Shown here in pieces: positions 1 through 40,037 of a DNA stretch of 40,037 nt. The position numbers were made by a program, and so were the translations under genes. Source of the DNA: Candidatus Nitrosopelagicus sp. (lineage in GTDB: Archaea > Thermoproteota > Nitrososphaeria > Nitrososphaerales > Nitrosopumilaceae); contig JAOMDR010000012.1 in the NCBI GenBank assembly GCA_028345575.1, positions 1 to 40,037 of the forward strand, read 5' to 3'. Position 1 is the first letter of the stretch; each line of letters begins with the position of its first letter. The notes under the pieces are model-generated. The model was not told the origin of the DNA. It saw nothing but the letters and a program-made list of their open reading frames with translations, and searched no databases.

Positions 1-918
1 ACAGTTAAAACTAGTTTCTGGTTCATCCCAGTCTAATGTTTTATCTTTTGAAATCATTCCTAATGGATCGTATTTGTCAAAGCGTGTTTCACCAGCAATT
101 GCACTTAACAAAACAACATTTGTATTGCCTGAAGTTGACATATCCACTTGAGAATTTTCTTCATCAAAAATACCTCCTAGTATGTTTGAAATTGAGTTGA
201 TTACTCCTACTGGAATCTTATCTGCACCATAAACATACAACATTGAACGTTTGATGCTATTTGGTGGTGCATCTTCATATAACATTTTGATTGAATCTTT
301 TACTGAATCTTCAATATTTTCTGTACTACGTGATGTTGACATGATATTTGTATCGTCTGTTAATGATGATGATTTGATTGATGTTGCAAGACATTTGATT
401 GCATTATTTGTTACATCATAACATCTTTCTGTAGTAAAGTCTGGATTACTGTCCAATATTGCATCATTATCGATAATTATTGTTGAATCTGAATTCATTT
501 TCAATCTTTTCAATGATATTCCAGATTGGAAAATTCTATTTTTCTCAAATTTGAATGGCATTATTGCAAATGATAGAACATTTTTGTTTTGTTCTTTACA
601 AATTGATGATACTACTGGGGCTAATGCCGCTCCTGATTTTCCTGCAAGATTTGCCATGATAATGACTGTCTCATATGTGCTCATATGCTCGGCAATTTTT
701 TCACTTTGTTCCATAGCACAACCTCTAATCAATTGAACTGATGGATTGATGATTGATTTTGTGGAAATATGGATTGAATTATGTTCTGAAACGTCTTTTT
801 CATCTTGACTAATTTTTAATGAATCTGCGCCTAAAATTTCTCTCATTTCTGAGGCTAATTTTATGCCTGCTCCTCCTAGTCCTATTACTAGTACTGGCTC
901 TTTAACTTCAAAAGTCAT
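1..918 (-). CDS. FtsZ/tubulin-superfamily protein, divergent (3' end beyond window)
   Basis: 306 codons stay open from an ATG to the left edge, so the C-terminus is missing. The start of the protein has a Rossmann-like beta strand and glycine loop (VLVIGLGGAGIK, residues 9-20), like the first nucleotide loop of FtsZ. Residues 114-125 (VLSFAIMPFKFE) match the FtsZ strand that normally reads like AVVTKPFxFEG. The tubulin signature GGGTGTG, which contacts GTP phosphates, is replaced by LAGKSGAA (residues 91-98). This is therefore an FtsZ-family protein with altered nucleotide-binding chemistry. Thaumarchaea divide with Cdv proteins, so a cytoskeletal or regulatory role is more likely than the division ring; that is inference. 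It is the last gene of a minus-strand run, 77 bases after the methylthiotransferase. Confidence 0.75.
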   Translation of the reverse strand, partial: MTFEVKEPVLVIGLGGAGIKLASEMREILGADSLKISQDEKDVSEHNSIHISTKSIINPSVQLIRGCAMEQSEKIAEHMSTYETVIIMANLAGKSGAALAPVVSSICKEQNKNVLSFAIMPFKFEKNRIFQSGISLKRLKMNSDSTIIIDNDAILDSNPDFTTERCYDVTNNAIKCLATSIKSSSLTDDTNIMSTSRSTENIEDSVKDSIKMLYEDAPPNSIKRSMLYVYGADKIPVGVINSISNILGGIFDEENSQVDMSTSGNTNVVLLSAIAGETRFDKYDPLGMISKDKTLDWDEPETSFNC

Positions 919-995
919 GTACAGTATCGCAATTTCTGATAAAAAACTCTTTACTTAGTTTTGATTATAATTCCGATCTAAAATTCTTGAGTCCT

Positions 996-2264
996 TTACC
1001 TGATTATCTTCCCAATCAGGCTGTGAACTGTGGCATCAGTAATTTCTACTGTTCTGATGTCACCGATTTTAGGCTCTTCATTTACAAATATTGGTTTGTA
1101 TGCAAAGTTCCTGCCTCTTTTTTGGTCCTTAAATTCTTCATCAAAAACTACTTCTCCTTTCCATCCAATCCATTTTTCATTATTTTCTTTCGAAATTTTA
1201 CAGATTAATTCATAAGCCAACTTACTTCTTCTTTTCATTTCTTGCATGTCAATCTGTTTCATTTCAGCTGCATCTGTTCCTGGTCTTGGACTGTATCTTG
1301 ATAAATTTCCAATATCGGGTCTTGTATCTTCTAACAACTGCATTGTCATCTGAAAATCTTCCTCAGTTTCAGTTGGAAATCCAACTATGATGTCTGTTGA
1401 AATTGTAAATTCGCTAAATTTTTCTCTGAACTGTTGTGAAACATCTCTGAAAGTTTTAGCAGTATGTCCTCTTTTCATATCATTTAGAACTTTATCACTT
1501 CCGCTCTGAACTGGGACATGTAAAAATTTGAAAACTTTGCTACTCTCAAATGACTTTAGTAACCCTTCACGGATTCTTGGCATGTACATTGGATTCATCA
1601 TTCCTACTCTCATAAAGAATTTTTCTGGAATCTCTGAGACTGTATTTACTAATTCTGGTAAATCTGAATTAATATCAAAACCATAACATCCGTTATCTGT
1701 TGATGTAAGCCACACCTCACAACATCCCTCTGATAATTCTGTCTTAACTTGTCTTACGATATCTCCTACTCTATAACTTTGTAAATCTCCTTTTGATATC
1801 TTTGTTTGACAAAATGTACATTCACTCATACATCCACTTGCAATTTCAACAATTCCTACTGCTGGATTTAGACGAATTTTTGGTAATCCTACCTTTGAAA
1901 TATCTGAATCCTCTAAAGCGATAGTTTTCTTTCCATCAAGTGTTGATTGAATTACTTGTAGTGTTTTGCCAATTGAATTTGGGCCTAGTAAACTTGCATT
2001 TTCTGCAAATTTCTCTACTTTGGTTTTTTCTGCTTTTGGTAAACATCCTGCAACAACAAGTGGTTTTGAATTAGAATCCATAATTTTACGAATCATCTTA
2101 TCTGCTGTGGCGTCTTTTACTGAACAAGTAACAATAACATTGAGATCTGAATCCTTTGAATTTTCTGCTAATGTATGCCCTCCATTAACAATTAAACCTG
2201 AAATCATTTCAGAGTCTGAGTAACTAGCAGAGCAGCCATAAGCCTCCACCCAAATTTTTGCCAT
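996..2264 (-). CDS. tRNA N6-threonylcarbamoyladenosine 2-methylthiotransferase (MiaB/CDKAL1-type radical SAM)
   Basis: This enzyme adds a methylthio group to t6A at tRNA position 37, using two [4Fe-4S] clusters and S-adenosylmethionine. The 422-residue protein has the three-part family layout. An N-terminal MTTase domain carries the three auxiliary-cluster cysteines C11 (YGCS), C47 (VTCS) and C74 (AGCLPK). The radical SAM CxxxCxxC follows at C145, C149 and C152 (GCMSECTFC). A C-terminal TRAM-like RNA-binding segment covers roughly residues 360-422. Length and layout fit the archaeal/eukaryotic CDKAL1 branch rather than bacterial MiaB. It starts one base after the fumarase-family gene ends, so the two are probably co-transcribed. 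Confidence 0.9.
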   Translation of the reverse strand: MAKIWVEAYGCSASYSDSEMISGLIVNGGHTLAENSKDSDLNVIVTCSVKDATADKMIRKIMDSNSKPLVVAGCLPKAEKTKVEKFAENASLLGPNSIGKTLQVIQSTLDGKKTIALEDSDISKVGLPKIRLNPAVGIVEIASGCMSECTFCQTKISKGDLQSYRVGDIVRQVKTELSEGCCEVWLTSTDNGCYGFDINSDLPELVNTVSEIPEKFFMRVGMMNPMYMPRIREGLLKSFESSKVFKFLHVPVQSGSDKVLNDMKRGHTAKTFRDVSQQFREKFSEFTISTDIIVGFPTETEEDFQMTMQLLEDTRPDIGNLSRYSPRPGTDAAEMKQIDMQEMKRRSKLAYELICKISKENNEKWIGWKGEVVFDEEFKDQKRGRNFAYKPIFVNEEPKIGDIRTVEITDATVHSLIGKIIR

Positions 2265-2265
2265 C

Positions 2266-3630
2266 TTAATTTAACAACGAACTGACTTCTTTATTTGTCA
2301 TCAACTTTTTTGAGACCACTAATTCTCTAATTGTTTTACCTGTCTTGAGTGATTCTTTGAACAAGTCTGCAGACTTTAGATATCCAATTTTTGGTGTAAG
2401 TAGTGTAACGATTACTGGACTATTTTCAATATTTTCTCTAAGTTTACTTTCATTAGCGGTCAAACCATCAATTAGATTTGCTGAAAATATTGGCAAGAAG
2501 TTTGTTAGCATATCTGTAGAATCTAAGACCGCTTTTAACATTCCTGGTAACATTACATTAAGTTCAAATTGTCCTGCTTGTGCTGCAAATGAGACTGTAG
2601 TATCATTTCCTATAACACTGAAACAAATCATATTCATACATTCAGCTAAAGATGGATTTACCTTTCCAGGCATAATTGATGAACCTGCATGAACTGCTGG
2701 TATTCCTAGTTCTGCTAATCCTGCAATTGGTCCAGATGCCATCAATCTAACATCATTAGAAACTTTGCCTAATTCTATTGCAAAATTTTTCAATGCAGAT
2801 GATGCATTTGCAACTGGGAATTTACTTTGTAATGCATACTGCATATCTTTTTGTGGCTTGAGTGATAATTTTGATATTTTACTTAATTCTAAAATTACTG
2901 CTTTTCTATATCCTTTAGGTGTATTTGCACCACTACCTACTGCTGTACCACCTAATGCAACTTGTTCTAATTCTTTTTGAGATAAAATGATTTGATTCCT
3001 TGCATTAGTTAGTGATGTTGCATAAGCTGCAAACTCACTTCCAAGTGTAACTGGTAGTGCATCCATTAAATGAGTACGTCCAAGTTTTTTATATTTAGAA
3101 AATTGTTTTGCTTTTTTATTAATTGATTTTATGAGTTTATCAATTGCAGGAATCATTTCTTTGAATGAAAATAGTATTGCCATGTGCATTGCAGTAGGAT
3201 ATGTATCGTTACTTGATTGAGACATGTTTACATGATCATTTGGATGAAGAAACTCATACTGTCCTTGCTTTTTACCTAAACCTCTCAATGCGACATTTGT
3301 AATTACTTCATTAGAATTCATATTGAATGCAGTCCCTGCACCTGAGTTTATCATATCCACAACAAATTGATCAATATATTTTCCTGAAAGAATTTTATCA
3401 CAAGCCTTGACTATTACAGTTCCTTGTTTTTTGTTAATTGCTTTTGTCTTCATATTTGCAACTGCAGCTGAGCGTTTTATCATTACAAATGACTTAATCA
3501 AATTTCGATGAGATGGATTACCTGTTACATTGTACTGCTTGATCGCCCTTCCAGTAAATGGTCCATAATATGCGTCAGCAGGTATTTTTACTGGACCTAG
3601 AGAATCTTTATCTGATCGATACTTCAACAT
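2266..3630 (-). CDS. class II fumarate hydratase / aspartate ammonia-lyase family enzyme
   Basis: The protein belongs to the tetrameric fumarase C/aspartase superfamily, which adds water or ammonia across fumarate. The family signature GSSIMPGKVNP is intact, with the catalytic-loop serine, as are HPNDHVNMSQSSNDTYPT and GRTHLMDALPVTLG. Features are mixed. GSSIMPGKVNP and GRTH look fumarase-like, while GNDTTVSFAAQAGQ, GLTAN and KTIRELV resemble aspartase. A fumarase role in central carbon metabolism is the simplest reading. I chose the ATG giving 454 residues. The open frame extends 23 codons further upstream, but that extension (MLYYQVSHSG...) is unlike the family, whose N-terminus begins close to this methionine (YRSDKDSLGPVKIPADAYYG). 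It lies directly upstream of the methylthiotransferase gene. Confidence 0.85.
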   Translation of the reverse strand: MLKYRSDKDSLGPVKIPADAYYGPFTGRAIKQYNVTGNPSHRNLIKSFVMIKRSAAVANMKTKAINKKQGTVIVKACDKILSGKYIDQFVVDMINSGAGTAFNMNSNEVITNVALRGLGKKQGQYEFLHPNDHVNMSQSSNDTYPTAMHMAILFSFKEMIPAIDKLIKSINKKAKQFSKYKKLGRTHLMDALPVTLGSEFAAYATSLTNARNQIILSQKELEQVALGGTAVGSGANTPKGYRKAVILELSKISKLSLKPQKDMQYALQSKFPVANASSALKNFAIELGKVSNDVRLMASGPIAGLAELGIPAVHAGSSIMPGKVNPSLAECMNMICFSVIGNDTTVSFAAQAGQFELNVMLPGMLKAVLDSTDMLTNFLPIFSANLIDGLTANESKLRENIENSPVIVTLLTPKIGYLKSADLFKESLKTGKTIRELVVSKKLMTNKEVSSLLN

Positions 3631-3761
3631 ACTCTCTAAAACATCCAAGAATAAAAACTGAATTTTTAATCCACTATGACTAACTTGATAATATAACATC
3701 CATCTTGTTCTAGATTCTAAGATCCCAAAATGAGTAGTAGAGACATCAAAAAACTGTAGGT

Positions 3762-3772
3762 TTTATATAATC
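3762..3772 (+). promoter_or_regulatory. TATA box of nirK
   Basis: TTTATATAATC is an excellent archaeal TATA box. It lies 21-31 bases before the nirK ATG, so transcription should begin at or within a few bases of the start codon (leaderless or nearly so). It is the clearest core promoter in the window and fits a highly expressed gene. Confidence 0.75.
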
Positions 3773-3792
3773 TAGTTCAAGCATCGAAGAAC

Positions 3793-5214
3793 ATGAATAG
3801 ACGTATTAGTACTATTATGACCGTAGCTGCAATCGCAGTTATGGGAGGCGCACTATTCGGAAGTTCTATCACTGCCCCACTAAACGGCGGTTCTACAATG
3901 GAAGTAGAGACATCTCCACTTGCAAAAGTAGCTGCCATGGGCGGATTAGAGCTTGTAATGCCTGAAGCATATGCAGCAGGCCCATGTTCTGACCTATTAG
4001 ACTCAGGTCGACCTGTAGTAAACTTTGACCTTACTGGTGTAAGTGTTGATCTTCCAACAATGACCGGAAGTACCTACAGTGCAATGACTTTTAGTGAACA
4101 AGTCCCAGGACCAACACTAAGAGTTACACAAGGTGACGTTGTCCACATGACATTGACAATTCCAGGTGATGAGGTAACTCAACACGGAAACGACATGCAT
4201 GCATCACAAATGTCATCAAAACCTTACATGGGTGCAGTAAACATCGGTGAAACTGGTGAATACTGCTTTATTGCTGAAGTTCCAGGTGTTTTCAAATATC
4301 ACTGCTCTGGTGTTAACATTGCAGCAATGGACCAACACGTACTATCTGGTATGTATGGTATCACCATTGTTGACCCACTCGATGGTTACAAAAGACTAAT
4401 GGTGGAAAAAACAGCACTACAAGGCGGTGAAGTTGTAAAGGACAAAAAATTCTATGATGCTGATGCACTAGAGTTCCAATTGCAATACAACCAGTTGTAC
4501 TTAACTGACGCTGGTACTTACGACATGGGAAAGATGATGAGTCACTCAACATCACAAACTGTCGTTAACGGACAAGCATTTGGTTATGTTCCAAACGGAA
4601 TTCATAACTTACTCATGTTCGGTGATGCAAACAAGAACATCTTCTTAGCACAACCATGGAATTCTATGGACTTAAAACAATATCAATCACAACTACTCTT
4701 TGTACCAACAGATGAGCACGTTCGTATTTTCATTGAAAATCAAGGTAACGAGCCAGTCTATTGGCACATAGTCGGTGAAATCCTCGACAGAGTAACACAA
4801 GCAAACAGAGTTCAAGCACAAGGTACTGAAACATGGCTACTCGGTGGCTCACAAAATATGATTGTAGATGTCGTATTTGATGAACCAGGCGTTTACGCAG
4901 CAGTAAACCATGATTATGCAGCTATCTATAGTGGTGCAGCAACTATCTTCGTTGCAGGTCTACCATTAGACCCAGTAAATGAAGCAGCAACTTCTCTTGG
5001 TGTAGTCCAAGGTGCAGTTGATGCAGGTTCATACGCAGGTGTCTTAGGTAATCCACACGATGCAGTTCCACCAGCAGGATTGAATACAATTTCACATCCG
5101 GCATTGAACGTACATTGTTTATGTACTGATGATGTTGCAAACGCAGCTATTGAAAACGGCGCTTTACCACTATGGGAAGTAATCCCTGCAGTAATTGCTG
5201 CAGCACAAGGATAA
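3793..5214 (+). CDS. nirK: copper-containing nitrite reductase NirK (secreted multicopper oxidase)
   Basis: A two-cupredoxin copper nitrite reductase that converts nitrite to NO; in ammonia-oxidising archaea it is linked to NO metabolism and may also act on hydroxylamine. A signal sequence occupies about residues 1-27. All ligands of canonical NirK can be placed by spacing: type 1 copper by H131, C171, H182 and M187; type 2 copper by H136, H170 and H373; catalytic Asp D134 in HGNDMH; and a His (H325, YWHIVG) near the expected second catalytic position. The protein has 473 residues. It is longer than bacterial NirK because of a tail after about residue 390 that carries H435, H441, C442 and C444. 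Codons are richer in C-ending choices than in neighbouring genes, a mark of high expression. It has its own strong TATA box and no operon partner. Confidence 0.9.
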   Translation: MNRRISTIMTVAAIAVMGGALFGSSITAPLNGGSTMEVETSPLAKVAAMGGLELVMPEAYAAGPCSDLLDSGRPVVNFDLTGVSVDLPTMTGSTYSAMTFSEQVPGPTLRVTQGDVVHMTLTIPGDEVTQHGNDMHASQMSSKPYMGAVNIGETGEYCFIAEVPGVFKYHCSGVNIAAMDQHVLSGMYGITIVDPLDGYKRLMVEKTALQGGEVVKDKKFYDADALEFQLQYNQLYLTDAGTYDMGKMMSHSTSQTVVNGQAFGYVPNGIHNLLMFGDANKNIFLAQPWNSMDLKQYQSQLLFVPTDEHVRIFIENQGNEPVYWHIVGEILDRVTQANRVQAQGTETWLLGGSQNMIVDVVFDEPGVYAAVNHDYAAIYSGAATIFVAGLPLDPVNEAATSLGVVQGAVDAGSYAGVLGNPHDAVPPAGLNTISHPALNVHCLCTDDVANAAIENGALPLWEVIPAVIAAAQG

Positions 5215-5250
5215 ACTTAAACCCATTTCCTTCTTTTCCTTTTATTTCTG
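5215..5250 (+). terminator. T-rich terminator of nirK
   Basis: A pyrimidine-rich tract with repeated T runs (ttccttcttttccttttatttc) starts a few bases after the nirK stop codon. Archaeal termination relies on such T-rich stretches without a strong hairpin. It is a plausible termination zone before the oppositely oriented small ORF. Confidence 0.45.
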
Positions 5251-5298
5251 AACTAGTGACTTCTAGCTCCATAATTTATGTTCAAAAATATTATTGAT

Positions 5299-5394
5299 TT
5301 ATCTGAACATAATCCAAATTCTGGTACCTACAAAAATTCCTACCGCTGCTATAATACACACAATTGGAATAATTTGAACTATATCAAATTGCAT
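5299..5394 (-). CDS. tiny single-span membrane protein (31 aa)
   Basis: This short ORF starts with ATG and encodes 31 residues (MQFDIVQIIPIVCIIAAVGI, then FVGTRIWIMFR). It is almost one transmembrane helix (about residues 6-24), followed by Arg-containing residues that would stay cytoplasmic. It sits alone between nirK and serA on the opposite strand. No family is recognised. Other membrane ORFs of similar size occur at 16.0-16.3 kb and 24.5 kb, so the class looks real, but an ORF this short can arise by chance. Confidence 0.35.
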   Translation of the reverse strand: MQFDIVQIIPIVCIIAAVGIFVGTRIWIMFR

Positions 5395-5445
5395 ACTTCT
5401 CTATGGTGACTAGATAATTTTAGTAATTCTCCACTTTCAAAATCA

Positions 5446-5455
5446 TTATATTAAA
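5446..5455 (+). promoter_or_regulatory. TATA box of serA
   Basis: TTATATTAAA ends 18 bases before the first possible ATG of serA and 24 bases before the second (third codon). The spacing suits a leaderless transcript beginning near the second ATG. Confidence 0.5.
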
Positions 5456-5473
5456 TGAATTCAGGCTTGTTGC

Positions 5474-6406
5474 ATGAGTATGAGTCAATCTGTCTTAATT
5501 TGTGATCAAGTGAATTCTGTATTAAATGAAATTTTAGAAAAAAATGGTCTACAAATTACATATGAACCGGAAATTACTCCAGAGCAAATTCTAGAAAAAA
5601 TTGAAAACTTTGAAGTTGTCATAGTTAGAAGTAGAACAAAAATTACTAAAGATATGATTGACAAAGCAACCAAATGTCAGATTATAGCAAGAGTTGGTGT
5701 TGGTTTAGATAATATAGATCAAGTAGCAGCTAAAGAAAAAAATATTCGTGTCATTAATGCAGTTGAAGGTGCAATGAATGCAGTTGCAGAATTAGTTATT
5801 GGTTTAATGTTATCCTTAGCAAGAGAAATCCCACGAGCTGATAGAGAAGTAAGAAATGGAAATTGGATTAAAAAAGAATTGATGGGTACAGAATTACGTG
5901 GAAAATATTTAGGAATTGTTGGATTAGGAAATATTGGAAAAAGACTTGGTCGTCTTGCTAGAGCATTAAACATGAACATTATTGGGTATGATGTTGTCCC
6001 AATAGATGAAGAATTTTCAAAAGAGGTTGGACTGATGAAAGCAGATCTTGGAACTTTACTTGCAAGCTCTGATTATGTATCATTACATGTTCCATTATTG
6101 GACAGCACTAAACATTTGATTAATGCTGAAAAAATGAGTACAATGAAAAATACTTCTCGTATAATCAATACCTCTCGGGGTGGTGTAATAGACGAGGAAG
6201 CACTATATGAATTTCTAAAGGATGGAAAACTGGGTGGTGCAGCATTAGATGTATTTGAGGTTGAACCAGCCACTTCAAACAATCTAGCAACCCTACCAAA
6301 CTTCATTTCTACGCCTCACATGGGCGCTCAGACAAAAGAAGCTCAGTCTTTAGCTGCAAATGTTATAGCAGAAAAGATAATACAAATCCTTAGAGGCGTT
6401 ACTTAG
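5474..6406 (+). CDS. serA: D-3-phosphoglycerate dehydrogenase (short form)
   Basis: Catalyses NAD-dependent oxidation of 3-phosphoglycerate, the first step of serine synthesis. It is a D-2-hydroxyacid dehydrogenase: the NAD-binding loop GLGNIG is at residues 150-155, followed by the acidic residue of GYD. The catalytic set is R235 (NTSRG), E264 (FEVEP) and H282 (TPHMG). At 310 residues it lacks the C-terminal ACT regulatory domain, so serine feedback through that domain is not expected. Start choice is open between codon 1 and codon 3 (base 5480). The TATA spacing favours the second. The next gene begins two bases after the stop. Close paralogues acting on other 2-hydroxyacids cannot be fully excluded. 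Confidence 0.85.
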   Translation: MSMSQSVLICDQVNSVLNEILEKNGLQITYEPEITPEQILEKIENFEVVIVRSRTKITKDMIDKATKCQIIARVGVGLDNIDQVAAKEKNIRVINAVEGAMNAVAELVIGLMLSLAREIPRADREVRNGNWIKKELMGTELRGKYLGIVGLGNIGKRLGRLARALNMNIIGYDVVPIDEEFSKEVGLMKADLGTLLASSDYVSLHVPLLDSTKHLINAEKMSTMKNTSRIINTSRGGVIDEEALYEFLKDGKLGGAALDVFEVEPATSNNLATLPNFISTPHMGAQTKEAQSLAANVIAEKIIQILRGVT

Positions 6407-6408
6407 GA

Positions 6409-7176
6409 TTGAAATTAAAGACTGTATACATAACCGCACTTATTTTCTCATTCATGATTCCATCAGCATTTGCTGATACTGTTTCAACTGAAATTGATAG
6501 CACCAATTATGATATTGTCTATTCTGGAAATAATGTAGTCTTAAAATCAGCTTCTGCTGATCTTGATTTTATATCATTAATTTTTGAAACAGAAGTTTCT
6601 GGTTCTGATGGTGATGTATCTATAACATTCCAAAGAGACTTTTTTGATGCAAAACTTGGATATTCTGACGATGATTTCTTTATTTTGTCTGACGGGGATG
6701 AAATCGAATTTACAGAAGTAAAAACCAATGAATCTAGAACTTTATCATTTTCACTTTCTGCAGGAACTGAAGAAATAGAAATTATTGGAACAATTCTTGC
6801 AAACAATTCATTTTTGATAGAACAAGAACAACAAGCCCAAGATTCAGCAGCACAAGCACAAGCTGATGCAGAAGCAGCAGCACAAGCACAAGCTGATGCA
6901 GAAGCAGCAGCACAAGCACAAGCTGATGCAGAAGCAGCAGCAAAAAATGCTGAAGAGGAAAAACTTGATAAATTAATGAATGCATGTGGCGATGGAACTG
7001 TTTACGAAAACGGTGAATGTGTTTTATCTGCTATGGAAAAAAATGCATCTGATATGAGAACTGGTCCTCTTATCTACTCTATAGTAATTGGAATGTCAAT
7101 AGGAATTGTGATTATGATGATTTTGTGGGGAATTGGAAAGAAAAGTCACAAAGTTTTATCTGATGATGATTCCTGA
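6409..7176 (+). CDS. exported, membrane-anchored beta-sandwich protein with Ala-rich repeat stalk
   Basis: Function unknown. From a TTG start the protein has a signal peptide (residues 1-22, cleavage expected after SAFA). A beta-rich domain follows (about 28-130), then an Ala/Gln/Asp/Glu stalk of perfect ten-residue repeats (about 145-180, AQADAEAAAQ units). A short disulphide-candidate segment comes next (C193 and C204, CGDGTVYENGEC), then a transmembrane helix (about 221-243) and a short charged tail. The N-terminus should face outside. Its beta domain resembles those of the exported protein encoded at 8352-9131. The TTG start is chosen because the next in-frame ATG would remove the signal peptide. 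Spacing of two bases suggests co-transcription with serA. Its tail overlaps the convergent gene by 31 bases. Confidence 0.7.
   Translation: MKLKTVYITALIFSFMIPSAFADTVSTEIDSTNYDIVYSGNNVVLKSASADLDFISLIFETEVSGSDGDVSITFQRDFFDAKLGYSDDDFFILSDGDEIEFTEVKTNESRTLSFSLSAGTEEIEIIGTILANNSFLIEQEQQAQDSAAQAQADAEAAAQAQADAEAAAQAQADAEAAAKNAEEEKLDKLMNACGDGTVYENGECVLSAMEKNASDMRTGPLIYSIVIGMSIGIVIMMILWGIGKKSHKVLSDDDS
6841..6941 (+). repeat. 30-bp in-frame tandem repeat (about 3.4 copies)
   Basis: Three successive 30-base units begin at 6841, 6871 and 6901, and a partial fourth begins at 6931. Units two and three are identical and unit one differs only near its 5' end. Each encodes ten residues of the Ala-rich stalk. 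Near-identity at the DNA level points to recent expansion or homogenisation by slippage or recombination. Confidence 0.9.
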
Positions 7177-7811
7177 TCAAATGATTTTTGATCAATTGGA
7201 ATTTTAATCACTTTTTCATTAATTAAAAATTGTAATGCGTCTCCGTAAACTGTATCTGGAATTTGATTACTTACCCACCATCCAGTTGTAATTTTAAACC
7301 AATCTGGTATTTGTAATTCTTTACTTGGGTTGGAATTGAAAAAAATATTCTCATCAATTAAAAATTTAATAGCTTTTGCAAACTCATCATCTTTTGCTTG
7401 TCCACTTACCCAAATTTTTGATACATCTTTTATCCAATATGGAATACCGATTGTTCCATCATCAATTATTGTAAACGATGTAGTTGATGTGGCACCTGAA
7501 TATTGTAATTCTAATTCATACTTGCCCTCACTCCATATCACACTATCAAATGCAAATGGGGCAATCACTCTTGATTCCTCTTGTGATATTGGTATTGATA
7601 ATAATTGGCTTTTATTTCCAATTGTATTTGTAATAAAAATAACTGCATCTTCTCCTGTAATTTCAGAAACTATTATTTTGTAATCCAATTTCTCACCGTA
7701 ATTATAGTTGGAAGATGAAATTACTATCTCAATATCTTGTATGCTTTGAGCGTATGCACTACCTGAAAAAATAATGCCAACTCCAAGAATTAATAGTAAA
7801 TACTGTCTCAT
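7146..7811 (-). CDS. exported protein with two WW-containing helical modules
   Basis: Function unknown. The chosen ATG gives 221 residues and opens with a signal peptide (MRQYLLLILG...GSAYAQS, about 20 residues). The open frame extends 17 codons further upstream, but that would put charged residues before the signal and lose the TATA spacing. A beta-rich, Ig-like region occupies the first half. The second half has two copies of a module of the form IPxW(I/F)K...W(W/V)xxxxxxDxxxxxAxxFLIxExxI, a motif frequent in exported thaumarchaeal proteins. It converges on the preceding gene with a 31-base overlap. A TATA element (TTATATT) sits 21-31 bases before the ATG. Confidence 0.65.
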   Translation of the reverse strand: MRQYLLLILGVGIIFSGSAYAQSIQDIEIVISSSNYNYGEKLDYKIIVSEITGEDAVIFITNTIGNKSQLLSIPISQEESRVIAPFAFDSVIWSEGKYELELQYSGATSTTSFTIIDDGTIGIPYWIKDVSKIWVSGQAKDDEFAKAIKFLIDENIFFNSNPSKELQIPDWFKITTGWWVSNQIPDTVYGDALQFLINEKVIKIPIDQKSFDQESSSDKTL

Positions 7812-7831
7812 ACTGTTAGATATCTCATACA

Positions 7832-7842
7832 CAATATAATGA
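7832..7842 (-). promoter_or_regulatory. TATA box of the WW-module exported protein
   Basis: On the minus strand TCATTATATTG lies 21-31 bases before the chosen ATG, supporting that start and a leaderless transcript. The same A/T element could serve the divergent L15e gene, which would then have a leader of roughly 20 bases. Confidence 0.45.
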
Positions 7843-7871
7843 ATTTTGCATTTTTTTCTCATAGGATTATT

Positions 7872-7879
7872 AAGGGGAT
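7872..7879 (+). promoter_or_regulatory. Shine-Dalgarno-like site of L15e
   Basis: AAGGGGAT lies about ten bases before the chosen L15e ATG. It decides between two nearby in-frame ATGs and stands out because most genes in the window look leaderless. Confidence 0.4.
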
Positions 7880-7887
7880 TTTTTTCT

Positions 7888-8355
7888 ATGAATCTAATGA
7901 CGATTAGTCAAGATGACGTATGGTACAAAATGTGGAAGGAAAATTCTATCGTACTTAGAGAACGTGCAATTGTATGGAGAAAAGAAGATGCAGTTACACG
8001 TATTGAAAGACCTAGTAGACTCCTTCGTGCAAGACGACTTGGCTATAAAGCAAAACAAGGAATAGTTGTAATTAGAATGCGAGTTGGAACTGGTGGAATG
8101 AGACGTCAGAGACCACGAGGTGGAAGACGTCCAAAACATCTTGGTGTCACTAGAATCAAACAAGATGATAATATGAAAACTGTTGCAGATAGACGTGTCC
8201 TTGAAAGATATCCAAATATGAAACTTTTAGGTTCTTATTTTCTGTACAAAGACGGTAAACATTACTGGTATGAGGTAATCTTAGCAGATCCATCACATCC
8301 AAGTATTTCAAAAGATAAAGAATTAAGAAAAAGAGTAATTTCTACTGCTGCATGA
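7888..8355 (+). CDS. rpl15e: 50S ribosomal protein L15e
   Basis: A large-subunit ribosomal protein shared by archaea and eukaryotes. The hallmark block is clear: RIERPSRLLRARRLGYKAKQ, followed by a Gly/Arg-rich stretch (GGMRRQRPRGGRRPKHLGV) that binds 23S rRNA, and the YFLYKDGKHYWYEVIL strand near the C-terminus. At 155 residues it has the expected archaeal length. I chose the ATG preceded by AAGGGGAT with about ten bases of spacing, one of the few Shine-Dalgarno-like sites here. The ATG three codons later is an alternative. Its stop overlaps the ATG of the next gene, an exported protein, in ATGA. Confidence 0.92.
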   Translation: MNLMTISQDDVWYKMWKENSIVLRERAIVWRKEDAVTRIERPSRLLRARRLGYKAKQGIVVIRMRVGTGGMRRQRPRGGRRPKHLGVTRIKQDDNMKTVADRRVLERYPNMKLLGSYFLYKDGKHYWYEVILADPSHPSISKDKELRKRVISTAA

Positions 8356-9131
8356 TAAAAAAATTATTAATTTTTCTAATAATATTGTCCATAGCTATTC
8401 CATTCGCTGATGCGGTTCCACTCTCTGATAAAACCGGTCTTAAATTCACATTTCCTGTAAAAACAGATGATTATACATTTACAGTTGAGGCTACTGGAAA
8501 TCTTGATGTAACCAATCTTGATTTTGATAAAGAAAAAAAATCAATCACGTTATTTATCTTAAGTTCTTTAGAAAATAATTCACTTGAGATAAGTTTTCCT
8601 AATACATTGATTGGCGGTGATTATTCTATATTTGTAGATGGTGAAAAATTTACACCGAAATTACAAGAAGGAAGTAATACGACATTTGTAACGATGGATT
8701 TTACGGGAATGGGAAAACACAAAATAGAGATAGTTGGAACTACATATCTTGATGTTTTTGAAATTAAAGATATAATTGATTATAAAATATCTGATGGGTA
8801 TGTTGATGATATTGATGAAAATCAATCAACTAATTCTCTAATTTTCACATTATTTGATCCTGGCGATAACGGAGTATTGTCTATAAAATTATATGACGAG
8901 ATAATGACTCCATTTGAAGATGGTTCCTTTATTGTATTGATTGATGATGTAGAATCTGATTACATACTTGATGGTGATACTATGAATATCATATTTAATT
9001 CTAATAATAAAACAATTGAAATTTTTGGAACATATGTAATCCCTGAATTTCATGAAATTGCACCATTAGTTCTTGCAACTTCTTTTATTGGTTTGATAGT
9101 TTTAAAAAAATATAAAAAATTATTCGTTTAA
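8352..9131 (+). CDS. exported surface protein with PEF-CTERM-like sorting tail
   Basis: Function unknown; likely displayed on the cell surface. The 259-residue protein has a signal peptide (about 1-21, ending PFADA) and two beta-sandwich repeats (about 30-135 and 140-228). Each repeat ends in a similar strand (KHKIEIVGTTY and NKTIEIFGTYV). It finishes with IPEFHEIAPLV at about 230-240, a hydrophobic helix and a basic end (KKYKKLF). This matches the archaeal PEF-CTERM arrangement recognised by archaeosortases, but with His where thaumarchaeal proteins usually have Gly (PEFG). The ATG overlaps the L15e stop by four bases, implying translational coupling. The 3' end overlaps the convergent thioredoxin-like gene by 12 bases. 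Confidence 0.75.
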   Translation: MIKKLLIFLIILSIAIPFADAVPLSDKTGLKFTFPVKTDDYTFTVEATGNLDVTNLDFDKEKKSITLFILSSLENNSLEISFPNTLIGGDYSIFVDGEKFTPKLQEGSNTTFVTMDFTGMGKHKIEIVGTTYLDVFEIKDIIDYKISDGYVDDIDENQSTNSLIFTLFDPGDNGVLSIKLYDEIMTPFEDGSFIVLIDDVESDYILDGDTMNIIFNSNNKTIEIFGTYVIPEFHEIAPLVLATSFIGLIVLKKYKKLFV

Positions 9132-9773
9132 TAATTTTTCAATCATAGATTCTAAATTTGCTGTCTGACCAAATGAAACGTCTCGTAGTATTCCTTTTCT
9201 ATCTACTAAAATTGTAGATGGTGTCCCATTCAATTGGTACATTTCAAACGTCTCCGCTGAGTACTCTTTAGTTTTGAAATACTCTCTTACTCTGGAAAAA
9301 ATCTGCTCTTTGTAATCCTCTGGTTGTGTGTCAAAATCTGGTATCTGATTTTTGACAAATGCGGTCATCTTTTCTTTAGTTGGCTCTCCTGCTTTTACCA
9401 ATGAATCCATTGCAACTGGGTATGGAATCTTGTATGATAATTTTCCTTCATTGAGTTGACCATATTGTGATAATGCCTGTTTTGTATCTCCGACAACTTC
9501 TCCTGTTGTAAGAAGCATCTCTAAATTCTCTAATGTATTTTTGTCATAATCCTCAAATGCAGTTGCTACCCCCATTACTGATAATCCATCTCCTTTGAAT
9601 TTTTGATAAATGTTAATTATTTCTGGAATTGAATGCATAAAACATCCTGGGCAATTTACTTGAAACACTTCGACTAGTTTGACATTATCTCCTTCTTTGT
9701 CAAAGTTTGTATCCATTCCTTGAACCCATTTTCCTAATTTGAGATTTGGTGCTTTTTCTCCAATTACTACCAT
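9120..9773 (-). CDS. thioredoxin-fold / peroxiredoxin-like (TlpA-AhpC type) protein
   Basis: Likely a thiol oxidoreductase or peroxiredoxin-like protein. The chosen ATG gives 217 residues beginning MVVIGEKAPNLKLGKWVQG, the usual AhpC/TSA-type entry strand. The active site C41-P-G-C44 (VNCPGCFMHS) lies at the start of the first helix, and the cis-proline loop is GTPST, followed by the ILVDRKGILRDVSFG hairpin. No signal peptide remains, so it should act in the cytoplasm. A longer open frame upstream adds 34 residues of low-quality sequence crossing the promoter of the divergent gene and is rejected. A long insert between the active site and cis-Pro (about residues 80-165) sets it apart from simple thioredoxins. 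Confidence 0.75.
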   Translation of the reverse strand: MVVIGEKAPNLKLGKWVQGMDTNFDKEGDNVKLVEVFQVNCPGCFMHSIPEIINIYQKFKGDGLSVMGVATAFEDYDKNTLENLEMLLTTGEVVGDTKQALSQYGQLNEGKLSYKIPYPVAMDSLVKAGEPTKEKMTAFVKNQIPDFDTQPEDYKEQIFSRVREYFKTKEYSAETFEMYQLNGTPSTILVDRKGILRDVSFGQTANLESMIEKLLNE

Positions 9774-9859
9774 AAATTTTGTGATTTTGTTTTCTCTTAA
9801 AAAACATAACGTCCATTTCAAAAAAAAGGAATTAAAAAGGACTGCAAAAAACCTCAAAC

Positions 9860-10348
9860 ATGGATGTAGTACCACAATCTAGAATTGATCTCTTTGCAGA
9901 GATGGAATCTCATTATGAAAAACAAGATACTGAATATTTTGTTAAATTATTAGAGCATGAAGATTATGTTGTTAGATGTAGAGCCACATGTATCATAGTT
10001 GATCTTGGTGGTGAGGATAAAGTCCAATATATTGCCAAAGTTCTCAAAGATGATCCAAATGAACTAGTTCGTCATGAGGCTGCATTTTCATTAGGCCAGA
10101 TGTGTTATAGTAGTGGAATTGCACCACTTGAAGATGCTACTGCAAATGATCCTAGCATGTTTGTTAGACATGAAGCAGCAGTTGCACTAGGAGTTGTTGG
10201 TTCTACAGGTGAGCCTGAGGTCTTAGAAAAAGCACTAAATGATCCTGAAGAATCTGTAAGACATTCTGCAGTAGTTGCATTGTCTAATCTTGAATTCATG
10301 AAAACATTATGTAAAAATGAAAAGTTTGGTAAACTTACTGGCGGCTAA
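9860..10348 (+). CDS. HEAT-repeat protein resembling half of deoxyhypusine hydroxylase (DOHH)
   Basis: A 162-residue protein of HEAT repeats. Two repeats carry His-Glu pairs, H72-E73 (LVRHEAAFSLGQM) and H104-E105 (FVRHEAAVALG), 32 residues apart. Eukaryotic DOHH binds its di-iron centre through four HE pairs, two per half, with almost the same spacing and flanking sequence (HExxYxLGQ...MVRHExxEALGAIG.PEVL). The window protein keeps GEPEVLEKA and the closing LEFMK, which correspond to PEVLEIL and LEWL. It could be a single half that dimerises to build a complete site acting on aIF5A. Alternatively it is a generic PBS-lyase-type HEAT scaffold. The third repeat has H135-S136, so only two pairs exist. 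A TATA-like ATTAAAAA lies 22-29 bases upstream. It ends in a four-base overlap with the convergent rad50. Confidence 0.65.
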   Translation: MDVVPQSRIDLFAEMESHYEKQDTEYFVKLLEHEDYVVRCRATCIIVDLGGEDKVQYIAKVLKDDPNELVRHEAAFSLGQMCYSSGIAPLEDATANDPSMFVRHEAAVALGVVGSTGEPEVLEKALNDPEESVRHSAVVALSNLEFMKTLCKNEKFGKLTGG

Positions 10349-12441
10349 AGTGGATTAACTAATGTTCCATTAATTCCGGATTCAAAATTGTAAATATTTT
10401 CTACAGATGAATCTTCAAAAATTTCTGCGTCATGAGATATTATAATAAATTGCATTGAAGCCTCTTTTCCTCTAATACTTGCTAATTGTGACAATACTCC
10501 GACTAATGACTTTCTTCGTTCACTATCTAGATGTGTGGTAGGCTCATCCAATATCATGAAATTTAGATTTGATGAACCTAAGAGATGTGCCATTCCTAAT
10601 CTTAAGGACAACGCAATGCTCACTTGTTCTCCGCCACTAAGTGATTCTAATTCTAACATTGTTGATCTTGCATAGCATGTAATATTCACATCTCGTGTTT
10701 TCTGTGAAAGTGATATTCTCTGAATCTTTGTGTTTAATTTTTCCAAATACTCTGATGCCTTTTCTGAAATTATTTCTAATGCCCATGAACGTAGACTCTT
10801 TGCAACTGGTCCATCTATACTGTAAACATTTTTTTGTATATCCTCTAATTTTGTGATGTATTTTCTAACTTTGTATAATTCATTCAATGAAACCTTATTT
10901 TTTTCAATCTGTTTTTCTGCATTTTCTATTCTATTAGTTGTTGCACCAAACTCTTGATCAATCTGACGTAATCTATCACGATTATAGATTAAATTTTTCT
11001 TCTTTTCAGAAAATTCTTCTTGATTAAATCCACTAGTAGTCTTTTCAATTTGTAAAATTTTCTCATATTTCATTTTTGCATGTGCATCAATTGATGATGC
11101 TTCTAAAAGCTGACCTGAATTAATTGTAATTGGTATATGTTTAATTTTTTTTATTTTCTCTTTGATTGTTGCAGCAATTTTCTCTAATTCTGTCTCAGTT
11201 GAAATATTATGTGTTTTTAATTTAATATCTGCATTTTCAGCATCTCTAAGTTCATCATTTATTTTTTCAATTGAATTCTCTAACTCCACTTGTTTTTCTT
11301 TTGTTTGTGAAATTTTTTGGTTAAGTGTCTTAATTTCCTCTTCCAAATGCTCTTTTTGGAATAGTGGATTCAAATGATCAACCTTAGAATCACAAACTGG
11401 ACATTTTCCATCCTTTAACTCTAATCTATTTGCAAATTCTCCTTGTTCTTCAAACCGAATTTTCTTTTTCTCAAATTCAACTAATTCTTTTGTAATTATC
11501 TGTAATTCTTCTTCAAGTTTGAATAATCTGCTTTCTATCTCTCCTCTCTTACTGACAATTGAAAAACATCCCTTACATTCGTTAACTTTTCTTTCCTCTT
11601 CCATCACTTCTCTTTGAATTTTTTTAATTGCATCTTTTGCATATGATACTAATTCTTCTTTTTGATCCTCTAATTCTCTTAATTGTATTTCTTTAACACT
11701 GTCTTTTTCAACTTCTTGTTGAATTTTTTCTATATTTGTCTCTCTAACTTTTTTTTCCTCCTCTAACTTTTTCATCATTGGTCTTGAACCAGTTATTTCA
11801 TTTTGAAATTCATTCATTCTATTTTCTAGTAGTTCAATTTGTGTATCATCAACACCATGTTTTGTTTGAATATCTTTTCTAAATTCTTTCAAAACTTCTT
11901 TCATTGACTCCACCGCAACATCTAATCTATCTATTCCAATAATGGTATTCAATAATTCTTTGAATTCTTTTGGTTTTGCTTTTATTATTGCATTTAGTTC
12001 TCCTTGTTGAACTATTGAAGCAATTTTCATTTTCTCATAACTCATACCTAATACTTTTTCAACTTCTTTAGTCATGGATTCTCCAAATTGTGTTCTTTCT
12101 CCTTCTGCAATTGGAAGATATTCATCACCATTTTTTTCTAAAAACTGTGCAGTTAACGTTCCTTTGGCATCAATTTGTCTAATTGCTTTGAAATTTTTTC
12201 CATTAGCTGAAAATTCTATTTTTACTAAAGCTTTGTTTGCTCCTCTTCTTATCAAACTTTTGTTACTTCTTTTACTACCTAAAACACGTGTATGTGCACC
12301 AAATAATGAAAACGTTATTGCATCAATTATACTTGATTTTCCTGCTCCGTTTTGTCCAACAAATACTGTTGCATCATTACTAAAGTCTAACTTTGTGTCA
12401 TGATGTGCTAAGAAATCTATTAGTTCGATGCTATGAATCAT
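10345..12441 (-). CDS. rad50: DNA double-strand break repair ATPase Rad50
   Basis: SMC-like ATPase of the Mre11-Rad50 complex, which tethers and processes DNA ends. Walker A is at residues 29-36 (GQNGAGKS), the Q-loop at 145-146, the ABC signature LSGGEQ at 601-606, and Walker B at 628-635 (FMILDEPT) with its D-loop His/Asp. The zinc hook is C347-P-V-C350, between two long coiled coils. At 698 residues it is shorter than most archaeal Rad50 proteins, mainly through a shorter coiled coil. A second CxxC (C289, C292) lies in the N-terminal coiled coil and is unusual. The start overlaps the mre11 stop by 11 bases, as the last gene of the operon. Confidence 0.95.
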   Translation of the reverse strand: MIHSIELIDFLAHHDTKLDFSNDATVFVGQNGAGKSSIIDAITFSLFGAHTRVLGSKRSNKSLIRRGANKALVKIEFSANGKNFKAIRQIDAKGTLTAQFLEKNGDEYLPIAEGERTQFGESMTKEVEKVLGMSYEKMKIASIVQQGELNAIIKAKPKEFKELLNTIIGIDRLDVAVESMKEVLKEFRKDIQTKHGVDDTQIELLENRMNEFQNEITGSRPMMKKLEEEKKVRETNIEKIQQEVEKDSVKEIQLRELEDQKEELVSYAKDAIKKIQREVMEEERKVNECKGCFSIVSKRGEIESRLFKLEEELQIITKELVEFEKKKIRFEEQGEFANRLELKDGKCPVCDSKVDHLNPLFQKEHLEEEIKTLNQKISQTKEKQVELENSIEKINDELRDAENADIKLKTHNISTETELEKIAATIKEKIKKIKHIPITINSGQLLEASSIDAHAKMKYEKILQIEKTTSGFNQEEFSEKKKNLIYNRDRLRQIDQEFGATTNRIENAEKQIEKNKVSLNELYKVRKYITKLEDIQKNVYSIDGPVAKSLRSWALEIISEKASEYLEKLNTKIQRISLSQKTRDVNITCYARSTMLELESLSGGEQVSIALSLRLGMAHLLGSSNLNFMILDEPTTHLDSERRKSLVGVLSQLASIRGKEASMQFIIISHDAEIFEDSSVENIYNFESGINGTLVNPL

Positions 12442-13567
12442 TTTCTTCCTCCGAAAAATTACTAAAATTTTCTATAATCACTTGTGTTGCACTATCTACT
12501 TGTCTTGTTGATAATAATGGCAACAATTCATTTATTGCAATATGGGCTAATTTTTCTGATTTCAATGCATTTACTGCAAGTTTGAATAATTCTTGATCAA
12601 TTTGTGCTGGTCTGTTTAACAATACGGATGATTCGTCATCCTCCTTAGATGGTTCCCATGAAAAATGCAATGATTTTGAGGCTAAATCTGTAAATTTACT
12701 CTCTATAAGATCTCGTTCTAAATTATCTCCTTTGATCTTTATTTTTATTATTGGTTTTTTTTCTAATTTTGAAATCTTTTCATTTAATTCTTGAATTTCT
12801 GAATCTATTTTTTCAAATTCTATTTTTTCTATAATTTGTAATCTTGTATCAAGTTTTTTCCATTCAGGTTTTGCATCAGTTTCTGAAATATCAACTTCAA
12901 AAAATCCTTTTTCTACATCTCCTTGATTTGATGTCATGTCTGTAGAACCTGGGTATGCTAATGGTCCTTTTAGATGCTCATATTGTTTTAGAAATTTATC
13001 GTGTAGGTGACCCATTGCATAATATGTGAAATTTTTTGGAAGATCAGTAGAATTTATTTCTCCAGCAAATTTGTTCACTTCAGTAATCCCCTGATGTAAA
13101 ACTAAAATTTTATGTCCATCATGCTTACTTGCTAGTGATTCTAATTTTGAAAATTTTTCTTCTAACCCGTTCATCTCATTTTTTCTAATCTTATCCAGAC
13201 CTACAATCATCACATTTTTGTAATATACGGGCTCCTCTCTTCCGATATATTTTGAAAACTCTAAATTATGATAGACATACGGAATTGGAGTAGTACGAAC
13301 TCTGCTAATATCATGTTCACCTAAGACAAAAAATGATTCAATTTCATTTTGCTTTAATCTCTTTAGTGCATTTGCCATTTGCAAAATTGCAGTACCACTT
13401 GGAGTTGGTGTATGAAAAATATCACCTGCAAAAATCACAAAATCAACTTTATCTTTTATTGAAATGTCAATTGCTTGATTGAATGAATCATAAATATCCT
13501 GTTCTCTTTCCTCTAGTCCATATTGGATTAGTCCAAGATGTGTATCTGAGATATGTGAAAATTTCAT
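12431..13567 (-). CDS. mre11: DNA repair exonuclease/endonuclease Mre11
   Basis: Manganese-dependent nuclease that works with Rad50 to clip and resect DNA ends. The 378-residue protein has an N-terminal calcineurin-like phosphoesterase fold with metal motifs D8-x-H10 (SDTHLG), D49 (AGDIFH), H85 (GEHD), H158 (LHQG) and H187-x-H189 (MGHLHD), followed by a capping domain. The third motif, normally GNHD with a metal-binding Asn, reads G83-E84-H85-D86, placing an acidic residue in the metal shell. The gene starts one base after herA ends. Confidence 0.93.
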   Translation of the reverse strand: MKFSHISDTHLGLIQYGLEEREQDIYDSFNQAIDISIKDKVDFVIFAGDIFHTPTPSGTAILQMANALKRLKQNEIESFFVLGEHDISRVRTTPIPYVYHNLEFSKYIGREEPVYYKNVMIVGLDKIRKNEMNGLEEKFSKLESLASKHDGHKILVLHQGITEVNKFAGEINSTDLPKNFTYYAMGHLHDKFLKQYEHLKGPLAYPGSTDMTSNQGDVEKGFFEVDISETDAKPEWKKLDTRLQIIEKIEFEKIDSEIQELNEKISKLEKKPIIKIKIKGDNLERDLIESKFTDLASKSLHFSWEPSKEDDESSVLLNRPAQIDQELFKLAVNALKSEKLAHIAINELLPLLSTRQVDSATQVIIENFSNFSEEENDS

Positions 13568-13568
13568 T

Positions 13569-15095
13569 TTAATCTAATAACAGATCTTTTTGTACTGTTC
13601 CTTGGGCTTGTCCTTTATTTTCATCCTCAAATTTCCTTGCAATTGTCCATTGATCAACTGCATTTTGATCTGAACCAATCACTTTACCTTTCATCTCATC
13701 AATGTGAATTATTGCTGGTAAGTTGACCCATTGACCTACCAATACAGCATCACCAACATTCAATGATGTTAACTGAGCAATCAAATCTCTACTAATTGAT
13801 TCTGATGCAGATGCAATCTGATGTTGGTCGTCTTCTTGAACCATTTTCATTACAGCTAAAGAGCCCATTTGACTGAGAATGCTAGGCTCAATATTTCGTG
13901 GTCTTTGTGAAACTACGCACAATCCTAATCCGAATTTACGACCTTCTCTTGCAATCTTTGTTGCCCAATATTTTGCTCTGGCATCTTCTCCTTTAGGAAT
14001 GAAAACATGAGCTTCTTCAATAATGACAAAAATTGGGCTGTTGAACATGTAACTTTTCTTTGATTTACTTTTTGCACTTTTTGCATTACTTGCAGCCTTT
14101 CTATCGTTAAGTAATTCTTGAAGATAATATCCTAATGCAACATTTGCTTGTTTGTCACTAAATTCTGAAACATTGAGAATGTTGAGTCTTCCTTCTTTGA
14201 TTAATCCTACAGGATATACCATGTCTGGATCTAAAATATCTGCAAATCTATTACGTGCATCATCAATTTTATCTTGAACCCTATCTGCTGAATGTCTTTC
14301 TTCTTTTCTTTCCGGATCACTTCCAATGTACTGTACTTGTTGATCTAATGCTTCCCAAAAACTAGATGATTCTTTAACTTCAGGTGTGAATGCTTTTCTT
14401 AAAATTCTCTGCTGAATGTCTGCTCCTTCTCTAATTTCTAAAACTTCTGATAATGTTTCAGCATCTAGTAATCTTGGATTAATTTTTGCATCGATTACAT
14501 TAATTTTTGGTATGTCTAAATCTGCATAGTCATTATGATAATCAAAAATAATCACTGTTCCGCTTAATGCTGCAATTTTAGATGCAAGTAGTGAAACAAG
14601 ATTACTTTTTCCCATTCCGGTCATTGCTAAAATTCCTAAATGTCTTGAAACAATTTTGTTTAGATTAATTTTTGAATCAATATCTTGATTTCTTAAAAGA
14701 TTACCAATTTTCAACCATTCATTTCTTTCAGGTGCAAAAATATCTCCAAGATCTGCTTTCGTTGCTTTAATTACTTTGGTTCCTGGTAATGGCGGAATTG
14801 CAGGAAGTATTGCTTTGCCTTTTCGTAACATTTCCAAGAAACCTAAAATCAAAATTTTTCCAGTATAACTTTTATCTCGCTTGTTGAGTTCGGCAAGTTC
14901 AATACTTTCTTCTGCTTCATCAAAATTTTTCACATCGGATAATGCTGCACTTGTAACAAATGATGTTTCTACTAGACCTACAATTTTACCTTCATCAACC
15001 TCTATTATGACATATTCGCCTATTGGAAGTGCCCTTGATGACTGTACTGTTACTACATTTGGCTTTGATTCTCCTACAACAAATCCTAAACTCAT
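13569..15095 (-). CDS. herA: bipolar DNA helicase/translocase HerA
   Basis: Hexameric FtsK-like ATPase that drives DNA through the NurA nuclease during end resection. The 508 residues contain an N-terminal HAS-barrel (about 1-100), Walker A TGMGKSN at 159-165, Walker B FVIIEEAH with E360/E361, and the polar motif SQRPRNIEPSILSQ at about 396-409, typical of HerA. A Lys/Ser/Ala-rich insertion (about 335-350) lies just before Walker B. Its ATG overlaps the nurA stop in ATGA, so the two partners are translationally coupled. Confidence 0.95.
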   Translation of the reverse strand: MSLGFVVGESKPNVVTVQSSRALPIGEYVIIEVDEGKIVGLVETSFVTSAALSDVKNFDEAEESIELAELNKRDKSYTGKILILGFLEMLRKGKAILPAIPPLPGTKVIKATKADLGDIFAPERNEWLKIGNLLRNQDIDSKINLNKIVSRHLGILAMTGMGKSNLVSLLASKIAALSGTVIIFDYHNDYADLDIPKINVIDAKINPRLLDAETLSEVLEIREGADIQQRILRKAFTPEVKESSSFWEALDQQVQYIGSDPERKEERHSADRVQDKIDDARNRFADILDPDMVYPVGLIKEGRLNILNVSEFSDKQANVALGYYLQELLNDRKAASNAKSAKSKSKKSYMFNSPIFVIIEEAHVFIPKGEDARAKYWATKIAREGRKFGLGLCVVSQRPRNIEPSILSQMGSLAVMKMVQEDDQHQIASASESISRDLIAQLTSLNVGDAVLVGQWVNLPAIIHIDEMKGKVIGSDQNAVDQWTIARKFEDENKGQAQGTVQKDLLLD

Positions 15096-15928
15096 CCTAA
15101 AACCTCCCTTGAACCAATCTCATTTGATAGTCCATGTATACTTGCCAGTTTTACAAGATCCTTTCCTGAAATTTTACAGTTATTGTGAGCCAGTTTTAGA
15201 GAATACGGATATCCGCTGATACTATTTTTGTAAATTTTATTTAATACTTGTTTGAAATCTTCATTCGTATATCCTGTTCCAAATAATTCTACTTTGATTA
15301 GCGGTAATGAATCTGCTAATCTTGCAAAAATTGATGTAATGATTTTATCTTTCCCAAATTTTGAATCTTCAAATATCTTACTAAATCCTGGTGTTCTTGC
15401 AGCATGATTATAATAAAAAATATCTCCTGCAATGGCCCCCAAATCTTCAAATTGTTTTCGTGTGTTTGATGTTTTTGAAATAAATACAACATTGTTTCTT
15501 TTTTTCATTGCATTAACCATTGATTCTGTTAATGATGCTTGTCTTGTCATAAATTGTGAATAAAGTGATCCATCCATCAAAACTAAATCTGCATTATCAA
15601 TTGACATGTTACATGCATCAATCTCCATTTTACTTGCTAATGATGCTAATACTGGATTTGTATCCAATCCAAAATCGTGCAAGTCTGCAATTATCTCTCC
15701 ATCTGTTTTTATCGATACTGCTGTCACTGCCCATAACTCTGCACCCTGAAATTTTGTGCTGTTGAAACTACTGTCAATACCTGCAGAAACTACTTCTTGT
15801 TTTTCTGGTTTATAATCAATCCAATTTTCCTTTGCTTTTTGTATGATTTTTTCATAATTTGGTCCTTTGAGAATAGATAATGTTTTTTCACGATTGATTA
15901 TTGCGTCTTTGAAAACTGTATTGAGCAT
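15092..15928 (-). CDS. nurA: 5'-3' nuclease NurA
   Basis: NurA forms a dimeric nuclease on the HerA ring and degrades DNA ends to give 3' tails for recombination. The 278-residue protein has the RNase H-like core with conserved acidic motifs D52 (AGIDSSFN) and D119 (LMDGSL), and a C-terminal YPYSLKLAHNNC segment as expected for the family. It is the first gene of the nurA-herA-mre11-rad50 operon, so its upstream region (up to the 47-aa membrane protein gene) should hold the operon promoter. No clear-cut TATA box could be chosen there. Confidence 0.92.
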   Translation of the reverse strand: MLNTVFKDAIINREKTLSILKGPNYEKIIQKAKENWIDYKPEKQEVVSAGIDSSFNSTKFQGAELWAVTAVSIKTDGEIIADLHDFGLDTNPVLASLASKMEIDACNMSIDNADLVLMDGSLYSQFMTRQASLTESMVNAMKKRNNVVFISKTSNTRKQFEDLGAIAGDIFYYNHAARTPGFSKIFEDSKFGKDKIITSIFARLADSLPLIKVELFGTGYTNEDFKQVLNKIYKNSISGYPYSLKLAHNNCKISGKDLVKLASIHGLSNEIGSREVLG

Positions 15929-16002
15929 AATGTATAATTCCGGTTTTCATGAATATGAACATTAGGGTAGAAAATGAGCTGGCTGTTTGTCAGAACTGAA
16001 TA

Positions 16003-16146
16003 TTATTTCTTATCTTTGGATTCATCTGGTTTGGTTTTATCCCACATGTGCATATTTCCACGTAACAAAAATGAGCCTACGATAATTGTAACAAGTCCTA
16101 CTACTATGAACATAAAGCCTCTACCTATCACTCCAAGTTTTGACAT
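16003..16146 (-). CDS. small single-span membrane protein (47 aa)
   Basis: Encodes 47 residues: a short N-terminus (MSKLGVIGRG), one transmembrane helix (about residues 11-29, FMFIVVGLVTIIVGSFLL), a spacer with Met/His/Trp (RGNMHMWDK), and a charged tail ending DESKDKK. No family is recognised. It is divergent from the 32-aa membrane gene on the other side of a 47-base gap. The A/T element TTATTATTAA in that gap is placed to serve both genes. The helix followed by an ordered charged tail makes a real gene likely. Confidence 0.55.
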   Translation of the reverse strand: MSKLGVIGRGFMFIVVGLVTIIVGSFLLRGNMHMWDKTKPDESKDKK

Positions 16147-16164
16147 ATTTTGATCTGGAATGCA

Positions 16165-16174
16165 TTATTATTAA
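16165..16174. promoter_or_regulatory. shared A/T-rich promoter core between two tiny membrane genes
   Basis: TTATTATTAA lies about 20-29 bases from both divergent ATGs (16146 minus and 16194 plus) and reads as a TATA-like element in both directions. One binding site could support bidirectional leaderless transcription. This is inference from spacing. Confidence 0.35.
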
Positions 16175-16193
16175 GACGTATTTCTTGTAAATT

Positions 16194-16292
16194 ATGCCAA
16201 AGCGTAAAGATATCGCAACATGGATTGCAATTCTAGCAGGTGGAATCGGGTTCTTCTTATTTTATGGCGTTGCAGCAGACCTGATGAGATAA
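16194..16292 (+). CDS. small single-span membrane protein (32 aa)
   Basis: Encodes 32 residues: basic start MPKRKDIATW, a helix IAILAGGIGFFLFYGVAA, and DLMR. The positive-inside rule puts the N-terminus in the cytoplasm. No family is recognised; it could be a small subunit of a larger membrane complex. It diverges from the 47-aa gene and is followed 37 bases later by the split-barrel gene on the same strand. Confidence 0.5.
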   Translation: MPKRKDIATWIAILAGGIGFFLFYGVAADLMR

Positions 16293-16329
16293 TTTACGAA
16301 TTTAATTACCTGTAATCTAAACTCATTTT

Positions 16330-16770
16330 ATGATTGAATTTGATGACGAGATAAAAAATCTTGTAAATTTTCAAAAATTAGGTTATGTTGCAACCATCGC
16401 TTTAGATGGCACTCCAAATCTTTCGCCAAAAGGTACAATTGCAATTCTTGATGACTCACGATTGGTATTTGCAAACATTCGGTCTCCTCAAACAATTGAA
16501 AATCTAACAAAAAACCCTTCAATTGAAATTAATGTAATAGATCCATTTTCTCGTCTGGGGTATAGATTCAAAGGATTAGCTGAAATTCTCTCAGATGGAG
16601 ATGATTTTAAAAATATCCTTGATTATTTTAAGAAAAAAGGCATCAAAAGTAAAATTTCTCATGTAGTAGTAGTAGATGTGAAATCTTTTTCTAAAGTAAC
16701 CTCTCCTTCATATGATTTAGGTATCAAAAAAGATGATTTAGTAAAAAAATGGAAAAAATATTACAACTAA
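16330..16770 (+). CDS. pyridoxamine 5'-phosphate oxidase-like FMN-binding split-barrel protein
   Basis: A 146-residue protein with the split-barrel order: an N-terminal helix, then strands YVATIALDGTPNLSPKG and RLVFANIRSPQTIENL, where the second resembles the flavin phosphate-binding segment, and NPSIEINVIDP. A YRFKGLAEIL strand and a helical C-terminus follow. This family binds FMN or related cofactors and includes oxidases and stress proteins; the substrate cannot be told. A small membrane protein precedes it. Its 3' end overlaps the convergent coiled-coil gene by four bases. Confidence 0.75.
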   Translation: MIEFDDEIKNLVNFQKLGYVATIALDGTPNLSPKGTIAILDDSRLVFANIRSPQTIENLTKNPSIEINVIDPFSRLGYRFKGLAEILSDGDDFKNILDYFKKKGIKSKISHVVVVDVKSFSKVTSPSYDLGIKKDDLVKKWKKYYN

Positions 16771-17456
16771 CTTTGTGATTTCTTTTTTGTTTCGTTATGA
16801 GCCTTTCTTTCTTTATCTAATAATTGTCTGACAACCTCAAGCTCTTTTGTTGTATCTTGTAATCTTTTATTTGTTGTAGCAATTATTTGACTTGCTGCTT
16901 CAACCACATTTTTTGAATCATCTCCTTCATTATTTTTTATATCCGTCTTTTTCATTTCTCCTAATCTTTTTTTAAGAACTTCCAACTCATTTTTTCTTTG
17001 ATTCAATTCTTCATCAATTTTCTTTTTTTGATTTTCTGAATCTGAAATAAATGGTTGATTGTTTTTAATCTTCTCTTCTAATTCTTTATTAATTTCTATT
17101 TTTTTAGCAATATCATCTTGAATATTTTTTAATTCTATTTTTGAATTGCTAATATCTTTTGAAATACTATCTTTATTCTGATTATTCATTCTTGTTTCGT
17201 TAGTATTCACTTGTGAAGTTCCATGTGCACGCAATTCTTTTTTTGATTGAATTATCTTCCCTACAATTTCGTCATATTCATTTTTTGATAATTGAATTTT
17301 TTCTAGTATTGTACTTAATCTTTCATTTTTCTCTTGAATCTCACTTTCTAATTTTTCAATCTCACTTTCTGTTTCATCTTTAATTTTTTTCAGATTTTCG
17401 TTTGTTTCCTGATAAACATTATCATCCTCCTTTTTTGTTTTTTTAAATAATCCCAT
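16767..17456 (-). CDS. coiled-coil protein of unknown function
   Basis: The 229 residues are almost entirely charged heptad-like sequence (KIKDETESEIEKLESEIQ and similar), predicted to form long coiled coils. A short basic N-terminus (MGLFKKTKK) could contact membrane or nucleic acid. Two breaks rich in Asn/Asp/Ser (about 85-100 and 175-185) divide the coil. No catalytic motif is seen. It follows the 65-aa membrane protein gene by eight bases and probably ends the elp3-lysS operon. SMC-like and filament-like proteins share such composition, so homology search alone would be unreliable. Confidence 0.7.
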   Translation of the reverse strand: MGLFKKTKKEDDNVYQETNENLKKIKDETESEIEKLESEIQEKNERLSTILEKIQLSKNEYDEIVGKIIQSKKELRAHGTSQVNTNETRMNNQNKDSISKDISNSKIELKNIQDDIAKKIEINKELEEKIKNNQPFISDSENQKKKIDEELNQRKNELEVLKKRLGEMKKTDIKNNEGDDSKNVVEAASQIIATTNKRLQDTTKELEVVRQLLDKERKAHNETKKKSQS

Positions 17457-17464
17457 TCTAACTC

Positions 17465-17662
17465 TTAGATCCGCTTTGCCTTTTTAATAAATCTCACATA
17501 GAATCCTCCTGCTCCGACTATTATTCCGAAGATTAAACATACAATTCCTAATTCTGGGTTATCTGTGTGTAAATTTGGTGCTAAAAACAATAACAGAGCT
17601 CCAAAAATTATTAGAAAAAATCCTCCACCTTTTTTCTGTCTATTGTGTTCGTTGTGGGCCAT
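17465..17662 (-). CDS. small two-span membrane protein
   Basis: A 65-residue protein with a His/Asn/Lys-rich start (MAHNEHNRQKKGGG), two transmembrane helices (about 14-29 and 39-58) and a basic end (RFIKKAKRI), suggesting both termini in the cytoplasm. The ATG directly abuts the lysS stop codon with no gap, and the coiled-coil gene follows after eight bases, so it is part of that transcription unit. No family recognised. Confidence 0.65.
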   Translation of the reverse strand: MAHNEHNRQKKGGGFFLIIFGALLLFLAPNLHTDNPELGIVCLIFGIIVGAGGFYVRFIKKAKRI

Positions 17663-19252
17663 TTACTTCACGTATTTACCAATTTTCTCTGCTACGTTCT
17701 TTTTTCCAATATCTAAAATGAATGGGCCTATTTTTGGTCCTCTAGTAGTTGATAGAATAATTTGGTATAGCACTTTGAAGAAATCTTTTGGTTCTATGTT
17801 GTCACCTTTTGCAATTTGATATATCTCATTTTGTAAATCTTCAATCTCTTCATCTTTTTCTAAAAGAATAGCCAGTTTACTTAGTGCACCTTTGACCTTT
17901 GAATCTATATCGATATCAATTTCATCTGATATATCAAACTCATCTGCAAAGTTTCCTGCCATTTCAATTAATTTATCAATCTCAGCTGATGTTTCTTTTA
18001 TTGCATGATAATCTATTAATTTTTTATTTATTCTGGTAACTCTATCTTCTTTGAAAATCTTAGATAATTCTAAAAGAAGTCTATAACTTACTTGGGCTGG
18101 AATCTGCTTTGGAGGCGATAATAGATTAACATATTCGTACAATCCTTTTGATTTGACCAATTTTGCTTCATTATCAATCTTAATTTTTCCAAAAAATATT
18201 TTCTCTAATTCATTGTATTCGTCCATAAGTGATGGTATGTCTTCAAATCCTAACTCTCTTGCACCAGTAATTCTCTTGTATAGTAACAATAGTATTGATT
18301 CTGGTGTTCCAAATTTCAACCATGTTTGAGATGTTACAACATTACCAAGTGATTTTGATATTTTCTTTCCACCTTTGTCCAAAAACATTTCATATTTTAT
18401 GTGATGTGGATGTGGAAAATTCAAAACATCATCTGCAACCCAATCATTCACTTTGACTGAATCCATGATATCTTTTCCATATGCTTCGAATCTAATGTCA
18501 AATGCGCTCCATCTTGCAGCAAATTCCACTTTCCATGCTAATTTTCCAAGATCTTTTTTAATGTCTGCTTCACCTTCGTGTCCACAACCTTTGATAATTT
18601 TTCCACCAATTTCTGCATCGCAACATTTGTAACGAACCTTTCTTTCATCAGATAGATACTCTGTTGCTTCTGCAACATACAGTCTGTTACATTGTGCACA
18701 TACTGGAAAATATGGTAAAAATTTTTGATATTTTTCTTGTCCAACCAAATCTTCAATTTTGGCTCCAATTCTTTCACTCTGTGTTAAGATTGTGTGAATC
18801 TGTTCTTGCAGTAAGCCCTCTTTGTAGGTGTCTCTTGCTCTTTTGAAGGTGTATTCTATTCCTAATTTCTCCAATCCATCCAAAAGCCTACTGCTCATAT
18901 TCATTCCATATGATTCATGTTCTTCTGTATGATCTGGTATTAGCGATACTGGTTTTCCAATATGTTCTTCAAGTGAATCTGGAAATCCTGCTGGAATTTT
19001 TCTTAATCCATCAAGATCATCTGAATATGCAATTAATTCTGATTTGTATCCCATATTTTCTAAAGCAAGTTTTACTCCGTATGCTCTAACCGCATCTCCT
19101 AAACTACCGATGTGAGGAATACCTGATGCACCTAATCCGCTTTCAACTCTGATTAAACTTGTATCTCTTCCCAACTGTTCTTCTCTTTCAATTAATTCAG
19201 ATGCTAGTTTGTCAATCCATGTACCTTTTCCTATAACATTTTGTTCAGACAT
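17663..19252 (-). CDS. lysS: lysyl-tRNA synthetase, class I
   Basis: Charges tRNA-Lys with lysine. It is the archaeal class I type rather than the class II enzyme of most bacteria and eukaryotes. The Rossmann-fold motifs are present as HIGS at 47-50 (SGIPHIGSLGD) and KISKS at 297-301. Zinc-type cysteines lie at C185/C188 and C210/C211/C223, the last within a GCGHEG segment. The 529-residue length is normal. A helical anticodon-binding domain forms the C-terminal third. It lies six bases downstream of elp3 and abuts the small membrane protein gene, joining tRNA modification and charging in one unit. Confidence 0.95.
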   Translation of the reverse strand: MSEQNVIGKGTWIDKLASELIEREEQLGRDTSLIRVESGLGASGIPHIGSLGDAVRAYGVKLALENMGYKSELIAYSDDLDGLRKIPAGFPDSLEEHIGKPVSLIPDHTEEHESYGMNMSSRLLDGLEKLGIEYTFKRARDTYKEGLLQEQIHTILTQSERIGAKIEDLVGQEKYQKFLPYFPVCAQCNRLYVAEATEYLSDERKVRYKCCDAEIGGKIIKGCGHEGEADIKKDLGKLAWKVEFAARWSAFDIRFEAYGKDIMDSVKVNDWVADDVLNFPHPHHIKYEMFLDKGGKKISKSLGNVVTSQTWLKFGTPESILLLLYKRITGARELGFEDIPSLMDEYNELEKIFFGKIKIDNEAKLVKSKGLYEYVNLLSPPKQIPAQVSYRLLLELSKIFKEDRVTRINKKLIDYHAIKETSAEIDKLIEMAGNFADEFDISDEIDIDIDSKVKGALSKLAILLEKDEEIEDLQNEIYQIAKGDNIEPKDFFKVLYQIILSTTRGPKIGPFILDIGKKNVAEKIGKYVK

Positions 19253-19258
19253 ACTTTA

Positions 19259-20839
19259 TCACAACTCCTTTGCCATATACGGTCCATTATTTTTATAATT
19301 TAATTTTCTATAATATTCTCTTGTACCTACTGCACTGATAACACATAATTTGTTTGATGATAGATCTGTTGCAGCAATTTCTTCTGCTTTCATCATTAAT
19401 TTTTTTCCAATTCCTTGATGTTGAAAGCTAAATTCTTCCTGTTCGCCAATACCAACTGCTTTTCCTAATACATGTAGTTCTCTTACAATTGATGTTTTAT
19501 CGGTAATTTCATCTCTATGTGCATTTTGACTAGGTTTTCGTAGTCTCAAAAATCCATATGTTAAGTCATTTTCATCATTAAATGACAAAAATACCTCTTT
19601 TCCACCACATGCATCATAATCTATTCTTTCTAATTTTAATTCTGAAAATTCTTTTTTATTATTCAAACCTGCTTCTCTACATCTAATACATTTGCATGAT
19701 GTTCCTTGTTTCTCTAATTCCTGATGAACTTTTTGTCTTAAATTTCCCATCTTTGGACCATCAATAATTTCGTCTGTTGTTATTTCTCGTTGAACTCTCA
19801 TGATTCGAACCCATTTTGGCACCATTTTCTTAGATTCAGTTAAAACGTTAATCATTTCTTCTGTTGAATACGGTTTGTAATTTCCTAATTCATAATCATC
19901 ATAAAGTGGAGTATCTTTTAAAACTAAAGCAGGATAAATTTTTAGCATATCTGGTTTGAATTCTTCCATCTCGAATAATTTTTTAAAATCCGCAATGTCT
20001 TCTTTTGGACTCATAGTTGGAAGTCCTGGCATCATATGTGCAACAACTTTGTATCCTGCATCTTTTGCAATTTGAAATGAACTTATCACTTGTTGCAAAT
20101 TATGACCTCTATTCACAATATTGTAAACTCGTTCAGTTAGACTTTGAACACCAATTTCTACTCTGGTTGTTCCATAATCTAGCATCATATCCACATGTTT
20201 TTGTTGACAATAATCTGGTTTTGTTTCTATTGTGAAACCAACATTTCGCATTTTTGCTTTTTCATTATTTCTTTTTGCATCTTCTAAACTACTTGATTCA
20301 AATCCATTAATTGCATCATAACATGATTTTATGAAATTTCGTTGATATTCATCTGGCATAAACAGGAACGTTCCTCCTACGATAACTAATTCTAATTTTG
20401 TAGGATCATGACCAAATGCGATTAATTGTTCAATTCTTCTTTTTATCTGAGTTCCAGGTTCATAATCATCTTCTATTGCACTAAGTGTCACCGGTTCTTT
20501 CCCTGTGTAGCTGTTTGGAGTATTGATCTCTGTTCCTCCAGGGCAAAAAGTACATCTTCCATGTGGGCATGCAAATGGTTTTGGCATTATTGCAATGACT
20601 GTTACTCCTGAAGCTGATTTGACCGGTTTTTTTAGCAAAATTTTCTGAAGCTTTAAGAATTGTTCTTCGGTTGCAGATGATAATATTTCTGAATTTCTAG
20701 GTAGTCTTTCTAATGCATATTTTGCACATACTTCTTTTATTTCATTTTTAATTTGACTTTTTCCTAGATTATCAATTTGAGATAATTTCTCACAAATTTC
20801 TTTACACGCATGTAAAAAATCCTCGCTTAATTTCTGCAT
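19259..20839 (-). CDS. elp3: Elp3 family tRNA uridine-34 acetyltransferase (radical SAM plus GNAT)
   Basis: Elp3 uses acetyl-CoA and a radical SAM centre to install carboxymethyl-type modification on wobble U34. The 526-residue protein has a tRNA-binding N-terminus, an iron-sulphur site at C91, C96 and C99 (CPHGRCTFCPGG), and a C-terminal GNAT domain with acetyl-CoA loop HQGIGKKLM near residue 485. A further cysteine group, CKCIRCREAG, lies between the domains, as in other Elp3 proteins. A TATA-like TTTAAACC on the minus strand lies about 30-38 bases before the ATG. It is the first gene of the elp3-lysS run. Confidence 0.93.
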   Translation of the reverse strand: MQKLSEDFLHACKEICEKLSQIDNLGKSQIKNEIKEVCAKYALERLPRNSEILSSATEEQFLKLQKILLKKPVKSASGVTVIAIMPKPFACPHGRCTFCPGGTEINTPNSYTGKEPVTLSAIEDDYEPGTQIKRRIEQLIAFGHDPTKLELVIVGGTFLFMPDEYQRNFIKSCYDAINGFESSSLEDAKRNNEKAKMRNVGFTIETKPDYCQQKHVDMMLDYGTTRVEIGVQSLTERVYNIVNRGHNLQQVISSFQIAKDAGYKVVAHMMPGLPTMSPKEDIADFKKLFEMEEFKPDMLKIYPALVLKDTPLYDDYELGNYKPYSTEEMINVLTESKKMVPKWVRIMRVQREITTDEIIDGPKMGNLRQKVHQELEKQGTSCKCIRCREAGLNNKKEFSELKLERIDYDACGGKEVFLSFNDENDLTYGFLRLRKPSQNAHRDEITDKTSIVRELHVLGKAVGIGEQEEFSFQHQGIGKKLMMKAEEIAATDLSSNKLCVISAVGTREYYRKLNYKNNGPYMAKEL

Positions 20840-20883
20840 GCTCTATGCAAATCAATGCAACATAAAATGGTTTAAATGATATT

Positions 20884-21306
20884 TTACTTCCGCTTAGGAG
20901 CTGCTTTCTTTTTACTTGCCTTCCGCTTAGGAGCTGCTTTCTTTTTACTTACCTTTTTTCTAGATGGTTTTTTGATTTGTTTTTTTAATGATTCTAACTC
21001 GTCAGTTAAAGTTACCATCTCTTTGAGTACCTGTAATTCCCCTCTTAACGCTGATACTTGTTTCTCAAACTCTGCTTTCTTTTTTATTTCATCTTCTGAT
21101 TGATTTTTTGCAGCTGATGAAGCTTGAACTTGTGCGGCAGATTCATTTTGTATTTTTTCTGCATCTTCAACTTTTCGTGTTCTCTCTTCTTCACTCATTG
21201 GAGTTTCTTCATATTGGTCTAACTCTACTTCTTTCTTTTTTGCTAATCTTTCTAGATAGTCTTTTTCATACTCTGAACGTATCTCTTCTCTAGACTTATC
21301 ACTCAT
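20884..21306 (-). CDS. coiled-coil protein with Lys/Ala/Pro-rich basic tail
   Basis: Function unknown. The 140-residue protein has an acidic, helical front (MSDKSREEIRSEYEKDYLER) and a coiled coil (about 75-112, containing ALRGELQVLKEMVTLTDELE). It ends in a basic tail (about 113-140) with two copies of KKKAAPKRK separated by AS. Such tails resemble those of histone H1-like and bacterial nucleoid proteins, so binding to DNA or RNA is plausible, though the acidic front differs from them. A good TATA box (TTTAAATCA, minus strand) is 22-30 bases before the ATG. It is transcribed alone, 44 bases upstream of elp3. Confidence 0.65.
   Translation of the reverse strand: MSDKSREEIRSEYEKDYLERLAKKKEVELDQYEETPMSEEERTRKVEDAEKIQNESAAQVQASSAAKNQSEDEIKKKAEFEKQVSALRGELQVLKEMVTLTDELESLKKQIKKPSRKKVSKKKAAPKRKASKKKAAPKRK
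20887..20952 (-). repeat. 33-bp direct repeat encoding the KKKAAPKRK tail
   Basis: Two 33-base units (20887-20919 and 20920-20952) differ at a single position. Each encodes eleven residues of the basic tail. The near-identity indicates recent duplication and an easy route to tail-length variation. Confidence 0.9.
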
Positions 21307-21327
21307 GGATGTTTTCTGAACCGGTAT

Positions 21328-21336
21328 GATTTAAAT
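21328..21336 (-). promoter_or_regulatory. TATA box of the basic-tail protein gene
   Basis: TTTAAATCA on the minus strand, within a longer A/T-rich stretch, ends 21 bases before the ATG, fitting a leaderless transcript. Confidence 0.5.
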
Positions 21337-21375
21337 AATTTTTAAAATAGTTTGAACCACACATTTGTTTATTTT

Positions 21376-22602
21376 CTAGTTATCCTCTGTTTTCACTGCA
21401 ACTTCTCTTCTATAATCCATCTTCAACCAAATTGGTGTGATTATAGTTGTGACTGCTACCATGAGAACGATTGTTGTGTACACATCTCCTGTTAGTACTC
21501 CTGATGATAATCCCACTCCTGCAACAATCAATCCAACTTCTCCTCTTGAAATCATTCCTATTCCTACTCTCATTCCTGCAGCTTTATTTTTCAAAAATAG
21601 AATTGATGGTAATCCACATCCGAATAATTTAGTTGCAATTGCAATTGCAATTACAACTGCACTTAACATTAGCACGTCCAGGTTTACCGTTCTAAAGTCT
21701 ACTTGCGCACCAATTATTGCAAAGAACAATGGCGCAAAAATTAACCCTATCCTACTAATGAAATTCTCTATTTTCTCAAATACTTTTGTGGCTGAAAGAG
21801 CCATTCCTACCGCAAATGCTCCTACAATTGGAGATAATCCCAACATACCTGCAATTGCTGCAGCACCAAAGAATGATGCAGTTGCTATTCCCTCCACACT
21901 TCCTGTTGCTTTCCAAATTCTAGGTGTGATAACTTTTGGAATTACGAAAATTGCTGTAATTAATATCGCTGCAAAGAATCCTAATACCTTAAGAATCGTA
22001 AATGTAACATCTACCAAATCAATATTGTCTATTGCTTCTGCACCTCCAAATGATGTAACGACAGATAATACTGCAATTGCCAAAATATCATCTACGACTG
22101 CTGCTGCAATAATTAAACGAGCTTCTGGTGATTTAATCTTATTAAACTCCTTTAGTACTTGTATTGAAATTGCTATACTAGTTGCAGTAAGTGCGGTTGC
22201 AATCATCATTGCCTGTAATGCATCAAATCCAAATGCCTGGAATACTAACAGTCCTGCAAAGAATGGAACTACTACGCCTAGTGTTCCTACTGTAAATGAT
22301 GCCTTTCCACCACGCAAAAATTCTTTTGGTGTCATTTCCAATCCTGCCATAAACAAAATTACAATTGCGCCAATCTCTCCAAGTGTTCTAAGTTCTGGCC
22401 CGATTTGTAAAATTGATTCTCCTGTATCTGGATGAAGCAAAAATGCTCCTAGTGCAAATGGCCCGATAATCATTCCTGCCAATAATTCTCCTAGTACAAT
22501 TGGCAGCTTTATTCTACTGAATAATTCGCCCATTAGCTTTGCAGCTGCTAGTAAGATTCCTACTGCAATAATAACTTCAATGAAGCCTGCTTCTGCTGCC
22601 AT
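21376..22602 (-). CDS. CPA2-family cation/proton antiporter (KefB/NapA type)
   Basis: A membrane antiporter exchanging Na+ or K+ for protons. The 408 residues form about 12 hydrophobic segments. The ion-site motifs are LTATS at 138-142 (ALTATSIAISIQVL) and the paired aspartates D171-D172 (AAVVDDILAI) in the unwound helix, which mark electrogenic CPA2 exchangers. There is no C-terminal TrkA/RCK domain, so it is not a complete glutathione-gated Kef system. It stands alone with its own TATA box. Ion choice cannot be deduced from sequence. Confidence 0.88.
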   Translation of the reverse strand: MAAEAGFIEVIIAVGILLAAAKLMGELFSRIKLPIVLGELLAGMIIGPFALGAFLLHPDTGESILQIGPELRTLGEIGAIVILFMAGLEMTPKEFLRGGKASFTVGTLGVVVPFFAGLLVFQAFGFDALQAMMIATALTATSIAISIQVLKEFNKIKSPEARLIIAAAVVDDILAIAVLSVVTSFGGAEAIDNIDLVDVTFTILKVLGFFAAILITAIFVIPKVITPRIWKATGSVEGIATASFFGAAAIAGMLGLSPIVGAFAVGMALSATKVFEKIENFISRIGLIFAPLFFAIIGAQVDFRTVNLDVLMLSAVVIAIAIATKLFGCGLPSILFLKNKAAGMRVGIGMISRGEVGLIVAGVGLSSGVLTGDVYTTIVLMVAVTTIITPIWLKMDYRREVAVKTEDN

Positions 22603-22626
22603 TATCTAATATTTTTAGAATTACGT

Positions 22627-22634
22627 CATATAAG
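22627..22634 (-). promoter_or_regulatory. TATA box of the CPA2 antiporter gene
   Basis: CTTATATG on the minus strand lies 25-32 bases before the antiporter ATG, giving leaderless or very short-leader transcription. Confidence 0.5.
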
Positions 22635-22674
22635 CCAAATCTAGTAAAATTTTCTAAGACAAGATGTTATTTTT

Positions 22675-23703
22675 CTATGCAATTTTCAATTTATTAATAA
22701 AAACTCCCTTGTTTTTACTAATTCTGCCAATTTCATAAGATTTCATCTTATGTTTATTGAAAATTTTATGAATATTTTTGACTTGATTTTCTGGTGAAAC
22801 GATACAAAATCCTACTCCCATGTTGAATGTTTTGTACATCTCTTCATTTTTCACTCCTGTATCTTCAATTAATTGCATTAATGCTGGAGTCTTTGGCATA
22901 CTATCCAAATGATATCCTATCTTCTTCAATCTCAATAATTTTGTAAATGATCCTCCTGTAATGTGTGCTAATCCGTTTATTTTACATTTTTTTAGTGTCT
23001 CTAAAACTGGCTTAACATAAATCTCGGTTGGACGTAAAAGTGCATTGCCTAAATTTCCAACTCCTTTGATGTTATCTTTGACTGAATATTTTGACAAAAG
23101 TGCTTTTCGTGCTAATGAATATCCGTTTGAATGTAAACCTGAACTTTGTATTCCAATAATTACATCATTTGGTTTTATTTTATCTCCCAAGATCATCTCT
23201 TTTTTTGAAAGCATTCCTACAACCATACCTGCAAGGTCAAATCCAAAACCTTTACCTGAAATCAAGTCGGACATTATTGCGGTCTCTCCTCCTACAATTG
23301 GCATCGCTGATTTTTTTGCACCCTTTACCAGTCCTGATACAATTTGTTTGAATATTTTTTGATCATTTTTATTTGCAGCAATATAATCTACAAATGAAAT
23401 TGGTGTTGCACCTATACAGATTATATCATTAACATTCATTGCAATACAATCTATTCCGATTGTATCATATCTTTTCAACATATTTGAAATAATTACTTTT
23501 GTACCAACACCGTCGGTATGTGTTGCTAATAATTTTCCTCCAGGAATTTCAACAATACCTGCATAATGACCAAAACCATGTTTCATCTTAGCCATTTTTT
23601 GTAAATTATGTGTTGATTCTATTAATTTACCAATTGCTCGTTGACTTTTTTTAATCTCTGAAATGTCAACTCCTGCTTTTTTGTAAGTTATTGCCATATC
23701 CAT
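22675..23703 (-). CDS. purM: phosphoribosylformylglycinamidine cyclo-ligase (AIR synthase)
   Basis: Closes the imidazole ring of purines, converting FGAM to AIR with ATP. The 342-residue protein shows GHYAGIVEIPGG, the ATP-site motif DGVGTK at 64-69 (ATHTDGVGTKV), the dimer core MNVNDIICIGATP and IVGGETAIMSD. This is the full PurM layout. A second ATG two codons in could be the true start. It lies four bases after the PAC2 gene and is probably co-transcribed with it. Confidence 0.93.
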   Translation of the reverse strand: MDMAITYKKAGVDISEIKKSQRAIGKLIESTHNLQKMAKMKHGFGHYAGIVEIPGGKLLATHTDGVGTKVIISNMLKRYDTIGIDCIAMNVNDIICIGATPISFVDYIAANKNDQKIFKQIVSGLVKGAKKSAMPIVGGETAIMSDLISGKGFGFDLAGMVVGMLSKKEMILGDKIKPNDVIIGIQSSGLHSNGYSLARKALLSKYSVKDNIKGVGNLGNALLRPTEIYVKPVLETLKKCKINGLAHITGGSFTKLLRLKKIGYHLDSMPKTPALMQLIEDTGVKNEEMYKTFNMGVGFCIVSPENQVKNIHKIFNKHKMKSYEIGRISKNKGVFINKLKIA

Positions 23704-23707
23704 TCAC

Positions 23708-24433
23708 CTACATGTACATATTTGAATCAATTTTTTTATGTTCTGAATATTTATCTGATAATTCTCTTAAATCTACACCAATCTGTTTTTTCTGTTTCTT
23801 TAAATTTTTGGTATTAATCTCCGTCTCATATACTCTATTCACTGCATCAATAATTGTGGCTGCAGCTAGAGGATCTGGAGTTGCTTCGTTAGCTTTTGCA
23901 AGTAATGTAATGCCTCGAATTCTTCTAATTAGACACTCATTTAGTATTCCTCCTGAAATTCCGGTAATGAATCCCTGGGGAATCATCTGTATGTCGTTTT
24001 CTTCCATAACTCTACACAAATCAACCTCTGCTGCAAAAAATGCATTCCCGTCATGTTTTTTATCTGCAACTCCATCTAGCACTATTATTTCATTTGAGCC
24101 TTTTTTTTCTGCCCAATCTAAAATTGCCATGGCGATATTGTAAATTCCATCTTTACTGATTATTATTTCACAAATTATTGCACAGATGCTTCCATCATTA
24201 TTTGAATAAATTCTGAATGGATGCCTTAGTCTACCTTGCATGAATACTGTTGATGGTGGTAAGTGTTTTGAACGGAGAAATCCTACCTCTTTCATATCTA
24301 ATTCATTAATCATATGATCTACTGCTATGGTTCCGACCAGTCCTGCTCCCACAAACCCGACAAAAATGGTAGGGTTTTTCAATTTATTTTTCCCTACTTC
24401 ATAGATCTCGGCTTCTGGTATGTTAGACTGCAA
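23708..24433 (-). CDS. PAC2-family protein (proteasome assembly chaperone-like)
   Basis: Archaeal PAC2 proteins resemble the chaperones that assemble the 20S proteasome, though their archaeal role is not settled. The 241-residue protein has the core KNPTIFVGFVGAGLVGTIA near the start, FRIYSNNDGSICAIICEI, IIVLDGVADKK and QGFITGISGGILNEC, all typical of the family. A helical C-terminal tail rich in Lys and Asp follows. The start codon is TTG. The first in-frame ATG would remove the core fold, so TTG is preferred. An A/T-rich TATAA-like region lies about 30 bases upstream. Confidence 0.82.
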   Translation of the reverse strand: MQSNIPEAEIYEVGKNKLKNPTIFVGFVGAGLVGTIAVDHMINELDMKEVGFLRSKHLPPSTVFMQGRLRHPFRIYSNNDGSICAIICEIIISKDGIYNIAMAILDWAEKKGSNEIIVLDGVADKKHDGNAFFAAEVDLCRVMEENDIQMIPQGFITGISGGILNECLIRRIRGITLLAKANEATPDPLAAATIIDAVNRVYETEINTKNLKKQKKQIGVDLRELSDKYSEHKKIDSNMYM

Positions 24434-24484
24434 TGTTTTATTGATTATGTTTTGTTTAATTACTTGTTCGCTTGATGAAGAAAT

Positions 24485-24568
24485 ATGTCTCGTGGCATGA
24501 TTCGAATAATTATTTTTGGAACTGGTTCCATACTATTTGTATTGTTATATGCGTCACGAATATTTTGA
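24485..24568 (+). CDS. tiny single-span membrane protein (27 aa), tentative
   Basis: An ATG-started ORF of 27 residues reads MSRGMIRIIIFGTGSILFVL followed by LYASRIF. It is one hydrophobic helix with Arg at both ends. It sits between the divergent PAC2 start and the winged-helix gene's end, with its stop one base from the latter's stop. No family or promoter is obvious. The composition parallels the other tiny membrane ORFs, but chance cannot be excluded. Confidence 0.3.
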   Translation: MSRGMIRIIIFGTGSILFVLLYASRIF

Positions 24569-24569
24569 T

Positions 24570-24917
24570 CTAATTTTTCTCATTTATTGTAAACAAATCA
24601 AGCATAATTCTTCCTTTTTCTGTAATGGTATAGATCACATTTGATCCCACTCTTTCTTTTTCTATGAATTTGTATTCTACACAAAAATGTAGATAATTCA
24701 GAAAAGATTTTTTCATTCTTATCTTTGATTTTGAATACAAATCTGAAAATGTCATTGGGTTTGAGTTTAATTGATATAATAATTTCAATAGTGATAGTGT
24801 ACTGAATTCCTTTGTTTTTGCTCTAACTGCATCTAACACTTGTTCATCTCGTTGAATTATGAATCCTTCAAATCGTTCTGCTACTTCTAGTGGTACATAT
24901 GTCAGTCTTGCTCTCAT
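24570..24917 (-). CDS. winged-helix transcriptional regulator
   Basis: A 115-residue DNA-binding protein. A winged-helix domain spans about residues 40-110: helix STLSLLKLLYQLNS, recognition region FSDLYSKSKIRMKKSFLNYL, then the wing ERVGSNVIYTITEKGRIML. The YTITEKG wing is typical of archaeal regulators of the PadR/MarR/ArsR-like class. No ligand-binding domain is present. A 19-base near-perfect palindrome sits between its TATA box and ATG, which suggests autorepression. The first 40 residues (RARLTYVPLEVAERFEG) may be a dimerisation segment. Confidence 0.75.
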   Translation of the reverse strand: MRARLTYVPLEVAERFEGFIIQRDEQVLDAVRAKTKEFSTLSLLKLLYQLNSNPMTFSDLYSKSKIRMKKSFLNYLHFCVEYKFIEKERVGSNVIYTITEKGRIMLDLFTINEKN

Positions 24918-24920
24918 ACA

Positions 24921-24939
24921 GTATAGTACCGTACTTTAC
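24921..24939. promoter_or_regulatory. 19-bp palindromic operator candidate of the winged-helix gene
   Basis: The sequence gtatagtaccgtactttac has nine-base arms around a central C, with eight of nine positions complementary; the inner AGTAC-C-GTACT is perfect. It lies four bases before the ATG and directly abuts the TATA element, where a bound dimer would block transcription initiation. Confidence 0.55.
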
Positions 24940-24948
24940 CATATTAAG
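24940..24948 (-). promoter_or_regulatory. TATA-like element of the winged-helix gene
   Basis: CTTAATATG on the minus strand lies 23-31 bases before the ATG and adjoins the palindrome. Confidence 0.45.
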
Positions 24949-25053
24949 GTTAAGTCATGCATTGTTGAGCTATTTGATCAGATTTACTAAACTTGAACAA
25001 ATCTTGATATCTATTTTCCTTGTTAGAATTGTGAATTATAGGGAAGGAATGTG

Positions 25054-25061
25054 ATTTAAAC
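25054..25061 (+). promoter_or_regulatory. TATA box of the Ca2+/Na+ antiporter gene
   Basis: TTTAAACA lies 23-30 bases before the GTG start, consistent with a leaderless mRNA and supporting the GTG. Confidence 0.5.
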
Positions 25062-25083
25062 AAGATATATTGGCATAGTTGTT

Positions 25084-26055
25084 GTGGATATACTTGATAT
25101 TGGCAGTGTACTTGCAGGTTTAGTCCTCTTGTGTATTGGTGGATATGCTATAGTTTCTGGTGGTGTTTCTCTTGCAAAAAAACTTAGAATTAGTAGTATG
25201 ATAATTGGTTTAACAGTAGTGGCATATGGCACATCTACTCCTGAACTAGCTGCTTCTCTACTAGCTGCCTTTAATTCGCATACTGAATTAATCCTAGGCA
25301 ACATTGTTGGAAGTAACGTTAGTAATGTTGGTATGGTGATTGGAATTTCTGCAATATTTACTCCTCTTCTAATTAGTAAAATTACTGTTAGTAGATGGAT
25401 TCCAATCATGATTGGCGTATCCTTGTTGGTTGTAGCAATGTCATATGATGGTGAAATCTCACAAATTGACGGTATTCTATTAATTGCAGCACTCATTGCA
25501 TTTACCGCCTATACTATCAAAACTGTCAAAAAACAAAAAATTCAACAAAATGAAACTATCGAAAATGAAGCACTAGAAGGTGAATATTTCTTATCAAAAT
25601 ACAAAATTGAAACTTATCCTCAATCATTCGGTCTGATTGCAGCTGGAGTAATACTGCTATTTCTCGGTGGTCATCTTACTGTTGACGGTGCTGTAAATAT
25701 TGCTGAAACTTTGGGATTGTCTCAACTAGTTATAGGAGTTGTAATTGTTGCAATTGGAACCTCGCTTCCAGAATTAATTACATCTATTATCGCAATAGCT
25801 AAAAAACAAACCGATATTGGTGTAGGAAATATAGTTGGAAGTAACATATACAATATTCTGCTGATATTGGGAGTTTCTTCAGCTATTGTTGGAATACCTG
25901 TCTCTACTGATGTCTTTTCAAATTATTACATAATGATTGCATTTAGTCTTGTTTTATTCATTGGATTTAGAAAATCTATTCCACGATTTGTAGGAATTGG
26001 GCTTACAATCGCATTTGTCACATATTTGGTAAGTCTTTTACTTAATTTTTTCTAG
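25084..26055 (+). CDS. Ca2+/Na+ antiporter of the CaCA family (YrbG-like)
   Basis: An inner-membrane exchanger built from two inverted five-helix halves. Each half has the alpha-repeat motif: GTSTPEL with E54 (residues 49-55) plus GNIVGSN at 72-78, and GTSLPEL with E230 (225-231) plus GNIVGSN at 248-254. The two glutamates coordinate the transported ions. A hydrophilic loop (about 148-178) links the halves. Length (323) matches bacterial YrbG and archaeal NCX proteins. It starts at GTG with a TATA box at leaderless spacing. Its 3' end overlaps the convergent cofH by 14 bases. Confidence 0.88.
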   Translation: MDILDIGSVLAGLVLLCIGGYAIVSGGVSLAKKLRISSMIIGLTVVAYGTSTPELAASLLAAFNSHTELILGNIVGSNVSNVGMVIGISAIFTPLLISKITVSRWIPIMIGVSLLVVAMSYDGEISQIDGILLIAALIAFTAYTIKTVKKQKIQQNETIENEALEGEYFLSKYKIETYPQSFGLIAAGVILLFLGGHLTVDGAVNIAETLGLSQLVIGVVIVAIGTSLPELITSIIAIAKKQTDIGVGNIVGSNIYNILLILGVSSAIVGIPVSTDVFSNYYIMIAFSLVLFIGFRKSIPRFVGIGLTIAFVTYLVSLLLNFF

Positions 26056-27310
26056 GATTTTGATATTGATATTTTTTAATTTTAATTAATTCAAAATATG
26101 AACCAAATTTCTCTACATCATCCACACCATCTAATCCATCAGAACCTGTAGGCTCTACCTCGAATTCTTTAATTTTCTTATATGTTGTATTTCTTTCAGC
26201 AGGTATTCTTCCTATACTTCTAATCAGATGTCGTATCTCCTTTGGTCTTAATAGCTGACCATGTTCCGCACCTGCTGCGGTGGATATGCTCTCATTGACT
26301 AGTGTTCCTCCAAAATCATTTGCTCCCCAATTAAGAAGTAATTGTGAAAATTTTGGTCCTTCTTTTACCCATGACATTTGGATATTATCTATGACATTAT
26401 TCAACATGATTCGTGAAATTGCATGAACTAACAATGCGTCATTTGAATTTGCACCTTTTTTGATACCCTCATGAAGTTGATGTTTGTACATTGGTGCTTC
26501 TGAGTAAATGAAATTGAGTGGCACAAATTCTGTAAATCCTCCTGTTTCTTTTTGTATCTCTCTAATTGTATCTAAATGATTTACTCTATGTTCATTTGTT
26601 TCCAAATGCCCAAACATCATAGTTGATGTGGATTTTATTCCCATCTTATGTGCCGTTTTTATAACATCTGTCCAATCTTTGACTGTAATCCTACCTGGAG
26701 AAATTTTATCACGTAATTTCTGATTAAGTATTTCTGCTGCAGTTCCTGGAATTGTATCTACACCTGCATCCTTTAACCTACTTAGATATTCTTTTGTTGA
26801 AATATTAGATCTTGTTGCACCATAAAGAATTTCTTCTGGAGAAAATCCATGTATATGTATATCTGGAACTTCGGTTTTAATTTCTCTACAAATATTTTCA
26901 TATAATCCTGCTTCCATATCTGGTGGAAGTCCTGCTTGGACGCATACTTCTGTAGCTCCATATGTGTATGCTTCTTTTGCTCTTCTTGTAATTTCTTCAA
27001 TAGGAAGTGTATAGCCTTCTTCTTCTCTGAAATCTCGACTAAATGCGCAAAAACCACATTGTTTTATGCATACATTTGTGAAGTTGATATTCCTGTTGAC
27101 CACATAAGTTACTGTATCTCCAACTTTTTCCCTTCGTAAATAATCTGCAACTTTACCGACAAGTTGAAAATCAATTCCTTCTGCATCAAATAGAACTAGC
27201 GCTTCTCTAGATGTGATATCTTTTCCAGAAATTGCTTTATTGAGAATTGCTGCAATTACTGGATCTGCATATTGTAAAATTCCATCCACATCTTTATTTT
27301 CTAAATTCAT
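26042..27310 (-). CDS. cofH: FO synthase subunit 2 (5-amino-6-(D-ribitylamino)uracil--L-tyrosine 4-hydroxyphenyl transferase)
   Basis: CofH is the radical SAM enzyme that joins tyrosine's hydroxybenzyl group to the flavin precursor, making the deazaflavin of cofactor F420 together with CofG. The radical SAM cysteines are in NVCIKQCGFCAF, about residue 80 onwards. GATEVCVQAGLPPD, FSPEEI and NWGANDFGGTLVNESIS are typical of the CofH/MqnC clade. I chose the ATG that overlaps the cofG stop in ATGA. An in-frame TTG two codons earlier is possible. The protein has 422 residues. Its C-terminus is encoded across the overlap with the convergent antiporter gene. Confidence 0.9.
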   Translation of the reverse strand: MNLENKDVDGILQYADPVIAAILNKAISGKDITSREALVLFDAEGIDFQLVGKVADYLRREKVGDTVTYVVNRNINFTNVCIKQCGFCAFSRDFREEEGYTLPIEEITRRAKEAYTYGATEVCVQAGLPPDMEAGLYENICREIKTEVPDIHIHGFSPEEILYGATRSNISTKEYLSRLKDAGVDTIPGTAAEILNQKLRDKISPGRITVKDWTDVIKTAHKMGIKSTSTMMFGHLETNEHRVNHLDTIREIQKETGGFTEFVPLNFIYSEAPMYKHQLHEGIKKGANSNDALLVHAISRIMLNNVIDNIQMSWVKEGPKFSQLLLNWGANDFGGTLVNESISTAAGAEHGQLLRPKEIRHLIRSIGRIPAERNTTYKKIKEFEVEPTGSDGLDGVDDVEKFGSYFELIKIKKYQYQNPRKN

Positions 27311-28470
27311 TTCCAATAACTCTCTTTTACATAATTTTCCTCATCCGCAATTAAAGATATTCTTTGTTTCAAGTCATCATTTACTAGTGAAATGAACTCT
27401 GGATACACTGGAAATCTAGCTTTAAATGAAAAACCTGAATCGTTACATTTCTTTTCAACATTTTGAATATTTGGCCATGAAAACTCAGGATTTACATAAT
27501 CTGAGGTTATAGGTGAAATTCCACCCCAATCATTAATTCCAACTGATAGAAATTCATGATAATTTTCTGGTGATAAATTAGGTGGAATCTGAATATTTGC
27601 ATCCGGAATAATAATTCTACATAATGCAACTACCGTCTTAAAATAATCTTCTTCGGGTGTTGATTGTTGAAACATTGATGTTTTTGGTTTTGGATGAAAA
27701 TTTTGTAATATGATTTCTTGAATATTTCCATATTTGTCATAAAGTTCTTTGATATCTAATATCGATTGAATACATTCTTCTATATTTTCACCAATTCCAA
27801 CTAGGATTCCTGTGGTCATCGGAATTTTCAATTCACCCGAATTTTTTAGAATATTTAATCTTGCATTTGGATCCTTACTTGGTGCATCATGATGTGGCAT
27901 TCCTACTTCTCTCAATCTAGGACTAGAGTTTTCAAGCATCATTCCCATACTGACATTAGTTTTTTGCAGTTCTTTCATTTCACTTTTAGTAAGATTTCCT
28001 GCATTAGTATGTGGAAAAATACCTTCATTCAATACCATCTCTGAACAATGAATCAAATATTCTGATGTAGATGAAAATCCTTCATCTTTTAACCACTTTT
28101 TTGCTTCTGAATATTTTTGTTCAGGTCTTTCTCCTGTAACAAATAATGCTTCAGTGCAATTATATTTTTTTGCCAAAATTGCTAATTCTTTAATCGTCTG
28201 CTTACCCATCAATGATAATTTTGCATCTGCAGGTTCGGCTTTGTAGGTACAGTATGAGCATGTATCTCTACACAGATTGATTATGTTGAAAAATGCTTTT
28301 TTTGAAAAACTAATAGTTCTACCTTTCTGTTTATCTCTAATTCTTGATGCTGTATCAAATAAGATTTTTTTAGGTGCGCTTTCAGCTAATTCTAAAATCT
28401 CTTCTTTACTGATCTCTTTGAATTCATTAATTTTATGAATAATTTCAAAATCAAATTGTAATTCACTCAT
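27307..28470 (-). CDS. cofG: FO synthase subunit 1 (7,8-didemethyl-8-hydroxy-5-deazariboflavin synthase)
   Basis: CofG performs the second radical SAM step that closes the deazaflavin ring of FO, the chromophore of F420. The cluster motif is C67, C71 and C74 (NLCRDTCSYCTY). Further family marks are FVTGERPEQKY, GMMLENSSPRLR, TTGILVGIGE and ILQNFHPKP, plus DWGGISPITSDYVNPE near the C-terminus. At 387 residues it has the usual length. The adjacent cofH start overlaps its stop by four bases, so the two halves of FO synthase are translationally coupled. It follows htrA by 42 bases. Confidence 0.92.
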   Translation of the reverse strand: MSELQFDFEIIHKINEFKEISKEEILELAESAPKKILFDTASRIRDKQKGRTISFSKKAFFNIINLCRDTCSYCTYKAEPADAKLSLMGKQTIKELAILAKKYNCTEALFVTGERPEQKYSEAKKWLKDEGFSSTSEYLIHCSEMVLNEGIFPHTNAGNLTKSEMKELQKTNVSMGMMLENSSPRLREVGMPHHDAPSKDPNARLNILKNSGELKIPMTTGILVGIGENIEECIQSILDIKELYDKYGNIQEIILQNFHPKPKTSMFQQSTPEEDYFKTVVALCRIIIPDANIQIPPNLSPENYHEFLSVGINDWGGISPITSDYVNPEFSWPNIQNVEKKCNDSGFSFKARFPVYPEFISLVNDDLKQRISLIADEENYVKESYWK

Positions 28471-28512
28471 TGCTTAAAAATTCAGTACGGTCTATTTAAT
28501 TTTGTAGAAATT

Positions 28513-29643
28513 CTATTGAGGTCTTTCTTCGAGAATCATGGTTAATTCTAACATATCTCCATTTCTGTTTACAGATAAAACCATCTCATCTCCGACTGAT
28601 TTCTCTCTCTGTAAGTGAACCAATATGTCTGAGATCTTTCTAACAGTTTCTCCATCTATTGATAATATTATATCTCCATCCAGGGCAAATTCTCTTCCAT
28701 CTCTCTCTTCTGTTTCTGTAACTCCGAGTAATCCTGCCGTCTCTGCAGGACTTCCTTCAATTACAGATACGACTAAGAAACCTTTTGAACTTTTCAACCC
28801 TCTTACTTCTGCAAGCTCTGGGTCTACATCTGTTCCAGAAATACCCATCCATGGATGTTTGAATTCCCCATTTTCTATTAAAACAGGAACTACTTTTTTC
28901 ACTGTATTTGATGGAACTGCAAATCCAATACCTGAAAATTCCCCAGTTGCTGATTGTATAGCTGTGTTAATTCCTACAACTTCACCTTTCATGTTAATCA
29001 ATGGACCTCCTGAATTTCCAGGATTTATTGCAGCATCTGTCTGTATTACATCTGGAATTGAATATCCAGTTTCCTGCGGTAACAATCGTCCCATTTGACT
29101 TACAATTCCTGCCGTCATGGAACCTGATAATCCAAATGGATTGCCTATGGCTGCAATTTTTTCACCAACCTTTAGTTCTGATGAATCTCCAATCTTGATT
29201 GGTTGTAGATATGTATTAGTTGGTTCAACTTTAACAACTGCAATATCTAAATCTCTATCACTGCCTACAACATTTCCAATGTATGCTTCTCCGTCAAGAA
29301 ATGTAATCATTACTTTTTGTGCATCTTGGACTACATGCTGATTAGTAATGACATATCCTTCATCAGAATAAACAAAACCCGAACCCATTCCTCCTTCGGA
29401 TTCTCCTCTTAGTACACTTACTTGTACAATACTTTCTTCAGATTTTTCAAAAATATCAATTAGTGAATATTCGTAATTTCTTTCTATTCCTGTTACTTCT
29501 CCTACTGTTTCTCCATAATTTCCATTTGTAACAATTAATTCTCCAGTTCCATTATCTGCAATTGAATTGAATGATACAAACACTGCAAATATTATTGCCG
29601 CAGTTGCAATTACTCCTCCAACAATAATACCATTGTTTGCCAT
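28513..29643 (-). CDS. HtrA/Deg-type serine protease with PDZ domain
   Basis: An extracytoplasmic quality-control protease. The 376 residues begin with a membrane anchor (about 5-24, not obviously cleaved), then a linker, then a trypsin-like domain with catalytic H103 (TNQHVV), D133 (DLDIAVV) and S211 (GNSGGP). One PDZ domain (about 270-376, starting WMGISGTDVD) includes the carboxylate-binding-loop region and LDGDIILSIDGETV. This is the DegS-like layout: anchor, protease, single PDZ. It faces the outside, where it could act on S-layer or secreted proteins. It lies between the glycosyltransferase and cofG with short gaps. Confidence 0.9.
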   Translation of the reverse strand: MANNGIIVGGVIATAAIIFAVFVSFNSIADNGTGELIVTNGNYGETVGEVTGIERNYEYSLIDIFEKSEESIVQVSVLRGESEGGMGSGFVYSDEGYVITNQHVVQDAQKVMITFLDGEAYIGNVVGSDRDLDIAVVKVEPTNTYLQPIKIGDSSELKVGEKIAAIGNPFGLSGSMTAGIVSQMGRLLPQETGYSIPDVIQTDAAINPGNSGGPLINMKGEVVGINTAIQSATGEFSGIGFAVPSNTVKKVVPVLIENGEFKHPWMGISGTDVDPELAEVRGLKSSKGFLVVSVIEGSPAETAGLLGVTETEERDGREFALDGDIILSIDGETVRKISDILVHLQREKSVGDEMVLSVNRNGDMLELTMILEERPQ

Positions 29644-29697
29644 GATGGAATTATGTTTGGTTAAACTATAACCCTTACTGATTTTTGTTATATTTTA

Positions 29698-30909
29698 TCA
29701 CACTTTAAGATAATTTTGAGAAAATTCCTTAACTGAATATTTCCGACCTCTCCATGATACTGCGGTAGATTTGTTTGCATGTAAAATGCCTGAAAGAAAA
29801 CCAAGTATTACAACGATACTTCCAATAGGCGCACATATTGAATTCGCTATGTTTAGGTTTAATCCCATTCTAGTTTCCATTAAAGATGCTGCAAAAATTG
29901 TGATTGTAGAAATAATTGCAGAAATTAGCAAAGTTGTAAACGATAGGCTTGATTCAAAAGCAATAATTGAGTACCCTAATAATGGAATTGGCATAAATAA
30001 AATGAAAAGCACTGCAAAGAATACGCCTATTGCTGATGAAGAGCTTTGATGATATAGCGGAACCATTAATCGTTTTAATCCATTCCACATTTCTTTTGAA
30101 CTTCTTGAATACAACGCCTCGATCAGATGTTCTCCTCTGACCATCTTTAATGCATATCCTGATTCTTTAGTTATCTTACCTAATGCTCCATCCTCAATTA
30201 TTTCTTGTTTAACTTTTTCATGAGTACCAATTTCCTCATACACCTTTCGTTTAATTACAAAAAAACTACCAAAAAAATACCCTACCTTCTTCTTTGGATT
30301 GTTTACGTTCAGTGCGGAGTATCTTGAATGTAGAAATGTAGATAACATCGGTAAAGTTATTTTTGTAATTCTATCAATACAACGAAGTCTTGGAATAACC
30401 GTTAGTGCATCAAGATTTTCTGATTGTAGATGTGCTACTGCCAATGTAATTACATTTTTCTCAAATTTTGTATCTGCGTCTGTAAATAACATGATCTCTC
30501 CTGTAGCTTTTTTGAATCCTTCCATACATGCCCAATTTTTTCCCATCCATTTTTCGGGTTTTTCTCTCGCACTTACATGGATGATTTTTGAATTATCCTT
30601 TGCAAATTTTGCAATTATCTCTCCAGTTTTATCTTCTGAAGAATCATCAATTGCAATTACTTCAAAATCGTTGTAATCTTGTAAACTTAATGTCTCCAAA
30701 CACTTTGAGATAAAATCCTCTTCATTCCTTGCAGGTAAAATTACTGACACCTTTGGCGTTGTTATACTCTTGTTTTCAAATATGTCTAAAAATGGTGTTT
30801 TGGTAAATGATTGATACATAGAATGCAATAATGATAGCCATGCCAAAAAAACTCCTACGAGTATAACTGTAAAAATAAAATTGAAAATATCAATGAAAAC
30901 ATCCACCAT
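29698..30909 (-). CDS. membrane-bound family 2 glycosyltransferase
   Basis: A GT-A fold glycosyltransferase with an N-terminal membrane helix (about 5-28). The catalytic domain starts at SVILPARNEE. It has the nucleotide-binding acidic cluster DDSSED (88-93), the metal-binding TDADT (143-147) and the later acidic IIEDGALGK. Two or three membrane helices close the protein (about 290-390). The layout resembles HpnB/CrtQ-like transferases that act on lipid acceptors. The sugar and acceptor are unknown. Its ATG overlaps the SRPBCC stop by one base, tying it to that lipid-binding-type protein. Confidence 0.85.
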   Translation of the reverse strand: MVDVFIDIFNFIFTVILVGVFLAWLSLLHSMYQSFTKTPFLDIFENKSITTPKVSVILPARNEEDFISKCLETLSLQDYNDFEVIAIDDSSEDKTGEIIAKFAKDNSKIIHVSAREKPEKWMGKNWACMEGFKKATGEIMLFTDADTKFEKNVITLAVAHLQSENLDALTVIPRLRCIDRITKITLPMLSTFLHSRYSALNVNNPKKKVGYFFGSFFVIKRKVYEEIGTHEKVKQEIIEDGALGKITKESGYALKMVRGEHLIEALYSRSSKEMWNGLKRLMVPLYHQSSSSAIGVFFAVLFILFMPIPLLGYSIIAFESSLSFTTLLISAIISTITIFAASLMETRMGLNLNIANSICAPIGSIVVILGFLSGILHANKSTAVSWRGRKYSVKEFSQNYLKV

Positions 30910-31325
30910 TAATTTTCCACTTCTTTTTTAATTTCTTGCAGTGCTTGTTCAGTTCCACTTTTGATATGTTTTTTTATTATTCCTGTGAACATGCCCATTT
31001 TTCCTGAAAGTTTTACATCCCATATTGCTTCTAGTTCGCATGAATTATCCATATTTTTCAACGTGAGAATTTTTTCTCCTACTATGACTCCTTTTGTAAA
31101 TACTGCTTTAATTGTCTCTTTTGGAACAATCGTCACTTCTTGCAAGCATTTCTGATCACGAAATGCAATTGTAATTTCTCTTGATATTTGATTTCCATTT
31201 TCTGAAATATTTCTAACTTCTTTCGTACCTTTCCAGAATTTTGGTTCATTATCGATATCTGATATGACATCCCAAATTTTTTCTTGAGTTGAATTAATTA
31301 TTACTGACGTCTTAATTTCTGCCAT
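30909..31325 (-). CDS. SRPBCC (polyketide cyclase/START-like) protein
   Basis: A 138-residue protein with the helix-grip fold: the first strand TSVIINSTQEKIWDVISDID with a Trp helix, KFWKGTKEVRNI, beta strands through EAIWDVKLSG, and a long C-terminal helix (KKHIKSGTEQALQEIKKEV) covering the ligand pocket. These proteins bind hydrophobic or polyprenyl-like ligands; the ligand here is unknown. The ATG is used as the start. An in-frame TTG four codons upstream is possible. The direct overlap with a glycosyltransferase gene suggests a lipid-linked substrate, which is inference. Confidence 0.78.
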   Translation of the reverse strand: MAEIKTSVIINSTQEKIWDVISDIDNEPKFWKGTKEVRNISENGNQISREITIAFRDQKCLQEVTIVPKETIKAVFTKGVIVGEKILTLKNMDNSCELEAIWDVKLSGKMGMFTGIIKKHIKSGTEQALQEIKKEVEN

Positions 31326-31402
31326 ATCTCCATCCAATTACTCGAAAATATTAGGTTTATCAAATTCTAGATACAATTTACAGTCTAAAAATTTAGAAAT
31401 TA

Positions 31403-31410
31403 ATTTTAAA
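31403..31410 (+). promoter_or_regulatory. TATA box of the MetRS-beta-like gene
   Basis: ATTTTAAA, followed by CCG, lies 21-28 bases before the ATG, consistent with a leaderless transcript. Confidence 0.45.
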
Positions 31411-31430
31411 CCGTCTATATTTGATCCATT

Positions 31431-31757
31431 ATGGATGATATTTCATATGATGATTTCTCAAAATTAGATCTACGAGTTGCAAAAATTATATCTACTGAAA
31501 AAATCCCTGAAAAATCGAGAATAATCAAAGGTACAATTTCTTTGGGAGATGAAGAACGTGATGTAATAATTGGCGGTGCACAATTTTATGAACCTGAAGA
31601 TCTTATTGGAAAAACAGTAATTGTTGTTGCAAATTTAGAACCCAAAAAAATGGCTGGTGTTGAATCAAATGCAATGCTATTGGCTGCTGATATTGATGAC
31701 AAGCCATTTTGGTTAACTGTTGATGATGACGTTCCTGCAGGAACAAAAATCAAATAG
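31431..31757 (+). CDS. stand-alone tRNA-binding OB-fold protein (MetRS beta-subunit-like)
   Basis: A 108-residue EMAP/Arc1p-type OB domain: FSKLDLRVAKIISTEKIPEK at the start, the tRNA-binding region IIGGAQFYEPEDLIGKTVIV, VANLEPKKMAGVESNAMLLA, and closing VDDDVPAGTKI. In many archaea this domain is a separate subunit that helps methionyl-tRNA synthetase bind tRNA. The catalytic subunit is not in the window. It converges on tbp with four bases between stops and diverges from the SRPBCC gene. Confidence 0.88.
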   Translation: MDDISYDDFSKLDLRVAKIISTEKIPEKSRIIKGTISLGDEERDVIIGGAQFYEPEDLIGKTVIVVANLEPKKMAGVESNAMLLAADIDDKPFWLTVDDDVPAGTKIK

Positions 31758-31761
31758 TCCT

Positions 31762-32322
31762 TTAATCATAAACCATTAAATCTTTTTCTTCTAAAAGTGC
31801 ATGTAAATTATTCACTGAACGATAAACATCCTCTTCTTTTTTAGCGCCTGTACACACAAGTTTCCCTGAAGAAAATAATAAAATTACTGTTTTTGGATCA
31901 AGCATTCTGTGAATCAAACCTGGAAATTGTTCAGGTTCATACATACTTCTTGGTAATGTTCTTGCTGCTTGTTCAAGATGAATTCGTCCACCTAAATTGA
32001 TTGATGCAACAATATTTTGAATTGTTACTACTGCATTTTTTTTAACTTTGATTTTTCCTTTTCTTAATTTTTCTACTACTGTTTTAACTGCATTTTTTGA
32101 CATTTGTTCTGATTTTGCACCTGTGCATACCATTTTTCCTGAAGTGAAAATCAGCGTAGCTGTTTTCGGACTTTTTATCCTAAATACTAATCCTGGAAAT
32201 TGGTCTGGGTGATATTCAACATCTGGAAATTTCTTTGTAATATCGTTAAGATCCATTTTCTGGTCTACTGTAGCTGAAGCCACCACATTTTCAATACTAA
32301 TGATTGGTTTTGTCTGTGGCAT
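31762..32322 (-). CDS. tbp: TATA-box-binding protein
   Basis: The general transcription factor that bends the TATA box and recruits TFB and RNA polymerase. The 186 residues form two direct saddle repeats. The first has IENVVASATVDQKMDLNDI, QFPGLVFRIKSPKTATLIF and SGKMVCTGAKSEQ. The second has IQNIVASINLGGRIHLEQAA, QFPGLIHRMLDPKTVILLF and SGKLVCTGAKKEE. There is no long acidic tail. It is divergent from the DUF1512 gene, separated by 105 bases that must hold both promoters. Confidence 0.97.
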   Translation of the reverse strand: MPQTKPIISIENVVASATVDQKMDLNDITKKFPDVEYHPDQFPGLVFRIKSPKTATLIFTSGKMVCTGAKSEQMSKNAVKTVVEKLRKGKIKVKKNAVVTIQNIVASINLGGRIHLEQAARTLPRSMYEPEQFPGLIHRMLDPKTVILLFSSGKLVCTGAKKEEDVYRSVNNLHALLEEKDLMVYD

Positions 32323-32427
32323 ATCACAATGTAGAAAATATCATTAATAAAAATACTCGTGAAATTACACGTTTTCTCTCTTAATTGCATGGATATGATT
32401 AAATTACAAAATTAAAGTAATTGATTA

Positions 32428-33552
32428 TTGGAAATTTTCGGTTATAATCTTGATGAATTTTTAGAATGGGTTGGTGAAGATATTGACACGGTAATGATGT
32501 TGATATGGATACTACCTGTCATAATCTTTGTTTTTTATGGACAAAGAATCCAACTGATAATCTCCTCAAATGAAATTAAAAAAGATATTGGAAAACTAGA
32601 TGAATATACTATATCTACAAAAAAGGATTTTCTAAATTATGTGAAAAATAATCTTACTTACAAATCTGATCCATCAAAAAAATTGGATAGTTTTTTCGAT
32701 TATTTTACGATTATGCCTGTAGATATGGATCCTAATGGAATTATTTTAAAAATTAACCATCTAGTTCGTTCACGAGAAGATTTTATTAGATTACAAATTA
32801 ATACAATGTTTTCTGATTTATCATCTGTAGAACTATCCAAACTTCAAAATTTATTGGAGATAGTTACAACTTTACAATTATTTCATAAATATACACGTCA
32901 TCTCTATCTTACTGCAAAAAAACAAAAAAACTTTCCATTGATTTTACCATTACAAATGATGATTCCTTTCATTATGGAAGAGGCTGTTGCATTGAAAGAT
33001 GCAATGCCTGCGATAAAAAACGGTCAGCCAATTGGTGATGGTATTGGACCAATGATCGTTGGTGAAATGATGCTAGGTACTACAAAAGAACCTGCTGCAT
33101 TTGAAACGGTCTGGTCCAAAACAACTTTTGAAGATAGAGATTTATTTTTATTAAAAGCTGAAGGCCCAAACGCAACTGTTGGCCGTCCTGGTGATGGACT
33201 CGAAAAGATAATCTCAATCAAAAAACCTGATTTGATAATTATGATTGACGCATCATTGAAACTTGAAGGTGAGGATTCTGCATCTATAGCTAAAGGATTC
33301 GGTGCGGCAATTGGTGGTATTGGAACTGAACGATTTAAAATTGAAGAAATTGCCACTAATAATAAAATTCCAATTCTAGCACTTGTTGTAAAACAATCAA
33401 TTCATGAAGCAATTACTCTAATGACCGAAGACATTGCAGATAGTGCAAAAACTGTCAGAGATGAACTTCATGAAATGATTAGAGAAAATACATCTTCTGG
33501 ACAATCAATTCTAGTGATTGGCGTTGGAAATACTATTGGTGTATCACAATGA
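32428..33552 (+). CDS. DUF1512-family archaeal membrane-anchored protein
   Basis: Function unknown; the family is archaeal. The 374-residue protein starts at TTG, since the first in-frame ATGs fall within the membrane helix. It has a helix at about 20-38 (VMMLIWILPVIIFVFYG), a helical cytoplasmic region, and a C-terminal alpha/beta domain. That domain shows GPMIVGEMMLG, GPNATVGRPGDGLEKI and IIMIDASLKLEGEDSASIAKG, glycine-rich loops and acidic patches suggestive of nucleotide or phosphate binding, which is inference. Its stop overlaps the ATG of a 59-aa zinc-ribbon gene in ATGA, so the two are coupled. Confidence 0.72.
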   Translation: MEIFGYNLDEFLEWVGEDIDTVMMLIWILPVIIFVFYGQRIQLIISSNEIKKDIGKLDEYTISTKKDFLNYVKNNLTYKSDPSKKLDSFFDYFTIMPVDMDPNGIILKINHLVRSREDFIRLQINTMFSDLSSVELSKLQNLLEIVTTLQLFHKYTRHLYLTAKKQKNFPLILPLQMMIPFIMEEAVALKDAMPAIKNGQPIGDGIGPMIVGEMMLGTTKEPAAFETVWSKTTFEDRDLFLLKAEGPNATVGRPGDGLEKIISIKKPDLIIMIDASLKLEGEDSASIAKGFGAAIGGIGTERFKIEEIATNNKIPILALVVKQSIHEAITLMTEDIADSAKTVRDELHEMIRENTSSGQSILVIGVGNTIGVSQ

Positions 33553-33728
33553 GTAAATCAAAAAATACGCTTTCTACATGTTACACTTCTATGGAATGTA
33601 ATTCATGTAAGTTCATAAAGAAAAGAAAATTTTCTAATGGGGATGTCGTTTTTTCTACTTCTGAAGATTGTTCTGAATGTGATGGAAAAATGTTAATCAC
33701 AAAAATTTTTGGCGTAATTATGGATTAG
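33549..33728 (+). CDS. 59-aa double-CxxC zinc-ribbon-like protein
   Basis: Encodes 59 residues with two CxxC knuckles, C17-x-x-C20 (MECNSCKF) and C41-x-x-C44 (EDCSECDG), spaced as in a compact zinc ribbon; C11 is a possible fifth thiol. Basic residues KKRK lie between the knuckles. Translation is coupled to the DUF1512 gene through an ATGA overlap, strong evidence that it is a true gene despite its size. Its 3' end overlaps the convergent map gene by 11 bases. Function unknown; it may be a DUF1512 partner or a nucleic-acid-binding protein. Confidence 0.7.
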   Translation: MSKSKNTLSTCYTSMECNSCKFIKKRKFSNGDVVFSTSEDCSECDGKMLITKIFGVIMD

Positions 33729-34611
33729 TGGTTATCGTCACTCCGTTCTCATTTGGAATGAAAGTATGTTCTGCTTGAGCAACTCTTTGACCATTTCCTT
33801 CAACTAGTACTGGATATGCATGAACTGCCTTTTTCTTGATCAAAATTTCCAAAATTCTTCTAGCATCTTTTTCTTCCCATTTTTCAAGTAACCATCTAAG
33901 TGCAAATGGCAACATATTGAAATTACTCCATATGTAATTTAACATCTCATCTGCTTCTTTGTCTTTAGTTTTTTTCCTTGATGCTAATGCAAAAATATTC
34001 TTCACTTTTCCTTCATGAACAAATCCTAATCCCTCTCCTGTTGTAACAAAAGGTTCACATGCAAATGCTTGTTCACTTGGAAAATTAAAAGAACCAATTG
34101 ACCAAATGTTTGGTACTGATTTACCTGCATGAATTGTATATTGTTCCAAAGAATGCCCGCTGAGATTTGCAATTGGAATTAATCCTAAATCTTTGATAGT
34201 TTTTTCTATTGTTCTTCCAACATCACTTGACTTGATTCCTGTTTTCATCATTGACATTGCATTTTTTAATGCAGATTCTGCACCTTGAACAAGTGTATCA
34301 AATTCAGGATTATAACATACTGTTACTGCTGTATCTGCAATGTATCCGTCAATCTGTGCACCTAGATCAATTTTCACAAGATCATTATCTGTAATTACTA
34401 TCTCATCATTTGGTTCTGCCGTATAGTGTGCTGCTACTTCATTAATGCTGGTATTTACAGGAAATGCACATTTTGCTCCTCGTTTTTTGATTTCTCCTTC
34501 AACATGTTCACAAATTTCATATACGGTTTTTCCTATCCAGTCTGTCTTTCTAACATTTTCTCTAACTTCCCCTGCAATTTTTCCTGCTTTAATATAATCA
34601 TCAAGTGCCAT
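33718..34611 (-). CDS. map: methionine aminopeptidase, type II
   Basis: Removes the initiator methionine from new proteins. The 297-residue protein has the five dimetal ligands of the pita-bread fold: D82 (KIDLG), D93 (IADT), H153 (SGHS), E186 (ACEP) and E281 (QAEHTF), nearly the same numbering as the well-studied archaeal enzyme. The roughly 60-residue helical insertion that defines type II is present before the last ligand (about 200-270). It is next to tRNA-Pro, transcribed away from it. Confidence 0.95.
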   Translation of the reverse strand: MALDDYIKAGKIAGEVRENVRKTDWIGKTVYEICEHVEGEIKKRGAKCAFPVNTSINEVAAHYTAEPNDEIVITDNDLVKIDLGAQIDGYIADTAVTVCYNPEFDTLVQGAESALKNAMSMMKTGIKSSDVGRTIEKTIKDLGLIPIANLSGHSLEQYTIHAGKSVPNIWSIGSFNFPSEQAFACEPFVTTGEGLGFVHEGKVKNIFALASRKKTKDKEADEMLNYIWSNFNMLPFALRWLLEKWEEKDARRILEILIKKKAVHAYPVLVEGNGQRVAQAEHTFIPNENGVTITTNP

Positions 34612-34647
34612 GCGCTATCTCTAATTTACTCAGTTAAGATTCTATTG

Positions 34648-34655
34648 TTTAAATT
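34648..34655 (+). promoter_or_regulatory. TATA box of tRNA-Pro
   Basis: TTTAAATT lies 22-29 bases before the first base of the tRNA, at standard archaeal spacing, so transcription would begin at or just before the mature 5' end. Confidence 0.5.
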
Positions 34656-34676
34656 GGGCAATTGTTTTTGTTCGCT

Positions 34677-34750
34677 GGGAGCGTGGTCTAGCTTGGTATG
34701 ATTCTGCGTTTGGGACGCAGAGGTCGCGCGTTCAAATCTCGCCGCTCCCA
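34677..34750 (+). tRNA. tRNA-Pro (anticodon TGG)
   Basis: The acceptor stem GGGAGCG pairs fully with CGCTCCC, with discriminator A. The anticodon stem CTGCG/CGCAG closes loop TTTGGGA, giving anticodon TGG (34711-34713). The T-arm is GCGCG-TTCAAAT-CTCGC, with a C-T mismatch at the fourth pair. The D-arm has a short imperfect stem around AGCTTGGTA. There is no intron, and CCA is not encoded. Total 74 bases. Confidence 0.93.
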
Positions 34751-34856
34751 TTTTACATATTTATACAAAGAATTATCATATTATTCGCTGAACGATGAAG
34801 AAGAGTTAGAGTATGGAAATTGAATGAAATAATCTATTATCTGAGTTTGGCATTAT

Positions 34857-34868
34857 GTTTTTATCAAT
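34857..34868 (+). promoter_or_regulatory. TATA-like element of the 85-aa membrane zinc-ribbon gene
   Basis: TTTTTATCAATA lies 21-32 bases before the TTG start, supporting that start and leaderless transcription. Confidence 0.4.
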
Positions 34869-34888
34869 AACATGGAATAGAAAATCAC

Positions 34889-35146
34889 TTGGCATTAAAA
34901 AGAAAAGATTTTTTATTAATTGTTGGAATTTTATTTTTTCTGATTGGGTTGATGGGTGTTGGTCTTCCTCCCATCTATGCAATAATTATCTCACTGGCAA
35001 TATACTTTGGAATTCGAATTTTTGTTGGTCGCAGGAAAAAAATGATTGAAGATTCTGTAGGTGAAGGAATATGTGTAAAATGTGGCTCAAAAATTGAGAA
35101 TCAAAAATGTCCAATATGTGACAGAAAAAAATTCACAAATGTATGA
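34889..35146 (+). CDS. membrane protein with C-terminal zinc ribbon (85 aa)
   Basis: Function unknown. The protein has a basic start (MALKRKD), two transmembrane helices (about 8-24 and 29-46), a short basic stretch (VGRRKKM) and a C-terminal zinc ribbon with C62, C65, C74 and C77 (CVKCGS and CPICDR). The ribbon should lie in the cytoplasm. It starts at TTG; the first in-frame ATG would cut the first helix. It lies downstream of tRNA-Pro on the same strand and upstream of the large exported protein gene. Confidence 0.65.
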   Translation: MALKRKDFLLIVGILFFLIGLMGVGLPPIYAIIISLAIYFGIRIFVGRRKKMIEDSVGEGICVKCGSKIENQKCPICDRKKFTNV

Positions 35147-35281
35147 TTTGTACGAGCAGTTTATACCAATTCACGCCTGAACTTTTGCTATGTGCTCAAA
35201 AAGATATAAGACTTTGACAAACGGATCAACTTTTTCTCAATTTGATTCTATTATTGTTAAAAAAAGGAATATGAATAGTAA

Positions 35282-38200
35282 ATGCATTTGAAAAACCCTC
35301 TATTATTTGGCCTAATGGCGATTTTATTGCTAGGTGGCACTATAACTCCTGGACTTTCACAAAGTTCTTTTGATTCCGAAATCATAATCAATGAAGTTGA
35401 AACAAATCCTGCTGGTTCAGATACATCTGAATTTGTAGAACTTTATAATCCAACTCCAAAAGACATTGATATTAGTGGATGGTCAATTACTCCGTCAGCC
35501 ACTTGGAAGACATTGGAAATTCCAGATGGTACAATAATTGAATCAAATTCATTTATAGCTTTAACACATGTCAATTTTTGGTTTAAGGACTTTGGTGAAA
35601 CTGTCATACTTTCTGATACAAACGGTAATTTGATTGATGAAACACCGTTAATCGAAGATTTAGAAAATAATAATTTCTCATGGCAAAGAACTACTGATGG
35701 ATTTGATACCAACTCTGATTCTGATTGGGAATTAAAACGAATGACGCCAAAATCATCTAATGGAAAACTTATTGATATTGAAGAAAGTGTATTTTCTTTG
35801 TTTGCAACTCTTGGCAATGCTGAGTATGTACTTAATGAAACTGTAACAATTTCTGGAACTGTATCTGACGAATTATTTAGCAACCTATCTACACCTGAGA
35901 TGATTAAGATAAACGTACAAGGTCCAAATTATTTCAAAAATCTTGCACTATTTCCTGATCGAGATTTAGGTTTCTCTACGACATTAAATCTACAGAAAGT
36001 TTTAGGATTTAATGAAGGTGATTATGACGTAAAAGTTTCTTATGGTGAATATTCGTCTGATCTAAATTTTAGTGTAAGTGCTGAACTTGATTCATCTATT
36101 TCTGAATCTACAAAAGATAATTTAGAAATTTCTACTGATAAAGAATCTTACATTCCTGGTGAAACTGTAATATTGTTTGCAGACACTAACTCTGAAATAC
36201 AATATGGTGGGCTAGATTATACTGTAACCAATCCAAATCAAGAAATTATTTTTGAAGGAACAATTTTTCCAAATGAAAGATTTTCAAAAGTATTCCAACA
36301 AGGTGCCGGAGAACTATATGCATTTTCAACTCAGTTATTCATGGGAACTGTAAATCCTGTTTATGGCACATATACAATTGAAGGTACATACAAATCCCAA
36401 AATCCTCGCTATTCTTCTTCTGAAGATATCATAAATGCAAGTACTAGTTTTATCGTATCTGAAGATGTAAAAGAAAATGTTCCAATTTCAATTTCTACTG
36501 ATAAAGAAATCTATTCAGTTGGTGATACCATAAAGATTACTGGTAGAAGTAATGATATCTGGGTTGAAGATTTAGAATTAAAAGTGATGCAAACTGGTGT
36601 TTTATCTTCATCTGCACTAGGATCTGATGCACGATATATGGCTCCTGATCCATTTGATTTACAAGATAGAGTACGATTAAACGGTGATGGTACATTTGAA
36701 TATGAATTCAACCTTGTCGAAAATTCATCCGCAGATGAAAATTATGCTAAAATGTTTGGTGACTACAAAGTTGTTGTTTCTGAATATTTTGGAGATGGTA
36801 TAACATCCTTCAAAGTAGTTGATGATCCTGAATCTTTTGTTGATGTTAGAACTCCCCTTGGATTAAAACTTGATAAATCTAGTTATGTGCTTGGTTCTGG
36901 TTTATCATTATCTGGAAAAATTTTAGATTATCATCAAGCCGAAATTGGTAATAATATGCGTAATTCTGTAGAAATCACATTTTCTGATTCAACTGGAAAA
37001 AAAATGACGTTTGCAGATCACGGTGGTAAGCAAGGAAATACAAATTGTAATACAAATGATTGTTCTATTTACAATAAGCCACTAAAATTTACTGCATATC
37101 CTGATTTTGTGGGTGGTTTTGAAATTGATGTTATATTACTCCCATTACAATTTGACTATGGAATTTATACTGCAAACGTTGCACATCCACTTTCTGGTAC
37201 TGTGGAATCTATCACATTTGAAGTAAAATCTGCACAATCTGAAATTATCACTGAAACTGAAACCCAAGAACCGCTTACGATGAAAATCTGTAAAAGTAAT
37301 CGTGCACATGTTGATGAAATTTTAAAAGATTTGAAAAGTATTGGAAAAGGCGAAATTCCACCTTCTATGGAATCGGTAATTTGTGGTGAAAATTTAACAT
37401 TTAATGTTGGTGATAAATTAGTTGTTACAGGAACCGTTGTACAAAAGACTGGTGTTGCATTAGATCAATCTTCCACAAAAACAAGTGGACAAACACAAGG
37501 TGGTTCTTCATATTCTACAAATTATGCTCAAGCAATGATGAATTATGTTGAAGTTTCAATACCATATCCTAGATCCATGACCGTTTCAGGTGATTCATCT
37601 GTGCAAACAATACCTGATGCCGATGAAAATTATACTGGTGGTGGTGGTTCAGGTGAAGGTGGTTCTTACTACCGTGATTCTGATGGAAATGTAATTCGTG
37701 GTGATGAAGATAAAAGCCAAACTGCACAAGATCGTCAAACTGGATATGACGGCACTATTATAATGAAAGAACAAAAACTTCTTCTTACTGATATGCGTTA
37801 CAAAGCATATCCTGATGATGCAGGAAATTATGCCACCGTCTTTGAATTACGTGCTGGAGTTTTTAAAGATGGTATTTATGCAGTAAAAGCTGATTACTTT
37901 GGTTATCATGATGAAACTTCAATTAAAATAAATGACTTATCGTTAAGGGGTGGATTATCTCCTTCAATTTCCGTAAACTTGGAAAAAGATGAATTTGTAT
38001 CTGGTGATACAGTTCGTATCTCTGGAAAAATCAATAATATCTATTATTATGATAGTGTTTCCGTAAAAATAGAAACTCCTGACGTTTCACAAATTAACTG
38101 TTTTGATGGAGCTCAGTGTGGATTTGGAAATTCTGAAAAAAAGATACGTGTTCAAGAAGGTGTTAACGGACCCGCATTTTTCTGGAATTATAAATTAGCA

Positions 38201-38767
38201 TCGAACTCAGCTTTAGGATTATACACCATAGTTGTAGACACTCATTTTGGTGAATTTGAAAAACAATTCTTCGTAGTAGATGAATCTGAAGTAATTGGAA
38301 CTCCTGTTCCTGAAAATACTGAAACTGTTTCTAAAAAAATCATTGATAAATTCAATAGAATTTCTGATGATAAAATTCCAATCATATTAACTGAAAAGTC
38401 TTCGGGTGAAACAGCTCTTGAACCACGTGTAATCCAAGGTTCATTATTTACTTCTGCTCGAGGTGAAGAATCTGATGTAAATCTTAGAATAACTACATCT
38501 GGTGGTCAATGCGTAATTGGACAAAGTTCAGATTGTTTAGTAACTGAATCAACTAGAAAACCTGGCGCAATTTATTCAATTGTTACAATTGATGATATTA
38601 ATTATAAAATCAGATACAGCGGAGATGATGTAAGATTAGAAAAATTCTCAATCGTACCTGAAGATTCTAGTTCAAAAATTGATATTGATAATTGGAATGT
38701 AGAAATTCTAAAAGATGAGCAACCATCTAGATTCTATTACAAGGTATCATACGTGGCATTAGAGTAA
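35282..38767 (+). CDS. large secreted protein with lamin-tail domain and Ig-like repeats
   Basis: Probably a cell-surface or S-layer-associated protein. The 1161 residues start with a signal peptide (about 1-26, ending PGLSQS). A lamin-tail-like domain follows (about 33-130), with IIINEVETNP, SEFVELYNPT, ISGWSIT and FIALTH, the usual strands of bacterial and archaeal LTD domains. Then come Ig-like domains, each opened by a similar strand: STDKESYIPGETV (about 294), STDKEIYSVGDTI (about 415), LDKSSYVLGSGLSLSG (about 530) and LEKDEFVSGDTVRISG (about 900). A Gly/Ser-rich linker (GGGGSGEGGS, about 785) splits the middle. It ends without a transmembrane or PEF tail, so it is likely released or held by other proteins. 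Confidence 0.78.
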   Translation: MHLKNPLLFGLMAILLLGGTITPGLSQSSFDSEIIINEVETNPAGSDTSEFVELYNPTPKDIDISGWSITPSATWKTLEIPDGTIIESNSFIALTHVNFWFKDFGETVILSDTNGNLIDETPLIEDLENNNFSWQRTTDGFDTNSDSDWELKRMTPKSSNGKLIDIEESVFSLFATLGNAEYVLNETVTISGTVSDELFSNLSTPEMIKINVQGPNYFKNLALFPDRDLGFSTTLNLQKVLGFNEGDYDVKVSYGEYSSDLNFSVSAELDSSISESTKDNLEISTDKESYIPGETVILFADTNSEIQYGGLDYTVTNPNQEIIFEGTIFPNERFSKVFQQGAGELYAFSTQLFMGTVNPVYGTYTIEGTYKSQNPRYSSSEDIINASTSFIVSEDVKENVPISISTDKEIYSVGDTIKITGRSNDIWVEDLELKVMQTGVLSSSALGSDARYMAPDPFDLQDRVRLNGDGTFEYEFNLVENSSADENYAKMFGDYKVVVSEYFGDGITSFKVVDDPESFVDVRTPLGLKLDKSSYVLGSGLSLSGKILDYHQAEIGNNMRNSVEITFSDSTGKKMTFADHGGKQGNTNCNTNDCSIYNKPLKFTAYPDFVGGFEIDVILLPLQFDYGIYTANVAHPLSGTVESITFEVKSAQSEIITETETQEPLTMKICKSNRAHVDEILKDLKSIGKGEIPPSMESVICGENLTFNVGDKLVVTGTVVQKTGVALDQSSTKTSGQTQGGSSYSTNYAQAMMNYVEVSIPYPRSMTVSGDSSVQTIPDADENYTGGGGSGEGGSYYRDSDGNVIRGDEDKSQTAQDRQTGYDGTIIMKEQKLLLTDMRYKAYPDDAGNYATVFELRAGVFKDGIYAVKADYFGYHDETSIKINDLSLRGGLSPSISVNLEKDEFVSGDTVRISGKINNIYYYDSVSVKIETPDVSQINCFDGAQCGFGNSEKKIRVQEGVNGPAFFWNYKLASNSALGLYTIVVDTHFGEFEKQFFVVDESEVIGTPVPENTETVSKKIIDKFNRISDDKIPIILTEKSSGETALEPRVIQGSLFTSARGEESDVNLRITTSGGQCVIGQSSDCLVTESTRKPGAIYSIVTIDDINYKIRYSGDDVRLEKFSIVPEDSSSKIDIDNWNVEILKDEQPSRFYYKVSYVALE

Positions 38768-38798
38768 AACACAAAACCTTCTCTAAAATCCTCATAAT

Positions 38799-39308
38799 AT
38801 GAAAATCAATCTCTTAATGTTCTATCAAGATGATCCAAAAAAATGCACAGCTGCTAAATTAATAAAATTTGGATTGGCACGAAAAATAACAAAATCTCAA
38901 TCGAAAACAGTTCTTCTACACCCGTATGCAGAAAAAACATTACTGAATAAGGAAAAATTGCTTTTTACATCTATAACTGGAATTGATTGTTCATGGGCTT
39001 TAGCAGAAGAAGTTTTCCAAAAAAACTTTGTTGGTGTATCTAGAAAATTACCTCCTCTTCTAGCTGGAAATCCTGTAAATTATTCAAAAATTAACAAATT
39101 AACTACTGTTGAAGCAATAGCAGGGGCTGCTTTCATTTTAGGTTATGAAGAATTATCACAAAAACTACTTGAGAAATTCAACTGGGGTCATACGTTTTTG
39201 GAATTAAATGAAAATCTCTTACATGATTATCAGAAAGTAAAATCTGAAGATCAGATAAATGAGATCATACGTGAATATGGCTATGAATATAATCTGAGCA
39301 ACCAATAA
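38799..39308 (+). CDS. tsr3: Tsr3 rRNA aminocarboxypropyltransferase (DUF367)
   Basis: Tsr3 transfers the aminocarboxypropyl group of S-adenosylmethionine to a hypermodified uridine in small-subunit rRNA and takes part in ribosome maturation. The 169-residue protein carries the family blocks DCSW at 63-66, LPPLLAGNPVNY at 84-95 (core of the SAM-binding knot fold) and LTTVEAIAGA at 101-110, followed by KFNWGHTFLELN. Length is normal for archaea. It begins 31 bases after the giant surface protein gene and may share its transcript. Confidence 0.92.
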   Translation: MKINLLMFYQDDPKKCTAAKLIKFGLARKITKSQSKTVLLHPYAEKTLLNKEKLLFTSITGIDCSWALAEEVFQKNFVGVSRKLPPLLAGNPVNYSKINKLTTVEAIAGAAFILGYEELSQKLLEKFNWGHTFLELNENLLHDYQKVKSEDQINEIIREYGYEYNLSNQ

Positions 39309-39394
39309 GTTGACTTAACACAGCAATTTCACTATAATTTCTAAACAAATGGTAATTCTAATCTGTTAATACTACATTTTTTCATGTTTTTCGC

Positions 39395-39430
39395 TGTTAA
39401 CTTCTGTTCTTTACTTGTTATCTTCTGTTT
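39395..39430 (+). repeat. paired direct repeats before the 97-aa gene's TATA box
   Basis: TGTTAACTTCTGTTC (39395-39409) and TGTTATCTTCTGTTT (39416-39430) match at 13 of 15 positions, and their starts are 21 bases apart, two turns of B-DNA. They end a few bases before the TATA box, on one face of the helix, as expected for tandem activator sites. Confidence 0.55.
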
Positions 39431-39436
39431 GATCAA

Positions 39437-39446
39437 TGTTTATACC
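39437..39446 (+). promoter_or_regulatory. TATA box of the 97-aa gene
   Basis: TGTTTATACC lies 24-33 bases before the ATG, at leaderless spacing, just downstream of the paired direct repeats. Confidence 0.5.
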
Positions 39447-39469
39447 CAGTTTAGACCCTATTGTAATTC

Positions 39470-39763
39470 ATGAGTATAATTGGGATTTTCAGCAGAAGTA
39501 AACAAATGATAACAGAAAACAAAACGCCAACAGAACTTTGTATCGAATGTGAATCAATAATCCAAGATGAAAAAAAAGAATACGGAAGGGTTTCAAAGAT
39601 AACAATGCGAATGTTACGTGAAAAGTATGGTGATGATAGAGCAAATCGAGCTATGTATCGTCAACAAAAAAAGAAGAACATCAAATCAAGTACGGAATCT
39701 ATGATAGAAAAGGGAATAGATATCGTTTCTGCATTGGTGACAAAGAAAACAAGTTCACTTTAG
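39470..39763 (+). CDS. small basic protein of unknown function (97 aa)
   Basis: Not recognised. The 97 residues are mostly helical and basic, with one CxxC (TELCIECES, C24 and C27), an Arg/Lys-rich middle (KITMRMLREKYGDDRANRAM and RQQKKKN) and an amphipathic C-terminal helix (MIEKGIDIVSALVTKK). A single CxxC would need dimerisation or another ligand to hold zinc. It has its own TATA box and repeats upstream. Its neighbour downstream is a broken or partial gene, so this end of the window may be less conserved. Confidence 0.6.
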   Translation: MSIIGIFSRSKQMITENKTPTELCIECESIIQDEKKEYGRVSKITMRMLREKYGDDRANRAMYRQQKKKNIKSSTESMIEKGIDIVSALVTKKTSSL

Positions 39764-39796
39764 AATCTTTAATTATTTCCTAGATGAATAATAATC

Positions 39797-39850
39797 AATT
39801 AAAATGAAAGAGTAGGTTCGAGGGCTATCGAACTGAAAATCATTTTAATT
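39797..39850. other. two-stem inverted repeat (structured RNA or bidirectional terminator)
   Basis: Outer arms AATTAAAATGA (39797-39807) and TCATTTTAATT (39840-39850) are perfectly complementary over 11 bases. Inside them GTTCGA (39816-39821) pairs with TCGAAC (39828-39833) around a six-base loop GGGCTA. The two stems are separated by an internal loop of eight and six bases. It lies between convergent genes, so a terminator for both directions or a small structured RNA are both possible. Confidence 0.5.
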
Positions 39851-40037
39851 AAATGATGTAATTTTTAGACAGTTAATTGAAGTCTTGAATCTTAATTGAT
39901 TCATCAAATATTTGTGATGGGCTATCTTTGGCGTATTCATTTTGATATGCAACAATTCTTCAAAAGAATAGATTTCATGTTCTGTATAGCCTGACCCATT
40001 ACCATTCATCTCATAAAATGGAATTTTTGTATCATTA
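39845..40037 (-). pseudogene. partial, apparently frameshifted gene fragment at the right edge
   Basis: Read on the minus strand, the frame entering from the edge gives NDTKIPFYEMNGNGSGYTEH followed by EIYSFEELL, which looks like protein. From about base 39959 downwards a different frame gives AYQNEYAKDSPSQIFDES and IKIQDFN, then a stop at 39873-39875, and this also looks like protein. The two parts would join in one protein if a single base were restored near 39950-39960. The first frame, however, stays open to a stop at 39845-39847, so an intact gene with a less typical C-terminus is the alternative. No family recognised. Confidence 0.35.

Follow-up and report, generated by a model that had tools for sequence, protein, structure and literature searches.

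A half-size HEAT-repeat protein of Nitrososphaerota as a candidate homodimeric counterpart of deoxyhypusine hydroxylase

Deoxyhypusine hydroxylase (DOHH) hydroxylates deoxyhypusine at a di-iron centre with a stable peroxo intermediate, and hypusine was reported in archaea around 1990. The human enzyme consists of two symmetrical domains with four HEAT repeats each (PMC3306375). In a review, its iron anchors are given as H56, H89, E90, H207, H240 and E241, and its substrate-binding residues as E57, E90, E208, E241 and two glycines, printed G65 and G214 (PMC9117371). Judged by the register of the sequence, the first of these glycines should be that of the LGQ motif, residue 63. According to papers from 2012 to 2020, no archaeal DOHH homologue was known, yet several archaea contain hypusine (PMC3306375, PMC5178350, PMC6105217, PMC7773846). 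Some anaerobic archaea carry deoxyhypusine only (PMC9599864). Our literature search, with subscription papers mostly outside it, found no paper on hypusine in ammonia-oxidising archaea or on deoxyhypusine hydroxylation in Thaumarchaeota. The titles and abstracts of the later papers listed on archaea and DOHH report no archaeal DOHH, and a prior description elsewhere is possible.

A half-size protein in register with both halves of DOHH

The window, that is, the whole stretch of 40,037 nucleotides of Candidatus Nitrosopelagicus sp. that was analysed, carries an ATG-initiated open reading frame of 162 residues at 9860-10348 on the plus strand. Named Nitrosopelagicus contigs carry proteins identical to the window's. 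A preliminary description of this DNA had pointed out two His-Glu (HE) motifs 32 residues apart in HEAT repeats, and the reading frame agrees with it. The pairs are H72-E73 (10073-10078, plus strand) and H104-E105 (10169-10174, plus strand), the spacing is exactly 32 residues, and Pfam HEAT_2 matched at 3e-22, together with other HEAT models. The flanking motifs LGQM, VRHEAAVALGVVG and LEFM were also found as quoted there.

An AlphaFold2 model was built from an alignment of 12 sequences and reached a mean pLDDT of 91.7. Its predicted helices are consistent with four HEAT hairpins preceded by an N-terminal helix and followed by a disordered tail. Repeats 2 and 3 carry the HE pairs in equivalent helices, in each case a few residues from the helix start. 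Residues 156-162 had a pLDDT below 50. The conserved C-terminal tail KLTGG (10331-10345, plus strand) is therefore probably disordered, and TGG stands at the very C-terminus in 111 of 120 distinct proteins of the orthologous family, which we call family A.

The human DOHH sequence used as query is identical to PDB 4D4Z over residues 1-289. When it was searched against the genome of the window, the sole match was the window reading frame (E 1.3e-11, 34%). Conversely, the family A profile aligned with human DOHH residues 19-135 and 164-278, at 67-72 bits per half, and in both half alignments HE fell on HE, HE on HE and GQ on GQ. By these alignments H72-E73 is the equivalent of H56-E57 and H207-E208, and H104-E105 is the equivalent of H89-E90 and H240-E241. 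G79 lies seven residues past H72, in the register of DOHH G214 and its N-half equivalent, and belongs to the Gly-Gln G79-Q80 (10094-10099, plus strand). The iron-ligand set of a DOHH half is thus present in register as H72, H104 and E105, and the substrate-site Glu and Gly have their counterparts in E73 and G79; all five residues are invariant in family A. Each DOHH half contributes His, His and Glu as iron ligands and Glu and Gly to the substrate site, and family A has exactly one such set per chain.

Conservation of the HE pairs was then judged against the rest of the protein. Of 118 distinct strong homologues, 117 have HE-32-HE; the remaining one is a draft sequence in which some residues are undetermined. 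Dereplication of family A gave 32 sequences, all less than 85% identical, which represent about 11 family-level lineages within Nitrososphaerota and related Thermoproteota. Both HE pairs and G79-Q80 were invariant in all 32; the preliminary description had named pairs that are not conserved in orthologues as a refutation of its reading, and they are conserved. The alignment has 23 invariant columns, which include R71-H72-E73, G79-Q80 and R103-H104-E105, and the HE pairs are kept down to homologues 37% identical to the window protein. As a background rate, HE-32-HE occurred in one of 1,792 non-HEAT reading frames of at least 100 residues in the DNA around the loci examined. It was absent from the other HEAT proteins read from 16 genomes (open frames of about 830-950 residues, one of 275), with the exception of a second half-size family, family B, described below.

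The preliminary description had read the protein as one half of DOHH and possibly an ancestral form of it. The first part stood up well in profile comparison, in which both halves matched and DOHH was the top natural protein of the PDB search with 133.7 bits, followed by proteasomal RPN2 (45.5), yibA (43.7) and CpcE (28.9). The entries above DOHH were designed HEAT proteins, namely alphaReps, their fusions and 6veh, a trimer designed from a HEAT repeat protein. Foldseek gave the same picture: 4d4z came first among natural proteins, designed HEAT proteins ranked higher, and human DOHH (4d4z_B) superposed with an rmsd of 1.8 over 130 columns and a TM score of 0.72 by query length.

The identity to the window protein was 36% for a designed alphaRep and 31 and 34% for the DOHH halves, and 17 of the 23 invariant columns were matched by the alphaRep against 17 and 18 by the halves. 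A bacterial four-repeat HEAT domain, taken as a negative control, reached 45 bits against the family A profile and contained no HE at all. Overall similarity therefore shows the fold only, and it is the active-site residues, together with their register, that carry the claim of a relation to DOHH. The columns missed by the alphaRep include H72, E73, Q80, H104 and E105, and both DOHH halves have all five.

Human DOHH was also searched against a plasmid collection, which gave two Bacillus matches only; the one examined, which is the bacterial negative control above, belongs to a CvfC-family protein, of which it forms the HEAT part. For the phylum, the listed matches that were strong and full-length have open frames of at most 237 residues, and no full-length relative with four HE pairs was seen among them. 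In the tree, the two human DOHH halves stood together, among family A and not family B; the alphaRep sequence also stood there, and the branches were long. The ligand and substrate-site equivalents are all conserved, and the ancestral part of the earlier reading is left ambiguous by the tree and by identities that a designed HEAT protein exceeds.

Distribution, oxygen and the hypusine pathway

Of 199 near-complete genomes in the class, 178 gave a match to the family A profile, nearly all of them strong. Outside the order of the window, nine genomes of the phylum sample gave strong matches (E 1e-53 to 1e-63): G044 of family f20, G240, G265 and G330 of f33, G285 and G354 of f46, and G441, G455 and G467 of f70. 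The weak matches of this sample, where read, were generic HEAT proteins. COX1 of the haem-copper oxidases (PF00115) was found in all nine of these carriers. Within the class, the eight families with family A (f1, f2, f3, f8, f9, f10, f14 and f20) were all COX1-positive, against three of the nine families without it (f4, f6 and f19; none in f7, f12, f13, f18, f21 and f22, the last few scored so because they do not appear among the listed matches). A one-sided Fisher test over the 17 families, calculated by hand, gave 0.007, an indicative value since families are not independent. The association with COX1 fits an O2-dependent enzyme and is also compatible with other reasons for gene sharing among aerobes. 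COX1-bearing lineages without family A also exist, namely f4, f6, f19 and most of genus g40. Sulfolobus contains hypusine, and the putative Sulfolobales-like lineages gave no strong family A match in the phylum sample; another archaeal route must therefore exist.

Two disrupted copies were observed. In the one-contig genome G123 (C1), the family A gene lies in two pieces, 1373297-1373536 and 815677-815904, which are 557 kb apart, because of either a misassembly or an inversion that cut the gene. In G034 a truncated remnant (L265:10229-10420) lies 5.3 kb from a deoxyhypusine synthase (DHS) gene and directly after an apparent tRNA 3' end, as read from the translation.

Both partners of the pathway are widespread in these archaea. 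DHS (PF01916) was found in 39 of 41 genomes of a set of relatives, including all 14 near-complete ones. The preliminary description had named a DHS gene elsewhere in the genome as a check; none was found in the window's own draft, and the relatives supplied it. The draft (1.10 Mb in 41 contigs) is 86% complete and the near-complete relatives all have DHS, which makes a gap in the assembly the likeliest reason for the missing gene; we dropped its absence as counter-evidence. Two DHS paralogues, scoring about 345 and 280 bits against PF01916, are present in most genomes of the order. A match to aIF5A was obtained in all 11 genomes searched, that of G025 being partial. In the window's genome the gene lies on another contig (G000:C23) and has the modification loop SKPGKHGAAKA. 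Leaving G025 aside, the loop was intact wherever it was read, as SK(P/T)GKHG(S/A)AK or nearly so, with FKPGKHGSAK in G033.

Direct adjacency of family A to DHS was observed in one lineage, f33, among about 11 family-level lineages, which is suggestive. In G330 the family A gene (L153 6007-6504, plus strand) is divergent from a DHS gene (L153 4900-5931, minus strand; PF01916 4e-90), with 75 bp between them, and a second DHS gene (L153 3991-4911) adjoins the first. The whole cluster (L153:3299-8101) comprises the two DHS paralogues, the family A gene, a SLOG-family protein and a ferritin-like protein. Two other genomes of f33, G265 and G240, have a DHS gene at a distance of about 5 kb from the family A gene. 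Elsewhere, no DHS or aIF5A gene was found in the flanks of full-length family A copies, which mostly covered 1.5 to 6 kb per side.

In the window's own family, the neighbours of family A are a redoxin gene and rad50. Within the window itself no hypusine-pathway gene lies near family A, whose neighbours there are the redoxin gene and a rad50-mre11-herA-nurA-like cluster. The redoxin-like protein (9120-9773, minus strand) has an NCPGC motif and is the divergent neighbour of family A in about 80 loci. It is possible that it serves as an electron or redox partner, or that it lies there by chance. In 23 loci of other genera its place is taken by a conserved protein of about 150 residues that starts with RYWxL and has no Pfam match (for example L166:5274-5729 and L061:5505-5960, both on the minus strand).

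Proposed reaction, family B and alternative readings

By analogy with DOHH, we infer the dimer, the iron, the substrate and the reaction, and propose that family A is a homodimeric di-iron half-DOHH which hydroxylates deoxyhypusine on aIF5A. We give this reading a probability of about 0.57. One chain would form four HEAT repeats; repeats 2 and 3 would each carry an HE pair close to where the corresponding helix begins. Two chains would then assemble into a symmetric homodimer, in which two sets of H72, H104 and E105 surround two irons in the ligand layout of the DOHH halves (H56/H89/E90 and H207/H240/E241). E73 and G79 of each chain would line the pocket for the deoxyhypusine side chain, as their human equivalents suggest. 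With O2 and an electron donor, deoxyhypusine in the SKPGKHGAAKA loop of aIF5A would be hydroxylated to hypusine, after the action of DHS.

A homodimer is proposed because one chain bears half of the DOHH ligands. G066, a one-contig genome of the same genus that is 99% complete, gave a single match to the family A profile, and no further HEAT protein with an HE pair was found among those read there. With a single HE-HE HEAT protein in that genome, the partner would be a second copy of family A itself. No tandem or full-length version of family A was seen.

Family B is a second half-size HEAT family of about 166 residues, found in many Nitrosopumilaceae and Nitrososphaeraceae and not seen in Nitrosopelagicus. 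Its loci are L169, L170, L174-L187 and L189-L193 (for example L170:2740-3309 and L191:2824-3321, both on the plus strand). It has two HE pairs, 32 residues apart and both invariant, mostly Ala-Ala where family A has Gly-Gln, and the conserved motifs RWD and KR..R of its own. Profile comparison of the two families gave a probability of 99.7% over 125 columns, and in the tree family B formed a separate branch with full support. Family B may represent another di-iron protein, acting on a different substrate. Half-size HE-HE HEAT proteins, represented by families A and B, appear to be a recurring archaeal design.

The existence of family B bears on the reading that family A, too, is a DOHH-like homodimeric di-iron protein acting on something other than aIF5A, such as a protein side chain, a metabolite, or O2 or peroxide itself. 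These archaea have put the HE-HE half-size scaffold to use at least twice, once with the GQ altered; family A is usually not close to DHS or aIF5A, and the redoxin adjoins it in most Nitrosopumilaceae. However, family A keeps the Gly that is reported as a substrate-site residue and the Gln of both DOHH halves, and DHS adjoins it in G330. We consider another substrate unlikely, though a serious alternative.

It is less probable still that family A is an ordinary metal-free HEAT scaffold in which the HE pairs are structural. This would agree with the designed HEAT proteins, which are equally similar overall and outrank DOHH in both fold and sequence searches. But HE-32-HE is missing from the designed proteins and from generic HEAT proteins of the same genomes, the H, E, H and E are invariant in two separate half-size families, and family A is associated with O2 respiration through COX1.

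Families A and B might instead be the two halves of one heterodimeric enzyme. B is equal in size, has two invariant HE pairs at equal spacing and shares many genomes with A, but A is present without B in the window's genome and in G066, the near-complete genome of Nitrosopelagicus, and G125 of genus g40 has B without a strong A match. We regard this pairing as highly improbable.

A phycobilin-lyase (CpcE/F/NblB) type of HEAT protein, which the preliminary description had named as a possible better match, was dropped as practically negligible on profile scores and fold ranks: the NCBIfam scores for NblB (33.7 bits) and CpcF (23.9 bits) are far under the cut-offs of those models (300 and 220), CpcE stands at 28.9 bits against the 133.7 of DOHH in the PDB profile search, CpcE and CpcF appear only at ranks 38 and 41 of the fold search, and these archaea are not known to have phycobiliproteins.

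Under the half-DOHH reading, family A is a concrete candidate for the missing archaeal enzyme, with named residues and in a culturable group (Nitrosopumilus, Nitrososphaera). The findings suggest that an unduplicated counterpart of the internally duplicated eukaryotic DOHH survives today, and that these archaea need O2 for the second step of hypusine synthesis. The wider claim, that the homodimeric half-DOHH both makes hypusine in aerobic Nitrososphaerota and other Thermoproteota and is the form whose duplication and fusion gave eukaryotic DOHH, is tentative, and we would sooner doubt it than adopt it.

Comparison with known systems

CpcE/CpcF and NblB have HEAT_PBS repeats like family A, but match it much more weakly by sequence and fold. 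The designed alphaReps and generic HEAT_PBS proteins share its fold and repeat consensus, at 36% identity for the alphaRep. They differ in that they lack both the HE pairs and the Gln that follows the Gly, and the alphaReps are not natural proteins.

DOHH (EC 1.14.99.29; human 4D4Z) is built, like family A, from a unit of four HEAT repeats, of which the second and third carry HE, with Gly-Gln past the first HE. The spacing of the pairs is 33 in DOHH versus 32 in family A, and both systems occur together with DHS and the IF5A substrate. In contrast, one DOHH chain contains two units, with eight repeats and four HE pairs, joined by a linker, whereas a family A chain is one linker-free unit with four repeats and two pairs. 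Family A, known here by its sequence, further differs in its extra conserved C-terminal TGG tail and in its identity of 31-34%. It has the HEAT-repeat fold of DOHH, but is strictly no DOHH, since the number of repeats and of HE pairs per chain is halved.
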